Origin: Planobispora longispora
GTDB lineage: Bacteria > Actinomycetota > Actinomycetes > Streptosporangiales > Streptosporangiaceae
NCBI RefSeq assembly: GCF_016863135.1
Contig: NZ_BOOH01000034.1
Location: 1-64,000, forward strand
Direction: 5' to 3'
DNA length: 64,000 nucleotides
In this document: one piece after another, positions 1 to 64,000 of the stretch
Layout of the letters: each line of letters begins with the position of its first letter
How positions within the stretch are numbered: position 1 is the stretch's first letter
Made by a program: the position numbers and the translations under genes
The notes under the pieces: generated by a model
What the model was told of the DNA's origin: nothing
What the model saw: the letters and a program-made list of their open reading frames with translations, nothing else
Databases searched by the model: none

Positions 1-1
1 C

Positions 2-1612
2 GAGGAGGGCGACTGCGAGGTGTACTTCGCGGTCCGCGCCGCCCGGCCGAGCTCGCCGATCCTGCTCTCGATCCCGTTCCCGACCTGGCAGGCGTACAAC
101 CGGGCGGGCATCCCCGGCGAGGGGCTCTACTGGGCCGAGCATCCCACCCGGGCCGCGCGTGTCTCCTTCGACCGGCCGGGCGGCGGTCCGCCCCCGGAGC
201 GCTGGGAGGAGGGCATGATCCGCTGGCTGGAACCCGCCGGATACGACGTCGACTACTGCTCCGGCCTCGACCTGCACGACGGCCGGGAACTGCTGGCCGG
301 CTACCGCCTGCTGGTGGTCAACGGCCACGACGAGTACTGGACGGCGGGCATGCGCGACACCGTCGAGGAGTTCGTCCGCCGGGGCGGCAACCTCGCGGTC
401 TTCTCCGGCAACACCTGCTGGTGGCAGTTCCGGCTGGAGGACGGCGGGCGCACCATGGTCTGCCACCGCGACGCCGCCGCCGATCCCGTCGCCGCGACGG
501 ACCCGGCGCTCACCACGGTCGAGTGGTCCAGCTCACCCGTCGACCGGCCGGAGAACTCGATGATCGGGGTGAGCTTCCGGCGGGGCGCGGGGACCTGGGG
601 ACCGTACATGCAGCGGATGCACGACGAGTCCTACGTCGTCCGCTTCCCCGAGCACTGGGCCTTCGCCGGGACCGGGCTCGGCGAGGGCGACAAGTTCGGC
701 CGGGGCGCGCTGGGATACGAGACCGACGCGTGCGACTTCGTCGAGATCGACGGCGTCCCGGCGGCCACCGGCCGCGACGGCACGCCGCCGTCCTTCGTGA
801 TCCTGGCCACCGCGGACCTGCGCCACTGGCACCGGTACGGCCAGGGCGGCATGGCGACCATGGGCGCCATGCGCCTGGGCGCGGGGACGGTGTTCACCGC
901 CGCCACCGTGAACTGGGGCAACGCCCTCCACGAGCCGCACGTGGAGCGGATCACCCGCAACGTGCTGGACCGGCTGTCCGCATCCGGGGACGGCTGGGAG
1001 GTGATCGGCTCCGCGGGAGCGCTGCGCGCCATGTCGGTCCTCGGCTCCGTGCTGTACGGCGCCGACGCGGACGGCATGCTGCTGACCCGGGAGCTGTCGG
1101 GCCAGAACCTGCGCTGGCGGCGGGGCGGCTCCACGCCGGGGGTGACGGCGCTGGCCGTACCGCGCGAGGCCACCCCGGCCCGCCCCATCGGCCTGTACGG
1201 CCTCACCGGGGACGGCCGCCTGGTCTACCGCGAGCCCGACGGGTCCTGGACGACGCTCCTCGATGACGCCCCCGCCGGGGCCACGGGCCTCGCGACGGTC
1301 AACGGCGAGTTGTTCGCCGCCGCCTCCGGGACGTTGTGGCACCGGTCCGCGGAGGGCGACCGCTGGGAGCCGATCGACACCCTGCCCGGGATGACCGCCC
1401 TGACCTCCACGAACGGCCGTCTCTACGCCACGGACGCCGCGGGCCGGGTCCGCACCCGGCTGCCGCTGGGCGTCCCGGCCGAGTGGACCGATCTGTGCGA
1501 CGCCGCCGGGGCCGCCGTCCTGACGGCCCACGCCGGGCGGCTGATCGCCACCGGCCCCGGCCTGCCCCTGTCCTGGCGCGCCTGCGTGCCCGACCCGGCG
1601 CCCTCGTCCTGA
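2..1612 (+). CDS. N,N-dimethylformamidase large-subunit-like protein (5' truncated)
   Basis: The frame is open to the first base of the window (codons E-E-G-D-C-E precede the GTG at 20), so the true start lies outside and 536 residues are visible. The segment around VVNGHDEYW and FSGNTCWWQ matches the C-terminal domain of the N,N-dimethylformamidase beta subunit family, often found in actinomycetes as proteins of unknown substrate. From about residue 330 the sequence turns into repeated short units (LYG, GRLVYR, GELFAAA, GRLYATD) resembling beta-propeller blades. The catalytic metal ligands cannot be checked by eye. Amide hydrolysis is a family-level guess. Ends in a 24-nt tandem repeat, convergent with the VanX-like gene. 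Confidence 0.75.
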   Translation, partial: EEGDCEVYFAVRAARPSSPILLSIPFPTWQAYNRAGIPGEGLYWAEHPTRAARVSFDRPGGGPPPERWEEGMIRWLEPAGYDVDYCSGLDLHDGRELLAGYRLLVVNGHDEYWTAGMRDTVEEFVRRGGNLAVFSGNTCWWQFRLEDGGRTMVCHRDAAADPVAATDPALTTVEWSSSPVDRPENSMIGVSFRRGAGTWGPYMQRMHDESYVVRFPEHWAFAGTGLGEGDKFGRGALGYETDACDFVEIDGVPAATGRDGTPPSFVILATADLRHWHRYGQGGMATMGAMRLGAGTVFTAATVNWGNALHEPHVERITRNVLDRLSASGDGWEVIGSAGALRAMSVLGSVLYGADADGMLLTRELSGQNLRWRRGGSTPGVTALAVPREATPARPIGLYGLTGDGRLVYREPDGSWTTLLDDAPAGATGLATVNGELFAAASGTLWHRSAEGDRWEPIDTLPGMTALTSTNGRLYATDAAGRVRTRLPLGVPAEWTDLCDAAGAAVLTAHAGRLIATGPGLPLSWRACVPDPAPSS

Positions 1613-1699
1613 GAAGGCGCGGCCTCCTCGCCTTGAGAAGGGCCCGCCTCCTCGCCTTGAGAAGGCGCGGCGTCCCCGTGCTGAGAGGGCCCGGCGGGG
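1608..1699. repeat. 24-nt tandem repeat, about four copies
   Basis: Units begin at 1608, 1632, 1656 and 1680 and share the pattern C-YTGAGAAGG then a GC-rich part. Unit 1 contains the stop codon of the upstream gene. Within and between units AAGGCG faces CGCCTT, so the transcript can form consecutive small hairpins. It fills the gap between two convergent genes and may act as a bidirectional terminator. Confidence 0.7.
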
Positions 1700-2359
1700 T
1701 CACGGCTCCCGGGGGCCGTAGCGGGCCGCGGACGCCCCGGTGACCATGGCCCAGTACCGGTCGCCGTAGGACCAGTGCCACCACTCGGTCGGGTAGTTGA
1801 CCAGGCCGGCCGGTTCCAGGGCCGAGGCGAGGAGCTTGCGGTGGTGGCGGGCCTCGGTGGACAGGCCGGCGGCGGCGGTGTAGCAGGCGCCGTCGCTCTG
1901 CTCGGGGGTGGCGTTGACCGGGGTGCCCATGTCGAGTTCGACGCCGTCCTCGGTGCACAGGGTCAGGTCCACCGCCGCGCCCGCGGTGTGCGGGGCGACC
2001 TCGACGGGTGAGACGTAGCGGCTGGCCGCCGACCGGAGCTCCTCGGGCGACATCCCGGGGAACTCCGCCCGCAGGGACGCCGAGTAGTCGTCGAAGATCT
2101 GCTGCTGCGTCACGATCGGCCGGTACCCCTCCACGACCAGCAGCCGGTAGCCGCCGGGGAGCTGGCCCTGCGCCGCCTCCAGCCGGGCCAGCAGTCCTTC
2201 CCGGAGATGGGCGTAGGCGCCCTCGGGGTCGGCGAGCCGGTCGTCGGTGCGCAGCCGGCCGCGGATGTCGACCAGCGGCTCTCCGCTCTCCTCGACCGGG
2301 ATCGAGACGACTCGGGGGTCGGAGATCAACACGATTTCCCGCATATGCGCAATTGTCAC
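1700..2359 (-). CDS. D-alanyl-D-alanine dipeptidase, VanX-like (peptidase M15D)
   Basis: Zinc dipeptidase that cleaves D-Ala-D-Ala. The full VanX set is visible in 219 aa: R80 in EGYRP, zinc ligands H124 and D131 in HTAGAAVD, catalytic E192 and ligand H195 in EWWH. No signal peptide, so it acts in the cytoplasm. The GTG start overlaps the TGA of the upstream ROK gene (GTGA), implying translational coupling. An internal ATG at 2344 is an alternative start. No vanH or vanA ligase is nearby, so housekeeping peptide scavenging or wall recycling is more likely than glycopeptide resistance. Confidence 0.88.
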   Translation of the reverse strand: MTIAHMREIVLISDPRVVSIPVEESGEPLVDIRGRLRTDDRLADPEGAYAHLREGLLARLEAAQGQLPGGYRLLVVEGYRPIVTQQQIFDDYSASLRAEFPGMSPEELRSAASRYVSPVEVAPHTAGAAVDLTLCTEDGVELDMGTPVNATPEQSDGACYTAAAGLSTEARHHRKLLASALEPAGLVNYPTEWWHWSYGDRYWAMVTGASAARYGPREP

Positions 2360-3516
2360 ACTGTGTCGGAGAACACCGCTTCCCGGGCCTGCTGGAGGGC
2401 GGAGACCAGGGCGCCCCGCAGCACCGGGTTGCCCTCGACCTCGGTCACCACGACCCGGGGCCGGCTCGGGCAGATCCGCGCCACGGCCTCCTCGACCCGG
2501 CCCGCCAGCGCCTCGCCCCCGGCCCGGCCGACGTCGCCGCTGAGCACGATCAGGCCCGGGTCAAGGACGACCGCCACCGCCGCCACGCCGACCGCCAGGC
2601 GGCCGGCGAGCTCGTCGAGGAAGCCCTCGGGGCCGTCGGCGACGGCCGCGCGGACCCGTTCGCCCACCGAACGGCCGTCGACGCCGTACGCGCCCGCCAG
2701 GCTGGTGACGGCGTCCCCGCCCACCAGGCGCTGGAAGGAGCCCGACTGGGGCTCGCTCACGTCGGTCGGGAGCGGCTCCCCGGGGACCGGGAGCCAGCCG
2801 ATCTCGCCCGCGCCCCCGGTGAAGCCGCGGTGCAGCCGCCCGCCGAGCATGACCCCCAGGCCCTGGCCGACCCCCGCCCAGACGAGCACGAAGTCGTCCA
2901 CCTCCCGGGAGGCGCCGTGGGAGCGTTCGGCCAGCGCGGCCAGGTTCACGTCGTTCTCGATCGTCACCGGGACGTCGAGGTCGCGGCGGAGCCCGGCGAG
3001 CACGCCGTCGTGCCAGGAGGGCAGGTCGAAGGAGAAACGCATGTCCCCGGTCCGGGGATCGACGACGCCCCGGGTGCCGATCACGAAGGCGCGCAGCCGC
3101 GTGAGATCGATGCCCGCCGACGCGCAGGCCTTCTCGATGACGCCGCGCACCAGCCGCACCGGGTCCTCGTACCCGCTGGGGTCGGCCGAGACCTCCGCGA
3201 CGAGCTCCCCGGTGATGTCGGCGATCCCCGCGCTGATCCGGTCGGGCAGCACGTCCAGGCCCGCGACGTACGCGCAGGAGGGCACGACGCCGTAGAGCGC
3301 GGCGTTCGGGCCGCGCCCGCCGGCCTGCTCGCCGACCACCGCGACGAGGTCGCGCTCCTCCAGCCTGACCAGCAACTGGCCGGCGGTGACCTTGGACAGG
3401 CCGGTGTGCTCTCCCAGCTCCGCGCGGGTGAGCGGACCGCTGGACAGCAGCAGTTCCAGCGCCGCGCGGTCGTTGAGCTGGCGCAACAGCCGGGGTGTTC
3501 CCGGGCGTCTGGGCAC
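2356..3516 (-). CDS. ROK family transcriptional repressor (ROK1)
   Basis: 386 aa. Residues about 8-70 form a winged helix (LTRAELGEHTGLSKVTAGQL), followed by a ROK sugar-kinase-like domain. The acidic sugar-contact motif ENDVNLAALAE is present. The kinase phosphate loop DxGGT is replaced by GLDVLPD, and the ROK zinc motif (CxCGxxGC) and the GH of GEIGH are missing (GEIGW). It is therefore a non-catalytic regulator. GTG start with GGGGGAGG upstream. Operon with the VanX-like gene and divergent from a sugar ABC operon, its likely target together with itself. Very similar to ROK2 (9159-10337). Confidence 0.9.
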   Translation of the reverse strand: MPRRPGTPRLLRQLNDRAALELLLSSGPLTRAELGEHTGLSKVTAGQLLVRLEERDLVAVVGEQAGGRGPNAALYGVVPSCAYVAGLDVLPDRISAGIADITGELVAEVSADPSGYEDPVRLVRGVIEKACASAGIDLTRLRAFVIGTRGVVDPRTGDMRFSFDLPSWHDGVLAGLRRDLDVPVTIENDVNLAALAERSHGASREVDDFVLVWAGVGQGLGVMLGGRLHRGFTGGAGEIGWLPVPGEPLPTDVSEPQSGSFQRLVGGDAVTSLAGAYGVDGRSVGERVRAAVADGPEGFLDELAGRLAVGVAAVAVVLDPGLIVLSGDVGRAGGEALAGRVEEAVARICPSRPRVVVTEVEGNPVLRGALVSALQQAREAVFSDTV

Positions 3517-3541
3517 GATCTGCCTCCCCCGTCACGATCCG

Positions 3542-3584
3542 CTAACGATCGTTTCTTTTAAGAAAGTTTCTTGTTAGTTTAGCC
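3542..3584. promoter_or_regulatory. Candidate ROK operator, copy A
   Basis: AT-rich island between divergent ROK1 and the ABC operon. It holds AAGAAA-g-TTTCTT (3560-3572), an overlapping TTTCTT-tt-AAGAAA (3552-3565), and flanking CTAAC (3542-3546) and GTTAG (3573-3577). The 27-bp stretch 3558-3584 matches 10403-10429, upstream of ROK2, at 21 of 27 positions in the same orientation relative to the repressor gene. Binding is inferred. Confidence 0.65.
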
Positions 3585-3738
3585 GCAGTCAGCCCGGCGG
3601 CAAGGGCACGAGAACGCCGCGGGATGTCAGAGCGCCGACCGTATGGAGGGCGTCTTCGATCAGGTACGGCCTGGCATGGGGACCAGACCGGCACCCGAAG
3701 CGCGACCCCGACGCGAAGCCGGGAAGGGAGAACCCCAA

Positions 3739-5064
3739 ATGAAGTTCACGAAGATTGCCGTTGCCACGGCCACCACCGCCGCCCTGGCTCTGGGCCTCGC
3801 CGCCTGCGGCTCCAGCGAGCCCGCCACCGAGACCGCCCCGAAGGCCGACGCCTCCGCCGGCGGCAAGAAGTTCGCGGGCGAGACTCTCACCCTGTGGCGT
3901 CTGGGTGAGAGCAACCCGGCTGCCCAGAAGTACACGGACGCCCTGGTCGCCGCCTTCGAGGCGGAGACCGGTGCGAAGACCAAGGTTGAGTGGATCCCGT
4001 GGCCCCAGGTGAACGACAAGTTCACCGCGGCCGCCGCGGGCGGCGCCGGCCCGGACGTCACCGAGATCGGCAACGACCAGGTGCCGCTCTGGCGCAGCCA
4101 GGACGCCCTGCACCCCATCACCGCGGTCTTCGGCGGTGGTGACCACGCGCAGATTCCGAAGAACCTGCTCTCCCTGGAGACCGACGGCGGCGAGATCTAC
4201 GCCGCGCCGTGGGGCGCCGGCACCCGCGCCGTGCTCTACCGCAAGGACTGGTTCGACGAGCTCAAGATCGAGGCCCCGAAGACCTGGGACGAGGTCATCG
4301 CCGCGGCCAAGAAGATCCAGGAGAAGAAGGGCAAGGACGTCGACGGCTTCGCCTTCAACGGCGGCTCCGACGCCAACCACCTCCTCGGCGCGCTCGCCTG
4401 GGCCGAGGGCGGCGAGTACGCCCTCAAGGAGGGCGACAAGTGGGTCGGCAAGCTGACCGACCCGGCGTTCAAGGCCGGTTTCGACACCTACACGAAGATC
4501 GTCACCGAGGGCCTGTCCAGCAAGTCCCGTCTCGGCCAGAACTCCGCCGACATCCGTACCCGCTTCGCCAACGGCAAGGTCGGCATGTACCTGACCGCCG
4601 GCTGGGACATCGCCACGATCAAGGAGGAGAGCTCGGGCAAGGTCGCCGAGGACCAGCTCGCCTTCTTCCCGCTCCCGAGCAAGAGCGGCGGGGCGGCCCC
4701 GGCCTTCTTCGGCGGCAACGACATCGCCGTCTGGAACGACGCCAAGAACAAGGACCTGGCGACCGAGTTCGTGAAGTTCTCCACCACCAAGGAGTGGGCG
4801 GGCCGGTACGCCTCCGAGGGCGGCCTGCTGCCGATCTACCCCGAGCAGCTCGAGAAGCTGAAGGAGGACCCGGCGCAGGCTCCGTTCGCCGAGGCCTTCG
4901 CCAACGCCAAGGCGCTGCCGGCCGACTCCAACTGGACCGAGGCCGGTGAGACCAAGGCCGTGCTGCAGAACGCCGCCCGGTCGGTCATCGAGGGCAAGGC
5001 CACCGCTGACGAGGCTCTGGCCAAGGCCAACACGGAACTCGAAGAGATCCTGAACCAGCAGTAA
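3739..5064 (+). CDS. Sugar ABC transporter solute-binding lipoprotein
   Basis: 441 aa. I start it at ATG 3739 (MKFTKIAV), with AAGGGAG 8 nt upstream. An upstream in-frame extension to 3643 has no signal peptide and is rejected. The lipoprotein signal ends in LGLAAC (Cys about residue 26). The rest is a family-1 extracellular binding protein (SBP_bac_8 type: TLWRLGESNPAAQKY near the N-terminus, APWGAGTRAVLYRKDWF in the hinge region). It captures an oligosaccharide or sugar derivative for the permeases that follow directly. No ATPase gene is present; such systems usually share an MsiK-type ATPase. Substrate is not readable from the sequence. Confidence 0.92.
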   Translation: MKFTKIAVATATTAALALGLAACGSSEPATETAPKADASAGGKKFAGETLTLWRLGESNPAAQKYTDALVAAFEAETGAKTKVEWIPWPQVNDKFTAAAAGGAGPDVTEIGNDQVPLWRSQDALHPITAVFGGGDHAQIPKNLLSLETDGGEIYAAPWGAGTRAVLYRKDWFDELKIEAPKTWDEVIAAAKKIQEKKGKDVDGFAFNGGSDANHLLGALAWAEGGEYALKEGDKWVGKLTDPAFKAGFDTYTKIVTEGLSSKSRLGQNSADIRTRFANGKVGMYLTAGWDIATIKEESSGKVAEDQLAFFPLPSKSGGAAPAFFGGNDIAVWNDAKNKDLATEFVKFSTTKEWAGRYASEGGLLPIYPEQLEKLKEDPAQAPFAEAFANAKALPADSNWTEAGETKAVLQNAARSVIEGKATADEALAKANTELEEILNQQ

Positions 5065-5066
5065 CC

Positions 5067-6077
5067 ATGGCGAACACGTCGACGCTCGCCCGGGGCGGGG
5101 GCAACCCCCCCGCCTCCGGGCGGCCCCCCACGCGCTCCAGGCGCCGGACGAAGGCCAGCGGGATGCCCGAGTGGGTCATCCCGTACGTCCTTCTCATCCC
5201 CGGCCTGCTGGTCATCGCCGGGTTGCTGCTCTACCCGACGATCCAGATGGTCATCATGTCCTTCCAGAAGGTCGGGCTGCGCCAGATCCGCGGCGTGCCG
5301 GCCGAGTCGGTGGGCACGGAGAACTACACCCAGATCTTCGAGAGCGAGATCTTCTGGTCCTCGCTCCGCAACACCGTCACCTTCGCCGTCGTCACGGTGG
5401 CCCTCACCCTGATCCTCGGCACCGCGGTGGGCACCCTGCTCAACAGGTTGAGCAGGAAGATGTCCACCTTCGTGGTCGTCGGCATCATGTCCGCGTGGGC
5501 GGTGCCGCCGGTCGCCCAGGGCGTCATCTGGCGGTGGCTCTTCGACGCCGACGCGGGCATCATCAACTGGGCGCTCAACCTGCTCCCCGACTGGTTCTCC
5601 GAGCTGCTGTTCGGGCGGTCCGACTGGACCGGCGAGCCCTGGCTCAACGACGCGTTCACCATCTACCTCGTCCTGATCGTCTGCGTGGTCTGGGCCTCGT
5701 TCCCGTTCATCGCGGTCTCGGTGCTGGCCGGGCTCAAGGGCATCCCCGCCGAGCTCTACGAGGCGGCCCGGGTCGACGGCTCCGGCGCCTGGCGGACCTT
5801 CAGAACGATCACGCTTCCGCTGCTCAGGCCGGTCTTCGCGGTGCTGACGATCCTGTCGATCATCTGGAACTTCAAGGTCTTCAGCCAGCTGTACGTGCTG
5901 ATGGGCGGGCCGAACAACCGCGAGGCGTTCAACCTGTCGATGTTCTCCTTCGCCGAGGCCTTCCGCAGCCCGCCGAAGATGGGCAGCGGCGCGGCGATCG
6001 CGGTGGTGCTCACGCTGCTGCTGCTCGTCGTGACCGCTTTCTACGTCCGGCAGATCGTGAAGACGGAGGAGATGTGA
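5067..6077 (+). CDS. Sugar ABC transporter permease, MalF type
   Basis: 336 aa, starting 2 nt after the binding-protein stop. Cytoplasmic basic N-terminus, first helix at about 33-55 (YVLLIPGLLVIAGLLLYPT), further helices to the C-terminus. The binding-protein-dependent transport signature (EAA loop) is clear in ELYEAARVDGSGAWRTF. Forms the membrane channel with the downstream permease. Confidence 0.92.
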   Translation: MANTSTLARGGGNPPASGRPPTRSRRRTKASGMPEWVIPYVLLIPGLLVIAGLLLYPTIQMVIMSFQKVGLRQIRGVPAESVGTENYTQIFESEIFWSSLRNTVTFAVVTVALTLILGTAVGTLLNRLSRKMSTFVVVGIMSAWAVPPVAQGVIWRWLFDADAGIINWALNLLPDWFSELLFGRSDWTGEPWLNDAFTIYLVLIVCVVWASFPFIAVSVLAGLKGIPAELYEAARVDGSGAWRTFRTITLPLLRPVFAVLTILSIIWNFKVFSQLYVLMGGPNNREAFNLSMFSFAEAFRSPPKMGSGAAIAVVLTLLLLVVTAFYVRQIVKTEEM

Positions 6078-6994
6078 CGACCTCACTCACCGGCGGCAAG
6101 CCGGACGCCTCCACCCGCAACCGACCGGCCGCGAGCGGGGGGATGGATCCCCGTACCCGCAAGCGCCTCGGTGTGATCGCGCTCAACACGGCCGGAGTCC
6201 TGGTCTTCCTGTTCGCGACCTTCCCCGTCTACTGGATGGTCTCCACCGCGTTCAAGACCAACGACCAGATCTTCACGACGGACTTCATCCCCATCCCGAC
6301 GGAGATCACCTTCGATCACCTGGACCGGGTGCTCACCGAGGGCGTGGCCGGCAACTCCATCTGGGTCTACATGCGCAACAGCGCCATCGTGGCCCTGGGG
6401 ACCGTGCTCATCGGCGCCGTCTTCGCCCTGCTGGCCGCCACGGCCATCGCCCGCTTCCGGTTCCGGGGCCGCACCAGCTTCCTGATCACCCTGCTGATCG
6501 TCCAGATGATCCCGGCCGAGGCCCTGCTCATCCCGCTCTTCCTCAACGTCAGGCGACTCGGCCTGTACGACCAGCTGCTCGGCCTGATCGTGATCAACGT
6601 CGGCCTGACCCTCCCCTTCGGCATCTGGATGCTGCGCACGTTCGTCGCCGCGGTGCCCAAGTCGCTGGAGGAGGCGGCCTGGATCGACGGCGCGAGCCGG
6701 TTCACGACCTTCCGGAAGGTCCTGTTCCCCCTGGTGGCCCCCGGCCTGGTGGCGACGAGCATCTTCTCGTTCATCACCGCCTGGAACGAGCTGATCTTCG
6801 CGCTCATCCTCATGTCGGACTCCTCCGGCTACACGATGCCCGTCGCGCTGCAGTTCTTCTTCGGGCAGCGGGGCACCGACTGGGGCGCCATCATGGCCGG
6901 CTCCACGATGATGACCATCCCGGTCGTCGTCTTCTTCCTCCTGGTGCAGCGGCGGATGGTCTCCGGCCTCGTCGCTGGCGCAGTCAAGGGCTGA
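6074..6994 (+). CDS. Sugar ABC transporter permease, MalG type
   Basis: 306 aa from the GTG at 6074, which overlaps the upstream TGA (GTGA). The longer open frame back to 5171 is a shadow of the preceding gene. First helix about 35-57, EAA loop SLEEAAWIDGASRFTTF about two-thirds in, final helices before QRRMVSGLVAGAVKG. Second half of the permease heterodimer. Confidence 0.92.
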   Translation: MTTSLTGGKPDASTRNRPAASGGMDPRTRKRLGVIALNTAGVLVFLFATFPVYWMVSTAFKTNDQIFTTDFIPIPTEITFDHLDRVLTEGVAGNSIWVYMRNSAIVALGTVLIGAVFALLAATAIARFRFRGRTSFLITLLIVQMIPAEALLIPLFLNVRRLGLYDQLLGLIVINVGLTLPFGIWMLRTFVAAVPKSLEEAAWIDGASRFTTFRKVLFPLVAPGLVATSIFSFITAWNELIFALILMSDSSGYTMPVALQFFFGQRGTDWGAIMAGSTMMTIPVVVFFLLVQRRMVSGLVAGAVKG

Positions 6995-7011
6995 CCCCCG
7001 GTGCCGGTACG

Positions 7012-7036
7012 GCCCGCGCCCACAAGGCGCGGGCCG
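7012..7036 (+). terminator. Intra-operon stem-loop between permease and GH3 gene
   Basis: Perfect 10-bp stem GGCCCGCGCC/GGCGCGGGCC with a 5-nt loop, 18 nt after the permease stop and 55 nt before the GH3 start. No T-tract. It could stabilise the 3' end of the transporter message or partly terminate, lowering GH3 expression. Confidence 0.55.
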
Positions 7037-7091
7037 CGCCCGGCCCTGCCCGTATCCGAATCCCTCCTCAGCTAAGGAGCGCTCCAGCGCC

Positions 7092-8546
7092 ATGTCCGAG
7101 TTCATCGCGGGTCCCAGCGAGCAGGGGCTGTACCGCCTCGCGGCCGGCACGTTGCTCGTCGCCTTCCAGGGGACCACCGCTCCCGAGTGGGTGCTCCGGG
7201 AGCTGGACAACGGCCTCGGCGGCGTCACCCTCTTCGGCTTCAACGTCGCCGACCCCGGTCAGCTCTCCGCGCTGACCGCGAGGTTGCGCGCCGCGGGCGA
7301 ACCCGTCATCTCGCTGGACGAGGAGGGCGGCGACGTCACCCGCCTCGCCTACCACGTGGGCAGCCCCTACCCGGGCAACGCGGCCCTCGGCGCCGTCGAC
7401 GACGTCGAACTGACCCGGAGCGTCTACCGTTCCATCGGCGACGACCTGGCCCGCTGCGGGATCAACCTGGACATGGCCCCGGACGCCGACGTCAACACCG
7501 CCGACGACAACCCGGTGATCGGCACCCGCTCGTTCGGCTCCGACGCCGCACTCGTCGCCCGGCACACGGTCGCCGCCGTCCAGGGCCTGCAGTCCGCGGG
7601 CGTGGCCGCCTGCGTCAAGCACTTCCCCGGCCACGGCGCCACCCGGCAGGACTCCCACCTGGAGATCCCTCTCGTCGACGCCTCCATGGAGCTGCTGCGC
7701 GAGCGCGAGCTCGTGCCGTTCCGCGCCGCCATCGAGGCCGGGACCATGTCCGTCATGACCGCGCACGTCCGGGTCCCCGCCCTCACCGGCGACCTGCCCG
7801 CGACGCTCTCGCCCGCCGCGCTGACCACGCTGCTCCGCGGCGAACTGGGCTACGACGGCGTGGTGATCTCCGACGCCCTCGACATGCGGGCGATCACCGA
7901 CGCCTACGGCCTGGCCGGGGGCGCGGTGCTCTCCCTGGCCGCGGGGACGGACCTGCTCTGCCTCGGCCCGGTCCCCAGCGAGGACGACGTCCGCGCGATC
8001 ATCGCCGGGATCGTCGCCGCGGTGCGGGACGGCAGCCTGCCCCTGTCCCGCCTGGAGGAGGCCGCCGAGCACGTCTCCCGCCTCCGCGCCTGGTTCGGCG
8101 AGCCCCGGCAGGTCGCGAACGGCGAGAACGTGATCGGCCTGACTGCGGCCCGGCGCGCGGTCAGCCTCACCGGCTCGGCCGCCCCGCTGGTCAACCCGCT
8201 GGTGGTCGAGATAGACACCCCTCCCACCATCGCGGTGGGCGACGTGCCGTGGGGCTTCGCCCCGTGGCTCTCCCGGGCGGAGATCGTCCGGGTCAAGCCC
8301 GAGACCGCCGACGTTCCCGGCCTCCTGGAGGGCGCCGTCGGCCGTTCCCTGGTCATCGTCGTCAAGGACGCGCACCGCTACGAGAGCAGCCAGACGGTCG
8401 TGTCGGCGCTGCTGGCCGCCCGCCCCGACGCCACCGTGGTGGAGATGGGCCTGCCGATCTGGCGCCCGGAGGCCGCCGCGTACCTGGCCACCTACGGCGC
8501 CGCCCGGGCGAACGCCCAGGCCGCGGCCGAGCTCCTCGGCGTCTGA
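7092..8546 (+). CDS. Beta-N-acetylhexosaminidase, GH3 NagZ-like
   Basis: 484 aa. Carries the NagZ-subfamily signature KHFPGHGATRQDSHLEIP (176-193), whose D187-x-H189 dyad serves as general acid/base in that subfamily, and the nucleophile D261 in VISDALDM. No signal peptide, so it probably hydrolyses imported GlcNAc-containing saccharides in the cytoplasm. Residues after about 350 form a C-terminal domain as in two-domain GH3 enzymes. Start at 7092: AAGGAG (7074-7079) is 12 nt upstream, longer than usual, and lies in the palindrome GGAGCGCTCC (7076-7085), which could mask it. Last clear member of the sugar operon. Confidence 0.9.
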   Translation: MSEFIAGPSEQGLYRLAAGTLLVAFQGTTAPEWVLRELDNGLGGVTLFGFNVADPGQLSALTARLRAAGEPVISLDEEGGDVTRLAYHVGSPYPGNAALGAVDDVELTRSVYRSIGDDLARCGINLDMAPDADVNTADDNPVIGTRSFGSDAALVARHTVAAVQGLQSAGVAACVKHFPGHGATRQDSHLEIPLVDASMELLRERELVPFRAAIEAGTMSVMTAHVRVPALTGDLPATLSPAALTTLLRGELGYDGVVISDALDMRAITDAYGLAGGAVLSLAAGTDLLCLGPVPSEDDVRAIIAGIVAAVRDGSLPLSRLEEAAEHVSRLRAWFGEPRQVANGENVIGLTAARRAVSLTGSAAPLVNPLVVEIDTPPTIAVGDVPWGFAPWLSRAEIVRVKPETADVPGLLEGAVGRSLVIVVKDAHRYESSQTVVSALLAARPDATVVEMGLPIWRPEAAAYLATYGAARANAQAAAELLGV

Positions 8547-8598
8547 CCCCGGCGGCCCCGCACCGCGACGCGCCCGACTCCCGACGCCTGCGCCCGCC

Positions 8599-8654
8599 GA
8601 CGCGTCCACCCCCCAGCGCGTCCATCCGCCGACGCGTCCATCCCTGACGCGTCC
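8599..8654. repeat. Four-fold GACGCGTC element with 16-nt spacing
   Basis: The palindrome GACGCGTC(C) occurs at 8599, 8631 and 8646, with a one-base variant AGCGCGTCC at 8615. The spacings are 16, 16 and 15 nt. It lies between the GH3 gene and the small gene at 8726. Regular spacing of a palindrome suggests a cooperative protein-binding array, but it may be simple-repeat drift. Confidence 0.55.
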
Positions 8655-8725
8655 GGCCCGCGGAGACCTCCACGGCGTCTGGGCCCGTGGGGGTCACAGA
8701 TCATCACATAGCATCGACGTCAGCC

Positions 8726-9118
8726 ATGCGTACCGTTCGCCTCGAAGGCCCGATCATCGTCGTCACCCCGGACCCGAATCAGGTCATCGGTGACTTCCTC
8801 GGCTATGCCCTCTCGTTGCGGAACCTCTCCGGGCTCTCCCCCGCCGTGGAGTTCGCCGAGCGTTTCTCCCCCGGAGGCCACGGCATGCGCCTGCCCGACA
8901 CCTTCGTGGCCTACCGGGCCGAGGAGCCGGACGACATCCCCGAGGAGTTCGGCGAGCGGTTCGCCGAGGAGCTGGAGCGCAAGGAGCTCTGGGTTCTCAC
9001 GCGGCTGTGGTACGGCCGGACGCCGGAATCCGCCGTCGTCGAGGGCGACGAGCTGCGCCACCTGCTGGACGAGGCCCTCCGGCGGCGACGGGCCGCCTAC
9101 CCGCTGCGGTACGAATGA
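8726..9118 (+). CDS. Hypothetical protein, 130 aa
   Basis: I do not recognise this family. Start at ATG 8726 (MRTVRLEGP); a GTG at 8687 would add 13 residues and neither has a clear ribosome site. Soluble, acidic, no signal or membrane segment. It has a hydrophobic N-terminal strand (GPIIVVTPD) and a charged helical C-terminal half (EELERKELWVLTRLW, DEALRRRRAAY). Same strand as the sugar operon but 180 nt behind it and after the GACGCGTC array, so it may have its own promoter. Confidence 0.6.
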   Translation: MRTVRLEGPIIVVTPDPNQVIGDFLGYALSLRNLSGLSPAVEFAERFSPGGHGMRLPDTFVAYRAEEPDDIPEEFGERFAEELERKELWVLTRLWYGRTPESAVVEGDELRHLLDEALRRRRAAYPLRYE

Positions 9119-9158
9119 CCCGGCGCCCGCGCAGACCGCCGGGTTCCGTACAGGCGCC

Positions 9159-10337
9159 CTAGGAGGCGAAGATCTCCTCGCGGGCCTGCTCCAGCGCCGC
9201 CAGGACCGCGCCGCGCAGGACCGGGTTGCCGTTCACCCCGCTGGCCACCACCTGCGGGCGGACCGGGCAGATCCGGGCCACGGCCTCCTCGATCCGCCCG
9301 GTGAGCGCGTTCCCGCCCGCCTGGCTGACCTCGCCCGCGAGCACGACCAGGCCGGGGTCGAGCACCACGCACACCGACGCCACGCCGAGCGCCAGCCTGC
9401 CGGCGATGTCGTCCAGGAGGGGCTCTCCGCGCTCGCCGGCCTCGACCGCGGCCGCCACGCACTCGGCCCCGCTCCGCCCCGCGAAGCCGTAGGAGGCGGC
9501 CAGCTCGGTCACCGCCTCGGCGCTCACCAGGGACTGCAGGCCGCCGGCGAGCGAGGGCAGCCGTCCGGGCACGGCCCGCACGTCCCCGGCCAGCGGCACG
9601 CCCGGCACCGGCAGGTAGCCGATCTCACCCGCGCTGCCCGAGCGGCCGCGGTGCAGCCGCCCGCCGAGCACGACGCCCAGGCCGATGCCGCGTCCCGCCC
9701 ACAGGAGCACGAAGTCGTCCACGTCGCGGGCGGCGCCGAGCGTGCGCTCGGCGACGGCGACGAGGTTCACATCGTTCTCGATCTTCACGTCGCGGCGCAG
9801 GTCGCGGGCGAGCGCCTCGTGGATGCCCTCGTGCCAGCCCGGCAGGTCGAAGGAGAACCGCACGTCGCCGGTGCGCGGATCGACCACGCCGGGCGTGCCG
9901 ATCACGACGGCGCGCAGCTTGGAGAGCGCGACCTTGGCCGAGCGGCACGCCTTGACCACCGCGTTGTGCACGACCGCGACCGGATCGTCGTGCTCGTCGG
10001 GCGCGACCGTCACCTCGGCGACGATCTCACCGTGGATATCGGCGATGGCGGTGGTGACGAATTCCGGGCCGACGTCCAGACCCGCTACGTAGGCGGATGA
10101 GGGGACAATTCCGTAAAGAGCGGCATTGGGCCCTCTGCCCCCGGCCTGCTCCCCGGCGACCTCCACCAGGCCCCGCTCCTCCAGCCGCGCCAGCGTCTGC
10201 GACGCCGTCACCTTGGACAGGCCGGTGAGCTCGCCGATCTGCCCGCGCGTCAGAGGCCCGGAGGTGAGCAACAGCTCCAGGGCGGCCCTGTCGTTGATCT
10301 GCCGCAGCAGCCTGGGCACGCCAGGACGTCGCTCCAT
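9159..10337 (-). CDS. ROK family transcriptional repressor (ROK2)
   Basis: 392 aa from ATG 10337. An ATG two codons upstream (10343) is possible, but 10337 aligns with the ROK1 start (MERRPGVPRLL against MPRRPGTPRLL) and gives better spacing from AGAGAG. Winged helix about 8-70 (LTRGQIGELTGLSKVTASQ), then a ROK domain with ENDVNLVAVAE. As in ROK1 the kinase loop, the zinc cysteines and GEIGH are lost (GEIGY). The high similarity over the first 90 residues marks the two as paralogues. It may sense a related sugar or compete for the same operator. Confidence 0.9.
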   Translation of the reverse strand: MERRPGVPRLLRQINDRAALELLLTSGPLTRGQIGELTGLSKVTASQTLARLEERGLVEVAGEQAGGRGPNAALYGIVPSSAYVAGLDVGPEFVTTAIADIHGEIVAEVTVAPDEHDDPVAVVHNAVVKACRSAKVALSKLRAVVIGTPGVVDPRTGDVRFSFDLPGWHEGIHEALARDLRRDVKIENDVNLVAVAERTLGAARDVDDFVLLWAGRGIGLGVVLGGRLHRGRSGSAGEIGYLPVPGVPLAGDVRAVPGRLPSLAGGLQSLVSAEAVTELAASYGFAGRSGAECVAAAVEAGERGEPLLDDIAGRLALGVASVCVVLDPGLVVLAGEVSQAGGNALTGRIEEAVARICPVRPQVVASGVNGNPVLRGAVLAALEQAREEIFAS

Positions 10338-10393
10338 ACCCATGCTCTCTTGTCCGCCGTTTCCCCGTCACTATTACATTCGCAGAATAGCCA

Positions 10394-10429
10394 CCTTATT
10401 CATTAATAAGGGTTCCTGATAGTTTAGCG
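10394..10429. promoter_or_regulatory. Candidate ROK operator, copy B
   Basis: CCTTATT-catt-AATAAGG inverted repeat (10394-10411) followed by GGTTCCTGATAGTTTAGC. The 27 bp at 10403-10429 correspond to 3558-3584 with six mismatches. It lies 66 nt upstream of the ROK2 start, between ROK2 and the divergent Rrf2 gene. Confidence 0.65.
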
Positions 10430-10511
10430 TGGAAGGGAGCCCGTCCCGCTATCCCCGCTCCCGGCGGGACCTGGCACTGAGCAGTGGGCGGGAGCCGGGA
10501 TAATCGATCGC

Positions 10512-10961
10512 ATGCGCCTATCCGCCCGTGTCGACTATGCCTTGCGTGCCGCCGCCGAACTCGCCGCCGCCGGCGAAGGCCCAACCACCGTGGGCGAGCT
10601 GGCCAAGGAACAGGACATGCCTCCCAAGTACTTGGAGAACATCCTGCTCCAGATGCGCCGCGCCGGGTTGGTCCGCGGTCAGCGCGGCCCCGAAGGCGGC
10701 TACGTGCTGGCCCGGCCCGCGAGCGAGATCAGCCTTGCCGACGTGATCCGCGCCGTTGACGGCCCGCTGGCCAACGTTCGGGGCGAACGCCCCGAGCACG
10801 TCGGCTACCGGGGGCCCGCCGAGTCTCTGCAGCAGGTCTGGATCGCGTTGCGCGCCAGCGAGCGGGCCATCCTGGAGGAGGTCAGCCTCGCCAGCGTGGC
10901 CAGCGGAGCACTCCCCGCGCGGGTCCGCGAGCTCGCCTCCGACCCCACCGCCTGGGACTGA
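10512..10961 (+). CDS. Rrf2 family transcriptional regulator
   Basis: 149 aa. The N-terminal Rrf2 signature MRLSARVDYALRAAAEL and the wing GPEGGYVLARPASEISLADV are clear. The protein has no cysteine at all, so it lacks the Fe-S ligands of IscR, NsrR or RsrR and must sense something else or nothing. The downstream Nei-like gene starts 18 nt later and is probably cotranscribed. Confidence 0.9.
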   Translation: MRLSARVDYALRAAAELAAAGEGPTTVGELAKEQDMPPKYLENILLQMRRAGLVRGQRGPEGGYVLARPASEISLADVIRAVDGPLANVRGERPEHVGYRGPAESLQQVWIALRASERAILEEVSLASVASGALPARVRELASDPTAWD

Positions 10962-10979
10962 CCCGGCCCGGCCGCGCCC

Positions 10980-11945
10980 ATGCCCGAAGGTGACGTCGTC
11001 TACCGGACCGCCGCGCGGCTCGGGCGGGCGCTCGACGGCCGCCCCCTGACCCGATCCGACTTCCGCGTGCCCCGCCACGCCACGGCCGACCTGACCGGCC
11101 GGACCGTGCTGGAGACCGTCCCCCGGGGCAAACACCTGCTCACCCGCGTCGAGGGCGGCCTGACCGTCCACACCCACCTGCGGATGGAGGGGGCCTGGCA
11201 CATCTCCCCCGCGGGCCGCCGCGTCCCCCCGGGCGATCTCGTCCGCCTGGTGCTGGCCAACGCCGAGTGGCAGGCCGTGGGAGTACGGCTCGGCATGGTG
11301 GACCTGCTCCGCACCGGCGATGAGCGCCGGGTGGTGGGACACCTCGGCCCCGACCCGCTGGGACCGGACTGGGACGCCCGGGAGGCCGTGCGGCGGCTCC
11401 TGGACGACCCCGGCCGGACCATCGGGGAGGCGCTGCTCGACCAGCGCAACCTGGCCGGGATCGGGACGATCTACCGGGCCGAGACGCTGTTCCTCGCGGG
11501 CGTCTGGCCGTGGCGGCCGGTGGCGGCGATCGCGGACGTCCACGGCGACGCCGATGCGGGCGGCGCGACGGGTCCGGGCGGCGACGTGACCCTCAGGGAC
11601 GGCATGGGGATGGACGGCGACACGAAGGCGAGCGGCGCGACGGGTCCGGGCGGCGACGTGGCCGCCAGGGGCGGCGGGAACGCCCGTGGGGGCGCGGGAG
11701 GCGGGCGGAGCGCCGGAGGGCTCATCGGGCTCGTGGAGCTCGCGCGGGAGTTGCTGGAGGCGAACAAGGACCGGCCGGAGAACCGGACGACCACGGGGGA
11801 TCTCCGCCCGGGGCGGGGCATGTGGGTCTACGGCAGGGCGGGGCGGGCCTGCCTTCGCTGCGGCGGCAAGATCAGCCGCGGCGAGATGGGGGCGCGCACG
11901 CAGGAACGCCTGATCTACTGGTGTCCCCGGTGCCAGTCGCCGTGA
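10980..11945 (+). CDS. Fpg/Nei family DNA glycosylase with a glycine-rich insertion
   Basis: Bifunctional base-excision glycosylase/AP lyase that removes oxidised bases. Visible: catalytic N-terminal P2-E3 (MPEGD), K51 in RGKHLL, helix-two-turn-helix about 150-175 (LLDQRNLAGIGTIYRAETL), zinc finger C291-x2-C294 and C315-x2-C318. Length 321 aa against about 265 for the family; the excess is a Gly/Asp-rich insertion at about 185-248, between the H2TH helices and the rest of the domain. It contains a 27-nt perfect repeat. Most like the actinobacterial Nei2 group. Confidence 0.88.
   Translation: MPEGDVVYRTAARLGRALDGRPLTRSDFRVPRHATADLTGRTVLETVPRGKHLLTRVEGGLTVHTHLRMEGAWHISPAGRRVPPGDLVRLVLANAEWQAVGVRLGMVDLLRTGDERRVVGHLGPDPLGPDWDAREAVRRLLDDPGRTIGEALLDQRNLAGIGTIYRAETLFLAGVWPWRPVAAIADVHGDADAGGATGPGGDVTLRDGMGMDGDTKASGATGPGGDVAARGGGNARGGAGGGRSAGGLIGLVELARELLEANKDRPENRTTTGDLRPGRGMWVYGRAGRACLRCGGKISRGEMGARTQERLIYWCPRCQSP
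11562..11660 (+). repeat. 27-nt direct repeat inside the Nei-like gene
   Basis: Identical 27-nt copies at 11562-11588 and 11634-11660, 72 nt apart (24 codons, in frame), each coding GATGPGGDV. They lie in the glycine-rich insertion and indicate that it grew by in-frame duplication. Confidence 0.8.
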
Positions 11946-12008
11946 AGGCGCACGGCGGTATGAAGGCGCGTGACCTGCCGCCGGGCGGCGGCCATGCCGC
12001 CTGCGGCG

Positions 12009-12407
12009 TCAGGCGGCGACCATGTCCTTGACCTCGGGGGTGTGCTCGATGGGCGGGACCACGGCGCGGAAGCCCTCGAACGCGTCCTCCGGCAAGGGGG
12101 TCGCGGGCACGGTCTCGGGGATCGGCAGACGCTCCCGCTCGGGGACGTCGGCGAGCACCGGGGCGTGCTGGAGCTCGGCCAGCGCGAACTGGTCGGACAC
12201 CTCACGGAGCACCTGGGAGAGCGGAACGCCCAGCGCGCCGCAGATCGACGCGAGCAGCTCGGACGACGCCTCCTTCTGGCCACGCTCCACCTCGGACAGG
12301 TAACCGAGGGAGACCCGCGCCAGTGTGGACACCTCGCGCAAGGTGCGACCCTGCCGCACCCGCAGCCGCCTCAGCACGTCACCGAGCAGCTGACGCAGCA
12401 GAACCAT
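12009..12407 (-). CDS. clgR: ClgR-like XRE transcriptional regulator
   Basis: 132 aa from ATG 12407 ([16 protein letters not shown]), preceded by GGAGGGAG. A 36-residue upstream extension is rejected. The HTH segment [34 protein letters not shown] is the conserved core of ClgR, the actinobacterial activator of clp protease genes (quoted in two parts: [18 protein letters not shown], then [16 protein letters not shown]). It ends in VKDMVAA; a C-terminal Ala-Ala is a ClpP degradation signal in Streptomyces ClgR, so feedback proteolysis is plausible. Position after ftsK-rimO-pgsA-cinA supports the call. Confidence 0.88.
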
Positions 12408-12469
12408 CTGTCGCTCCCTCCCCGGCGCGGACGTCTTGACGACGCTCCGCGCAATCGGTTCGTGCCGCC

Positions 12470-12482
12470 CGTTCTTTGAACG
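12470..12482. promoter_or_regulatory. Palindrome CGTTC-ttt-GAACG upstream of clgR
   Basis: Perfect 5-bp inverted repeat 63 nt upstream of the clgR start. It could be part of the clgR promoter or an operator. No experimental consensus fits exactly. Confidence 0.35.
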
Positions 12483-12589
12483 CGACCCTTCGTACATTCG
12501 CCTCGCCGTCATCATTGCTTGACGCTGCCCTCACTCACAGCTCCACCGTACCCGCATCCACCGACACCGCGGCAGACCGTCGTGAGCAT

Positions 12590-12603
12590 GTTCGCTGGGG
12601 ACG
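12590..12603. promoter_or_regulatory. ClgR-box-like site
   Basis: GTTCGC-TGGGG-ACG fits the published ClgR motif GTTCGC-N5-GCG with one mismatch. It lies between cinA and clgR, about 180 nt upstream of clgR. Autoregulation is possible but unproved. Confidence 0.35.
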
Positions 12604-12614
12604 TAACGCGGTAA

Positions 12615-13139
12615 TCATCCTGATTGTTCCCCCGAGTTCGGCTCCAGAACCCCGTGAAGCAGGTCTATTGCCTCGTTCACGGTCCATTGCCGGATCTCCT
12701 CACGCGTGCCGCGCAGCTGCAGATCCCGATGCCATACCCGCTCGCCGGGCCCGCTAACAGCCAGGTGAACGGTGCCGACCGGTTTCCCGTCCTGCGGGTC
12801 GGGCCCGGCCACGCCGGTGGCGGCCACGCCGTACGTGGCGCCGGTGAGCTCGCGCACGCCGCCCGCCATCGCGGCGGCGACCTCCGGATGCACGGCCCCC
12901 TCGCGCTCCAGCAGCGCCGCCGGGACGCCCAGCAGGCGGTGCTTGAGTTCGGTGGCGTAGGCGAGGACCCCACCGGCGAAGGCCGCGGAGGCTCCCGGGG
13001 GGCCGGTCAGCGCCGCGCCGATCAACCCGGCGGTCAGCGACTCGGCGGTCGCCACGGTCGCGCCCCCGCGGACGAGCAGCGCGAGCACCCGGGCGGCCTC
13101 CGGGACGGCGGGCCTCGCGGGCTCGGGGGCGTGGCTCAC
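12615..13139 (-). CDS. cinA: CinA C-terminal domain protein (nicotinamide-nucleotide amidase)
   Basis: 174 aa, the stand-alone CinA C-terminal (PncC) domain that deamidates NMN in pyridine nucleotide salvage. Family motifs: ATAESLTAGLIG, YATELKHRLLGV, ATGVAGPDPQDGKPVGTVH. The N-terminal CinA domain is absent, as in most actinobacteria. The GTG start at 13139 overlaps the pgsA stop (GTGA); the longer frame to 13415 is a shadow of pgsA. Confidence 0.9.
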   Translation of the reverse strand: MSHAPEPARPAVPEAARVLALLVRGGATVATAESLTAGLIGAALTGPPGASAAFAGGVLAYATELKHRLLGVPAALLEREGAVHPEVAAAMAGGVRELTGATYGVAATGVAGPDPQDGKPVGTVHLAVSGPGERVWHRDLQLRGTREEIRQWTVNEAIDLLHGVLEPNSGEQSG

Positions 13140-13747
13140 TGACCGGCCCGCGCTCGTTTGGCCACCTGGCGCAGCTTCACGGCCCGGATCACGTAGTCCA
13201 GCCCGGTGGCGACGGTCACGAGGATCGCCGCGCCCATCGCGATCCAGCGGAGCAGGTCGGGCACGCCCGGCCACATGTAGAGGGCGATGGCGAAGATCTG
13301 CAGGACCGTCTTCACCTTCCCGCCGTAACTGGCCGGGATGACGCCGTGCCTGATGACCGCGAACCGCAGCAGCGTGACGCCGATCTCCCTGCCCAGGATC
13401 ACGATGGTGACCCACCAGCCCAGCTCGTCCAGGATCGACAGGCTGATGAGCGCGCCCCCGATCAGGGCCTTGTCGGCGATCGGGTCGGCGATCTTCCCGA
13501 AGTCGGTGACCAGGCCGTACCGGCGGGCCAGCTCACCGTCGAGGAGGTCGGTGAGCGAGGCCGCCATGAACACCACCAGCGCGGTGACCCTCCAGCCGGT
13601 GCCCGGAAGGAAGAGGCAGACCGCGAAGAACGGGACCATCGCCAGTCGTATCACCGTCACGACGTTGGCGATGTTCCACGGGCTCACCTTCGGCGGGTGC
13701 CCGTGCGCCGACGTCGCGTCGGTGCCGGTCTCTGGCGTGTTGGTCAT
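13136..13747 (-). CDS. pgsA: CDP-diacylglycerol--glycerol-3-phosphate 3-phosphatidyltransferase
   Basis: 203 aa membrane enzyme making phosphatidylglycerol phosphate from CDP-diacylglycerol. The CDP-alcohol transferase signature DG-x2-AR-x8-G-x3-D-x3-D is complete (DGELARRYGLVTDFG then KIADPIAD). Several membrane helices follow. Start at ATG 13747 (MTNTPETG); the frame running upstream is a shadow of rimO. Order rimO-pgsA-cinA-clgR is the usual actinobacterial one. Confidence 0.92.
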   Translation of the reverse strand: MTNTPETGTDATSAHGHPPKVSPWNIANVVTVIRLAMVPFFAVCLFLPGTGWRVTALVVFMAASLTDLLDGELARRYGLVTDFGKIADPIADKALIGGALISLSILDELGWWVTIVILGREIGVTLLRFAVIRHGVIPASYGGKVKTVLQIFAIALYMWPGVPDLLRWIAMGAAILVTVATGLDYVIRAVKLRQVAKRARAGQ

Positions 13748-13772
13748 GCGCTCTCCCGGCCCGGCGGCGCGC

Positions 13773-15182
13773 TCACGGGGCGGCCTTGATGCGCGCGATG
13801 AGGTCGACCCCCTCGGAGTCGACCACGACGGCCCGGACGATCTGGCCGCGGACCAGGCCGATGCCCTGGACCGTGACGCAGCCGTCGACCTCGGGGCCCT
13901 GGTGGGCGGCGCGGCCCTCGTAACCGCCGTCGCCCAGGTCCTCCTCGATGAGGACGTCCACCTCGGTGCCGATGCGCTCCTCGGCCCGCTGGGCCATGAG
14001 CTCCTCGGCCAGCTCGGTGAGCGCGGCCACGCGGGCGTCCACGGTCTCCTGGTCGAGCTTGCCGGGCAGCGACGCCGCCTCGGTGCCCTCCTCGTCGGAG
14101 TAGCCGAACACACCGATCACATCGAGCCTGGCCTCCTGCAGGAAGTCGACCAGCTCGGTGAACTCCTCCTCGGTCTCGCCGGGGAAGCCCACGATGAAGT
14201 TGGAGCGCACGCCCGCCTCCGGGGCGGCGGCCCGGATGGTCTCCAGCAGGTCGAGGAAGCGCCGGGGATCGCCGAAGCGGCGCATCCGGCGCAGCACCGA
14301 ACCGCTGGCGTGCTGGAAGGACAGGTCGAAGTACGGCGCCACGCCCTCGGTCCGGGCGATCGTCTCCAGCAGGCCGGGACGGAGCTCGGCGGGCTGCAGG
14401 TAGCTGACCCGCACCCGCTCGATCCCCTCGACCGCGGCCAGGGAGGGCAGCAGCTTCTCCAGCGCCCGCAGGTCGCCGAGGTCCTTGCCGAAGGAGGTGG
14501 AGTTCTCGCTGACCAGGACGAGCTCCTTGACGCCCTGCTCGGCCAGCCACGCCGCCTCGCCGAGGAGCTCCGCGGCGCCGCGCGAGACGTAGGCGCCGCG
14601 GAACGCCGGGATGGCGCAGAAGGTGCAGCGCCGGTCGCAGCCGGAGGCCAGCTTGAGCGAGGCCACCGGCCCGTCGCCCAGGCGCTTGCGCAGCGGCCGG
14701 GGACCGCTGGCGGGGGCCAGCCCCTCGGGCAGCTCGCCGTGGCCGGGGATGCCGGCCTTGGGAGCCGCGGCGCGCTCGGCCGGGGAGATGGGCAGCAGCG
14801 TCCTGCGGTCGCGCGGGCTGTGCGGGACCAGCGGCCTGCCCTCCAGCACGTCGTCCAGGCGGTCGCCGATCTCGGTGTAGTCGTCGAAGGAGATGACGGC
14901 CGCCGCCTCGGGCAGGGCCTCGGCGAGCTGGTCGCCGTACCGCTCGGCCATGCACCCCGCGGCGACCACCTTGGCCCCCGAGTCGGCGGCGGCGAGCAGC
15001 GTGTCGATGGAGTCCTTTTTCGCTGAGTCGATGAAGCCACAGGTGTTGACGACGACGACGTCGGGGTCGTCGTCGCCCAGCTGCCAGCCGGCAGCCTCGA
15101 GCCGCGCGGCGAGCTCCTCGGAGTCGACCTCGTTACGGGCGCAGCCCAGTGTGATCAGCGATGCGGTTCGGCGGGATGACAT
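13773..15182 (-). CDS. rimO: Ribosomal protein S12 methylthiotransferase RimO
   Basis: 469 aa radical-SAM enzyme that methylthiolates Asp88 of ribosomal protein S12. N-terminal UPF0004 domain with cluster cysteines ([29 protein letters not shown]), radical SAM motif [12 protein letters not shown]-terminal TRAM domain. ATG 15182 (MSSRR) is preferred; a GTG at 15191 is in frame. There is no Shine-Dalgarno, and TATACC lies 12 nt upstream of the ATG, so the mRNA may have almost no leader. Confidence 0.95.
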
Positions 15183-15252
15183 GGTGAACACTACGGTATA
15201 GGGAGTTGGCCACTACCCGGTGCACCTCCCCCCGCTTCCGGTCCGCCGCGAG

Positions 15253-16014
15253 CTACCTCCGGGAGGGGGCGGCGGCCCCGTAGAAGCGCTTCAGGCTCTG
15301 CCCCGGACGCCCCGGGACACCCAGATCCTTCCCGTTCACCAGCAGGGAAACCGCTCCGGCGTCGGCGAAAGTGACCCGCACCCCGGTCTTCGCCCGCCAC
15401 ACGGAGGTTTTACCCGCCGGGAGCGTGCCGGAGAACAGGCGGCGCCCCCCGGCGTCCCTGACCGTGAGCCGGGTGGAGCGCTCCGCCCTGACCTGGAAGA
15501 CCACCGTGCCGTTCTGCCTGGGCGAGGAGAGCGAGGCCTCCTTGCGCGGCGGCTCGGGCGCCTTGACGATGGAGGTGGACGGCGACGCGGCCGGCACCGA
15601 GACCTCCCGGCCCTCCGCCGTCGTGACGTCGCCCTTGCCGCCCATCGTCTTCACCACGCCGAACACGACCACGACGGCCAGCGCGACCGCCATGGCCATC
15701 GTCCAGTTGAGCGCGTGGCGGTCGCGGATCTTGATGGGCTTCTCCGCCTGGAAGATGCTGGAGGCCCGCACCGGCAGCGGCACGCCGCCGTGCATGTGGT
15801 CGAACTCGTGCACCATGGCCTCGGCGTCGATCCCGAGGAAGGTGGACAGGTTGCGGACGTGCCCCCGCGCGTAGAAGTCACCCCCGCACAGGGAGAAGTC
15901 GTCCCGTTCGATCGCGTTGATCAGTGCCTCGCGCACGCGGGTGCGCCTGCTCAGCTCCTCGGCGGACAGCCCCGCGGCCTCCCGCGCCTCCGCCAGCCTG
16001 GCGCCGACGCTCAT
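15253..16014 (-). CDS. RodZ-like helix-turn-helix membrane protein
   Basis: 253 aa. An N-terminal HTH_25 domain (residues 1-75: SVGARLAEAREAAGLSAEEL), a basic stretch (KPIKIRDRH), one transmembrane helix at about 133-153 (TMAMAVALAVVVVFGVVKTM), then a periplasmic DUF4115-type beta domain (TVVFQVRAERSTRLTVRD). This is the RodZ layout. RodZ links MreB to the wall machinery in rods; in actinobacteria its role is less clear. Start at ATG 16014 with GAGGTG upstream; a longer frame to 16158 is rejected. Sits between ftsK and rimO. Confidence 0.85.
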   Translation of the reverse strand: MSVGARLAEAREAAGLSAEELSRRTRVREALINAIERDDFSLCGGDFYARGHVRNLSTFLGIDAEAMVHEFDHMHGGVPLPVRASSIFQAEKPIKIRDRHALNWTMAMAVALAVVVVFGVVKTMGGKGDVTTAEGREVSVPAASPSTSIVKAPEPPRKEASLSSPRQNGTVVFQVRAERSTRLTVRDAGGRRLFSGTLPAGKTSVWRAKTGVRVTFADAGAVSLLVNGKDLGVPGRPGQSLKRFYGAAAPSRR

Positions 16015-16240
16015 GCGCGCACCTCGCCCGGCGGTTCCTCGCCCGCGCCGTACCCGGCGGCCCCCTCGTTCACCATCGCACGCCTCCCCCGACTCTGACG
16101 TTACGTAGTGACCCCCATTCAACCAGTGACGATTCGGGCGATGAACCCGGGGTGCCACAACCAGCCGTCAAGCACGCGAACCGCCCGCCGTACGCCGTCT
16201 TCAGCGGTGCGCCGTCGTCAGTCGCACACCGCCGCCGGAG

Positions 16241-16280
16241 GCGCGCGGCCGTCAGCGGTGGACCGCCGCCGGCCGCGCGC
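16241..16280 (-). terminator. Nested stem-loop after ftsK
   Basis: Outer 11-bp stem GCGCGCGGCCG/CGGCCGCGCGC and inner GCGGT-gg-ACCGC, 13 nt after the ftsK stop on the minus strand. No T-tract. Confidence 0.6.
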
Positions 16281-16292
16281 GTCTCCGGCCGG

Positions 16293-18851
16293 TCAGCCGC
16301 GCAGGTCGGCGAGGAGTCCCGGCAGGTCGTCGGGCGTGACCAGGACCTCGCGGGCCTTGGAGCCCTCGCTCGGGCCCACCACGTTCCGGCTCTCCAGCAG
16401 GTCCATCAGGCGGCCCGCCTTGGCGAAGCCCACCCGGAGCTTGCGCTGGAGCATGGAGGTCGAGCCGAACTGGGTGGTCACGATCAGCTCGGCCGCCTGG
16501 ATCAGCAGGTCGAGGTCGTCGCCGATCTCCTCGTCGATCTCCTTCTTGGCCGTGGCGGCCGCCGCCACGTCCTCGCGGTACTCGACCTTCATCTGGGCCT
16601 TGCAGTGCGTCACCACCTCCATGATCTCCTTCTCGGAGACGAAGGCGTTCTGCAGGCGCATGGGCTTGCTCGCGCCCATCGGCAGGAAGAGCGCGTCACC
16701 CTGGCCCACCAGCTTCTCGGCGCCCGGCTGGTCGAGGATGACCCGGCTGTCGGCGAGGCTGGAGGTGGCGAAGGCCAGCCGCGAGGGCACGTTCGCCTTG
16801 ATCAGGCCGGTGACGACGTCCACCGACGGGCGCTGCGTGGCGATCACCAGGTGGATGCCCGCGGCCCGGGCGAGCTGGGTGATGCGGACGATGGAGTCCT
16901 CGACGTCGCGGGGGGCGACCATCATCAGGTCGGCGAGCTCGTCCACGATCACCAGCAGGTACGGGTACGGCTGGTAGACCCGCTCGCTGCCCGGGGGCGG
17001 CACGAGCTTGCCCGCGCGCACCGCCTTGTTGAAGTCGTCCACGTGCCGGAACCCGCTGGCGGCCAGGTCGTCGTAGCGGCGGTCCATCTCCCCCACCACC
17101 CACTCCAGGGCCTCGGCGGCCTTCTTGGGGTTGGTGATGATCGGCGTGATCAGGTGCGGGATGCCCTCGTAGACCGACAGCTCCACCCGCTTGGGGTCGA
17201 CCAGGACCATCCGGACCTCGTCCGGGGTGGCGCGCATCAGGATCGAGGTGATCAGCCCGTTGACGCAGACCGACTTGCCCGCGCCGGTGGCGCCCGCGAT
17301 GAGCAGGTGCGGCATCTTGGCGAGGTTGGCCACGATCGTGCGGCCCTCGACGTCTTTGCCCAGGCCGACGATCATCGGGTGGTGGTCGGCCTGGGCCACC
17401 TGCGAGCGCAGGATGTCGCCCAGCGAGACGAGGTCCTTGTCGCTGTTGGGGATCTCGACGCCGATCGCCGAGCGGCCCGGGATCGGGGACAGGATGCGCA
17501 CGTCGGCCGATTTGACGGCGTAGGCGATGTTCTTGGTGAGCGCGGTCACCTTCTCGACCTTGACCGCCGGGCCCAGCTCGATCTCGTAGCGCGTCACGGT
17601 CGGCCCCCGGGTGAAGCCGATCACCTGGGCGTCGATCGAGAACTGCTCCAGCACGCTGGTCAGCGCGTTGACCACGACCGTGTTGGCCTTCGTCTGCGGC
17701 TTGGGCGCGCTGCCCGGCTTCAGGAACTGCGCGTCGGGCAGGGTGTACGGCCCCGCCTGCGGGGAGAGCACGAGCTGCTCCACCTTGCGCGGCGCCGGGG
17801 TCGGCTCGGGCGGCGACGGCCGGCGCTCCTCGACCTCCGGCTCCTCCGTCACCAGGCCGGGCACGATCTCCGGCGAGTGGTCGGCGAGCCTGCCCGACGT
17901 CTCGGCGAGCACGGGCGTGTCGTACGGCTTGACGCCGTCGGGGTCCCCGGGGTCCGAACCCTCGGGCCCCCCGGAACCGGAGCCCGCGGAGCCGGTCTTC
18001 CCCTTGCCCCGCACGGGGCGCTTGGCCGGGGTCCGGGGCGCGCGCGCCGGCGCGGCCTCGCGGGTGAAGAGCATGTGCCTGATCTCCGCCAGCCGTTCCG
18101 GGACCCGGTGCACCGGGGTCGCGGTGATGACGAGCACGCCGAAGGCCGACAGGAGCAGCAGCAGCGGGATGGTGATGAAGACGGGCAGGATGCTGTCCGG
18201 GGGCGCGGAGATGATGAACCCGATCATCCCGCCGGCCGCCGACACCTTGTCCATGCCGTCGGAGGAGCCGCCCGAGGGGTACGGCGTGCCGTTGGCGACG
18301 TGCACGATGCCGAGCACGCCGACCGTGAGGGCGGCCCACCCGATCATCATCCGGCCGGTGTCGGTGTTCTGGTCGGGGTGACGCAGCAGCCGCCAGGCCA
18401 GCAGCGTCAGCAGGATGGGGATCAGCCAGGTCAGCGAGCCGAAGACACCGCGCATGACGGTGTTGACCACCTCGGAGACGGTGCCCGTGCCGGTCCGCCA
18501 GGTCATCGCGGCCAGCACGATCGCACCGGCGAACACGGCCAGGCCCAGCCCGTCGCGGCGGTGCACGGGGTCGAGCTCCCGCGCGTTGCGCCCCAGGGCC
18601 CGCGCGGCGCTCCCGATGCCGCCGGCGAGCAGCATCCAGATCCCCACGAACAGCTTGCCGATCATGGTGAGGACCCAGCCGATCGGGTCGGGCTGGGAGC
18701 CGGACGGCCGTCGCGGCGGGGACGCGGACTTCGCCCGGGCGGCGGAGGCCCGCCTGGCGGGAGCCGTACGGGCAGGGGTGGACCTCGACCGGCCGGGAGC
18801 TCCCTTGGCCGGAGTTTTACCTGAGGTGCCTTTAGACGTACGGGTGGCCAT
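16293..18851 (-). CDS. ftsK: DNA translocase FtsK
   Basis: 852 aa. Ala/Pro/Arg-rich cytoplasmic N-terminus (1-55), membrane helices at about 57-80, 103-120, 137-155, 168-187 and 222-244, a Pro-rich linker, then the alpha/beta motor domain: Walker A GATGAGKS (520-527), Walker B VIVDELADLM (about 630), FATSSLADSRVIL. The C-terminal gamma winged helix (STSMLQRKLRVGFAKAGRLM) reads orientation sequences. Pumps chromosomal DNA at the septum, including during sporulation septation. No ribosome site before the ATG, so possibly leaderless. Confidence 0.97.
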   Translation of the reverse strand: MATRTSKGTSGKTPAKGAPGRSRSTPARTAPARRASAARAKSASPPRRPSGSQPDPIGWVLTMIGKLFVGIWMLLAGGIGSAARALGRNARELDPVHRRDGLGLAVFAGAIVLAAMTWRTGTGTVSEVVNTVMRGVFGSLTWLIPILLTLLAWRLLRHPDQNTDTGRMMIGWAALTVGVLGIVHVANGTPYPSGGSSDGMDKVSAAGGMIGFIISAPPDSILPVFITIPLLLLLSAFGVLVITATPVHRVPERLAEIRHMLFTREAAPARAPRTPAKRPVRGKGKTGSAGSGSGGPEGSDPGDPDGVKPYDTPVLAETSGRLADHSPEIVPGLVTEEPEVEERRPSPPEPTPAPRKVEQLVLSPQAGPYTLPDAQFLKPGSAPKPQTKANTVVVNALTSVLEQFSIDAQVIGFTRGPTVTRYEIELGPAVKVEKVTALTKNIAYAVKSADVRILSPIPGRSAIGVEIPNSDKDLVSLGDILRSQVAQADHHPMIVGLGKDVEGRTIVANLAKMPHLLIAGATGAGKSVCVNGLITSILMRATPDEVRMVLVDPKRVELSVYEGIPHLITPIITNPKKAAEALEWVVGEMDRRYDDLAASGFRHVDDFNKAVRAGKLVPPPGSERVYQPYPYLLVIVDELADLMMVAPRDVEDSIVRITQLARAAGIHLVIATQRPSVDVVTGLIKANVPSRLAFATSSLADSRVILDQPGAEKLVGQGDALFLPMGASKPMRLQNAFVSEKEIMEVVTHCKAQMKVEYREDVAAAATAKKEIDEEIGDDLDLLIQAAELIVTTQFGSTSMLQRKLRVGFAKAGRLMDLLESRNVVGPSEGSKAREVLVTPDDLPGLLADLRG

Positions 18852-18901
18852 GGTAGGAGGCTAACGACAGTGGCCGCCGGGGAGGCGGAGGCTCGCCGGG
18901 A

Positions 18902-18939
18902 CCGGCCCCTTCCCCGGATCGGGCCGGGGAAGGGGCCGG
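18902..18939 (-). terminator. 16-bp perfect stem-loop after the pectate lyase gene
   Basis: CCGGCCCCTTCCCCGG, loop ATCGGG, and exact complement. It lies 79 nt beyond the pectate lyase stop and 50 nt before the ftsK start, so it insulates the two. Confidence 0.8.
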
Positions 18940-19017
18940 CGGCGGGAACGCGGCGGGGAACAGGGTGAGATCACCGTGAGGGCGCGGCGGGAGCGCGCCC
19001 CGCCGGGATCCGCGGGA

Positions 19018-20331
19018 TTACTTGTAGGTGATGGCGGAGGCGCTGTAGACGCAGTTCACGCCGTCGGCGCCGCTACCGATCTTGCTCGGCTCTCCGCTGG
19101 TCACACCCTTGTACCTGTCGCAGATCGCGATCTTCTTGCCGGGGTCGCCGACGATGGTGATCCCCGAGAGCTTGGCGGTGTCGCCGTAGTTGCTGTTGAT
19201 GCCCACCAGGGACTTGCCCGGGGCGGTCACCTGCACGTTGGAGACGACGACGTGCCGGGCGTACTGCTTGGAGCAGTTGCCGCAGGAGCGGTAGAGCTTG
19301 CCGAAGTCGGTGATCTGGAAGTTCTTGATCACCATCGTGCCGGGGCCGTTGTGCTGGAAGGTCTTGTCGGAGGCCTTGCGCGCGCCGCCGCCGTCGATGG
19401 TCATCACCTGGGAGGCCGAGGCGCCCTTGAAGGTGGCGGCGTCCTCGCCGACGTCCTCCCACCAGACGTTCTTCAGCGTGCAGGTGCCCAGGCAGTGGAC
19501 GCCGTCGGCGGCGGGGGCGCCGAGGATGACGTTCTGCAGCGTGGCGCCGTCGGCCAGCTGGAACAGCGGGCCCTGGCTCTCGCTCTGGCCGTCGCTGCCC
19601 AACTCGCCGGAGCCGTAGAAGCGCTTCATGCCGCCGTCGCGAACGCCGCTGACGGGGATGGTGGAGGTGACGGCCTGCTGCCCGTTCGCCGCGGGCCAGC
19701 CGGGCAGCGGGGAGGGGCCGCTCGTCGCGGTCGGCGCCGGGGTGGGGGTCGGCTTGACCGTCGCGGTCGGCGCGGGCGTCGGGGTGGCGGTCGGCGCGGG
19801 GGCGGAGCCCGCGGCCTTGAGCGTCCAGCGCTTGCTCGCGGCCGTGTCGCAGGAGTTCTGCTGCACTCCGACGCCGGCGGCCTTGGAGCTGTCCTTGACG
19901 TTGAGGCATTTGTCGCTGCCGGCGTTGACGACCCGGTAGATCGAGCCGCTGACGAGCTGCAGCTCCCAGGTCTGGAAAGCGCTTACTTGGCAGGCCTGCT
20001 GAGCGACCGCCTTGCCCGCGGAGGTGCTGTTGCCGGCGATGCCGGCGCACTTGCCGCTGTGGGCCGCGGTCAGGCGCTGGCCCCCGGGGACGTTCGAGAG
20101 CGTCCAGGTCTGGCCGGACCGGCCGCAGGACTGCTGGACGAGCTGTACGCCCTCCGCCGTTCCCGCCGAGGGAACTTCCAGACAGAGACCACTGTTAGCG
20201 TTAACAAGCGTATACGAGCCCGCCGCCGGGGCCGCGGAAGCCGCCGCCGGCGCCACCGCGAGCGCGACGCCCGCGAGGGTTGTCGCCGCGCACGCCACAA
20301 CGCGTGCGCGGGTTGCGAGATTACGTAGCAC
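19018..20331 (-). CDS. Secreted pectate lyase (PL3) with ricin-type lectin domain
   Basis: 437 aa. Signal peptide 1-34 ending ASA-AP. Residues 35-175 are a ricin B beta-trefoil with three QxW-like repeats (GQTWTL, FQTWEL, SKRWTL). A Pro/Thr linker at about 176-208 leads to a polysaccharide lyase family 3 domain: GVHCLGTCTLKNVWWEDVG, EDAATFKG, DKTFQHNGPGTM. Secreted enzyme that cleaves polygalacturonate by beta-elimination, the lectin binding a carbohydrate. GTG start with AGGGAG 7 nt upstream. Single gene between rnj and ftsK, likely acquired. Confidence 0.93.
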   Translation of the reverse strand: MLRNLATRARVVACAATTLAGVALAVAPAAASAAPAAGSYTLVNANSGLCLEVPSAGTAEGVQLVQQSCGRSGQTWTLSNVPGGQRLTAAHSGKCAGIAGNSTSAGKAVAQQACQVSAFQTWELQLVSGSIYRVVNAGSDKCLNVKDSSKAAGVGVQQNSCDTAASKRWTLKAAGSAPAPTATPTPAPTATVKPTPTPAPTATSGPSPLPGWPAANGQQAVTSTIPVSGVRDGGMKRFYGSGELGSDGQSESQGPLFQLADGATLQNVILGAPAADGVHCLGTCTLKNVWWEDVGEDAATFKGASASQVMTIDGGGARKASDKTFQHNGPGTMVIKNFQITDFGKLYRSCGNCSKQYARHVVVSNVQVTAPGKSLVGINSNYGDTAKLSGITIVGDPGKKIAICDRYKGVTSGEPSKIGSGADGVNCVYSASAITYK

Positions 20332-20609
20332 TCCTCATCTCCCTTGAGGCCGTACGTACCCGAAATTTCGGTTTGACCGGAAAAGGTCGTTCCACACCGT
20401 AGAGCAAGATCTCATCTCGGCAAACAGGAACGGGAGGAGAGGCCGCATGTTTCGGAAAGCGCATTCCATCGTGCGCGTTGGCACGGTGTTCCGGACATGA
20501 ACTCTTACCCGGGCAGGCGGCCGACAGAGGGTGTCACATGCGCGGAAGCGTGCGCTGCGCCCGGGAGGCCGCAAGCCGGGAGGCCGGAAGAAACCCCGGA
20601 GAACACGGG
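20332..20609. other. Intergenic region upstream of the pectate lyase gene
   Basis: 278 nt that should hold the pectate lyase promoter. It is less GC-rich near 20340-20480. I found no convincing -35/-10 pair, operator or small gene. Confidence 0.5.
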
Positions 20610-20647
20610 CGCCCGGATCCGGACCTGGGAAGGTCCGGATCCGGGCG
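20610..20647 (-). terminator. 16-bp perfect stem-loop, distal rnj terminator
   Basis: CGCCCGGATCCGGACC, loop TGGGAA, and exact complement. Second of two strong hairpins behind rnj. It probably blocks read-through into the pectate lyase promoter region. Confidence 0.75.
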
Positions 20648-20667
20648 GGAGCCGTGCCACCGAAACT

Positions 20668-20713
20668 GCGGGGCCGGAGCGGTACGGCCGGAGCCGTACG
20701 GCCCGAGCCCCGC
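20668..20713 (-). terminator. Branched stem-loop, proximal rnj terminator
   Basis: Outer GCGGGGC/GCCCCGC and inner GTACGGC-cgga-GCCGTAC, beginning 3 nt after the rnj stop on the minus strand. Confidence 0.7.
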
Positions 20714-20715
20714 GA

Positions 20716-22401
20716 TCAGACCTCGATGATCACAGGGACGATCATCGGGCGGCGGCGGTAGGTGTCGCTCACCCAGCGGCCCACACTCCTGCGGACCACC
20801 CGGCGGATCTGCTGGATGTCCACCACCCCGTCGGCGGCGTTGTCCTTCAGGACCTTCTCCACCTGCGGGATGACCTCGTCGAACCGGTCGGGGTCGATGC
20901 CCGAGCCGCGGGCGTGGATCTCCGGGGCGGCGGCCAGCTCGCCGGTGGCGGTGTCCACCACGATGATGATCGAGATGAACCCCTCCTCGCCCAGGATCCG
21001 CCGGTCCTTCAGGGCGAACTCGGTGACGTCGCCCACCGAGGTGCCGTCCACGTAGACGTAGCCGGCCTGCACCGCGCCCACGATCCGCGCGCGGCCGTCG
21101 ACCAGGTCCACCACGACGCCGTCCTCGGCGATCACGATGTGGTCGTCGGGCACCCCGGTCAGCGCGGCCAGCTTGGCGTGCGCCCGCAGGTGCCGCCACT
21201 CGCCGTGCACCGGCATGAAGTTGGACGGCCGGGTCAGGTTGAGCACGTACAGCAGCTCACCCGCGGCGGCGTGCCCGGAGACGTGCACCTTGGCGTTGCC
21301 CTTGTGCACCACCCGCGCGCCCCACCGGGTCAGGCCGTTGATCACCTTGTTGACCGCGGTCTCGTTCCCGGGGACCAGCGAGGAGGCCAGCAGCACGGTG
21401 TCGCCTTCGGCGATCCGGATCGCGTGGTCGCGGTTGGCCATGCGCGACAGCGCGGCCATCGGCTCGCCCTGGGAGCCGGTGCAGATCAGCACCACGTCCT
21501 CCGGCGGCCACTCCTCGATCTCGCGGGAGTCGACGATCAGGCCCGGCGGGATTCGGAGATAGCCCAGGTCGCGCGCCACGCCCATGTTGCGGACCATGGA
21601 GCGGCCGATCAGGGCGACCTTGCGACCGTGCCTCCCGGCGGCGTCGATGACCTGCTGCACGCGGTGGATGTGGGAGGCGAAGCTCGCCACGATCACGCGC
21701 TTGCTCGCCGTGCGGATCACCTCGTCGATGACCGGGGCGATCTCCCGCTCGCTGGTGACGAAGCCCGGCACCTCGGCGTTGGTGGAGTCGGACATCAGCA
21801 GGTCGACGCCCTCCCGGCCGAGCCGGGCGAACCCGCCGAGGTCGGTCAGGCGGCCGTCGCTGGGCAGCTGGTCCATCCGGAAGTCACCGGTGTGCAGCAC
21901 GATCCCGGCCGGGGTGCGGATCGCGACCGCCAGCGCGTCCGGGATCGAGTGGTTGACCGCGAAGAACTCGCAGTCGAACGGCCCGAACCGGTGCCGCTCC
22001 TCCTCGACGACCTCGACCTTGACCGGCTGGATGCGGTGCTCGGTCAGCTTGGCCTCGATCAGCGCCATCGTCAGCTTGGAGCCGACGATCGGGATGTCGG
22101 GGCGCTCGCGGAGCAGGTACGGCACGGCGCCGATGTGGTCCTCGTGACCGTGGGTCAGGATGACCGCCTCGATCTGGTCCAGCCGGTCGCGGATGTAGTC
22201 GAAGTCGGGAAGGATCAGGTCCACGCCCGGCTGCTCGGTCTCGGGGAACAGCACCCCGCAGTCCACGATCAGCAGGCGTCCGTCGAACTCGAACACCGCC
22301 ATGTTGCGGCCGATCTCCCCGAGGCCGCCCAGCGCGACGATGCGCAGCGCGCCCTCCGGGAGCCGCGGCGGCGGCCCGAGTTCGGGATGGGGGTGACTCA
22401 T
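20716..22401 (-). CDS. rnj: Ribonuclease J
   Basis: 561 aa metallo-beta-lactamase-fold 5'-3' exo/endoribonuclease for RNA maturation and decay. Motif 2 is LTHGHEDHIGAVP (H84, H86, D88, H89). The beta-CASP domain (SDSTNAEVPGF, ICTGSQGEPMAAL, VHVSGHAAAGEL) and C-terminal domain are complete. Start at ATG 22401 with GAGAGGTG upstream. Follows dapA on the same strand with a strong hairpin between, the common actinobacterial dapA-rnj order. Confidence 0.95.
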   Translation of the reverse strand: MSHPHPELGPPPRLPEGALRIVALGGLGEIGRNMAVFEFDGRLLIVDCGVLFPETEQPGVDLILPDFDYIRDRLDQIEAVILTHGHEDHIGAVPYLLRERPDIPIVGSKLTMALIEAKLTEHRIQPVKVEVVEEERHRFGPFDCEFFAVNHSIPDALAVAIRTPAGIVLHTGDFRMDQLPSDGRLTDLGGFARLGREGVDLLMSDSTNAEVPGFVTSEREIAPVIDEVIRTASKRVIVASFASHIHRVQQVIDAAGRHGRKVALIGRSMVRNMGVARDLGYLRIPPGLIVDSREIEEWPPEDVVLICTGSQGEPMAALSRMANRDHAIRIAEGDTVLLASSLVPGNETAVNKVINGLTRWGARVVHKGNAKVHVSGHAAAGELLYVLNLTRPSNFMPVHGEWRHLRAHAKLAALTGVPDDHIVIAEDGVVVDLVDGRARIVGAVQAGYVYVDGTSVGDVTEFALKDRRILGEEGFISIIIVVDTATGELAAAPEIHARGSGIDPDRFDEVIPQVEKVLKDNAADGVVDIQQIRRVVRRSVGRWVSDTYRRRPMIVPVIIEV

Positions 22402-22558
22402 GCGGTCACACCTCTCTCACACGTGTCGGCGAACCTCCCATACGGCAGGACTGCTCCCTCGCCGAGCACTCCGCACCCCACAAGAAGGCCTCTGTCTGCA
22501 ACCTTCAAACCGCCGTTCCTCCCCACTGCGGTCATTCCCGACCGCGCCGCATCCGATG

Positions 22559-22595
22559 CCGGTCCTGACCGCGGTCTCACCGCGGTCAGGACCGG
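22559..22595 (-). terminator. 16-bp perfect stem-loop between dapA and rnj
   Basis: CCGGTCCTGACCGCGG, loop TCTCA, and exact complement, 15 nt after the dapA stop. An A-rich stretch precedes it on the minus strand. Suggests rnj has its own promoter within 22402-22558. Confidence 0.8.
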
Positions 22596-22610
22596 CCGTG
22601 GTCTTCTTTC

Positions 22611-23537
22611 TCACGTCACATCTCCGTCGGACAGCTTCACGCCGCCCGCCGCCAAGTCCGCCCGCAGGATCGCCAGCTCCCGCTCCGTGGCCTCCGACAG
22701 GGGCGGGCGCACGGGGCCCACCGGGCGCCCGACCATCGCCAGCGCCGCCTTCGCCATGATCGCCCCGCCGGCCTGCATCATGATCCCGGAGACCACCGGG
22801 AGCAGCCTGCGGTGGATCTCCAGCGCGCCCGCGACGTCACCGGAGCGGTGCAGCGCCATCATCTCGGCGATCTCCGCGCCCACGACGTGGCCCACGACGC
22901 TCACGCACCCGGCGGCCCCGACCGAGGCCCACGGCAGGTTCAGGGTGTCGTCGCCCGAGTAGAAGACCAGGTCGGTGGCGAGCATGACCTGGGATCCGGC
23001 GAACAGGTCGGCCTTGGCGTCCTTCACGGCGACGACGCGCTCGTGCATCGCCAGCCTGATCAGGGTCTCGGTCTGGATGGGCACGCCGCTGCGGCCGGGG
23101 ATGTCGTAGAGCATGACCGGCAGCCCGGTGGCGTCGGCCACGGCGGTGAAGTGCCGGTAGAGCCCCTCCTGCGGGGGCTTGTTGTAGTAGGGCGTCACCA
23201 CCAGCAGGCCGTGGGCCCCGGCGCGCTCGGCGGTCCGGGCCAGCTCGACGCTGTGGTGGGTGTCGTTGCTGCCCGCCCCCGCCACCACGACGGCGCGATC
23301 GCCGACCGCCTCCACGACCGCGCGCACCAGGCGCTCTTTCTCCTGGTCGGAGGTCGTCGGGGACTCGCCGGTCGTGCCGCTCACGACCAGGCCGTCGTTA
23401 CGCTGCTCGTCCACCAGGTAGGTGGCCAGGCTCTGCACCGCCTCGTAGTCGACCGCGCCGTCCGGGGTGAACGGGGTGACCATGGCGGTCAGCATGCGGC
23501 CGAAGGGGGCGTCGGAGGTTGTCGTTGGCGCTGCCAT
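22611..23537 (-). CDS. dapA: 4-hydroxy-tetrahydrodipicolinate synthase
   Basis: 308 aa. Condenses pyruvate with aspartate semialdehyde in lysine and diaminopimelate synthesis. Schiff-base lysine K172 (VAVKDAKAD), catalytic Y144 and R149 (LYDIPGRSG), T55-T56 (SGTTGESPT), Y117-Y118 (TPYYNKP). Start at ATG 23537 (MAAPTTTSD); the frame to 23813 is an artefact. No Shine-Dalgarno, and TACCGT lies 7 nt upstream of the ATG, so the mRNA may be leaderless. dapB is 14 kb away, separated by accessory genes. Confidence 0.95.
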   Translation of the reverse strand: MAAPTTTSDAPFGRMLTAMVTPFTPDGAVDYEAVQSLATYLVDEQRNDGLVVSGTTGESPTTSDQEKERLVRAVVEAVGDRAVVVAGAGSNDTHHSVELARTAERAGAHGLLVVTPYYNKPPQEGLYRHFTAVADATGLPVMLYDIPGRSGVPIQTETLIRLAMHERVVAVKDAKADLFAGSQVMLATDLVFYSGDDTLNLPWASVGAAGCVSVVGHVVGAEIAEMMALHRSGDVAGALEIHRRLLPVVSGIMMQAGGAIMAKAALAMVGRPVGPVRPPLSEATERELAILRADLAAGGVKLSDGDVT

Positions 23538-23991
23538 AGACGGAACGGTACCCGGATCCGGGAAGGCGGTGGACTCCGCCACCCCGCTCCGCGCCGCGGC
23601 CGCCCCGGGCGGGATCCGCGGCCCGGCCTCCCGGGCGTCGCGAGCGGCGCCCGGGGAACGCCGGGGACGGGACCGGAAGCCGCCCCGCGAAGCCGTACAG
23701 CGACTGGATTGCGCGCTTAGATCACGAATTCGGACCACAAACCCGGACATATGACTGAAGGTGGCGCCCGACCACGAAAGAGGCCGCCGATATGTGCTCG
23801 GGGGTACACACATCGACGACCTCTACCGTTGAATCGACACTGCTCCCGGGGCCGTTACACGCTTCTCGAAAATTTTTCCCGGCGATGAGAACAACGGACG
23901 GAAGTCCGTAAAGTTGGAGCTCCAAATAGACGCCATTACCCTGGGTTTTCCCTTGAATACGACAGGATGGGGCAACGTCTAGCACCCTTGG
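23538..23991. other. Gene-free region between divergent dapA and GntR genes
   Basis: 454 nt. The dapA-proximal half is GC-rich with several imperfect stems. From about 23720 the base composition drops and it contains the two palindromes at 23895-23925, a weak ATGTG/CACAT inverted repeat (23792-23813) and a possible promoter for the GntR gene (TTGAAT at 23953, TCTAGC at 23978). Confidence 0.5.
23895..23925. promoter_or_regulatory. Two palindromes upstream of the GntR gene
   Basis: CGGAC-ggaa-GTCCG (23895-23908) and the perfect 12-mer TTGGAGCTCCAA (23914-23925), 66-97 nt before the regulator start. Candidate autoregulatory operators; neither matches a HutC consensus I know. Confidence 0.45.
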
Positions 23992-24726
23992 ATGGACCAC
24001 GTGGCAAGCTCCGATCCGGTCTACCTCCGCGTCGTCGCCGACATCCGCCGCCAGATCCTCGACGGCTCCCTGCCCCCCGACGCCCCGATCCCCTCCCGGG
24101 CCCAGCTCACCCGCAAGTACGGCGTCGGCGAGACCGCCGCGCGCCACGCCCTGCGGGTGCTCGCCGCCGAGGGCCTGATCGTCGGCCGCGTCGGCTCCGG
24201 CCACTACGTGCGGGCCAAACCGGTGCTCCTCCCCCTGCACCGCTGGCGGTTCCACGACCACCACGTCCCGTTCGGCGCCGACCTGCACGCGCAGGGCATC
24301 CGCACCACCTGGGACCGGCGCAGCGAGCCGGTCGAGGCCACCCCCGACATCGCCCAGCGCCTCCGCATCGAGGAGTCGGCCCCCGTCACCCGGACCCGCT
24401 ACGTCTTCCGCGGCGACGGCAAACCCGTCCAGCTCACCGTCTCCTACGAACCGGCCGGGTTCGGCGACCCCGCCCCCGACGAGGCCCCGCGCGCCCTCAT
24501 CGGACGCATGTCCGCCCACGGCGCGAAGATCACCGAGGTGGTGGAGGAGGTCTACACCCGCGTCCCCGAGCCCGCCGAGAGCGACGTCCTCGCCCTGCCC
24601 GCCGGGACCCACGTCCTCCACGTCGAGCGCACCCACTGGGCCGGCGACCGCCCGGTCGAGACCAGCGACATCGTCATCCCCGGCGACCGCTTCCGCCTGG
24701 TCTACGCCCACCCGCTGCACCCCTGA
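23992..24726 (+). CDS. GntR family transcriptional regulator, HutC subfamily
   Basis: 244 aa. Winged helix about 8-75 (YLRVVADIRRQILDGSLPPD, PSRAQLTRKYGVGETAARHA), then a UTRA effector domain about 85-240 (VTRTRYVFRGDGKPVQLTVS, LHVERTHWAGDRPVETSDIV). Such proteins repress transport or catabolic genes until a ligand binds. No obvious target operon next to it. No ribosome site before ATG 23992; a GTG at 24001 is an alternative. The TCTAGC box 8 nt before the ATG suggests a leaderless mRNA. Confidence 0.9.
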   Translation: MDHVASSDPVYLRVVADIRRQILDGSLPPDAPIPSRAQLTRKYGVGETAARHALRVLAAEGLIVGRVGSGHYVRAKPVLLPLHRWRFHDHHVPFGADLHAQGIRTTWDRRSEPVEATPDIAQRLRIEESAPVTRTRYVFRGDGKPVQLTVSYEPAGFGDPAPDEAPRALIGRMSAHGAKITEVVEEVYTRVPEPAESDVLALPAGTHVLHVERTHWAGDRPVETSDIVIPGDRFRLVYAHPLHP

Positions 24727-24873
24727 GCACCCTTGAGCCCCGATCACCCCTGGGCGTCCCCGAGCGCCCGCCCCTCCGGAACGGACGCCGCCGGACGCCC
24801 TTCAGACGTTCCGTGATCTTCGCGTGACGAATTGTCAGGACTCCCTGGTAGAACCGTCGCAGGTTCCCATCCC

Positions 24874-24878
24874 GGAGG
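24874..24878 (+). promoter_or_regulatory. Ribosome binding site fixing a TTG start
   Basis: GGAGG six nt before TTG 24885. It is the only in-frame initiation site with a Shine-Dalgarno and gives the family-typical N-terminus MRVKDMPPTDQPRERL. Confidence 0.7.
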
Positions 24879-24884
24879 TGCCGA

Positions 24885-25541
24885 TTGCGCGTCAAGGACA
24901 TGCCCCCGACCGACCAGCCCCGTGAGCGACTCCTCTCGATCGGGGCCACGGCCCTGGCCGACCGGGAGCTGCTGGCCTTACTGCTCGGCTCCGGCGGCCG
25001 GGGCGCCAACGCGGTCGAGCTGGCCTCCCACCTGATCGCCCACTGCGGCGACCTGCGCGGCCTGGCCCGTTCCGACCCGCACCGCCTGATGTCCGTCCCC
25101 GGCATCGGCCCGGCCAAGGCGGCCCGCGTCGTGGCCGCCTTCCATCTCATGCGGCAGGCGCAGACCGAGCCCGAGCGCCGCCGCGTCACCTGCTCCGGAG
25201 ACCTGGCCGCCGTGGTCTCCCCGATGTTGCGCTGCCTCAGCCATGAGCGCGTGGTCGCCGTGGTCTGCGACTCCGGCGGCGCGGTGCTCCGCAGGGCGAT
25301 CGTCAGCGAGGGGGGCAGCGACCACGCCGTCGCCCCCGTCCGGGAGATCGTCACGACCGTCCTCACCTCCGGCGGCTCCTCCTTCGGCCTGGCCCACAAC
25401 CACCCCAGCGGCTCCCTCGACCCCAGCCCCGCCGACCTCGACGTCACCGCCCGCCTCCGCGAGGCGGCCGAGACGGTGGGCCTGCGCTTCCTCGACCACG
25501 TGATCGTCACCGACACGGCCTGGCGCCGCATCGCCGGATAG
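24885..25541 (+). CDS. radC: RadC family protein (JAB/MPN domain)
   Basis: 218 aa, rare TTG start. N-terminal helix-hairpin-helix segment (LMSVPGIGPAKAARVVAAF, about 68-86) and a C-terminal JAMM metal-binding motif: H171, H173 in HNHPSG with S181 and D184. Despite the name, RadC proteins have no proven repair role, and JAMM peptidase activity has not been shown for most. Followed by three strong hairpins. Confidence 0.9.
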   Translation: MRVKDMPPTDQPRERLLSIGATALADRELLALLLGSGGRGANAVELASHLIAHCGDLRGLARSDPHRLMSVPGIGPAKAARVVAAFHLMRQAQTEPERRRVTCSGDLAAVVSPMLRCLSHERVVAVVCDSGGAVLRRAIVSEGGSDHAVAPVREIVTTVLTSGGSSFGLAHNHPSGSLDPSPADLDVTARLREAAETVGLRFLDHVIVTDTAWRRIAG

Positions 25542-25560
25542 ACGCCGCCGACGGAGGGTT

Positions 25561-25594
25561 CCGGCCGCCGCCGCACCCCAACGGCGGCGGCCGG
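25561..25594 (+). terminator. 13-bp perfect stem-loop after radC
   Basis: CCGGCCGCCGCCG, 8-nt loop, exact complement; 20 nt after the radC stop. Confidence 0.75.
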
Positions 25595-25636
25595 GGAGTG
25601 GCCTCGTCACCCTCCACGATCCGAGGCCACGTCGAC

Positions 25637-25667
25637 CCCCGGCAGGGGGCGCATCAACCTGCCGGGG
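25637..25667. terminator. 10-bp perfect stem-loop
   Basis: CCCCGGCAGG, 11-nt loop, CCTGCCGGGG. Middle of three hairpins between the convergent radC and CDC-motif genes. Confidence 0.6.
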
Positions 25668-25681
25668 TGCTCTGATCCGAT

Positions 25682-25717
25682 GGGCGGGTCCACACGTCCT
25701 CATCGATGGACCCGCCC
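25682..25717 (-). terminator. 11-bp perfect stem-loop
   Basis: GGGCGGGTCCA, 14-nt loop, TGGACCCGCCC. Third hairpin; 115 nt beyond the stop of the minus-strand gene at 25832. Confidence 0.55.
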
Positions 25718-25831
25718 ACCGGAACCCGCGCCCGGCGGACGGGTGGGATGCGGGAAGTCCGCCGGCACGTCCCGGCCCGGCGGCGGAGCCTGTCCCGCCC
25801 CACCTCACCGGGCACGCCTGTCATCGACCGG

Positions 25832-26155
25832 TCATCGCGCGCCGCCCATCAGCAGCCGGAGCCACAGCTTCTGCGTCTCCTTCGCCGGGGCCCACGGCGA
25901 TTCGTGCACCGCCGTCTTCCCCATCGCGCGGTGCGTCCGCCGTACGAACATCAGCCCGCCCGCCTGGCAGAGCTCGTAGAACGTCGCCCTGCAGTCGCAC
26001 GTGTGCTCCCTGACCCGCACCCTGTCCGCCCTCGGCCGCTCCACCCGCCAATCGATCCGCTCGTGCTCCGCTTGCAAGACCCCCACATGGTGGCTGTGGT
26101 ACCGGCCCACCGGCGCCACGATCACCCTGCCGGCCTCTACCGCCTCTTCGGCCAC
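25832..26155 (-). CDS. Small CDC-motif protein of unknown function
   Basis: 107 aa, GTG start without a clear ribosome site. Not a family I can name. The core VREHTCDCRATFYELCQAGG holds three cysteines (CDC and C) that could bind metal, followed by LMFVRRTHR. I recall similar proteins beside GntR-type regulators in accessory actinomycete DNA. Divergent from the double-GntR gene with the ATACGTCTAG element between them, so probably co-regulated. Composition here is less GC-biased than the neighbours, suggesting acquired DNA. Confidence 0.65.
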   Translation of the reverse strand: MAEEAVEAGRVIVAPVGRYHSHHVGVLQAEHERIDWRVERPRADRVRVREHTCDCRATFYELCQAGGLMFVRRTHRAMGKTAVHESPWAPAKETQKLWLRLLMGGAR

Positions 26156-26164
26156 AAAGAAACA

Positions 26165-26180
26165 ATACGTCTAGTTGTAT
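26165..26180. promoter_or_regulatory. Candidate GntR operator ATACGTCTAGTTGTAT
   Basis: 16-bp imperfect palindrome (two mismatched pairs) centred on CTAG, in the AT-rich gap between the divergent CDC-motif and double-GntR genes. The 8-mer ACGTCTAG recurs at 26788-26795 beside the decayed GntR copy. CTAG-centred palindromes are typical of GntR/HutC operators. Confidence 0.55.
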
Positions 26181-26263
26181 CTTCTCGTCAAAGGAGAAAC
26201 GGATACCTCCGTTTAGGTGTCTTATTTTGTGCGGTACTGTCCCTATCCGTCTATCTTCGAGTC

Positions 26264-26746
26264 GTGCTCGACTATGACGGAGACACCCACCTCTACCTTC
26301 AGATCGCCGAGATCATCCGCCAGCGCATCGCGGAAGCAGCCCTTCCTCCTGGGCACACCGTCCCCAGCGAGGCGGATATCCGGAACGAGTTCGGTGTGGC
26401 GAGGACGACCGCCAGGCGGGCGGTTCAAATGCTCCGCGATGAGGGACTCGTTTACACGGTCCAGGGAGAAGGCACTTTCGTCGGCCCGCCCGACAAGGGC
26501 CCTCGGCAGGCGAGAAAGATCCCGATGTACCGGCAGATCGCAGAGGATCTCACCGAACGCATCCGCGGCGGCGATCTTCGTCCTCGTCGCCCCATCCCCA
26601 GCGAGACCGCCCTGGTGGATCAGTACGACGTGGCCAGAGAGACCGCCCGCCGAGCCGTGGGACTCCTCCGAGAGCAGGGATGGATCTACACGGTGCCCCA
26701 GCGCGGGAGCTTCGTATCCCCGCAGGAAAAGTGGCCCACGGAGTAG
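26264..26746 (+). CDS. Double winged-helix GntR-type regulator
   Basis: 160 aa from GTG 26264 (VLDYDGDTHLYLQIAEI). Two complete GntR DNA-binding domains in tandem and nothing else. Domain 1, about 10-72: LYLQIAEIIRQRI, PSEADIRNEFGVARTTARRA, GEGTFV. Domain 2, about 88-155: MYRQIAEDLTERI, PSETALVDQYDVARETARRA, QRGSFV. There is no effector or dimerisation domain, so one chain may imitate a DNA-bound dimer. The longer open frame upstream lacks any domain and is rejected. No Shine-Dalgarno; TATCTT six nt before the GTG suggests a leaderless mRNA. Confidence 0.8.
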   Translation: MLDYDGDTHLYLQIAEIIRQRIAEAALPPGHTVPSEADIRNEFGVARTTARRAVQMLRDEGLVYTVQGEGTFVGPPDKGPRQARKIPMYRQIAEDLTERIRGGDLRPRRPIPSETALVDQYDVARETARRAVGLLREQGWIYTVPQRGSFVSPQEKWPTE

Positions 26747-26784
26747 CCGAGCCGTTTTTTCACGTTTTCTCGTCCAGTCGTATT

Positions 26785-26809
26785 AGCACGTCTAGCCTTA
26801 GAACGTGCT
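26785..26809. promoter_or_regulatory. Inverted repeat AGCACGT-N11-ACGTGCT
   Basis: Perfect 7-bp arms between the double-GntR gene and the decayed GntR copy. It contains ACGTCTAG, the 8-mer also found in the operator at 26165. May be a second binding site or the relic promoter of the lost gene copy. Confidence 0.45.
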
Positions 26810-26840
26810 GGATCGAGAGGGTCCCGTACCGGTCTGCCTG

Positions 26841-26944
26841 CAGACAGCGGCCCTCATCGGGGAGTCGCCTTCCTGCGCGATCAGGGCTGGGTCTTCACCG
26901 TCCCCCATCGCGGCACATGCGTGAAACAGCCCGAGGAGTGGCCC
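26841..26944 (+). pseudogene. Decayed tail of a GntR winged helix
   Basis: In one frame the DNA reads FLRDQGWVFTVPHRGTCV then KQPEEWP, aligning with LLREQGWIYTVPQRGSFV then SPQEKWP at the end of the double-GntR gene. Upstream of about 26860 the similarity continues only after a frame change. No start codon or helix-turn-helix remains. A third, degenerate copy of the same domain. Confidence 0.7.
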
Positions 26945-26982
26945 GGGGAGACGGGAGGAGGAGGTCGACAAGCGACCGCGGA

Positions 26983-27456
26983 TCAGGAGGCGCGGGCGCG
27001 GAGGACCTCGAGGGAGCGGTCGGCGTGGATCTCCATGCTGGCCTCGTTGTGGATCACTTCGAGGATGCGGCGGTCGACGTCGACGACGAAGGTCACCCGG
27101 CGGGTGAGGAAGGGGCCCACGGCGTAGCTGCGGCGGGCGCCGAGGGAGCGGGCGACGACGCCGTCGGGGTCGGACAGCAGTGGGTAGCCCAGGCTGTGGG
27201 TGTCGGCGAAGCGCTTCTGCCGGGGCACGGTGTCGCGGCTGATGCCGACCGGGGTGGCCTTCACCCTGGCGAACTCCGCGGACAGGTCCCGGAAACGGCA
27301 GCTCTCCAGCGTGCAGCCCGACGTCATGGCGGCGGGGTAGAAGAACAGCACCACCGGCCCGTTCTCCAGGAGCTCGTTGAGCTTGCGTGGCGTCCCGGTC
27401 TCGTCGAGGAGCTCGAAGTCCTCCACCACATCCCCGACCGCGGCGGTTACAGCCAT
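26983..27456 (-). CDS. Peroxiredoxin, BCP/PrxQ type
   Basis: 157 aa thioredoxin-fold peroxidase reducing hydrogen and organic peroxides. Peroxidatic C48 sits in FFYPAAMTSGCTLESC, with C53 five residues on, the atypical 2-Cys PrxQ arrangement. VGISRDTVPRQKRFADTHSL follows as usual. Cytoplasmic. Starts at ATG 27456; no partner reductase nearby. Confidence 0.93.
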   Translation of the reverse strand: MAVTAAVGDVVEDFELLDETGTPRKLNELLENGPVVLFFYPAAMTSGCTLESCRFRDLSAEFARVKATPVGISRDTVPRQKRFADTHSLGYPLLSDPDGVVARSLGARRSYAVGPFLTRRVTFVVDVDRRILEVIHNEASMEIHADRSLEVLRARAS

Positions 27457-27615
27457 GACAGACCCTCCCGGTAGCCACGCAGAGGCCCCCGGCGGCCGCG
27501 ATCTGGCGGACGCAGCCGGAGGTCGATGTCATTGGGACCCGTTCACGACACGCCGCCTCGCCGTACGGTGGTGCGGGAAAACGTGCGGAACAGGCTCAAG
27601 GATGACGTGTCAGGA

Positions 27616-28077
27616 TCAGTCGAGCAAGAGCTCCCCGACGATCTCCCCGTCGAAGACCTGCCCGGTACGGCGGAAACCGAGCTTGAGGTAGAACTCCTCG
27701 GCGCCGTGCTCGTGGTCCGGCACCCAGAGCACGGTGACGCGCTTGGCGCCCCTGCGCCGCGCCTCCTCGCAGAGGGCCTCCACGGCGAAGCGCCCGTATC
27801 CCTTCCCCTGGTGCTCGGCGGCGATGTTCAGCCGCCAGATGCCGTAGCGGAAGATGTCGATCGACGCGCCGGGGTCGAAGTTGCCCATGATGAACCCGAC
27901 CAGCCGGTCACCGTCGTAGACCAGGCGGGGCCAGGCCGTCTCCCGGGAGGCGTAGGCCTCGGCGAGGGAGCGCTCGACCGGGGCGACGGTCCCCTCCTGC
28001 TCCGGCCGTATCTCGATCTTGAACGCGTCGCCGATGTTCTCCGGGGTCACCTGCTCCAGGCGTAATGACGAGGTCAT
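27616..28077 (-). CDS. GNAT family N-acetyltransferase
   Basis: 153 aa. Acetyl-CoA binding motif A is visible in WRLNIAAEHQGKGYGRFAVEAL (quoted as WRLNIAAEHQGKGYGR, FAVEAL) and the C-terminal FYLKLGFRRTGQ is typical. The N-terminus (LRLEQVTPENIGDAFKI) resembles diamine acetyltransferases. Substrate unknown. No operon partner. Confidence 0.88.
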   Translation of the reverse strand: MTSSLRLEQVTPENIGDAFKIEIRPEQEGTVAPVERSLAEAYASRETAWPRLVYDGDRLVGFIMGNFDPGASIDIFRYGIWRLNIAAEHQGKGYGRFAVEALCEEARRRGAKRVTVLWVPDHEHGAEEFYLKLGFRRTGQVFDGEIVGELLLD

Positions 28078-28231
28078 GCGCGGCAGTAGACCACATAACC
28101 GACATTCTCCGCCTCCGAAAAAACAGCCGCCGAAGAACAGCCCCCGGGAAACACCGGAGCCCGACCGGCATCGTGTTCTACCGGTTCCAGCACGATCCGG
28201 GGCGGCGTTCCGAGAGGGATCGCGGGCGCCG

Positions 28232-28594
28232 TCAGGTCATCAGCGCCGCCATCGACCGCCACGGCGCCGCATCGAAGATGAGGCCGATCGAGGTGATCCT
28301 GCCGTCCCGGTCGAGGCGGAAGTGCTCGGCGGTGTGCTGGGTGCCCGCCGGGGTGGCGGTGTGCACGTCGTAGACGAGCGTGGCCTCGGCTTCGCCGTAC
28401 AGCTCGCTGATCATGTCGACACCGGTGACCACCTGGACGAATCCCGGCAGTCCGGCCAGGTGGCCGGCCGGGTCGGTGGAGGCGATGAACGGACTGCGGA
28501 AGGTGAACGGCTCGGCGAGATACGCGGCCGCGGCGGTCACATCACCCCGGAACCTGGCCTCGTGGTAACCGCGGACGGCCTGTTCGGTGGTCAT
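28232..28594 (-). CDS. SnoaL-like (NTF2 fold) protein
   Basis: 120 aa from ATG 28594, which overlaps the MarR stop (ATGA); the longer frame is a shadow of the MarR gene. Starts EQAVRGYHEARFRGDVTAAA, YLAEPFTFRSPF, the usual SnoaL_2 opening, and ends with RLDRDGRITSIGLIFDAAPW. Small-molecule-binding fold, catalytic role unknown. Probably under control of the coupled MarR regulator. Confidence 0.82.
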   Translation of the reverse strand: MTTEQAVRGYHEARFRGDVTAAAAYLAEPFTFRSPFIASTDPAGHLAGLPGFVQVVTGVDMISELYGEAEATLVYDVHTATPAGTQHTAEHFRLDRDGRITSIGLIFDAAPWRSMAALMT

Positions 28595-29139
28595 GGGGCT
28601 CCGTTCAGATGCTGGGCGAGCTTGTTCTGGTTGTCGGCCACGCGCAGGCAGAGGTGGCGCAGCTGGTGCAGTTCGGCTGGGGTGAACCCCCGGAAGAGCG
28701 CGGCCATGGCGGCCTGCGTCGGCCGCCTGAAGTTCTCGATCCACTCCTGCCCGGCGGGAGTGATCGCGGCCAGGACGGAACGCCGGTCATGGAGGGCGGG
28801 CGTCCGCCGCACCAGACCCTCGCGTTCGAGGGTGTCGACCAGCCCGGTGACGTTGCGGGAGCTGACTCCGGCCGACTGGGCCAGGTCGCCGATGCTGATC
28901 TCGCTGCCGGAAGCGCTGAGCCGCAGCAAGATGTCCAGCGCTCCCGAGCTCAGCCCCCGCCCCCGGGCGCCGTGGGCACGGATGCGTTCGATCGCGTGGA
29001 AGGCGATGCGGACGGCGGCCGCGGCCTCCAGGTCCAGGGTCTCCTCGCCGCCGACGAACCGGGCCATCGCGGTCCTGGTCTCGGGGTCGAAGAGCAGGCC
29101 GTCCGGGCCGGTCGACGGATTGAATACTTCCTTCTCCAT
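28591..29139 (-). CDS. MarR family transcriptional regulator
   Basis: 182 aa. The winged helix lies at about 65-135: ISIGDLAQSAGVSSRNVTGL, VDTLEREGLVRR, HDRRSVLAAITPAG. Longer than usual at the N-terminus. ATG 29139 has no Shine-Dalgarno; TAATAA 11 nt upstream suggests a nearly leaderless mRNA, and the AT-rich promoter may hold its operator. Coupled to the SnoaL-like gene. Confidence 0.9.
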   Translation of the reverse strand: MEKEVFNPSTGPDGLLFDPETRTAMARFVGGEETLDLEAAAAVRIAFHAIERIRAHGARGRGLSSGALDILLRLSASGSEISIGDLAQSAGVSSRNVTGLVDTLEREGLVRRTPALHDRRSVLAAITPAGQEWIENFRRPTQAAMAALFRGFTPAELHQLRHLCLRVADNQNKLAQHLNGAP

Positions 29140-29315
29140 GAAGGACTACTTTATTACGTACTTCCATAAATGGGAACAGGCCGGTCGCGGGGGACGGCCC
29201 GGATCGCCCCGCGCGCATCGTGCAAGGCCGAGTCACGGTCACCGCCCCCGTGTTCTCGGCGCGCCGGCGCGGGTGTCGCCGACGAGTTCCATCGCCGACA
29301 GCGCAGCCAGTCGGC

Positions 29316-29321
29316 TATAAC
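29316..29321 (+). promoter_or_regulatory. -10 box of a leaderless promoter
   Basis: TATAAC five nt before ATG 29327, too close for a leader. No clear -35. Confidence 0.4.
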
Positions 29322-29326
29322 GAGAT

Positions 29327-29623
29327 ATGGACGTCCCTCCTGCCCTCGATGACCTAGAGGCGCGTGTCCGCCGTCTGCTGGCGCAGACCGGCTTCGGCGA
29401 CGACCTCGCCGAGACCGACGACGACCACGGGATGCGGGTGTACCCCGACCCCGCGGGAGGGCTCCGCGTGGTCTGGCGGCGGCCGGCTTCCGGCCTCACC
29501 ACGGACGGAACCCGCTCCTACCCCGGCATCCACGCCGTGGTGCGGGAAGCCGTGATCAGTGTGCTGACCGGCGCCGGACACCGGGTCGTGCACACCGACG
29601 GCGTCATCCGCGTCTTCGCCTGA
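29327..29623 (+). CDS. Hypothetical protein, 98 aa
   Basis: Unrecognised small soluble acidic protein. A helical N-terminus (LDDLEARVRRLLAQTGF), two strands around GMRVYPDPAGGLRVVWR, then helix and strand (AVVREAVISVLTGAGHRVVHTD). Third-position GC bias fits a real gene. Divergent from MarR, convergent with the phosphotransferase gene. Confidence 0.6.
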   Translation: MDVPPALDDLEARVRRLLAQTGFGDDLAETDDDHGMRVYPDPAGGLRVVWRRPASGLTTDGTRSYPGIHAVVREAVISVLTGAGHRVVHTDGVIRVFA

Positions 29624-29653
29624 GCCGCTCCCCGGAATCGAGAGCCCGCCCCG

Positions 29654-30607
29654 TCAGGGACGGCTCACGCGCGTGCGGAGCCACTCCAGCGCGGCCCGGC
29701 CCTGGGCGGCCTGGAAGGCGCGGAGAGTGGGCAGGCCGGGCGGGGACGGCTGCCGGGACTGCCGGACGAAGTAACCGGTGAGCGCGGCCACCGTCGTGGT
29801 CACCGCCGGATCGGCCGCCCGCCCGAGCGGGTGGGCGGTGAAGACCTCCTCGGACGGCGGGCCGCCCTGCATCCGCACGCTGGGCAGCATCTGCAGCAGG
29901 TCGAACCAGGCCGGGCCGGTGAACGCCCACGGCCAGTCGACGACCATCACCCCGTCGGCGGTGAGCAGCAGGTTGTCGGCCCGGATGTCGCCGTGGACCA
30001 GGCTGTCGCCCTCGGCCGCCTCCGGCCAGCCCGCTTCCAGCTCCGCCAGCGCGTCCAGGTGGCGCGCGGCCCACGGGTCGAGTCCCGACAGGTCGTCCAG
30101 GCCCGCGTCACGGGCCTGAACCAGCCGACGCCAGCCCTGGAACTGCTCGCCGAGATGCTCCTTCGCCTCCGGAGCGGGCACCGGGGACGGGGTCAGCGCG
30201 GCGGCCAGCCCGTCCAGGGCCTCCAGCACGCGATCGAGTTCGCCGGCCCGCCACGGGTCGGCGGGCGCCCGGCCGTCCACGTCCTCGAACAGCAGCGCCA
30301 CCCAGCCCTCGGACTCGAAGGAGGCCAGCAGCCTCGGCGCGGGCACCCCGGCGGGGAGCGCCGCGGCGATCCGGGCCTCGTTCCGGTAGATCCCGGGGCT
30401 GAGCGCGTTGGGCTCGGGCCCGACCGCCTTGGCGAACGCCCGCCGCCCGTCGGCCAGCGTCAGCCGTACGGCGGCGCCCGGCGAGAACCCGCCGTGCTGG
30501 GTCACGGCCCCGGCCACCGGCGCGCCCAGGTGCGTCTCGACGGATCGGCGGATCTGCTCGGGCACGGCGTTCCAGGGAAGGCGCACACCGGTCGCGGGCA
30601 CGTTCAT
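29654..30607 (-). CDS. Phosphotransferase family protein (APH fold)
   Basis: 317 aa from ATG 30607 (MNVPATGVRLPW). Kinase-like fold: nucleotide lysine region GRRAFAKAVG, catalytic loop VHGDIRADNLLL, metal Asp in VMVVDWPWA. Group annotated as aminoglycoside phosphotransferases, mostly small-molecule kinases; resistance should not be assumed. The ATG overlaps the stop of the decayed MFS frame (TGATG). Upstream open frame is a shadow. Confidence 0.88.
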   Translation of the reverse strand: MNVPATGVRLPWNAVPEQIRRSVETHLGAPVAGAVTQHGGFSPGAAVRLTLADGRRAFAKAVGPEPNALSPGIYRNEARIAAALPAGVPAPRLLASFESEGWVALLFEDVDGRAPADPWRAGELDRVLEALDGLAAALTPSPVPAPEAKEHLGEQFQGWRRLVQARDAGLDDLSGLDPWAARHLDALAELEAGWPEAAEGDSLVHGDIRADNLLLTADGVMVVDWPWAFTGPAWFDLLQMLPSVRMQGGPPSEEVFTAHPLGRAADPAVTTTVAALTGYFVRQSRQPSPPGLPTLRAFQAAQGRAALEWLRTRVSRP

Positions 30608-31056
30608 CACCCCATCGTGCCGAAGGCGGCGGACGGGAGGCGAGTGAATAACGGCGCCTCCGCCCGGCGCTCCGCACGGGGCGCGGCCCCCAGCGCCCCG
30701 GCGAGCTGGGGCGTGGCCGAGGAGATCGCCGGGAGGGCCGGGCCGCCGCCCGCGGGGACCTGGGTGAGGATCCCGTGGCCGATCGCGGAGGCCGAAGGAG
30801 CCGTCCGCAGTCCGGCTTCCAGCGGGGACAGACCGTGCACGAGCTGGAAGTACTGGGCGATGGCGTAGTTGGAGCCCCACAGGACGAAGATGCCGAGGCC
30901 CAGCGCGGCCACCGCCGCGGCGAAGGCCCGGTCCGCGAACAGCCGCGGGTCGATCAGCGGGTCGGCGAGGGCGCGCTGCCGTGCCGCGAAGACCGCTCCC
31001 AGTGCGAGGCCGGCGGGGCGCCGGGCCGACGCGCCCGCCGGGGAGATCGGCCGTGA
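30607..31056 (-). pseudogene. Decayed MFS (DHA2-type) transporter fragment
   Basis: The frame directly after the diiron gene stop reads GLALGAVFAARQRALADPLI, DPRLFADRAFAAAVAALG, then GSNYAIAQYFQLVHGLSPLE. This is the middle of an EmrB/QacA-type exporter. About 150 codons remain of roughly 480; the N-terminal helices and most of the C-terminal half are gone, and the tail is unrelated sequence. No plausible start codon. Confidence 0.7.
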
Positions 31057-32079
31057 TCAGAACACCGGGATGACGTCCTCCGGGTCGAGGAAGTCGACCT
31101 CGACGCCCTCGATGTCCAGCTCCGGGATCGCCGGGAACTCGATGCCCCAGCGCTCCACGATCGCGCGGACCCGGGCCATCGCCACCCGCCAGTTCTCGGC
31201 CTGCTCCTCGTACGACAGCACGCCCAGGCCGCCGTCGCGGGCGTGGTCCATCAGGACGCGGTGGTTGTTCAGGAAGTACGGCGGCAGCTCCCAGAAGCCC
31301 CCCGGGGGCTCCCACAGGATCATGGACAGGAAGACGAACCCGGCGCGGAGCTGGCGGGTGATGAGGGAGCGGGTGTCATCGGTGAGGCCGGGCCACTCGT
31401 TCTCCAGGATGGTCATGCAGATCTGCAGGTGGCGGGACTCGTCCCGGCCGATGCGGTGGAACATCTCACTGAAGACCGGGTGCTGCGTGCCGCCGGCCAT
31501 GCCGCGGAAGAGGGTGGAGGCGGCCATCTCGCCCATCATGAAGCTGGTGAACAGCACCGGCAGTGTGTACTTGCCGACGGCGGTGGTGTAGCCGTTCCAG
31601 TAGCGGCCGCCGTTGTGGTAGAGCCAGCCGATGTTGTTGTGCGCCGCCTGCTCCAGATCGGTCTCCGGGGTCCAGTTCAGCGGGCCGCCCGGCCAGAGCC
31701 TGGCGATGGTCCGCTGGCAGCACTCCTCGTGGTTCATCTCGTCGCGGGTGATCGAGAAGAAGCACTTCCTGACCGGATCCTCCTCGTGCTTCTCGAAGGC
31801 CTGGATGGTGGCCCGGGCGAAGACGGCCGGGCCGGAGGCGTCGAAGTTGGCCAGCACCGAGAACCAGTACATGATCCCCAGGCGCTGCTCGACGGTGAAG
31901 TCGGCCGGATCGAGACCGTCCCAGGGCAGGTCGGCCGGGTTCCAGAGCATGCGCTTGGACTTCTCGTAGATGGCCGCGAGCTTCTCGGTCTCCACCCGCC
32001 ACTCCATCGGGTAGATGTTGGGCTGCGGGATCTCCGGCGCGGGCCAGAAGCCGCCGTCGGGAATGGCCAGATCCGCCAT
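31057..32079 (-). CDS. R2-like diiron (ferritin-like) protein
   Basis: 340 aa. Carboxylate set D80, E114-x2-H117 (RDEMNHEECC), E184 (MMGEMAAS), E214-x2-H217 (GRDESRHLQI), with spacing close to ribonucleotide reductase R2 and related diiron oxygenases. No R1 subunit gene is in the window and the sequence is not a normal NrdB/NrdF, so an oxygenase or oxidase role is more likely. Cysteines C119-C121 next to the site are unusual. Single gene; substrate unknown. Confidence 0.8.
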   Translation of the reverse strand: MADLAIPDGGFWPAPEIPQPNIYPMEWRVETEKLAAIYEKSKRMLWNPADLPWDGLDPADFTVEQRLGIMYWFSVLANFDASGPAVFARATIQAFEKHEEDPVRKCFFSITRDEMNHEECCQRTIARLWPGGPLNWTPETDLEQAAHNNIGWLYHNGGRYWNGYTTAVGKYTLPVLFTSFMMGEMAASTLFRGMAGGTQHPVFSEMFHRIGRDESRHLQICMTILENEWPGLTDDTRSLITRQLRAGFVFLSMILWEPPGGFWELPPYFLNNHRVLMDHARDGGLGVLSYEEQAENWRVAMARVRAIVERWGIEFPAIPELDIEGVEVDFLDPEDVIPVF

Positions 32080-32135
32080 GTCTCCCCCTCGTGTGACACC
32101 GATAGCTCACACACTGCTCCTCGATGTCACATCTT

Positions 32136-33170
32136 TCAAGAGCGGGCGCGCTGCGTCATCGCGACACACGCCAGTACGGCGAGCGCGCCCACGACCGTGA
32201 CCGCCCCGAAGCGCTCGCCGAGCAGGAGCCAGGCCCACGTCAGCGTCAGCAGCGGCTGGGCGAGCTGGGTCTGCCCCGCGCGGGCGATCCCGCCCACGGC
32301 CAGCCCGGCGTACCAGGGGATGAACCCGAGGAACATGGAGATCAGACCGGCGTAGGCGAATCCCGCCAGGGAGGCCGCGCCGGGCCGCACCTCGGTGGTC
32401 AGCGCCAGTACGGCGGTCGCCGGCACGGTGAGCGGCATGGCCACGACCAGGGCGTGGGAGATCACCCGCCAGCCGGGGGTCTCGCGGGCCAGGCGGCCTC
32501 CCTCGGTGTACCCGGCGGCGGCCGAGAGCAGGGCCGCCACCAGGAGCAGGTCGGCCCCGGTGACGTGGCCGCCGCCCCGGCTGAGCGTGAAGGCCGTGAC
32601 GCAGACGGCTCCCAGGCCGCAGGAGGCCCAGAACAGCGCCCGGGGCCGCTCCCCCGCCCGCAGGACGGCGCAGGCCGCGGTGGCGGCGGGCAGCAGCCCG
32701 ACGACCACGGCGGCGTGGGAGGCGCTCGCCCCGGAGTCGAGGGCGAGCCCGCTGAAGACGGGGAAGCCGAACACCACTCCGGCGACGATGACGAGATACG
32801 ACCCCAGCCGGCCCCGGGGCGGCAGCAGCGGCGCCCCGGCGACCGCCAGGAAGACCAGGGCGGCGGCACCGGCCAGCACGGCCCGCCCGATCGCCACCAG
32901 GTAGGGGTCGAAGCCCTCCATCGCGAACACCGTCGCCGGGAACGACCCCGAGAACGCCAGCACCCCGAGGCTCGCGAGCGCCGTCCCCCGCCATGCAGTC
33001 CCCCGACGCGTCTTCCTCTCCGGCGCCGGAGCACCTCCACCTGGACGCGGAGCAGAATCCGAGACTGGGGCCGAGGGCGCCGGAGCGGGACGGCGGGAGA
33101 GGCCGGACGCGGCGGCGGGCCGGGGGTCCGCTACTCGATTTGGGGCAGTAGCGCTACTCTTGTCTCTCAT
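32136..33170 (-). CDS. EamA/DMT family transporter
   Basis: 344 aa from ATG 33170. A disordered Pro/Ala/Arg-rich N-terminus (about 1-55), then ten predicted helices in two EamA repeats (ASLGVLAFSGSFPATVFAM, FAYAGLISMFLGFIPWYAG). Probable exporter of amino acids or other metabolites. Its ATG shares CATG with the ATG of the divergent MocR gene, so the two coding regions overlap by 2 nt. GTG 33206 is an alternative start. Likely target of that regulator. Confidence 0.85.
   Translation of the reverse strand: MRDKSSATAPNRVADPRPAAASGLSRRPAPAPSAPVSDSAPRPGGGAPAPERKTRRGTAWRGTALASLGVLAFSGSFPATVFAMEGFDPYLVAIGRAVLAGAAALVFLAVAGAPLLPPRGRLGSYLVIVAGVVFGFPVFSGLALDSGASASHAAVVVGLLPAATAACAVLRAGERPRALFWASCGLGAVCVTAFTLSRGGGHVTGADLLLVAALLSAAAGYTEGGRLARETPGWRVISHALVVAMPLTVPATAVLALTTEVRPGAASLAGFAYAGLISMFLGFIPWYAGLAVGGIARAGQTQLAQPLLTLTWAWLLLGERFGAVTVVGALAVLACVAMTQRARS
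33147..33158. promoter_or_regulatory. 12-bp perfect palindrome AGTAGCGCTACT
   Basis: Ends 10 nt before the MocR start and lies within the first codons of EamA. A second palindrome, CGATA-gcag-TATCG (33177-33190), follows inside the MocR gene. Candidate operators for control of both divergent genes. Confidence 0.55.
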
Positions 33171-34581
33171 GAATGACGATAGCAGTATCGTCCGATTGGC
33201 GACCATCCTCCGCGAGGAGACGGAGCGGCTCCGGCCCGGTGACCGGCTCCCCTCCAGCCGGGAGATCGTCCGGCTGCACGGCGTCAGCCCGGTGACCGTC
33301 TCGCGCGCCCTCGGGCGGCTGGCCGCCGAGGGGCGGGTGGTGACCCGGCCGGGGAGCGGGACCTACGTCGCCCACCGCCCGGCCCGCGCCGACGGCCCCG
33401 CCGACCTCTCCTGGCAGACGGTCGCGCTCGGCGACCGGGTGGTGGACGACGCCGGCGTGAGCGGCCTGCTCACGCCCCCGCCCGACGGGGTCGTCCCGCT
33501 CACCGGCGGTTACCTCAACCCGGCCCTGCGGCCCTCCAGAGCGCTCAACGCCGCCGCCGCGCGCGCCCTGCGCCGTCCCGACGCCTGGGCGCTCCCGCCG
33601 CTCACCGGTCTGGCGGAGCTGCGCGGATGGTTCGCCCGGGAGGCCGGGGGCGACGTCACGCCCTCCGACGTCCTCGTGGTCAGCGGCGGGCAGTCGGCCC
33701 TCACCCACGCCCTGCGCGCCCTCGCCGCCCCCGGCACCCCCGTGCTCGTCGAGACCCCGGCCTACCCCGGGGCGCTCGCCTCCGCGCGGGCCGCCGGGCT
33801 CCGGGCGACCGCGGTGCCGATGGACCGCGACGGGGTGCGGCCCGAGCTCCTCGCCGAGGCGTTCGCCGTCACCGGCGCCCGGGTCTTCCTCTGCCAGCCG
33901 ACCCTGCACAACCCGACCGGCGCGACGCTCACGCGCGAACGCCGCGAGCAGGTCCTCGCGGTGGCGCGGGCGGCGGGGGCGTTCGTCATCGAGGACGACT
34001 ACGCCCGCTACTTCGCGACCGCGCCCGTCCCGCCGCCGCTCGTCGCACTCGACGCCCACGGCACCGTGGTCCACGTCAACTCCCTGACCAAGGTGCTGGC
34101 CCCGAGCATGCGCGTGGCCGGGGTGATCGCCCGGGGGCCGGCCGCCCACCGCATCCGGGCGAGCCAGCTCGTGGACTCCTTCTTCGTCGCCAGGCCGCTC
34201 CAGGAGACGGCGCTGGAGCTCGTCAGCTCCGGCGCCTGGCCCCGGCACCTGTCCATGCTCGGCGCCGAACTGGAGACCCGCAGGAACGCCCTCGCCGCCG
34301 CCGTGACCGCCCGGCTGCCCGCCGCCGGCCTCCACCTCGTCCCCCGGGGCGGCCTGCACCTGTGGGTACGGCTCCCGCCGGACCTCGACGAGGAGGCCGT
34401 GGTCGAGGCGGCACGCCGCGAGGGGGTCCTGGTGAGCCCGGGGCGGATCTACTATCCGGCCGAGCCGCCCGGCCCCCGGATCCGCCTCACCCACGTGGCG
34501 GCGGCCCACCTCCCCGAGCTGGCCGAGGGGGTCAGGCGGCTGGCCCTCGCCGTCGAGCGGGCGGCCGGGGGCTCCCCGTGA
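33169..34581 (+). CDS. MocR/PdxR-type regulator (GntR-aminotransferase fusion)
   Basis: 470 aa. GntR winged helix about 1-70 (PSSREIVRLHGVSPVTVSRA, RPGSGTYV), then a fold-type I aminotransferase domain: substrate loop QPTLHNPTGATL, PLP aspartate in IEDDYARY, Schiff-base lysine in HVNSLTKVLAPSMRVAG (about residue 310). Such proteins use PLP adducts as signals, not for catalysis. Start at ATG 33169; a TTG at 33160 is in frame. No leader space, so probably leaderless. Likely regulates the EamA gene. Confidence 0.92.
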   Translation: MNDDSSIVRLATILREETERLRPGDRLPSSREIVRLHGVSPVTVSRALGRLAAEGRVVTRPGSGTYVAHRPARADGPADLSWQTVALGDRVVDDAGVSGLLTPPPDGVVPLTGGYLNPALRPSRALNAAAARALRRPDAWALPPLTGLAELRGWFAREAGGDVTPSDVLVVSGGQSALTHALRALAAPGTPVLVETPAYPGALASARAAGLRATAVPMDRDGVRPELLAEAFAVTGARVFLCQPTLHNPTGATLTRERREQVLAVARAAGAFVIEDDYARYFATAPVPPPLVALDAHGTVVHVNSLTKVLAPSMRVAGVIARGPAAHRIRASQLVDSFFVARPLQETALELVSSGAWPRHLSMLGAELETRRNALAAAVTARLPAAGLHLVPRGGLHLWVRLPPDLDEEAVVEAARREGVLVSPGRIYYPAEPPGPRIRLTHVAAAHLPELAEGVRRLALAVERAAGGSP

Positions 34582-34826
34582 CCCGTCCTCACCGGGCGGG
34601 ACGCCGTCCGCGCCCGAAGGCCGGCGCCGTACGGCCGCGCCCGGAGTCCGGCGTCGCACGGCCGCGCTCCCCTCTCGGACGGTGCTCGCTCCTGCGCCCC
34701 TCCCGGAACGCCGGATGGACCGGGTGCCGCGTGGCGATCTCCCTTCGACACCACCGAAAACGTTATGACGGCGTCTAAGCGAGGGCAACCTCCTACTGGC
34801 GTACAGTGGTCACGAAGAGGTGATCG

Positions 34827-35462
34827 ATGCCCATGACCGGCCCCGCCGCCCTGGTGTGCGACTTCGTCAACAGTTACGACGTCGAGAGCGGCACCGACAC
34901 GATCCCCTCTCCCGCCGCCCTCGTCGCGTGGCTGGGCGAGCACGGCCTGGCCGATCCCGGCGACACCGCGAGCGCGGAGGACCTGGCCACCGCCGTCGAT
35001 CTCCGTGAAGGGCTGCGCGCGGCGCTCCGCCGCCACCACGGCCGGGAACCCGACGGCGACGACGGCGGAGACGGCCGGAACGGAAACAGCGCGACCGGAA
35101 ACGACGGGAGCGGAAACAGGGCGACCGGGAACGGCGCGGCCGGGGAGCCGCGCCTCTCCCGCGCGCTCGACCGGCTGCCGCTCACGGTCACGTTGGCCGG
35201 TGACGCCCCCGCGCTGGAGCCGGTGGCGACCGGGGTCCCCGGCGGGCTCGCCGGGATCGCCGCCGCCGTGATGGCGCTCCACGCCGAGGGCGCCTGGCCC
35301 CGACTGAAGGTGTGCACCGAGAGCACCTGCCAGTGGGCGTTCGTCGACTCCTCCAAGAACCGTTCGCGCTCCTGGTGCTCGATGAAAGTCTGCGGTAACC
35401 GGACCAAGACCAGGGCATACCGGGCACGGCGTCAGACGGAGACGGGTTCGCGTCATCTGTGA
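34827..35462 (+). CDS. CGNR zinc-finger (ABATE domain) regulator
   Basis: 211 aa, AGAGG six nt before ATG 34827. N-terminal ABATE region (LVCDFVNSYDVESGTDTI, LREGLRAALRRHHG), C-terminal zinc finger C-x4-C ... WCSMKVCGNRTKTRAYRARR (about 165-205). Putative stress-related DNA-binding protein. The linker at about 75-105 is a low-complexity Gly/Asn run (GNSATGNDGSGNRATGNG) produced by imperfect repeats of ACCGGAAACG-like DNA. Confidence 0.88.
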   Translation: MPMTGPAALVCDFVNSYDVESGTDTIPSPAALVAWLGEHGLADPGDTASAEDLATAVDLREGLRAALRRHHGREPDGDDGGDGRNGNSATGNDGSGNRATGNGAAGEPRLSRALDRLPLTVTLAGDAPALEPVATGVPGGLAGIAAAVMALHAEGAWPRLKVCTESTCQWAFVDSSKNRSRSWCSMKVCGNRTKTRAYRARRQTETGSRHL

Positions 35463-35587
35463 GCCAGATTCCCCGATACGGTGTAACTGCCTGCCTCACG
35501 GGTCCGCCCGCCTGACGCCCGCTCGCGCGGAACGGCCCCCGGGGCAGCGTGTCCTGGCGGTGTACGGCAGATAAGGAGCGGGCCGAG

Positions 35588-36199
35588 ATGGCAGACGTAG
35601 GCGTGCGGGCGGCTCGGCACGATGATGTCGACGCGGTGACGGGCACCCAGATCCGCGCCTGGCGGCAAGGCTACCGGGAGTTCCTGCCCGAGGGGCCGCT
35701 GGAGCAGATGACCGGCCCGGCCGCCGAACGCATGTGGCGGCGGCAGTGGGACGAGGCGATCATCTCCCCGCCCAGCTCCCGGCATCGCGTGCTGGTCGCG
35801 GTGGAGCAGGTCGTCCTCGACACCGACGCGTTCCCCGCGCTCGGTCCCGGCGGCATCGAGGCCCTGGCCGCGATGCAGGGCGCGGAGCGCGTGGTCGGCC
35901 TGGCCTCGCACGCCCCCGCCGAAGACCCCGACCTCGACCCCACGATCGCCTCCGAGCTGCTCACCTTCCTCGTGGACCCGGACTTCGTCCGGCGCGGCCA
36001 CGGCAGCCGCCTGCTCAACGCCACGGTCGACCACCTGCGCGAGGACGGCTACCGGACCATCGTGACCTGGGTGTTCGCCGACAACCACCCGCTGCTCGGG
36101 TTCCTGGAGTCGGCGGGCTGGGGCGAGGACGGAGCCGAGCGGGTCCTCGACATGGGCCGGCCGGTGCGGATGATCCGCCTGGCCACCGACATCAGTTAG
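35588..36199 (+). CDS. GNAT family N-acetyltransferase
   Basis: 203 aa from ATG 35588, AAGGAGC about 10 nt upstream; an earlier start at 35549 has no ribosome site. Motif A: FLVDPDFVRRGHGSRLLNAT; motif B: WVFADNHPLLGFLESAGWG. A longer than usual middle (EQVVLDTDAFPALGPGG) separates strands. Substrate unknown. Confidence 0.87.
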   Translation: MADVGVRAARHDDVDAVTGTQIRAWRQGYREFLPEGPLEQMTGPAAERMWRRQWDEAIISPPSSRHRVLVAVEQVVLDTDAFPALGPGGIEALAAMQGAERVVGLASHAPAEDPDLDPTIASELLTFLVDPDFVRRGHGSRLLNATVDHLREDGYRTIVTWVFADNHPLLGFLESAGWGEDGAERVLDMGRPVRMIRLATDIS

Positions 36200-36299
36200 G
36201 AGCGGCCGTCCCCCGGCCCCGGAGGACCGGAACCCCACCGCGCGCCCCGGCGAACCCGGGACCGGTCGCCTGGACCCCCGAGAGGAAGACCGTAACGCC

Positions 36300-37169
36300 A
36301 TGGCCACCCCGAGCCAGTGGATCGCCGGCGCCCGCCCGCGCACCCTTCCCGCCGCCGTCGTCCCCGTCGCCGTGGGCACCGGCGTCGCGATCGGGTACGG
36401 CGGAGCGGTGTGGTGGCGGGCGCTGCTCGCCCTGTTCGTGGCGCTCGCCCTGCAGATCGGCGTGAACTACGCCAACGACTACAGCGACGGCGTACGCGGC
36501 ACCGACGACAACCGGGTCGGCCCGATGCGCCTGGTCGGATCGGGAACCGCCGCCCCGCGGCAGGTGCTGGCGGCGGCCCTGGGCTGCTTCCTGGCCGCCG
36601 CGGCAGCCGGGCTGGTCCTGGTCGTGGCGACCCGGGCGTGGTGGATGCTGGCGGTCGGCGCGGCGGCGATCGCCGCGGCCTGGTTCTACACCGGCGGCTC
36701 CCGCCCGTACGGCTACCGCGCGATGGGCGAGATCTCGGTCTTCGTCTTCTTCGGCCTGGTCGCCGTGGCCGGCACCACGTTCGTCCAGCTGGAGTGCCTG
36801 CCCTGGACCGCGCCGGCCGCCGCCGTCCCGGTCGGGCTCCTGGCCTGCGCGCTGCTGGTGGTCAACAACCTGCGCGACATCGTGACCGACGGCCCGGCGG
36901 GCAAGCGCACCATGGCCGTGCTCCTCGGCGACGGCCGCACCCGCACGCTCTACACCCTCTGCCTGGTCCTGCCGCTCGTCATCGCGGCGGCCATGGTCCC
37001 GTGGCATCCGTTCGCCGCGCTCGGCCTGCTCGCCGCACCGCTGGCGATCGGCCCGGTCCGGGCGGTCCGGGCGGGGGCCGTCGGCCCGGCGCTGATCGCC
37101 ACGCTCCAGCAGACCGGCCGCCTGCAGATGGTCTTCGGCCTGCTGTTCGCCATCGGCCTGGCCCTGTAG
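36300..37169 (+). CDS. menA: 1,4-dihydroxy-2-naphthoate polyprenyltransferase
   Basis: 289 aa UbiA-family membrane prenyltransferase that attaches the isoprenoid tail in menaquinone synthesis. First Asp-rich motif NYANDYSDGVRGTDD, second NNLRDIVTDGPAGKRT, about eight membrane helices. The opening WIAGARPRTLPAAVVPV is typical of MenA. Other men genes are not in the window. Confidence 0.93.
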   Translation: MATPSQWIAGARPRTLPAAVVPVAVGTGVAIGYGGAVWWRALLALFVALALQIGVNYANDYSDGVRGTDDNRVGPMRLVGSGTAAPRQVLAAALGCFLAAAAAGLVLVVATRAWWMLAVGAAAIAAAWFYTGGSRPYGYRAMGEISVFVFFGLVAVAGTTFVQLECLPWTAPAAAVPVGLLACALLVVNNLRDIVTDGPAGKRTMAVLLGDGRTRTLYTLCLVLPLVIAAAMVPWHPFAALGLLAAPLAIGPVRAVRAGAVGPALIATLQQTGRLQMVFGLLFAIGLAL

Positions 37170-37239
37170 GCGCGGCCTTCGCGGGCACGGCCCGGCCGCG
37201 CGCAGAGGGAGGATCCGCACGCTCACCGGGTCCGCGCGC

Positions 37240-37749
37240 TCACAACACGCGGCGCATCACGACCCGGGGCGCGAGCTCGATGCCCAGCTCCCGCTCGTGC
37301 GCCACCAGCGCGGCCGTCTCCGGCCCCCACTCGGCCCGGTCCAGTACGGCGAAGCCGCGCCGGCCGTACCACGGCCCGTTCCACGGGACGTCGCGGAAGG
37401 TGGTGAGCGTGACGGCCGGCGCCCCGACCGCCGCGGCGTGCGCGCACAGCGCCTCCACCAGGCGCCCGCCGACGCCCCGCCGCCCGTGGTCCGGGTGGAC
37501 CGCCAGCTGGTCGAGATGCACGTTCCCGTCGACCCAGCCGAACAGCGCGAACCCCACCGGCGGGTCCCCCGCGACGAGCACCCTGGACGGATCGCCGACT
37601 TCCTCGACCATCGTCGTGCCCGCCGGAAAGGTGATCCCGACCTGGGCGAACACCTGGTCGGCCGCGACCTCGACCGCCACCAGCCCCGGCAGCTCCGCCG
37701 CCTCGGCCCAGCGGACCTCAGTCGAAGTCGAAGATGGAGTGCTTGTCAT
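37240..37749 (-). CDS. GNAT family N-acetyltransferase
   Basis: 169 aa. Motif A in LDQLAVHPDHGRRGVGGRLV; the C-terminal WYGRRGFAVLDRAEWGPE is typical. The ATG at 37749 lies inside the 3' end of the zinc-ribbon gene (32-nt overlap in another frame), so the two are probably translationally coupled. Substrate unknown. Confidence 0.87.
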   Translation of the reverse strand: MTSTPSSTSTEVRWAEAAELPGLVAVEVAADQVFAQVGITFPAGTTMVEEVGDPSRVLVAGDPPVGFALFGWVDGNVHLDQLAVHPDHGRRGVGGRLVEALCAHAAAVGAPAVTLTTFRDVPWNGPWYGRRGFAVLDRAEWGPETAALVAHERELGIELAPRVVMRRVL

Positions 37750-37894
37750 AGAAATGGAGGATATAGCGGCAGCGGCCGCAGATCATGAGGGTTACCCGGT
37801 GGGAGGTGATCCCCCACCGGCTGTCCAACCGGCCCCGCTCCTTCTGGAACTCAGTGTTACCGCAGAGCGGGCAGACGAGCTCAGGACGATCCAT
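37718..37894 (-). CDS. Small zinc-ribbon protein, 58 aa
   Basis: ATG 37894 to TGA 37718. Two knuckles form a zinc ribbon: C8-P-L-C11-G and C39-G-R-C42, separated by a basic, aromatic segment (FQKERGRLDSRWGITSHR). It ends in HFYDKHSIFDFD. No family name known to me; probably a nucleic-acid- or protein-binding ribbon. Overlaps the GNAT gene start. Confidence 0.75.
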   Translation of the reverse strand: MDRPELVCPLCGNTEFQKERGRLDSRWGITSHRVTLMICGRCRYILHFYDKHSIFDFD

Positions 37895-37962
37895 ACTCTC
37901 AAGACGAGCGGCCCGTCCCGGAAAGTTCCGCCCACCCGCCCCCCGGACGCTCCGGAGACCCC

Positions 37963-38814
<852 letters not shown>

Positions 38815-38877
38815 TTACGGCGGAACGGGGTGCGGTGGTGTTCAGCTCCGCGCTCCGCCGGCGTAGCGTCAGGTGTC

Positions 38878-39795
38878 ATGCGGGCAGGCATCGTGATCCT
38901 TCCGGATCGTCCGTGGACGATCGGCGCGCAACGGTGGCGGCGCGCCGAGGCGTACGGATTCGCCCACGCCTGGACCTACGACCACATCGGATGGCGGGAC
39001 CTGGTCGACGGTCCGTGGTTCGACGCCGTCCCCACCCTCACCGCGGCCGTCCTGACCACGTCCCGGATCCGTCTGGGCACCATGGTCGCCTCCCCCAACT
39101 TCCGCCATCCGGCCCACTTCGCACGCGAGGTCGTCACCCTCGACGACATCAGCCGCGGCCGGTTGGTCGTCGGCGTCGGCGCGGGCGGTGTCGCCGGGTA
39201 CGACACCCGCGTGCTCGGGCAGCCGCCGCTGACCCCGCGGACGAGGGTGGACCGGTTCGCCGAGTTCCTGCACCTGCTCGACCGCATCCTGCGCGATGAG
39301 CGGGTCACCTGGCGCGGCGAGCACTACACCGTGGTCGACGCCCGCGCCACGCCCGGATGCGTCCAGTCACCGCGGGCGCCGTTCGTGGTCGCCGCGACCG
39401 GGCCGCGGTCGATGCGCCTTGCGGCGCGCTACGGCACCGGCTGGGTGACCACCGGCGCACGCACGAACGATCTCGACGCCTGGTGGCGCACGGTGGCCGA
39501 GGCGGGGCGCCGTTTCGACGACGTCCTGGGCGCCGTCGGCCGTGATCCGGCGACCATCGACCGATACCTGATGCTGGACCCGGCCTCGCCGGTCTACTCG
39601 CTGTCCAGCGCGGGGTTCTTCGCCGACGCGCTCGCGCGGGCGGCCGAGTACGGTTTCACCGACGCTGTCACGTACTGGCCGCGCAGTTCAGGCTGGTACG
39701 CGGGCGATGAGGCCGTCTTGGACAGGATCGCCGCCGACGTGCTACCGGGCTTACGGCCGCCCGGGCAGACCACCGACTCCGATGCCCGGCCCTGA
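38878..39795 (+). CDS. LLM-class flavin-dependent oxidoreductase
   Basis: 305 aa from ATG 38878; the much longer frame upstream is the shadow of dapB. TIM-barrel luciferase-like protein: opening MRAGIVILPDRPW, then RIRLGTMVASPNFRHPAHF, the flavin/F420 segment GRLVVGVGAGG and PFVVAATGPRSMRLAARYG. Oxidises an unknown substrate with FMN or coenzyme F420. Inserted between dapB and the M16 gene on the opposite strand. Confidence 0.88.
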   Translation: MRAGIVILPDRPWTIGAQRWRRAEAYGFAHAWTYDHIGWRDLVDGPWFDAVPTLTAAVLTTSRIRLGTMVASPNFRHPAHFAREVVTLDDISRGRLVVGVGAGGVAGYDTRVLGQPPLTPRTRVDRFAEFLHLLDRILRDERVTWRGEHYTVVDARATPGCVQSPRAPFVVAATGPRSMRLAARYGTGWVTTGARTNDLDAWWRTVAEAGRRFDDVLGAVGRDPATIDRYLMLDPASPVYSLSSAGFFADALARAAEYGFTDAVTYWPRSSGWYAGDEAVLDRIAADVLPGLRPPGQTTDSDARP

Positions 39796-39803
39796 ACGAG
39801 GAA

Positions 39804-39829
39804 GGCGGTCCGCCGTGGGGCGGACCGCC
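39804..39829. terminator. Bidirectional stem-loop between convergent genes
   Basis: GGCGGTCCGC, 6-nt loop, GCGGACCGCC. Lies 8 nt after the oxidoreductase stop and 11 nt after the M16 peptidase stop. Confidence 0.8.
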
Positions 39830-39840
39830 GTGCTGGGGCG

Positions 39841-41151
39841 TCAGACGGACAGTGCCCGGCTGAAGTCCTTGTCCTCGTAGGGGCCGATGACCGCGAGGGT
39901 CAGCGGGCGCGTGAAGATGTCGCGGGCGATCTCGGTGATCTCCTCGGGAGTGACCGCGTCGATCCGCGCCAGTACCTCGTCGACCGAGAGCAGTTCGTCG
40001 TAGACGAGGTCGCCCTTGCCGATCCGGGACATCCGGGAGCCGGTGTCCTCCAGGCCGAGCACGAGGCCGCCGCGCATCTGGCCCTTGCCGCGGACGATCT
40101 CGTCCTCGGTGATGCCCTCGGCGACCACCCGGTGGATCTCCTCGCGGCAGATCTCCAGCACATCGTCGATCTTGGAGGGCAGGCAGCCGGCGTAGATGCC
40201 GAACTGGCCGGTGTCGGCGTACTGGGAGGTGTAGCTGTACGTCGAGTAGGCCAGGCCGCGCTTCTCCCGGATCTCCTGGAACAGGCGCGACGACATGCCG
40301 CCGCCGAGCGCCGCGTTGAGCACGCCGAGGGCGAAGCGGCGGTCGTCGGTGCGGGTGATGCCGGTCGTGCCCAGGACCAGGTTGGCCTGTTCGGTCGGGC
40401 GGTGCAGCACCCGGATGCCGGAGCGGGGCTCGACGCCCTCGCCGGACACCCGCGGCGGGATCGGCGAGGCGTCGCCGCCCAGGGCGCCGGCCCGCTCGTA
40501 GGCGGCGGCGACCAGTTCCACCACCTGCTCGTGGGTGACGTTGCCCGCCACCGACACCACCGTGCGGGTGGGCAGGTAGTAGGTCCGGTAGTACTCCACG
40601 ATCCGGTCGCGGGCGATCGCGTTGATCGACTCGACCGTGCCGAGGATCGGCCTGCCGATGGGCGTGTCGCCGTACAGCTCCGCGGAGAACTGCTCGTGCA
40701 CCACGTCCGACGGGTCGTCGTCGTGCATGGCGATCTCCTCCAGGATCACGCCACGCTCGGCCTCGACGTCGTCGGGAGTGATCAGCGAGGAGGTCACCAC
40801 GTCGGCGAGCACGTCGATCGCCACCTTCAGGTCCTCGTCGAGGACCCGGGCGTAGTAGCAGGTGTACTCCTTGGCGGTGAAGGCGTTGATCTCACCGCCG
40901 ATGCCCTCGATGGCCGCGGAGATCTCCAGGGCGTCCCGTGTGGGGGTCCCCTTGAACAGCAGGTGCTCAAGGAAGTGGGAGGCGCCCATGTGCTCGGGCG
41001 CCTCGTCCCTCGATCCGATGCCGACCCACATGCCGACCGCGACGGATCGCACGGTCGGCATGGATTCGGTCACCACCCGGAGCCCACCGGGGAGGACGGT
41101 GCGCTGCACGACCCCGGCGCCGTCCTTGCCGGGGTGCAGAGTGGTGGTCAT
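39841..41151 (-). CDS. M16 family zinc peptidase
   Basis: 436 aa processing-peptidase-like protein. Inverted zinc motif H59-FLE62-H63 with the downstream glutamate in ERGVILEEIAMHDDDP. The C-terminal half-domain has the R/Y signature GMSSRLFQEIREKRGLAYS. Starts at ATG 41151 in TGATG with the pnp stop, so it is coupled to pnp, as in most actinobacteria. The open frame extending upstream to 42996 is a shadow of pnp. Confidence 0.93.
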   Translation of the reverse strand: MTTTLHPGKDGAGVVQRTVLPGGLRVVTESMPTVRSVAVGMWVGIGSRDEAPEHMGASHFLEHLLFKGTPTRDALEISAAIEGIGGEINAFTAKEYTCYYARVLDEDLKVAIDVLADVVTSSLITPDDVEAERGVILEEIAMHDDDPSDVVHEQFSAELYGDTPIGRPILGTVESINAIARDRIVEYYRTYYLPTRTVVSVAGNVTHEQVVELVAAAYERAGALGGDASPIPPRVSGEGVEPRSGIRVLHRPTEQANLVLGTTGITRTDDRRFALGVLNAALGGGMSSRLFQEIREKRGLAYSTYSYTSQYADTGQFGIYAGCLPSKIDDVLEICREEIHRVVAEGITEDEIVRGKGQMRGGLVLGLEDTGSRMSRIGKGDLVYDELLSVDEVLARIDAVTPEEITEIARDIFTRPLTLAVIGPYEDKDFSRALSV

Positions 41152-43493
41152 CACGAGTTGCGGTCTTCTCCCCCGCGGTTGCCGCCGCTGCTGCGGGTCC
41201 GCACGCGGGTGCGGCGGGGCTTGTCCTCGGCGGGCCTGTCCTCGGCGGGAGCGGCGGAGGCGGCGGGGGCCGCGTCCGACTCGCCCGACTCGGGGGTGCC
41301 GGCCTCGCCCTTGGCCTCGGCCTCCTTCTCGACGACCTCGACCGGGACGAGCGAGAGCTTGCCGCGCGAGTCGATCTCGGCGATCTCCACCTGGATCTTC
41401 TCGCCCACGTTCATGACGTCCTCGACGTTCTCGATGCGCTTGCCGCCGTGCAGCTTGCGGATCTGGGAGACGTGCAGCAGGCCGTCCTTGCCCGGCATGA
41501 GGGAGATGAACGCGCCGAAGGCGGCGATCTTGACGACCGTGCCCAGGTAGCGCTCGCCGACCTCCGGCATGTGCGGGTTGGCGATGGCGTTGATCGCCGA
41601 ACGGGCCGCCTCGGCGGACGGGCCGTCGGTGGCGCCGATGTAGATGGTGCCGTCGTCCTCGATCGTGATCTCGGCGCCGGTGTCGTCCTGGATCTGGTTG
41701 ATCATCTTGCCCTTCGGGCCGATGACCTCGCCGATCTTGTCGACCGGGACCTTGATCGTGATGATGCGCGGAGCCGTGGCGTTCATCTCCGCCGGGGAGT
41801 CGATGGCCTCCTGCATCACGTCGATGATGGCCAGGCGGGCGCCCTTGGCCTGCTTCAGCGCGGCGGCCAGGACCGAGGCGGGGATGCCGTCGAGCTTGGT
41901 GTCGAGCTGCAGCGCGGTGATGACGTCCTTGGTGCCGGCGACCTTGAAGTCCATGTCGCCCATGGCGTCCTCGGCGCCGAGGATGTCGGTCAGCGTGACG
42001 TACTGGTCGCCCTCGTTGATCAGGCCCATCGCGATGCCCGCGACGATGCCCTTCAGCGGGACGCCCGCGTCCAGCAGCGACATCGTGCTGGCGCACACCG
42101 AGCCCATCGAGGTGGAGCCGTTGGAGCCGAGCGCCTCCGACACCTGGCGGATCGCGTAGGGGAACTCCTCGCGGGCCGGCAGGACCGGGATGAGCGCCCG
42201 CTCGGCGAGCGCGCCGTGGCCGATCTCGCGGCGCTTGGGAGAGCCCACCCGGCCGGTCTCGCCGGTGGAGTAGGGCGGGAAGTTGTAGTTGTGCATGTAG
42301 CGCTTGGTGCGCTCGGGGTTCAGCGTGTCGATCATCTGCTCCATGCGGAGCATGTTGAGCGTGGTGATGCCCATGATCTGGGTCTCGCCGCGCTCGAACA
42401 GGGCCGAGCCGTGGACCCGGGGCACCACGTGGACCTCGGCGGTCAGCTGGCGGATGTCCTTCGCGCCGCGGCCGTCGATGCGCACGCCCTCGTTGATGAC
42501 GCGCTCGCGCATGAGCTTCTTGGTCAGCGACCGGAAGGCGGCGCCGACCTCCTTCTCGCGGCCCTCGAAGTCGGGGGCGACCTTCTCGGCGGCCAGGCTC
42601 TTGACCCGGTCGAGCTCGATCTCGCGCTCCTGCTTGCCCGCGATGGTCAGCGCGGCGGCCAGCTCGGTCTTGACCGCGCCGCTCACGGCCTCCAGGACGT
42701 CGTCCTGGTAGTCGAGGAAGACGGGGTACTCGGCGGTCTCCTTGGCGGCGACCCCGGCCAGCTTGGACTGCGCGTCGCACAGCACCTTGATGAACCGCTT
42801 GGAGGCCTCCAGGCCCTCGGCCACGGTCTCCTCGGTCGGCGCGACCGCGCCCTCGGCGACGAGCTTGAGCGTGTCGCGGGTGGACTCGGCCTCGACCATC
42901 ATGATCGCGACGTCGCCGTCCTCCAGGACCCGGCCGGCCACGACCATGTCGAAGGTGGCGCTCTCCAGCTCCGAGTGGGTCGGGAAGGCGATCCACTGGC
43001 CCTCGATCAGCGCGACGCGCACGCCGCCGATCGGGCCGGAGAAGGGCAGTCCGGCGAGCTGGGTGGACAGGGACGCGGCGTTGATCGCGACCACGTCGTA
43101 CAGGTGGTCGGGGTTGAGCGCCATGATCGTGGCGACGACCTGGATCTCGTTGCGCAGGCCCTTGACGAACGACGGGCGCAGCGGCCGGTCGATCAGGCGG
43201 CAGGTGAGGATGGCGTCCTCGGAGGGACGGCCCTCACGGCGGAAGAACGAGCCGGGGATGCGGCCCGCGGCGTACATCCGCTCCTCGACGTCCACCGTGA
43301 GGGGGAAGAAGTCGAGGTTCTCCTTGGGATTCTTGGACGCGGTGGTCGCGGACAGGACCATCGTCTCGTCGTCCAGGTAGGCGACGGCGGAACCCGCCGC
43401 CTGGCGCGCGAGCCGTCCGGTCTCGAACCGGATCGTACGCGTGCCGAAAGAGCCGTTGTCGATGACGGCTTCACTGCTGTGGACACCCTCCAC
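41151..43493 (-). CDS. pnp: Polyribonucleotide nucleotidyltransferase (PNPase)
   Basis: 780 aa 3'-5' phosphorolytic exoribonuclease, also able to make 3' tails. Two RNase PH domains ([33 protein letters not shown]), a KH domain ([20 protein letters not shown]) and an S1 domain ([20 protein letters not shown]). An Ala/Glu then Arg-rich tail of about 50 residues follows. GTG start with a perfect AAGGAGG. Coupled to the M16 gene downstream. Confidence 0.97.
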
Positions 43494-43780
43494 GGGGGAC
43501 CTCCTTGTGGTCGGTCACCCGCGTCCGCCCGGGCACGCGTGTCATGCCTGGGTCGTCTTTGTTGCCGCTTCCCCGTAGGTGCAGCGCCGGTCTTCGATCG
43601 AAGCGCCCGGTTCGTGTGTGCGGCATTCGCCGCGGTGACCGGGGGCCACTACCGAGGACCGGCCCTCCGACGCCGTGGGGCGCGTTTGCTTGCGGACGCG
43701 GGGGCACTTTCTCGGCTATTCAGTTTGCTCGTAGGACCGGGTTCCCGTGACGCGACGCGCCGAAACGGGCCCTACGAGAT
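43494..43780 (-). other. rpsO-pnp intergenic region
   Basis: About 290 nt with no gene. It should hold pnp promoters and its 5' leader. Several inverted repeats (for example GGGGGCC and GGCCCCC parts near 43640-43690) could be RNase III or autoregulation targets. I cannot place a promoter with confidence. Confidence 0.5.
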
Positions 43781-43808
43781 GGGGGAGCGGCGCGAACGCC
43801 ACTCCCCC
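43781..43808 (-). terminator. rpsO terminator / processing hairpin with TTCG loop
   Basis: On the minus strand a 12-bp stem (GGGGGAG-T-GGCG with one T-G wobble) closed by the extra-stable TTCG tetraloop, six nt after the rpsO stop. In Streptomyces the equivalent intergenic hairpin is an RNase III site in the rpsO-pnp read-through message. Confidence 0.8.
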
Positions 43809-43814
43809 GTCATG

Positions 43815-44084
43815 CTATCGGCGAAGACCGAGTCGCTCGATAAGCGAACGGTAACGCTCGATGTCCTTGTTCTGCAGGTACTTGAGCAGGCGACGGCGAC
43901 GGCCGACCAGCAGCAGCAGACCGCGCTGGCTGTGGAAGTCGTGCTTGTTCCGCTTCATGTGCTCGGTGAGCTCACTGATGCGCTTGCTGAGCAGCGCGAT
44001 CTGCACCTCGGGCGAGCCGGTGTCGGCCTCGCTCTTGGCGTATTCACCGATGATCTGCTTCTTGGCGGCGCTGTCGAGCGACAC
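43815..44084 (-). CDS. rpsO: 30S ribosomal protein S15
   Basis: 89 aa, normal length. Opens [18 protein letters not shown] and ends [15 protein letters not shown] start at 44084 with AAGGAG four nt upstream; the frame to 44195 has no homology. Upstream of pnp as in most bacteria. Confidence 0.97.
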
Positions 44085-44105
44085 GTCTCTCCTTGAACAT
44101 CTACG

Positions 44106-44149
44106 GGCACACGTTGATTTCGGAAAAGGCCCGAGCGACCGTGTGTGCC
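44106..44149 (-). promoter_or_regulatory. Structured rpsO leader, possible S15 autoregulatory element
   Basis: On the minus strand GGCACAC (44149-44143) pairs with GTGTGCC (44112-44106). It encloses a small hairpin, TCGG-7 nt-CCGA (44134-44120), and ends 13 nt before the ribosome site. S15 represses its own translation through leader structures in several phyla, including actinobacteria. Role here is inferred. Confidence 0.45.
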
Positions 44150-44232
44150 TACAGTCGCCGTGGCGGGAGTCAGCGGCCGGGGATGACTTCACCACCGGTT
44201 ACAGAGCTGACATGCCAGGCTACCATCGGCCG

Positions 44233-45852
44233 TCACGTGCTCGCACGCTCCACGACCCCGCCGCCCACGATCACGGTCTCGGCCCGGACCTCGGGGATGC
44301 GCTCGACCGGGATCCCGAAGAGGTCCTCGGAGAGGATCACCAGGTCGGCGAGCTTGCCCACGGTCAGGGAACCGCGGTCGTGGTCGCAGAAGTTGGCGTG
44401 GGCCGAGCCCAGCGTGTAGGCCCGGATCGCGGTCTCCAGGTCAACGGCCTCCTCCGGCACCCAGGCGGGGCCGCCCGCCAGGCCGCGCCGGGTGACGGCG
44501 GTGTAGATGCCGATCATGGGGTCCATCTCGGCGACGTTCCAGTCGCTGGAGAACGCCAGCACGGCTCCCGCCTCGTGCAGCGAGCGCATCGGCCACGCCT
44601 TGGCCCACCGGCCCGGTCCCACGGCCTCGGCCCAGTCGTGGCCGGGCCCGGCGATGTCGGGCGAGCAGTGCCGGGGCTGCATGCAGGCGACGACGCCCAG
44701 CTCGGCGAAGCGCGGCACGTCCGCCGGGTCGAGGCACTCGACGTGGACGACCTGGTGCCGGGCGTCCCGGGGGCCGTTCACCTCCCGGGCGTGCTCGACG
44801 GCGTCCAGCACGGTGCGGATGCCCCGGTCCCCGGTGGCGTGCACGAACGCCTGGAAGCCCGCCGCGTCCAGCTTGGCCAGCAGCTGCGCGAACTCCTCCG
44901 GGTCGTAGAAGGTCTCCCCCCGGTGCGCGTGCCCGCAGTACGGCTCCAGCAGCGCCGCCGTGTGCGGCTCCACCACGTCGTCGATGTAGAGCTTGAGCGG
45001 CCCGGCCCGCAGCCACTCGTCCCCGCCGCGGGCCGCTGCGGCGAAGTCCGCCAGCTCGGCGTCGCCCGTGCCGCGGGGGTGGAACAGCGCGGCGATCACC
45101 CGCGACCGGAGCCGCCCCTCGGCCCGGGCCCGCTCGAACAGCGCCAGGTCGTCCAGCGAGTTCTGCGGCTCGACGATCGTGGTGATGCCGTACCGGGTGG
45201 CCATGTCGAGGCTGGCCAGCAGCCGGGGGTACTGCCGCTCGGCGCTCGCCCACGGCACCCCCAGCCCAGCGAGGGCGCGCTGGCCGTCCCGGGACAGCCC
45301 GCGCACCGCGAACTCGGTGACGAACCCGGTCGGCTCGCCCGTCTCGTCGGTCTCGGCCACGCCGTACGGCAGGTCGGTGTGGTCGCGGTCGATGCCCAGC
45401 TCGCGCAGGCCGGCCGTGTTCAGCCACATGGTGTGCACGTCGTAGCCGAACACGAAGGCGGGCAGGCCCTCGGTGAGCGGGTCCAGGTCGGCGGCGCGCG
45501 GCATCCGGCCGCCGGGGACGGCGGAGTACTCGAAGCCCTCGCACTCGATCCACCGGGCGCCGGGGTTGGCCGCCCGCCACGCGGCGATCCGCCGGCCGAT
45601 CTCCGCCAGGGAGCCCGCCCCGGCGAGCTGGACGCACGCGTCGTCCGAGCCGAGCCGTACGTGGTTGTGGGCGTCCACGAAGCCGGGCAGGACCAGCCGC
45701 CCGCCCGCGTCGATCACCTCGGCGGCCTCCGGGCGGGAGGCGTCGTCGCCGATCCAGGTGATCCGCCCGTCCCGTACGGCCAGCGCCTGCGCCCGGGGCA
45801 GCGCCGGGTCCACGGTGTGGATCCGGGCGTTGCGGACGACCAGGTCGTTCAC
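44233..45852 (-). CDS. Amidohydrolase, YtcJ-like
   Basis: 539 aa amidohydrolase-3 family enzyme. Metal-binding HxH in [11 protein letters not shown] (about 66), later ligands in [13 protein letters not shown] and [11 protein letters not shown], terminal strand [15 protein letters not shown]. Hydrolyses an unknown amide-type bond. The GTG start overlaps the permease stop (GTGA), so the two work together: import, then hydrolysis. Confidence 0.9.
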
Positions 45853-47246
45853 CGCTCGTCCTCCTGGCCGGTCGTCTCCTCGGGGGCCGTCACGACCCAG
45901 CGGCTGGCGGCGCGGGGCCGCAGGTACAGGAAGTAGTAGGCGCTGCAGATCGCGATGATGCCGCCGGCGACGGCCAGGTCCGTCAGGTCCTGCTCGGCCA
46001 GGGCGTAGAGCAGGGCGGCGATCACCGCGATCGGGACCACCGGCCAGAGCGGCATCCTCCAGGCCGCGGCCCGGCGGTATCCGCCCGAGCGGGCGCGGAT
46101 GGCGGCGACCGCGATGACGAGGGAGACCAGCGTCAGGATGACCGAGGTCACGCCGAGCAGTTCCTCGATGTTGAGCACGGCCGCCATCAGCGCGCCGGGC
46201 AGGCCGATGGCCAGGGTGCTGACCCAGGGCGAGCCCCACTTGGGGTGGAGCTTGGTCAGGGCGCGGTTGACCGGCTCGGGCCAGGCGCGGTCGCGTCCGG
46301 AGGCGAAGATGACGCGGCCGTTCTGCAGCGCCATGACCAGCACCGCGTTGAGGATCGCGATCGCGATGCCCAGGTTGATCATGGCGGCGAAGCCGGGGCT
46401 GGTCCAGGCCCGGACGTAGTCGGGGAAGGTGCCGTTGACCAGGTCGTCGAGCGAGCCGACGCCGAGCACCGCGGCGGCCGTGGGAATGATGATGATCGCT
46501 CCGGCCAGGCCGAGCGACCAGAAGACGGTCCGGGGGACGTTGCGGCGCGGGTTCTTGATCTCCTCGGTGAGGTAGACGGCCGAGCCGAAGCCGTTGAAGG
46601 AGAACATCGTGACCGTGAGCCCGGCCATCAGGATGCCCGCGGAGAAGGCCGACAGGCCGCCCTGGCCGTCCGGCACCACCGGGGAGACCAGCACCGACAC
46701 GTCGCGCTCGGAGTTGAGGAAGCCGAAGCCCGCGACCACGGCGGCGGCGATGATCTCGACGGCGAGGAAGGCGCCGGTGATGAAGGCGTTGGAGCGCACG
46801 TCGAGCACGGCGAACACCGTGGCCAGCAGCATGACGACCGCCCCGGCGAGCGCTCGGTCCACGGTGAACAGGTCCGCCAGGTAGTCGGCGGTGCCCAGGG
46901 CGATGATCGGCGGAATGACCACCAGGAGGGAGGCGGAGAGCCCGAAGGTGACCCATCCGGCGAACCGGCCGAGCACCGTGGTCACCATGGCGTACTCGCC
47001 GCCGGAGCTCGGCACGAGCGTGCCCAGCTCGGCGTAGCAGAAGGCGATCCCGGCCGAGACCACCAGCCCGGCGACCAGGGCGATCACCGCGCCGCTCCCC
47101 TGCTCGGCCAGCACCTCGGGGACGATGATGAACAGCGACGAGGTGGGCGTGATGCACGACAGGGTCAGCATGACCGCGCCGAACAGGCCGAGGACTCGCG
47201 GCAGGGATGGAGCCGGCTGCGGCGCGAGTGTGGATTGGTCGAGCAC
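45849..47246 (-). CDS. APC family amino acid permease
   Basis: 465 aa, about twelve helices. First helices [20 protein letters not shown] with the APC substrate loop and [16 protein letters not shown] in helix 2-3. GTG start with GAGGAG upstream. First gene of an operon with the amidohydrolase, divergent from a TetR gene and preceded by twin operators. Confidence 0.92.
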
Positions 47247-47270
47247 GGGGGCTCCTCACACGACGATCAG

Positions 47271-47308
47271 TTTTGAATGATGTTCAAAATTTTGAATGCC
47301 ATTCAAAA
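47271..47308. promoter_or_regulatory. Twin abutting TetR operators
   Basis: Two 19-bp palindromes back to back: TTTTGAA-TGATG-TTCAAAA (47271-47289) and TTTTGAA-TGCCA-TTCAAAA (47290-47308), with identical 7-bp arms. They lie in the AT-rich gap between the divergent permease and TetR genes and almost certainly bind that TetR protein as two dimers, repressing both directions. Confidence 0.85.
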
Positions 47309-47369
47309 TGCACTGTCGTAGAGTTCAGCGTCAAGACTCCTTAATGACCCGTTACCGGAACGAGGCGAC

Positions 47370-47990
47370 ATGGCACGCGGTCAGGCGCGCGGCACGGTCC
47401 GGCGGCGGCTGGAGCGCCCGCGCGAGCAGATGCTCGAAGCCGCGATGGAGGCGATCGCCGAGTACGGCCCGGCCGAGATGACGATGGCCGAGCTCGCCCG
47501 GCGGGTGGGCACCAGCGGCGGCCACGTCCTCTACTATTTCGGCAGCAAGGACCAGGTCCTGCTGGAGACGCTGCGCTGGAGCGAGGAGAAGCACGTCCCG
47601 GGCCGGACGGCGCTGCTGACGGCCGGCGGGAGCGCGATGGACCGGATCCCCGCCTTCGCCGGGCTGTACCTCCCCGAGGGGACGGCAGACCCGCGCTGGC
47701 TGCTCTGGGTGCACGTGTGGGGCCGCACGCTGGCGGTCCCCGCGCTGGGCGAGACCCAGGCGGAGCTCGACCTGGCCTGGCACCGCGACCTGGTCGCGCT
47801 GCTGGAGCAGGGCGCCCGCGCCGGCGAGTTCGCCCCCGTGGACCTGGAGGACTTCTCCGTACGGCTGCGCGCCATGCTGGACGGCTTCAGCACCCAGATC
47901 GTGATCGGCGTCCCCGGAGCCACCCGCGAGGGCTCGATCGCCCACGCGACGGCCTACGCCCGCCAGGCCCTCCTGCCCTCCCCCGCCTGA
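47370..47990 (+). CDS. TetR family transcriptional regulator
   Basis: 206 aa. N-terminal HTH about 20-65: MLEAAMEAIAEYGPAEMTMA, ELARRVGTSGGHVLYYFGSK. The C-terminal ligand domain (YLPEGTADPRWLLWVHVWGR) resembles the BetI-like group. Divergent from the APC permease-amidohydrolase operon with twin operators between. Confidence 0.93.
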   Translation: MARGQARGTVRRRLERPREQMLEAAMEAIAEYGPAEMTMAELARRVGTSGGHVLYYFGSKDQVLLETLRWSEEKHVPGRTALLTAGGSAMDRIPAFAGLYLPEGTADPRWLLWVHVWGRTLAVPALGETQAELDLAWHRDLVALLEQGARAGEFAPVDLEDFSVRLRAMLDGFSTQIVIGVPGATREGSIAHATAYARQALLPSPA

Positions 47991-47996
47991 CCTCGC

Positions 47997-48012
47997 CCGG
48001 ACGCGTGTCCGG
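47997..48012. terminator. Short stem-loop between convergent TetR and ribF genes
   Basis: CCGGAC-GCGT-GTCCGG, 6-bp stem, directly after the TetR stop. Weak alone. Confidence 0.4.
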
Positions 48013-48080
48013 CTGATCCCCGGGGGAAGCGATCACCATGATCGACGAGGTCGGGGCGACCGCGGGCCGGGCGTCCGGCT

Positions 48081-49034
48081 TCAGGAGGTCAGGCGGCGGG
48101 TCTCGGCGACGTCGGCGTTCATCTGCTCGATCAGCGCCTCGATCGAGTCGAACCTCGTGTTGCCGCGGAGCCGGTGGCCGAAGTCGACGGCCACGTGCGC
48201 GCCGTACAGGTCGAGGTCGTCGCGGTCCAGCGCGTAGGCCTCGACGGTGCGGTCCACGCCCTCGAAGGTCGGGTTGGTGCCCACGGAGATGGCCGCGGGC
48301 CAGCGCTCGCCGCCGTAGACGGCCGGCAGGTTGCCGGTCGGGATGCCCTGCAGCCAGCCCGCGTAGACGCCGTCGTCGGGGATCGCGGTGAACTCCGGCG
48401 ACTCGACGTTGGCGGTCGGGAAGCCCAGCTGGCGGCCGCGCTGGTAGCCGCGGACCACCACGCCCTCCACCCGGTGCGGGCGGCCCAGCGCGGCGGTGAC
48501 GGCCTCGATCTGCCCGGCGGCGAGAAGTTCGCGGATCCGGGTGGAGGAGATGGCCTCGCCGTTGCTCACCAGCGGCACGCCCTCGGCCTCGAAGTCGTAC
48601 TTCTCCCCGAGCGTCCGCAACGTCTCCACGTCGCCGGCGGCCTTGTGCCCGAAGCGGAAGTTCTCCCCCACCACGACCCCCGCCGCGTGCAACCGGTCGA
48701 CCAGCACCGTCTGCACGAACTCGTCCGGGCTCATCTGGGAGAACTCCAGGGTGAACGGGAGCACGCAGACCGCGTCCACGCCGAGGGAGGACAGCAGCTC
48801 CGTGCGGTGCCGGGCCGTGGTCAGGCGCGGCGGGTGCGTGCCCGGCCGGACGACCTCCTCCGGATGCGGGTCGAACGTCACCACCACCGAGGGCAGCCCG
48901 AGCCGCCGCGCCATCGTCACGGCGCGCGCCACCATCTGCTGGTGCCCGGTGTGAACACCGTCGAAGACGCCGATCGTGATGACGGACCTGCCCCAGTCCT
49001 CGGGCACGTCGTCCAGTCCGTGCCAGCCTCGCAC
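48081..49034 (-). CDS. ribF: Bifunctional riboflavin kinase/FAD synthetase
   Basis: 317 aa. N-terminal adenylyltransferase domain with ITIGVFDGVHTGHQ (about 20-32) and SSTRIRELL; C-terminal kinase domain with GFPTANVE and NPTFEG. Converts riboflavin to FMN and FAD. GTG start at 49034 with AGAGG upstream; the extension to 49157 has no homology. Last gene of the rimP-nusA-infB operon. Confidence 0.95.
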   Translation of the reverse strand: MRGWHGLDDVPEDWGRSVITIGVFDGVHTGHQQMVARAVTMARRLGLPSVVVTFDPHPEEVVRPGTHPPRLTTARHRTELLSSLGVDAVCVLPFTLEFSQMSPDEFVQTVLVDRLHAAGVVVGENFRFGHKAAGDVETLRTLGEKYDFEAEGVPLVSNGEAISSTRIRELLAAGQIEAVTAALGRPHRVEGVVVRGYQRGRQLGFPTANVESPEFTAIPDDGVYAGWLQGIPTGNLPAVYGGERWPAAISVGTNPTFEGVDRTVEAYALDRDDLDLYGAHVAVDFGHRLRGNTRFDSIEALIEQMNADVAETRRLTS

Positions 49035-49187
49035 GTGAGCCTCTTCCCTCGTGACGGATCCGCTTCGAAACGCCCGGCGCCGGGGACCGCGCTGCCGCGC
49101 GACGCCCCTGTCACCGGGCACTCCACAGCCTCCCATGCTTCCCCGGCCTTCCCCCAACCGGGGAGGCGCTTGCTCCCCTTCCGAGTC

Positions 49188-50087
49188 TCACCCCACGAAC
49201 ACGGCCAGGGACTTGGCGGTCTTGCCGTGCTCCTCGACCAGGGCGATCAACGTGCCGTCCGGGTCGAACACCCCTATCGGGCCCGCGCCCAGGCCCGCCG
49301 CGGGCAGTCTCCCGCCGTGCGCGACCCTGCCCGCCTCCTCGGCGGTCACGTCGCGGCGCGGGAACGCCGCCGCGACGGCCTCGGCCATGGGCAGGATCAC
49401 GCACTCCCGGCCGAGCTCCTCGATCGTGCGGGCCATCGACAGGTCGTAGGGGCCGACCCGGGTGCGGCGCAGGTAGGTCAGGTGGCCGCCGGTCCCGAGG
49501 AACGCGCCGAGGTCGCGGGCGAGCGCCCGGATGTAGGTCCCGCTGGAGCAGGTCACCGAGACGTCGACGTCGAGCAGGTCACCCTCCCGCCGGAAGGCGG
49601 TGATCTCGAAGCCGGAGACCGTCACCGGGCGCGCCTGGAGCTCGACCTCCTCCCCGGCCCTGGCCCGCTTGTAGGCCCGCTCGCCGTTCACCTTGATCGC
49701 GCTCACCTGCGGCGGGATCTGCATGATCCGCCCGGTCAGGGTCGCGACGCCGCGGCGCACGTCCTCCTCGGTCACCCCGGCCGCCGAGGCCGTCGCGACG
49801 ACCTCCCCCTCGGCGTCGTCGGTGTTGGTGGACTGGCCGAGCCGGATCGTGCCGTCGTAGCCCTTCTCGGTGAGCGCCAGGTGGCCGAGGAGCCGGGTCG
49901 CCTTCTCCACGCCGACCACCAGCACGCCGGTGGCCATCGGATCGAGGGTCCCGGCATGGCCGACCCTGCGGGTGCCCGCGATGCCGCGGAGCTTGCCGAC
50001 GACGTCGTGCGAGGTCCACTCGGCGGGCTTGTCCACGATGATCAACCCGCTCGGCGGAGGGGTGCGCTTGGCGCGAGCCGTGCTCAT
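49188..50087 (-). CDS. truB: tRNA pseudouridine-55 synthase
   Basis: 299 aa. Catalytic D49 in VGHAGTLDPMATGVLVV, then YDGTIRLGQSTNTDD and CSSGTYIRALARDLG. Makes pseudouridine 55 in the T-loop of tRNAs. ATG start overlaps the DHH gene stop (ATGA). Confidence 0.95.
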   Translation of the reverse strand: MSTARAKRTPPPSGLIIVDKPAEWTSHDVVGKLRGIAGTRRVGHAGTLDPMATGVLVVGVEKATRLLGHLALTEKGYDGTIRLGQSTNTDDAEGEVVATASAAGVTEEDVRRGVATLTGRIMQIPPQVSAIKVNGERAYKRARAGEEVELQARPVTVSGFEITAFRREGDLLDVDVSVTCSSGTYIRALARDLGAFLGTGGHLTYLRRTRVGPYDLSMARTIEELGRECVILPMAEAVAAAFPRRDVTAEEAGRVAHGGRLPAAGLGAGPIGVFDPDGTLIALVEEHGKTAKSLAVFVG

Positions 50088-51100
50088 GGGGAGGTTCCTT
50101 CTGCGACGAGCGCGCGCAGACGCGCCATCGTCTCCTCGACGGGAAGGTGGGAGGTGAAGCCGGCGGCCCTGGCGTGCCCGCCGCCGCCCAGCGCGGCGCA
50201 CAGGCGCGCGACGTCCGTGCCGCCCTTGGAGCGGGTGGAGACCTGCCAGACGCCGTCGTCGTCCTCCTTCAGGACGACGGCCACGTCCGCCTCGTCGGCG
50301 CGCCGGATCACGTCGATGATCCCCTCCACCGCGTCGTACGGCAGGCCGTGCGCCGCCCGGTCCGTCCGGGCGACGAACGTCCAGACCAGCCCCCCGCCCA
50401 CCTCGGGCTCCAGGGTCACCCGGTCGAGGACCGCGCCCAGCGCCTTCAGGTAGCCGAACGGCGAGCGGTCCCAGAGCTGCCGGGCGATCTCCTCGGTGTT
50501 CAGGCCGGTGGCCACCAGCCGGGCGGCCATGCGGTGCGCGGCGGGAGTGGTGGAGGAGTGCCGGAAGGAGCCGGTGTCGGTGACCAGGCCGGTGTACAGG
50601 CAGGTCGCGATGGCCTCGTCGACCGGGAGGCCGAGCCGGTGCAGCAGCTTCTCCACGAGCGTGGTGGTGGAGGCGGCGGCGGGGTCGACCAGGTTGAGCG
50701 TGCCGAACCCGGGGTTGGACGGGTGGTGGTCCACCACGATCAGCTCACGGGCCTTGCCCGCGTTCTCGGCCAGCACACCGAGCCGGTCGGCGACGGCCGC
50801 GTCAAAAGTGATCATCAGGTCGGGTGCGGCCGGATAGTCGCCGGGCCCGACCAGCAGGTCCTGCCCCGGCAGGAAGCGCAGCAGCCGGGGCACCTCGAAC
50901 CGGCGGTCCCCGAAGGAGGCCGCCACCCGCTTGCCCGCCGCGCGCAGCGCCAGCCCGGCCGCCAGCATCGACCCGAGGGCGTCGCCGTCCGGCGCGATGT
51001 GGCAGGCCAGGGCGACCTCGGTGGCGGAGGAGATGAGCTCGGCGGCCCGCTCCCAGTCATGGTCTGGGACCGGACCGCCGTCGAGCAGGTCGGACGTCAC
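50084..51100 (-). CDS. nrnA: DHH-family nanoRNase/pAp phosphatase, NrnA-like
   Basis: 338 aa. Metal-binding motifs [22 protein letters not shown] (DHH), [10 protein letters not shown] and the DHHA1 signature [11 protein letters not shown]. Degrades 2-5-nt RNAs and dephosphorylates pAp or cyclic dinucleotide products in related proteins. GTG start overlaps the rbfA stop (GTGA). Confidence 0.9.
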
Positions 51101-51594
51101 GTCGCCGAGTGTCCCGCGCGGTCCGGTGACTCGTCCGCGCTTTCGGGGGATTCGCCGTCTTCGCCGTCCTCGTCCTCGTCGGGCCTGCGGTACGGGTCGG
51201 CCTCGCCGGCGTACTGCGCGCTCTCGGCCTTCCTGGCGATCTCCTCGTCCCTGGCGCGGGCCTCGGCGAGCAGGTCGTTGATGTGCCGGGCGCTGTCGGG
51301 GAGCGGGTCGTGCGTGAACGTCAGCGTCGGCGTGTGGCGCAGGCCGGTCTGCCGGCCCACCTCCGAGCGGATGAGCCCCTTGGCGCTCTCCAGCGCCGCC
51401 GCGGAGTCGGCCCGCTCGGCCTCGGAGCCGAACACGGTGTAGAACACCGTGGCGTCGCTCAGGTCGGCGGTGATTCGGGCGTCGGTGATGGTGACGAAGC
51501 CCAGCCTCGGATCCTTGATCCGGCGCTCCAGCAGCTCGGCCACGATCTGCTGGATACGGTCAGCGATCTTGCGTGCGCGTGCGGCGTCCACCAT
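51097..51594 (-). CDS. rbfA: Ribosome-binding factor A
   Basis: 165 aa. KH-type 30S assembly factor: [58 protein letters not shown] negatively charged tail of about 40 residues ([11 protein letters not shown]) extends beyond the usual core. Confidence 0.94.
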
Positions 51595-51669
51595 ATTCGC
51601 TTCCCCCCTTCTTGTACGGCCGGCGGCCGCGGAGATGGCTCCGCGACCGCCGCCCGCATCTCGTCCTCG

Positions 51670-51969
51670 TCAGTCCTCGTCGTCGCTGTGCAGCCGCCGT
51701 CTGGCCGACAGCAGCTCGATCTCCGGGCGGCCGGCGACCAGGCGTTCGCAGTCGTCCAGCACCTGCTCGCAGTTGGCGGCGGTGGCGGAGACGACGGCGA
51801 TCCCGATCTCCGTACGGCGGTGCAGTTCGAGGTGGCCGGTCTCGCCGACCGCTACCCCCGGGAACCGCCGCTGCACCTCGGCGACGATGGGACGCACCAC
51901 GGAGCGCTTCTGCTTCAGCGAACGCACGTCACCGAGCAGGATGTCCAATGTCAGAGCACCTACGTACAT
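51670..51969 (-). CDS. DUF503 family protein
   Basis: 99 aa, complete DUF503 domain (MYVGALTLDILLGDVRSLKQ, FPGVAVGETGHLELHRR). Function unknown; regularly found between infB and rbfA in actinobacteria and Firmicutes. Confidence 0.9.
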   Translation of the reverse strand: MYVGALTLDILLGDVRSLKQKRSVVRPIVAEVQRRFPGVAVGETGHLELHRRTEIGIAVVSATAANCEQVLDDCERLVAGRPEIELLSARRRLHSDDED

Positions 51970-51991
51970 GGTCGGTCACCACGCGTGCCGA

Positions 51992-52033
51992 CCCGCCCCG
52001 TCCGGTGCGGCCAAGCGCACCGGACGGGGCGGG
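51992..52033 (-). terminator. 18-bp perfect stem-loop after infB
   Basis: Arms 51992-52009 and 52016-52033 are exact complements (CCCGCCCCGTCCGGTGCG) around the loop GCCAAG, 8 nt after the infB stop on the minus strand. No T-tract. It may attenuate read-through from infB into DUF503-rbfA-truB-ribF. Confidence 0.8.
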
Positions 52034-52041
52034 AACGGGCA

Positions 52042-55000
52042 TCAGTCGCGCGGCTTCTCCCGCATCTCGAACGTCTCGATGACGTCGTCGATCTGGAGGT
52101 CGTTGTATCCGACGCCGATACCGCACTCGAAGCCCTCGCGGACCTCGGTCGCGTCGTCCTTGAAGCGACGCAGCGACGACACGGTGAGGTTGTCGGAGAT
52201 CACGACACCGCCACGGATGATCCGCGCCTTGCTGTTGCGGACGATCAGACCCGAACGGACCAGCGCACCGGCGATGTTGCCGATCTTCGGCACCTTGAAG
52301 ACCTCGCGGACTTCGGCGGTGCCCATCTGGACCTCTTCGAACTCGGGCTTGAGCATGCCCTTGAGGGCCGCCTCGATCTCCTCGATCGCCTGGTAGATGA
52401 CCGAGTAGTAGCGGATGTCGACGCCCTCGCGCTCGGCCAGGTCGCGCGCCCGGACCTCGGGACGCACGTTGAAGCCGATGATGACGGCGTTGTCGTCGGC
52501 CATGGCCAGGTTGACGTCGTACTCGGTGATGGCGCCGACCGCGCGGTGGAGCACCCGCAGGCGCACCTCCTCGCCGACGTCGATCTTGAGCAGCGCGTCC
52601 TCGAGAGCCTCGACCGAACCGGAGACGTCACCCTTGATGATGAGCTTGAGCTCGTCGATCTGGCCCTTCTCCATCTCGTTGAAGATCTCTTCGAGGGTGC
52701 GGCGCCGACCGGACTTGGCCATGTCCGCGATGCGCTTGCGCGCGGCGCGCTGCTGGGCGATCTGGCGCGCCATCCGGTCGTCGGTGACGACGATGAAGTT
52801 GTCACCGGCGCCGGGCACCGCGGTCAGACCGAGCACCAGAACCGGACGCGACGGGTCGGCCTCGTCGATCGAGTCGCCGTTGTCGTCCAGCATCGCCCGG
52901 ACGCGGCCGAAGGCCTCGCCACAGACGATCGAGTCGCCGACCCGGAGCGTGCCGCGCTGGACCAGCACGGTCGCGACGGGGCCGCGCCCCTTGTCGAGGT
53001 GGGCCTCGATGGCGACGCCCTGGGCGTCCATCGTCGGGTTCGCCCGCAGGTCGAGCTCGGCGTCCGCGGTGAGCAGGACCGCCTCGAGCAGGTTCTCGAT
53101 GCCGATGTCGTTCTTGGCGGAGATGTCGACGAACAGCGTGCTGCCGCCGTACTCCTCGGCGACGAGGCCGTACTCGGTGAGCTGGGCCCGGACCTTGTTC
53201 GGGTCGGCGCCCTCCTTGTCGATCTTGTTGACCGCGACCACGATCGGAACGTCCGCCGCCTGGGCGTGGTTCAGCGCCTCGATGGTCTGCGGCTTCACAC
53301 CGTCGTCGGCCGCGACCACCAGGATGGCGATGTCGGTGACCTTGGCACCACGGGCACGCATGGCGGTGAACGCCTCGTGACCCGGGGTGTCGATGAAGGT
53401 GATCCGCCGCTCCTCGCCCTCGTGCTCGGTGGCGATCTGGTAGGCGCCGATGTGCTGGGTGATGCCACCGGCCTCGCGGGCCACCACGTTGGTCTTGCGG
53501 ACGGCGTCGAGCAGCTTGGTCTTACCGTGGTCGACGTGACCCATGACGGTCACCACCGGCGGGCGCGCGACCAGGTCGGCCTCGTCGCCCTCGTCCTCGC
53601 CGAACTCGATGTCGAAGGACTCGAGAAGCTCGCGGTCCTCCTCCTCCGGGCTGACGACCAGGAGGTTGTAGTCGAGCTCGGCGGCCAGCAGCTGCAGGGT
53701 CTCCTCGTTGACCGACTGCGTGGCGGTCACCATCTCGCCGAGGTGCAGCATGATCTGCACCAGCGACGCGGGGTTGGCGCCGATCTTGTCCGCGAAGTCC
53801 GCCAGGGAGGCGCCGCGCGGCAGGCGGACCGTCTGGCCGCCACCGCGGGGAACCTGCACGCCGCCGATCGCCGGGGCCTGCATGTTGTCGAACTCCTGGC
53901 GCCTCTGGCGCTTGGACTTGCGGCCGCGGGCCGGGCGTCCGCCCGGACGGCCGAAGGCGCCCGCCGTGCCGCCGCCGCGGCCGCGGCCACCGCCGCCACC
54001 GGGACGACCGGCGAAGCCGCCGCCACCGCCGCCACCGGGACCGCCGGTGCCGGTGCCCGGGCGACCGGCGCCGCCACCGGGACGGGCGGCGAAGCCGCCG
54101 CCGCCGCCGGGACGACCCGCGCCACCGCCGGGACGACCCGCGCCACCGCCGGGACGACCGGCGCCGCCACCGGGACGACCGCCGCCGCCCGGACCGGCCG
54201 GACGGCCCTGGGGCATCATCATCGGGCTGGGACGCGGACCGCCGGGACGCGGACCGGCGACACCGCCGGTGCCACCGGGACGCGGGCCGCCCGCGCCGGG
54301 ACCCGGACGGGGACCGGCCGCACCGGGCGGGCCGGGACGCGGACCGCCGGGACGGGGACCGGCGCCGTCGCGGGGACCGCGGTCCTCGCGGGGACCGCGA
54401 TCCTCACGCGGGCCGCCGGGACGCGGACCGCGCTCGCCGGGACCTCCGGGGCCGCCCGGACGCGGCGGACGGGCCTGGCCCATGCCGCTGGCGTTCGAGG
54501 AGAACGGGTTGTTGCCCGGACGCGGGCCGCGCGGGCCCGGACGCGGGCCGGGCTTCGGCCCGCCGGCACCGGGAGCCCCGGCGCCGGGACGGGGACCCGA
54601 GGGGCCCGAAGGGGTCGCCGGACGACCCTCCGGACGCGGCGCCTCGGGCCGGCCGCCCTGAGCCGGACGGGGTCCGGGCCGCGGGCCGGGCTTCGGCCCG
54701 CCGGCACCGGGAGCCCCGGCGCCGGGACGGGGACCCGAGGGTGCCGCCGGACGGGTTTCCTGACGCGGCGCCTCGAAGCGCGGCGGCTGGACCGCCGGAG
54801 GCTGCTGCGCCGCCGGGGGCTGCTGGATCTGCGGCTGCTGAGCCTGCGGCGCGGGGGCCGCGGGTCGCGGAGCCGGGCCGGGCCTGGGACCCGGCTTGGG
54901 AACGGGCCCCGGCTTCGGGGCGGACGGCGCCGGAGCGCCGTTGGCGGCCTGGCCGCCGGCCGGCTGCGATGCCGGCCTGGGCGTCCTGCCGCCCTTGTCG

Positions 55001-55173
55001 GACGAGCCCTTCGCGGACCCGCCCAAAGCTTCAGTGAGCCTGCGGACTACCGGTGCTTCGATAGTCGAGGACGCCGAACGCACGAACTCGCCCATCTCCT
55101 GGAGCTTGGCCATCACGACCTTGCTCTCGACACCGAACTCCTTGGCGAGCTCGTATACCCGGACCTTCGCCAC
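52042..55173 (-). CDS. infB: Translation initiation factor IF-2
   Basis: 1043 aa. N-terminal IF2_N helix domain (1-50), then a disordered Gly/Pro/Arg-rich region about 60-415, a second IF2_N-like region (about 450-500), and the GTPase: G1 GHVDHGKT (545-552), [18 protein letters not shown], followed by domains II-IV. Delivers fMet-tRNA to the 30S subunit. GTG start at 55173. The repeat region includes a perfect 61-bp duplication. Confidence 0.97.
54543..54741 (-). repeat. 61-bp perfect direct repeat inside infB
   Basis: 54543-54603 and 54681-54741 are identical, 138 bp apart (46 codons, in frame). Each encodes [20 protein letters not shown]. Identity at DNA level across all codon positions points to recent duplication or ongoing gene conversion. 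Confidence 0.85.
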
Positions 55174-55315
55174 TGCACTCCCTTACTCGGCCCGGGAGGC
55201 AGTGCCGCCGGACCGTCGTTACGTAGATGTGTTCATCGCCGCATGCTCATCAGGCGCTCATAGCTATCTGACCAGCCCATCAACTCGGCGTCCTACATGA
55301 CAGTTGGCAACCATT

Positions 55316-55618
55316 TCACCCGGTCCTTTCAGCCTGCAGCTCTTCCACGTGGTCTCGCAGCAGCGACAGATCGAGCGGTCCCGCGACGCGAAAAGCGCGC
55401 GGAAACGCTCGACGGCGCTCGGCGAGCTGGAGACAGCTCGAGGTGGGATGCAGCGAAGCACCACGCCCCGGGAGCCGTCGTCGCAGGTCGGGGACTATGA
55501 CGCCCTCGACCACCACCAGGCGGAGCAGCTCGGAGGAAACCGTGCGAACCCGGCACCCCACACAGGTTCTCAGTGGGGTGACCTGGCCACCATATTCCAG
55601 CTTACCGTGTAGACGCAT
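55316..55618 (-). CDS. YlxR/RnpM family RNA-binding protein (DUF448)
   Basis: 100 aa. Family motifs RTCVGCRVR and [12 protein letters not shown] then RAFPRAFR. Conserved between nusA and infB; in Bacillus the homologue binds RNase P RNA and modulates it. ATG 55618 overlaps the nusA 3' end by 17 nt, the only possible start. Confidence 0.88.
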
Positions 55619-56606
55619 CTGCGGAACCAGCCGCGTCCCCCGCCTGGGTGTCGGGACGGATGTCGATGCGCCAGCCGGTGAGCCGTGCGGCCAGCCGGGC
55701 GTTCTGACCTTCCTTGCCGATGGCCAGGGAGAGCTGGTAGTCGGGCACGGTCACGCGCGCCGCGCGACCGGCGAGATCGATCACCTCGACGTTGGACACC
55801 CGGGCGGGCGAGAGCGCGTTGCCCACGAACTCCGCCGGATCCTCCGACCAGTCGATGATGTCGATCTTCTCGCCGTGCAGCTCGGTCATCACGTTGCGCA
55901 CCCGCGACCCCATCGGGCCGATGCAGGCGCCCTTGGCGTTGACGCCCGGACGGCGGGACCTCACCGCGATCTTCGTCCGGTGCCCGGCCTCGCGCGCCAC
56001 GGCCGCGATCTCGACCGTGCCGTCGCCGATCTCCGGGACCTCCAGCGCGAAGAGCTTCTTCACCAGGCCCGGATGGGTGCGCGAGAGGGTCACCGACGGG
56101 CCCTTGTGACCCTTCTTGACCTGGACCACGTAGCAGCGGATGCGCTCTCCGTGGACGTACTCCTCGCCGGGGACCTGCTCGTTGTGCGGGAGCACGGCCT
56201 CGATCCGGCCCAGGTCCACCAGGACGACCCGCGGGTCCTTGCCCTGCTGGATCACCCCGGCCACGAGCTCGCCCTCGCGGCTGGCGAACTCGCCGAAGTT
56301 GATCTCGTCCTCGGCGTCCCTGAGCTGCTGCAGGATGACCTGCTTGGCCGTGGTCGCCGCGATGCGGCTGAAGTTGCCCGGGGTGTCGTCGAACTCCCTG
56401 AGCACCTCCCCGCCCTCGCCGATCTCGGCCGCGTAGATGGTCACGTGGCCGGTGCTCCGGTCCAGCTCGGCGCGGGCCTTGGCGGCCGCGCCCTCGGTCC
56501 GGAAGTACGCGATCAGAAGTGCGTCCTCGATCGCCTTGACGACCAGGTCGAAGGAGATGTCCTTCTCCCGCTCCAGGCTGCGCAGGACGCTCATGTCGAT
56601 GTCCAC
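55602..56606 (-). CDS. nusA: Transcription elongation factor NusA
   Basis: 334 aa: N-terminal RNA polymerase-binding domain, S1 domain (about 130-200, [20 protein letters not shown]), two KH domains ([37 protein letters not shown]). No C-terminal acidic repeats, as usual for actinobacteria. GTG start at 56606 with AAGGGGAAG; ATG 56594 is possible. Confidence 0.96.
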
Positions 56607-56617
56607 GAGGCTTCCCC

Positions 56618-57139
56618 TTAGCCCTCGTCGCCGTCGTCGCCGTCGTCTCCGGCGTCCTCGCCGTCGTCGTCGGTCTCGTCGAGCCGGCGGAATTCCACCT
56701 GAACCCTGCCTCGGGTCAGGTCCTGATAGTCGACGCGGTGGGCCACGCCCTCGACGTCCAGCTCCACGCCGGTCCCGTCGGTGGCGACGATCCGCCCCTC
56801 CAGGGAGGTGCCGTCCCTCAGATCGGCCTTGACCAGCCGCTTCGTGGCACGGCGCCAGTGGCGCGGCTCGGTGAGCGGGCGGTCGACCCCGGGAGAGGAG
56901 ACCTCCAGGACGTACGGTGCGGAGCCCATCGCGTCATCGGCGTCGAGCGCGGCGGAGACGGCGAGGCTGACCTCTGCGACGTCGTCCAGGCTCACGCCGC
57001 CGTCACGGTCGACGACGACGCGCAGCAACCGCCGCTTGCCCGCCGGGGTGACCGTGACGTCCTCCAGGTCGAGCCCCTCGGCTCCGACGACGGGTTCAAG
57101 AAGCTTCATCAGGCGGTCGCGGGATGTGGCGCTGCCCAT
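56618..57139 (-). CDS. rimP: Ribosome maturation factor RimP
   Basis: 173 aa. Core motifs [35 protein letters not shown]; an acidic tail of about 20 residues ([17 protein letters not shown]). First gene of the rimP-nusA-ylxR-infB operon. GGAGG before ATG 57139. Confidence 0.94.
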
Positions 57140-57224
57140 GCCGACCTCCCATTGTCACGATCTCAAGCGGGCGGACCTCGCCCATGCGACTCACCAGCCT
57201 ATCCACACCAGGGCGTAGAAAGAG

Positions 57225-57241
57225 CGCCACACGGTGTGGCG
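57225..57241. promoter_or_regulatory. Palindrome CGCCACA-cgg-TGTGGCG
   Basis: Perfect 7-bp arms midway between the divergent rimP and Tat-lipoprotein genes. Could be an operator or a leader hairpin. Confidence 0.45.
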
Positions 57242-57328
57242 AGGCCCCTCGAGGGGCGCGGCGGCTGTCATTGTGAGCCCGTACGATGCTAGTGCCGTCA
57301 GCAGCCCGCACCGAACCGGAGGTCGTCC

Positions 57329-57820
57329 GTGCGTTCCATCTCCCGGCGCACCCTGCTGGGGGGCGGTGCTCTCGGAGCCGCCGCCGCGATGGTCCCCGGG
57401 TGCACCGCCGAGCGGCCGGAACCGGTCGTGACGGCGGCGCCCGATCCGGAGACCGTCCTGCTCAAACAGCTGATCGAGGACAAGGAGCGGACGATCGCGC
57501 GCTACGCGGCGGCGACGTCGAGCAGGCTCGCGCCCTTCCGGGAGCGGCACGAGGCGCATCTCGCCGAACTCCGCCGCCGGCTGCCCGCCGACCCCGCGCC
57601 GGCCGGTTCCCCCGCCCCGGCCACCCCCGCGCCGTCCGCCCCGGCCACCCCCGCGCCGGAGCCGAAGGTCTCCCTGCGGAGCCTGCGCGACCTGGAGCGG
57701 AAGGCGGCGGCGCTGCGCGCCCGGCAGCTCGCGGACGCCTCGCCCCCGCTGGCCCAGCTGATCGCGTCCATCGGCGCCTGCGAGGCCGCGCACGCCGCGG
57801 CCCTGTCGAGGTCCCTGTGA
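57329..57820 (+). CDS. Tat-type lipoprotein of unknown function
   Basis: 163 aa. GTG start with GGAGG upstream. The N-terminus SISRRTLLGGGALGAAAAMV with a twin arginine ends in a lipobox-like VPGC (Cys about 25), so it is probably exported folded and lipid-anchored. Then helices (LLKQLIEDKERTIARY; HEAHLAELRRRL), an Ala/Pro linker and another helix pair. Overlaps the DUF4439 gene (GTGA). Confidence 0.8.
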   Translation: MRSISRRTLLGGGALGAAAAMVPGCTAERPEPVVTAAPDPETVLLKQLIEDKERTIARYAAATSSRLAPFRERHEAHLAELRRRLPADPAPAGSPAPATPAPSAPATPAPEPKVSLRSLRDLERKAAALRARQLADASPPLAQLIASIGACEAAHAAALSRSL

Positions 57821-58272
57821 GGGCCGATCAGGGGCTCGGCACGGCCCTGGCGGCCGAGCACGCCGCCGTCCACGCCTACGGGGTCATCGCCGCCAGGACC
57901 ACGGGGAGGCTGCGGGCCACCGCGACGAACGCGTTCAACGCCCACCGGGCCCGCCGCGACCAGCTCCGCTCCCTGATCACCTCTCGCGGCGGCACCCCGG
58001 CCGAGCCCGAGGCGGCCTATTCCCTGCCGATCACTCCCTCCACCGCGGCCCAGGCCGTGGAGCTGGCGGTGCTGGTCGAGCGCGGGGTGACGGCGGCCTA
58101 CCTGGAGCTGGCCGCCACGGAGGACGCGACGCTGCGCCGCATGGCCGCGCTCGCCATGCAGGAGTGCGTCACCCGCTCGTACGGCCTGCGCCCGGTCATC
58201 GACGCCTTCCCCGGCATGCCCCCGCCCCCCGCGTCCGGGGAGGGGACCCCCGCGCCGACCCCCTCGTCCTGA
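57817..58272 (+). CDS. DUF4439 ferritin-like protein
   Basis: 151 aa starting at GTG 57817. Ferritin-like four-helix bundle of the DUF4439 family: ALAAEHAAVHAYGVIAA, FNAHRARRDQLRSLI, VTAAYLELAATEDATLR. E and H residues at helix positions suggest, but do not prove, a metal site. Pro-rich tail. Coupled to the lipoprotein, which may tether a partner. Confidence 0.85.
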   Translation: MRADQGLGTALAAEHAAVHAYGVIAARTTGRLRATATNAFNAHRARRDQLRSLITSRGGTPAEPEAAYSLPITPSTAAQAVELAVLVERGVTAAYLELAATEDATLRRMAALAMQECVTRSYGLRPVIDAFPGMPPPPASGEGTPAPTPSS

Positions 58273-58360
58273 CCTTTACGGGCGCTTAATCCGTTTTACC
58301 CATGTTTGAAGGGGTCCTGATGGGTAGCTGAACTCCACAACCCACCAAGGAGTCGAGATC

Positions 58361-58555
58361 ATGGGCTGGAGTTATAGGAAGTCGATCAAGCTGGGGCCGT
58401 TCCGTCTCAACCTGTCCCGGGGCGGGGTGGGGCACAGCTGGGGCAACCGCGCCTTCCGGGTGACCAAGACGGCCGACGGCCGACGGACGCTCAACGTCAA
58501 CCTTCCCGGCGGGTTCCACTGGCGCAAGACCCTGGGCAGCGACTCCCGGCGCTGA
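58361..58555 (+). CDS. DUF4236 protein, copy 1
   Basis: 64 aa, nearly a complete DUF4236 domain: MGWSYRKSIKLGPFRLNLSR, GGVGHSWGN, LNVNLPGG. Function unknown. AAGGAG upstream of ATG 58361. Confidence 0.85.
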   Translation: MGWSYRKSIKLGPFRLNLSRGGVGHSWGNRAFRVTKTADGRRTLNVNLPGGFHWRKTLGSDSRR

Positions 58556-58638
58556 CCCGGACCCCCGGCGCGGGCCCGGGAACCCCCTTCGCGTGCCGCT
58601 CGTTGTCCCGACGACGCACGACGTTCCGGGGAGACGCC

Positions 58639-58842
58639 ATGGGCTGGAGTTACAGAAAGTCGATCAAGCTGGGACCGTTCCGGCTCAATCTGTCCCGGCA
58701 CGGGGTCGGCCACAGTTTCGGCAACCGCCGGTTCCACGTCAGCAGGACGCCGGACGGCCGCACGTACGTGACCGTGAACCTTCCCGGCGGCCTCCACGTG
58801 AGCAAGGCCGTCGGCAAGCGCTCCCGGTACCACCGTCACTAG
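58639..58842 (+). CDS. DUF4236 protein, copy 2
   Basis: 67 aa from ATG 58639; an earlier start at 58603 is unlikely because the domain begins MGWSYRKSIKLGPFRLNLSR exactly as in copy 1. The first 19 residues are identical and the DNA differs mainly at third positions; the C-terminal thirds diverge (RRTLNVNL against RTYVTVNL). Tandem duplication. Confidence 0.85.
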   Translation: MGWSYRKSIKLGPFRLNLSRHGVGHSFGNRRFHVSRTPDGRTYVTVNLPGGLHVSKAVGKRSRYHRH

Positions 58843-58896
58843 ACGAGCCCCCGGATCCCCGCCGCGGCGGGGATCCGGGGGCAGCGGGACCCGGGC

Positions 58897-60495
58897 CTAG
58901 AAGCGGAACCCGGCCACCAGGGAGCGCAGCCGTCCCGAGGCCTCCGCGAGCTCGCCCGCGGCGCGCCGCGACTCCTCGACCGAATCGGTCGTGGACCTGG
59001 CGACGGCGGCCACCCCGGTGATGTTCTCCGCGATCTGCCCCGACCCCGCGGCCGCCTCGGCGACGCTGCGGTTCATCTCGTTCACCGTCGCGGTCTGCTC
59101 CTCGACGGCGGCGGCGATGGTCGTCTGGTAGTCGTTGATCTGGGCGATGACCCCCGCCACGTCCGCGATCGCCTGGACGGCTCCGGCGGTGTCGGCCTGG
59201 ATCGCCTCGACCCGGCGCGCGATGTCCTCCGTCGCCCGGGCGGTCTCCTGGGCCAGGTCCTTGACCTCGCCCGCGACCACCGCGAAGCCCTTGCCGGACT
59301 CCCCTGCGCGGGCCGCCTCGATGGTGGCGTTGAGCGCGAGCAGGTTGGTCTGCTCGGCGATCGAGGTGATCACCTTCACCACGTCGCCGATCATCCGGCT
59401 GGACTCGCCCAGCCGCGTCACGGTCGCGGTGGTCGTCTCCACCGCGGCCACCGCGCGGCCGGCGACCGTCGCCGCCTCGCTGGCGCTGTGCGCGATCTCC
59501 CGGATGGCCGATCCCATCTCCTCCGAGCCCGTCGCCACGGTCTGGACGTTGCGGGAGACCTCGTTCGCCGCGGCCGCGACGACGTCGGTCTGGGCGGCGG
59601 ACTCCGTCGCCCCGTCGGCGATCCGGCGCGACAGCGCGCCGATCCGCTCGCTGGTCCCGTTCAGGCCGTCGGCGCTGCGCGTGAAGGCGGCCATGACCTC
59701 GCCGATCTTCGCCAGGGCGGAGTTCATGGCCTGCCCCATCCGGCCGACCTCGTCTCCGGAGGTGACCTCCACCCGCCGGGTCAGGTCGCCCTCCGCGACG
59801 GCGTCCATCACCGCGACCGCCTCGGCCAGGGGGCGGGTGATGCTGCGGGTGATCCGCCAGGCCACGACGACCGCGACGGCGATCGCCAGGGCGCACAGCA
59901 GCATCATGACGGTCAGGAAGCCGTCGGCGGTGCTGCGCGCCTGGGCGGTCTCCGCCCGGTTCATCGACTCCTCGAGGTCGATCAGGCGGTTGATCGCCGC
60001 GAGCCAGTCGACGAACAGCGGCTTGGCCTGCTCCGTCAGGATCTCCATGGCCTTGCCGGTGTCGCCGGCCATGCGCAGGGTGATCACCTCGTCGATCAGC
60101 GGCAGGGTCTCCCGCTCGATCCGCTCGATCTCCGCGTGCGCGTCCTTCTCCGCCTGGCCGACCTTGTCCTCGTCGGCGAATATCGCGGTCAGCTTCTCAG
60201 CCGAGGCGGCGTAGTCGGCTGCGAGTTCCTCGATGTTGCCGACCTCCGGCTCGGCCTCGGCGGGGGTCTTGGCCATCACCACGTCCCGCAGGCTGATGGC
60301 GCGGTCGTGCACGCTCCCGCGGAAGTTGATCGCATAGCGCTGCTTCACGCTGTTGAGGTCGTTGATGGTGCTCAGCCGATTGTTGATCTCTTCGACTCGC
60401 GTCACCCCGACAACCGTCACCATCAGCATGGTGAGCACGACCACGAAGAAGCCGACGCCCAGCCTGCGGCTGATCGTGAATTTCGATGTTCTCAT
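58897..60495 (-). CDS. Methyl-accepting chemotaxis protein
   Basis: 532 aa from ATG 60495 ([11 protein letters not shown]); the longer frame is rejected. TM1 about 13-33, four-helix-bundle sensor (34-190), TM2 about 193-213, HAMP ([20 protein letters not shown]), signalling domain with hairpin [20 protein letters not shown] and [16 protein letters not shown]. No che or flagellar genes in the window and filamentous actinomycetes often lack them, so the output is unclear. Confidence 0.92.
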
Positions 60496-60652
60496 TAAAA
60501 GCCCTGCTTCCGACGGCAATCCCGATAAGGGCGGAACCCGGAAGGATCTTCCTTCCTGGCCGCTCGATCCCGTATCGGAAAACGCGCCGGAAAACTGAGA
60601 CAAACACCCGCCCGATATCCGCGCCGTCAGAACACAGCGCACCCACCGCACC

Positions 60653-60688
60653 ACCGGAACCCGTCGCGGCACCGGAACCCGTCGCGGC
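60653..60688. repeat. 18-bp tandem duplication
   Basis: ACCGGAACCCGTCGCGGC occurs twice without spacer, 158 nt upstream of the chemotaxis protein start. Confidence 0.75.
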
Positions 60689-60765
60689 ACGAAAACACCG
60701 CGGCGCCGGAGCGCGCCCTGTCAGGGCACGCCGACGAGCGGCCCGCCGGGCGGCGGACCGCTCAT

Positions 60766-60795
60766 CGTCGTCCGGCGACGACCGTCCGGACGGTC
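60766..60795 (-). terminator. Adjacent palindromes at the proS 3' end
   Basis: GACCGTCCGGACGGTC (60780-60795) overlaps the proS stop, and CGTCG-tccgg-CGACG (60766-60780) follows. Possible terminator. Confidence 0.5.
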
Positions 60796-62536
60796 AGGCG
60801 CGGCAGGCGGCCTCGACCCGGTCGGCCGCCTCGGCGATCGGGATCTCCTCCTTGACGCCGCTGACCCGGTCACGGAGCTCGGCGACACCCTGGGTGAGGC
60901 CCCGGCCGATGACCACGATGGTCGGCAGGCCGAGCAGCTCGGCGTCCTTGAACTTCACCCCGGGGGAGACCCCGGCGCGGTCGTCCACCAGGACGCGAAG
61001 GCCGCGCGCCCGGAGCTCCTCGGCGAGCTGGAGGGCCGCCTCGATCTGGTTCTCCTTGCCGGTGCCCACGATGTGCACGTCGGCCGGGGCGACCTCGCGG
61101 GGCCAGACCAGGCCCAGCTCGTCGTGCTTCTGCTCGGCCAGCACCGCCACCGCCCGCGAGACGCCGATGCCGTACGAGCCCATGGTGATGCGGACCGGCT
61201 TGCCGTCGGGACCGAGGGCGTCGAGCTTGGCGGCGTCGGCGTACTTGCGGCCGAGCTGGAAGATGTGGCCGATCTCGATGCCGCGGTCGATGGAGAGCGG
61301 GGAACCGCACGCGGGGCAGTCGTCCCCGGCGCGGACCTCGGCGGCCTCGATGGTGCCGTCGGGGACGAAGTCGCGTCCGGCGACCACGTTCGCGGCGTGC
61401 TTGCCGGGCTCGTTGGCGCCGGTCACCCAGGAGGTGCCGGTGACGACCCGGGGGTCGACGAGGTAGCGGACGCCGAGACCCTTGAGCACCTGCGGGCCGA
61501 TGTAGCCGCGGACCAGGCCGGGGTGCCTGGCGAAGTCCTCGGCCTCGAAGATGGCGGGCTCGCCGGGGGCCAGCGACGCCTCCAGCCGCTTGAAGTCGAC
61601 CTCGCGGTCGCCGGGGACGCCGATGATCAGGACCTCGGTCTTGTCCGAACCGGGCGTGGTGACCTTGACCACGACGTTCTTGAGCGTGTCGGCGGCGGTG
61701 ACGTCCAGGCCGTGGTGCTCGTTGACGTGGGCCACCAGCGACTCGATGGTCGGGGTGTCCGGGGTGTCCAGCACCCGCAGGGCCGGGTGCTCGCCCCCGG
61801 GCGCGGCGGGCGCGGGAGTGGTGACCGCCTCGGCGTTTGCCGCGTAGCCGCAGTGGTGGCAGGCCACGAAGGTGTCCTCGCCGGTCGCGGCCGGGGCGAG
61901 GAACTCCTCCGACGCCGAACCGCCCATCGCCCCGGAGGTGGCGAAGCAGATCTTGTAGGTGAGCCCGAGCCGGTCGAAGGTCCGGATGTAGGCCTCGCGG
62001 TGCTGCTCGTAGGAGCGCTTGAGACCGTCGTCGTCCAGGTCGAAGGAGTAGGAGTCCTTCATGACGAACTCGCGGCCGCGCAGGATGCCGGCCCGGGGGC
62101 GGGCCTCGTCGCGGTACTTCGTCTGGATCTGGTAGAGGGTCACCGGGTAGTCCTTGTAGGAGGAGTACTCCCCCTTGACCATGTCGGTGAACATCTCTTC
62201 GTGGGTGGGGCCCAGCAGGTAGTCGGCGCCCTTGCGGTCCTTGAGACGGAAGAGCGTGTCGCCGTACTCCGTCCAGCGGCCGGTGGCCTCGTAGTACTCC
62301 CGGGGCAGGAGCGCGGGGAAGAGCACTTCCTGGGCGCCCATGCGATCCATCTCCTCGCGCACGACGCGCGCGACGTTCTCCAGGACCATCTTGCCGAGCG
62401 GCAGCCAGGAGTAGACGCCGGGGGCGACGCGACGGATGTAACCGGCGCGGACGAGCAGCTTGTGGCTCGGAACCTCCGCGTCTGCCGGGTCGTCCCTCAG
62501 CGTTCGAAGAAACAACGACGACATGCGCAGCAGCAC
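60794..62536 (-). CDS. proS: Prolyl-tRNA synthetase (bacterial type)
   Basis: 580 aa. Class II motifs: motif 2 [20 protein letters not shown], motif 3 [14 protein letters not shown]. The editing INS domain (about 230-400, including TLKNVVVKV and [17 protein letters not shown]) is present. GTG start at 62536 with TAGGAG upstream gives [20 protein letters not shown], as in relatives; the frame beyond is a shadow. Confidence 0.96.
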
Positions 62537-62563
62537 GGCTACTCCTAGAGCTCTGTGGGGACC

Positions 62564-62583
62564 GTCAGGGATCGTTTCCTGAC
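62564..62583 (-). terminator. Small stem-loop between the membrane-protein gene and proS
   Basis: GTCAGG-N8-CCTGAC, just after the stop of the upstream gene and in the proS leader region. Confidence 0.4.
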
Positions 62584-62586
62584 AGG

Positions 62587-63054
62587 TTATCGATTCGGGC
62601 GGGACGGCCGCCCGCCATTGTCCCGGCCGCCGGAGCCCCGTCGCGAACGCCGGCCGGCCGCGGCGGCGTACACCAGCGTGCCGGCGGAGGTCAGGGCCAG
62701 GAGCGTCAGGTTCAGCTCCATGCCGTCGGCGCCCAGATGGGGATCGTGGCTCCCCGCCGCGAAAAGGGTCGCGCCCAGCGTGGAGATGACCGGGCCGAGC
62801 GCGGCCAGCGCGCTGCCCAGCACCGCCCAGCCGAATCCTGCGGCGGTCCACCCCACGACGGCCGCCAGCAGGAGGTGGGCGTAGGGGTCGTAGACGGCGT
62901 GCAGCGCGGCCTGCCCGTGCGAGAGCAGCTCGCCCACCGCGCCGACCGCCAGTCCCCCGACGAGCGAGAGCATCATGTGACGCAGGATCGCTCGCTCTCT
63001 GCGCTCCCCCGCGAGGAAGTCGAGCGTGTCGTTCTGTCCAACCAAAGTCGCCAA
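62587..63054 (-). CDS. Hypothetical membrane protein
   Basis: 155 aa. Four hydrophobic segments at about 28-44, 60-76, 78-103 and 112-131 ([51 protein letters not shown]), with a basic C-terminal tail ([15 protein letters not shown]). No family recognised. Divergent from the acyl-CoA dehydrogenase gene. Confidence 0.7.
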
Positions 63055-63133
63055 TCCCCCGATTTACATCCGACTGTGGCCATACAGAGCATATATGACC
63101 TGCAAAGATGCACAAAAACCTTCAAACCGTACC

Positions 63134-63153
63134 AAACAAGCTAGCGCTTGTTT
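63134..63153. promoter_or_regulatory. 20-bp palindrome AAACAAGC-TAGC-GCTTGTTT
   Basis: Perfect 8-bp arms in the AT-rich gap before the acyl-CoA dehydrogenase gene. ACAAG/CTTGT half-sites are typical of TetR-type regulators of lipid genes in actinobacteria (compare the KstR2 motif ANCAAGNNCTTGNT, which has a shorter centre). Probable operator; the regulator is not in the window. Confidence 0.75.
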
Positions 63154-63179
63154 ATCATGTGCCCGTGGACGCCACCGAC

Positions 63180-64000
63180 ATGAGCCTCACCGAGGAGCAA
63201 GCCGCCCTCCGCGACGCCGTCCGTTCCTTCCTGTCCGAGCGCCCGGACGCGTCATGGCGCCGGTTCGCCGCCGAGCTCGGCGTGGCGGGTCTCGCCGTTC
63301 CCGAGGAGTACGGCGGGGCGGGCTGCGGCATGGCGGAGGTCGCCGTCGTCTGCGAGGAGCTGGGCCGCGCGCTGGCGCCGTACCCCTACCTGTCCACCGT
63401 CGTGCTCGCCGCCGAGGCGCTCAGGGCGGGCGGCGACCCGTCGGCGATGGCCCGCCTGCTGCCGGGCATCGCCGACGGCTCCCGGACCGCGACCGTCCTG
63501 CTGCCCGGCGACGCCGACCTGACGCTGACCGGCGGCCGGCTCACCGGCGCCGCCCGCTACGCGCTGGACGCCGAGGTGGTGCTGGCGTTCGCCGGCGGGG
63601 AACTGGTCGAGGCCGTCCCCTCTTCCCGCACGCCGCACACGACCCTGGACCCCACCCGCCCGCTCGCCACCCTGACCTTCGACGCCGTCCCGGTCCGGCC
63701 CGCCGGGGACGGCGCGGCCGCCGGCCGGATCCGCGACCTGGGGGTCACCGGCCTGGCCGCCGAGCAGGCGGGCGGCGCCGCCCGCTGCCTGGAGACGGCC
63801 GTCGCCCACGCGGCCGGGCGCCACCAGTTCGGCCGTCCCATCGGGTCGTTCCAGGCCGTCAAACACAAGCTCGCCGACATGCTGCTGATGGTCGAGTCCG
63901 CCCGGTCGGCCGCCATGGCCGCCGCCCGCGCCCTCCCCGGGGACCTCCCCGTCGCCGCCGCCGTCGCCGGCTCCTACTGCACGGAGGCGTACCTCTCCGT
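63180..64000 (+). CDS. Acyl-CoA dehydrogenase family protein (3' truncated)
   Basis: Runs off the window; about 273 residues visible. N-terminal helical domain SLTEEQAALRDAVRSFLSER, AVPEEYGGAGCGMAEVAVVC, middle strands, then the C-terminal flavin domain start GRHQFGRPIGSFQAVKHKLA. FAD-dependent oxidation of an acyl- or CoA-thioester. In-frame GTGs at 63159 and 63165 are alternative starts; none has a Shine-Dalgarno. The shortened middle domain resembles the alpha-type subunits of two-gene steroid-catabolic dehydrogenases. Confidence 0.88.
   Translation, partial: MSLTEEQAALRDAVRSFLSERPDASWRRFAAELGVAGLAVPEEYGGAGCGMAEVAVVCEELGRALAPYPYLSTVVLAAEALRAGGDPSAMARLLPGIADGSRTATVLLPGDADLTLTGGRLTGAARYALDAEVVLAFAGGELVEAVPSSRTPHTTLDPTRPLATLTFDAVPVRPAGDGAAAGRIRDLGVTGLAAEQAGGAARCLETAVAHAAGRHQFGRPIGSFQAVKHKLADMLLMVESARSAAMAAARALPGDLPVAAAVAGSYCTEAYLS

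Follow-up and report, generated by a model that had tools for sequence, protein, structure and literature searches.

The region between positions 1700 and 10429 of the window (the whole 64,000-nucleotide stretch of Planobispora longispora DNA analyzed here) raises the question of what is taken up and cleaved by a block that joins a D-Ala-D-Ala-dipeptidase-like gene to sugar import genes. Profile searches and the ORF map outlined a set of probable amino-sugar oligosaccharide import and cleavage genes, and every part that a sequence-only reading had listed was found in its place: a VanX-like M15 zinc dipeptidase (1700-2359) and the ROK repressor ROK1 (2356-3516; PF00480 and MarR_2) in the negative strand; a CUT1-type sugar-binding lipoprotein (SBP, 3739-5064; SBP_bac_1, 152.6 bits, lipobox LAAC identified by eye), two BPD_transp_1 permeases (5067-6077 and 6074-6994) and a GH3 glycosidase (7092-8546) in the positive strand; and a second repressor, ROK2 (9159-10343), in the negative strand. 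A small positive-strand ORF between GH3 and ROK2 (8687-9118) had neither a family match nor a counterpart in the searched loci and probably lies outside the unit. The ten proteins scanned, those of the block and its neighbours, include no ABC ATPase, and the protein family scan found no MurNAc gene within the block. A literature search of titles and abstract openings returned no description of this gene composition, and a term search of the P. rosea omics papers yielded nothing on this locus (PMC8269224, PMC4514598).

The two enzymes were assigned by family, motif and solved relatives. GH3 (PF00933, 244 bits) carries the sequence KHFPGHGATRQDSH at position 176, matching the NAG-type GH3 motif KH(F/I)PGHG....DSH, and its best solved relative is the GH3 beta-N-acetylglucosaminidase 6k5j. 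The claimed NagZ-type enzyme was thus borne out as a probable beta-N-acetylglucosaminidase, with a score under the cut-off of the NCBIfam beta-N-acetylhexosaminidase model NF003740 (172 vs 207 bits). The VanX-like protein matched Peptidase_M15 (PF01427, 64.4 bits, cut-off 27), and VanX 1r44 was both its best solved relative by sequence (E 5.5e-10) and the top Foldseek match of its structure model, at a TM score of only 0.55-0.59 and for a model of pLDDT 83 built on only 16 sequences. Residues R80, H124, D131, E192 and H195, which presumably have the zinc-binding and catalytic roles assigned from VanX, were present in all 80 named homologs among the matches listed. By these features the protein is of the M15-fold D,D-dipeptidase type. 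Its annotated start is overlapped by ROK1 over 4 bases, and comparison with orthologs indicates that the real start is probably an inner ATG at residue 6 (about position 2344). The best 15-residue hydrophobicity mean was 1.89 at the strongly hydrophobic N-terminus of SBP, unlike the 1.19 of VanX and 1.28 of GH3, neither strongly hydrophobic, so the proposed cytoplasmic location of both enzymes is plausible. Glycopeptide resistance was considered and rejected, since neither a ligase nor a vanH-type gene turned up in the same ten-protein scan; the part of the literature source available reports vanHAX in Streptosporangiales only from Actinomadura (PMC8698665).

The regulators provide a link to a class of substrates. 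ROK1 and ROK2 are 65% identical, in agreement with the proposed pair of twin repressors, and both resemble the csnR-like repressor encoded by the genome itself (45% identity for ROK1), with the helix TGLSKxTAxQ in common; the CsnR-type label refers to this comparison with the genome's own csnR-like ROK, rather than with S. lividans CsnR itself. In the tree they fell into separate clades, ROK1 with 17 rows and ROK2 with 16, each with an SH-aLRT of 98. Between ROK1 and SBP lies a CsnR-box variant, AAGAAAGTTTCTT, at 3560-3572 with the 3' flank GTTAGTTTA, which is the probable operator. It is one of 13 exact ARGAAASTTTCYT sites genome-wide, where a control pattern gave 0, and the best box between ROK and SBP had two mismatches or fewer in 18 of 18 close-type relatives. 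A degenerate box with flank, resembling the ROK1 operator (TTCCTGATAGTTTAG), was also identified upstream of ROK2 (10399-10428), variable in relatives.

Nine of the 12 other exact boxes were found upstream of chitin- or amino-sugar-type genes. Four precede GH18 chitinase genes and others a chitin-type LPMO, NgcE, a second GH3 and the csnR-like ROK, the last followed by a GH4 gene and a BadF-type ATPase, probably a kinase; a CBM2 protein, cut by a contig end, is also preceded by a box and is the least sure case. No clear amino-sugar gene was seen beside the boxes at three further loci (L133, L135 and L140). A similar CsnR-box regulon of 15 genes, chitinases included, with the consensus AGGAAANTTTCCT, is described for Streptosporangium roseum in the accessible part of the source (PMC6097792). 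Compared with this exact CsnR box, the window box has two changes but retains positions 5 and 9, and no other site in the genome has its AAG...CTT form; CsnR itself may therefore not be the protein that acts on it. Because both repressors and their probable operator belong to the CsnR type, known from chitosan and chitin control, the block is likely involved in amino-sugar scavenging. This is the part of the proposed muropeptide or amino-sugar scavenging that stood (for the muropeptide part, see below).

The block recurs in relatives as a coherent unit. Among the matches listed, 67 of 80 named VanX-bearing loci carry SBP, two permeases and GH3; these loci were picked by VanX similarity and the fraction is therefore no frequency for the family. 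Co-conservation of VanX with the ABC operon, the check that the sequence-only reading had set for itself beforehand, was thus found in relatives, and so was the divergent arrangement it described, SBP lying in the strand opposite to VanX in 67/67 unit-bearing loci among those listed. ROK1 was present in 66 and ROK2 in 51 of the 67 unit-bearing loci, within the stretch examined, and VanX followed ROK1 at 211 bp or less in 64 of the 80 listed. A further set of 28 VanX loci contained the ABC-GH3 unit in 15, the remaining 13 being paralogs or one weak match. The unit also occurs without VanX, in three of 19 close-type genomes, and in 12 loci of more distant relatives the block has a single ROK and no adjoining VanX; VanX looks like a later addition. 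The box AGGAAASTTTC[CT]T was present in six of these 12 single-ROK loci; none was seen in the other six, nor in two distant loci without a ROK match (L100 and L107). Dozens of related species keep a D-Ala-D-Ala-dipeptidase-like gene downstream of a chitosan-type repressor gene, which ties wall-precursor to amino-sugar metabolism in a fixed pairing for which we found no earlier description. Chitin and microbial walls are part of the diet of these soil actinomycetes, many of which produce antibiotics.

Taken together, these results are best explained by a locally regulated unit for the uptake and cleavage of beta-linked GlcNAc-containing oligosaccharides, a reading to which we assign a probability of about 60%. 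From gene content, conservation and the relatedness of ROKs and box, which were observed, we infer how it might work. The lipoprotein would capture a short oligosaccharide and the two permeases would import it, presumably with a shared ATPase encoded elsewhere, after which the cytoplasmic GH3 would free GlcNAc. ROK1, and probably ROK2, would bind the box at 3560-3572 and silence ROK1-VanX as well as the SBP-permease-GH3 operon, until an imported sugar, as the putative inducer, releases repression of both transcription units; VanX, controlled in the same way, would cleave D-Ala-D-Ala or a dipeptide like it. The block is related to the single-ROK locus, which has a CsnR-type box in one half of the distant relatives studied; from it the Planobispora/Streptosporangium/Nonomuraea lineage would have departed by having two ROKs, a drifted box and a VanX-type gene behind ROK1.

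The identity of the ligand is where other readings enter. The nearest solved relative of SBP, by sequence and fold, is a beta-glycosides-binding protein, and the solved relatives hold, per their structure titles, ligands of the cellobiose, sophorose, laminaritriose and gentiobiose type. The chitin-binding NagB1 ranked below these beta-glucoside binders by sequence and was absent from the best 50 fold matches listed for the SBP model (mean pLDDT 86), of which the best were again beta-glucoside binders. The block could accordingly import beta-glucosidic plant or microbial oligosaccharides, with a GH3 of related, non-GlcNAc specificity; however, the NAG-type motif of GH3, the N-acetylglucosaminidases among its solved relatives and the CsnR type of ROKs and box make this quite unlikely. 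A standard chitobiose importer was discarded as a candidate, given that an unmistakable NgcE preceded by a CsnR box is encoded elsewhere (C36:106154-107509, 670 bits) and SBP reached only 44.8 bits against the NgcE model (cut-off 399.65). NgcE was present in 16 of the 19 close-type genomes and in none of the 12 single-ROK genomes; Fisher values computed for such counts take no account of kinship and serve as description only. That an NgcE importer and a second GH3, each with a CsnR box, are already of chitin-sugar type by family counts against the GlcNAc reading. Because chitobiose is already served by NgcE, the block may have another ligand, which would suit salvage of wall fragments: the importer would take up GlcNAc-MurNAc, or else a short muropeptide, released by turnover or by the lysis of neighbours, GH3 would split off GlcNAc as NagZ does, VanX would recover D-Ala from D-Ala-D-Ala, and MurNAc would pass to MurQ and AnmK, which the genome does encode.

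A NAG-type GH3 and a conserved D,D-dipeptidase-like gene sharing one operator region are consistent with such salvage. However, the best matches to MurQ, AnmK and MurR were all outside the block, on contig C57, where MurQ and AnmK are accompanied by ABC genes of the oligopeptide type, an RpiR regulator and a third GH3, and because of this separate locus muropeptide scavenging was lowered from its place as the main reading. The unit without VanX in the close-type genomes and single-ROK loci noted above and the fact that VanX enzymes act on free dipeptides rather than on the stems of muropeptides also speak against wall salvage, which we regard as unlikely. Slightly less probable still is that the block is a re-purposed copy of an ancestral chitin-sugar uptake locus in which, after NgcEFG served chitobiose, the repressor was duplicated, the operator changed and a D,D-dipeptidase recruited, so that one ROK pair would couple uptake of wall-derived GlcNAc glycans to D-Ala-D-Ala breakdown. 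VanX might instead accompany a regulator gene rather than the transporter, removing or making a D-amino-acid signal: in seven of 12 paralog loci the VanX paralog follows an AfsR-type SARP gene in the same strand at a distance of 76-136 bp, locus L176 keeps ROK2-ROK1-VanX without ABC or GH3 genes, and L185 keeps VanX beside Rrf2/Nei with the rest of the block absent. Against this, most of the 80 loci listed have VanX with the ABC-GH3 unit, one of them (L155) without a ROK1 match, L176 is a MAG contig and no sensor role is known; we consider it improbable.

The preferred reading, an uptake and cleavage unit for GlcNAc-containing oligosaccharides, can be set against four known systems. The VanX and DdpX D-Ala-D-Ala dipeptidases, classed as M15D in the part of the source available (PMC8698665), share with the block protein the M15 family, zinc and catalytic residues and the top sequence and fold match; however, the protein scored far under the VanX equivalog cut-off (41 vs 320 bits), and the block lacks vanH and vanA, its dipeptidase gene adjoining a ROK and a sugar importer instead. 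Muropeptide salvage comprises MurQ, AnmK, MurR and NagZ; such loci likewise have a NAG-type GH3, and a building block of the wall is the expected target of the D,D-dipeptidase, whereas here MurQ, AnmK and RpiR are on another contig with another GH3. The NgcEFG importer for GlcNAc and chitobiose is, as described in the portion consulted, also an actinomycete CUT1 importer tied to GlcNAc sugars (PMC6167110), but the SBP of the block is under the NgcE cut-off and the genome encodes its true NgcE on a different contig. The csnREFGHK cluster of Streptomyces, whose CsnR-box regulon extends to chitin genes in Streptosporangium roseum (PMC6097792, seen in part), has, like the block, a CsnR-type ROK beside a CUT1 importer and a glycosidase, and a palindromic AGGAAANTTTCCT-like box lies upstream in both, a box that chitin genes of P. 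longispora also have. It differs in its GH4 enzyme CsnH and kinase CsnK, for which the block has GH3 and no kinase and which have a counterpart in the separate csnR-GH4-kinase locus on contig C23, whereas the block has two ROKs, a box altered to AAGAAAGTTTCTT and the added VanX.

The window lies at the start of contig C34 in the P. longispora genome (8.84 Mb, 120 contigs), and every gene that the sequence-only reading had claimed for the block was found there: the VanX-like gene (1700-2359) and ROK1 (2356-3516) in the negative strand, the sugar-binding lipoprotein gene SBP (3739-5064), permease 1 (5067-6077), permease 2 (6074-6994) and GH3 (7092-8546) in the positive strand, and ROK2 (9159-10343), again in the negative strand. 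ROK1 and ROK2 were 65% identical. The GH3 protein presented the NAG-type motif, and its best solved relative was a GH3 beta-N-acetylglucosaminidase. An ORF of 143 aa (8687-9118) separates GH3 from ROK2; it had no family matches and no counterpart in the loci searched, and the corresponding gap in P. rosea is ~130 bases. The gene for a DMFA2_C-domain protein (1-1612), apparently cut off by the contig start, adjoins VanX in many relatives. On the other side (10512-11945), an Rrf2-type regulator, often plus a Nei/Fpg-like gene, is kept near the block in many relatives, and also beside the single-ROK form without VanX. Some Streptosporangium and Planomonospora loci had a second GH3 (42-49%) close to the block (L154, L155, L161), with a Condensation-domain gene between both GH3 genes in L155 and L161.

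The close-type block, defined by SBP and GH3 identities of at least 44% and 69%, respectively, was present in 19 of the 80 genomes compared, P. longispora included. VanX was found in 16 of these 19 (absent in G008, G037 and G042), and of the remaining 61, two had a strong VanX match but no block (Fisher p 5e-12, kinship ignored). Overall, the VanX match was strong (E below 1e-60) in 18 of the 80 genomes, own included, and weak in three. Both ROKs were not visible in every close-type block: ROK1 was missed in G015 and G042, and ROK2 in G028 and G030. VanX, SBP, two permeases and GH3 occurred together in 15 of the 28 VanX loci from these genomes, with ROK1 in 14/15 and ROK2 in 13/15; the other 13 lacked the close-form unit and were paralogs, except for one weak match. 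Among the best 80 named loci by VanX similarity in the matches listed, 67 held the unit (SBP, two permeases and GH3), 66 of them with a ROK1 match (exception L155) and 51 with a ROK2 match within the stretch examined. The VanX start was at most 211 bp from the ROK1 end in 64 of the 80, namely L176, L201 and 62 of the loci that had the unit. The 13 loci without it were seven of Streptomyces (L221, L226-L229, L231, L232), a P. siamensis VanX paralog locus (L230), L163, L176, L185, L189 and L201, the last a short contig with ROK1 and VanX only. The transporter was more variable than its neighbours: in L157, SBP identity was 44% versus 81-83% for ROK1, VanX and GH3.

With the window protein aligned to 1r44, five VanX residues (one arginine, two zinc histidines, one aspartate and one glutamate) were kept in all 80 named homologs, which had no stop codons in the matched VanX stretch; we take the roles of these residues to be those in VanX. 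In seven of the 12 VanX paralog loci examined (L047-L058), the paralog was directly behind a gene for an AfsR-type SARP (BTAD)/NB-ARC/TPR regulator, in the same strand and at 76-136 bp (L047, L049, L050, L052, L054, L056, L058). L176 retained ROK2-ROK1-VanX with ABC and GH3 missing, and in L185 VanX was next to Rrf2/Nei with the unit missing. Taken together, these loci indicate that VanX may go with regulators and not with the transporter.

SBP, two permeases, GH3 and a single ROK were also found in 12 loci of a more distant type (L093-L099, L101, L102, L104-L106), with VanX not adjoining and Rrf2 next after the block in 11; elsewhere in their genomes no VanX match was found, bar one weak, far-off match (G033). 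L100 and L107 had transporter and GH3 with the ROK match missing, and L103 only GH3 and ROK. In the ROK tree, ROK1 (17 rows) and ROK2 (16 rows) formed two clades (SH-aLRT 98 each) and the single ROKs fell outside both; this quick-method tree with a long outgroup branch fixes the two clades, not the forks joining them with the single ROKs. VanX and the second ROK thus look like additions of the close-type lineage, an order of events that we infer.

A putative operator, AAGAAAGTTTCTT, was located at 3560-3572 in the ROK1-SBP gap, at a distance of 43 bases to the start annotated for ROK1 and 166 bases to SBP, and followed by GTTAGTTTA. The best ROK-SBP site was within two mismatches of ARGAAASTTTCYT in all 18 close-type loci (L032-L046, L090-L092), with exact AAGAAASTTTCTT in 12 and AGGAAAGTTTCTT in L037; AAGAAASTTTCTT was found in 71 of the 99 loci scanned, duplicates included. 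Six of the 12 single-ROK loci had an AGGAAASTTTC[CT]T site; no box was seen within 320 bases in the other six, nor in L100 and L107, a weak negative since the SBP match may start inside the gene. In the published box of CsnR, the ROK repressor of chitosan/chitin genes, AGGAAANTTTCCT, positions 5 and 9 matter most (PMC6097792), and the window site retains both. Upstream of ROK2 there was only a degenerate site. The AAG...CTT form was unique to the window locus in this genome, a restriction that suggests local control of the block.

The pattern ARGAAASTTTCYT had 13 exact sites in the 8.84 Mb, plus four with one mismatch, and the reversed control pattern had none. Aside from the window site, nine of the 12 exact sites precede likely amino-sugar genes: GH18 chitinases (L131, L132, L134, L137), an LPMO with CBM5/12 (L141), a CBM2 protein truncated by the contig end and the least sure (L142), a csnR-like ROK with GH4 and a BadF-type ATPase (a probable kinase) behind it (L136), a second GH3 (L138, C34, ~110911-112522) and an SBP accompanied by one or more permeases (L139). 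The L139 SBP was a clear NgcE, the chitobiose/GlcNAc binding protein (670 bits against a cut-off of 399.65). The L138 GH3 was ~50% identical to that of the window, and GH3 genes of its kind lie within ~12 kb of NgcE in five or more relatives (among them G001, G003, G006, G008 and G012). No clear amino-sugar link was found for L133, L135 and L140. The csnR-like ROK was 45% identical to ROK1 and likewise to ROK2, and the zinc motif CxCGxxGC is absent from all three; the genome has five ROKs of this kind (at least 46% identity to ROK2, itself counted). This set of box genes agrees with the published CsnR-box regulon of 15 genes in Streptosporangium roseum (PMC6097792).

By sequence and by fold, the best matches of the window SBP were beta-glucoside-binding proteins, a similarity that does not support an amino-sugar link; weighed above it, the GH3, the ROK type and the box point to amino sugars as the putative substrates of the importer. 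The importer may still take a ligand derived from the cell wall, but such a ligand is no longer needed, given the MurNAc salvage genes on contig C57: MurQ (71365-72234), preceded by ABC genes whose domains are of the oligopeptide type, then a gene of the beta-lactamase family, with an RpiR regulator following in the neighbourhood; a GH3 (81654-82736); and AnmK (92704-93846). MurQ was above its own cut-off in 33 of the 80 genomes. NgcE was present in 16 of the 19 close-type genomes versus none of the 12 single-ROK genomes, which fits a changed role of an old locus, although kinship alone could produce the same pattern.

Among the titles and abstracts listed from the open-licence literature, we found no description of VanX joined to a ROK-CUT1-GH3 unit; the relevant passages of PMC8698665 deal with VanX in vanHAX and in a pdx operon. 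A CsnR-type ROK with a CUT1 importer and a glycosidase is already a known kind of system; what is new here is the second repressor, the altered box and VanX.
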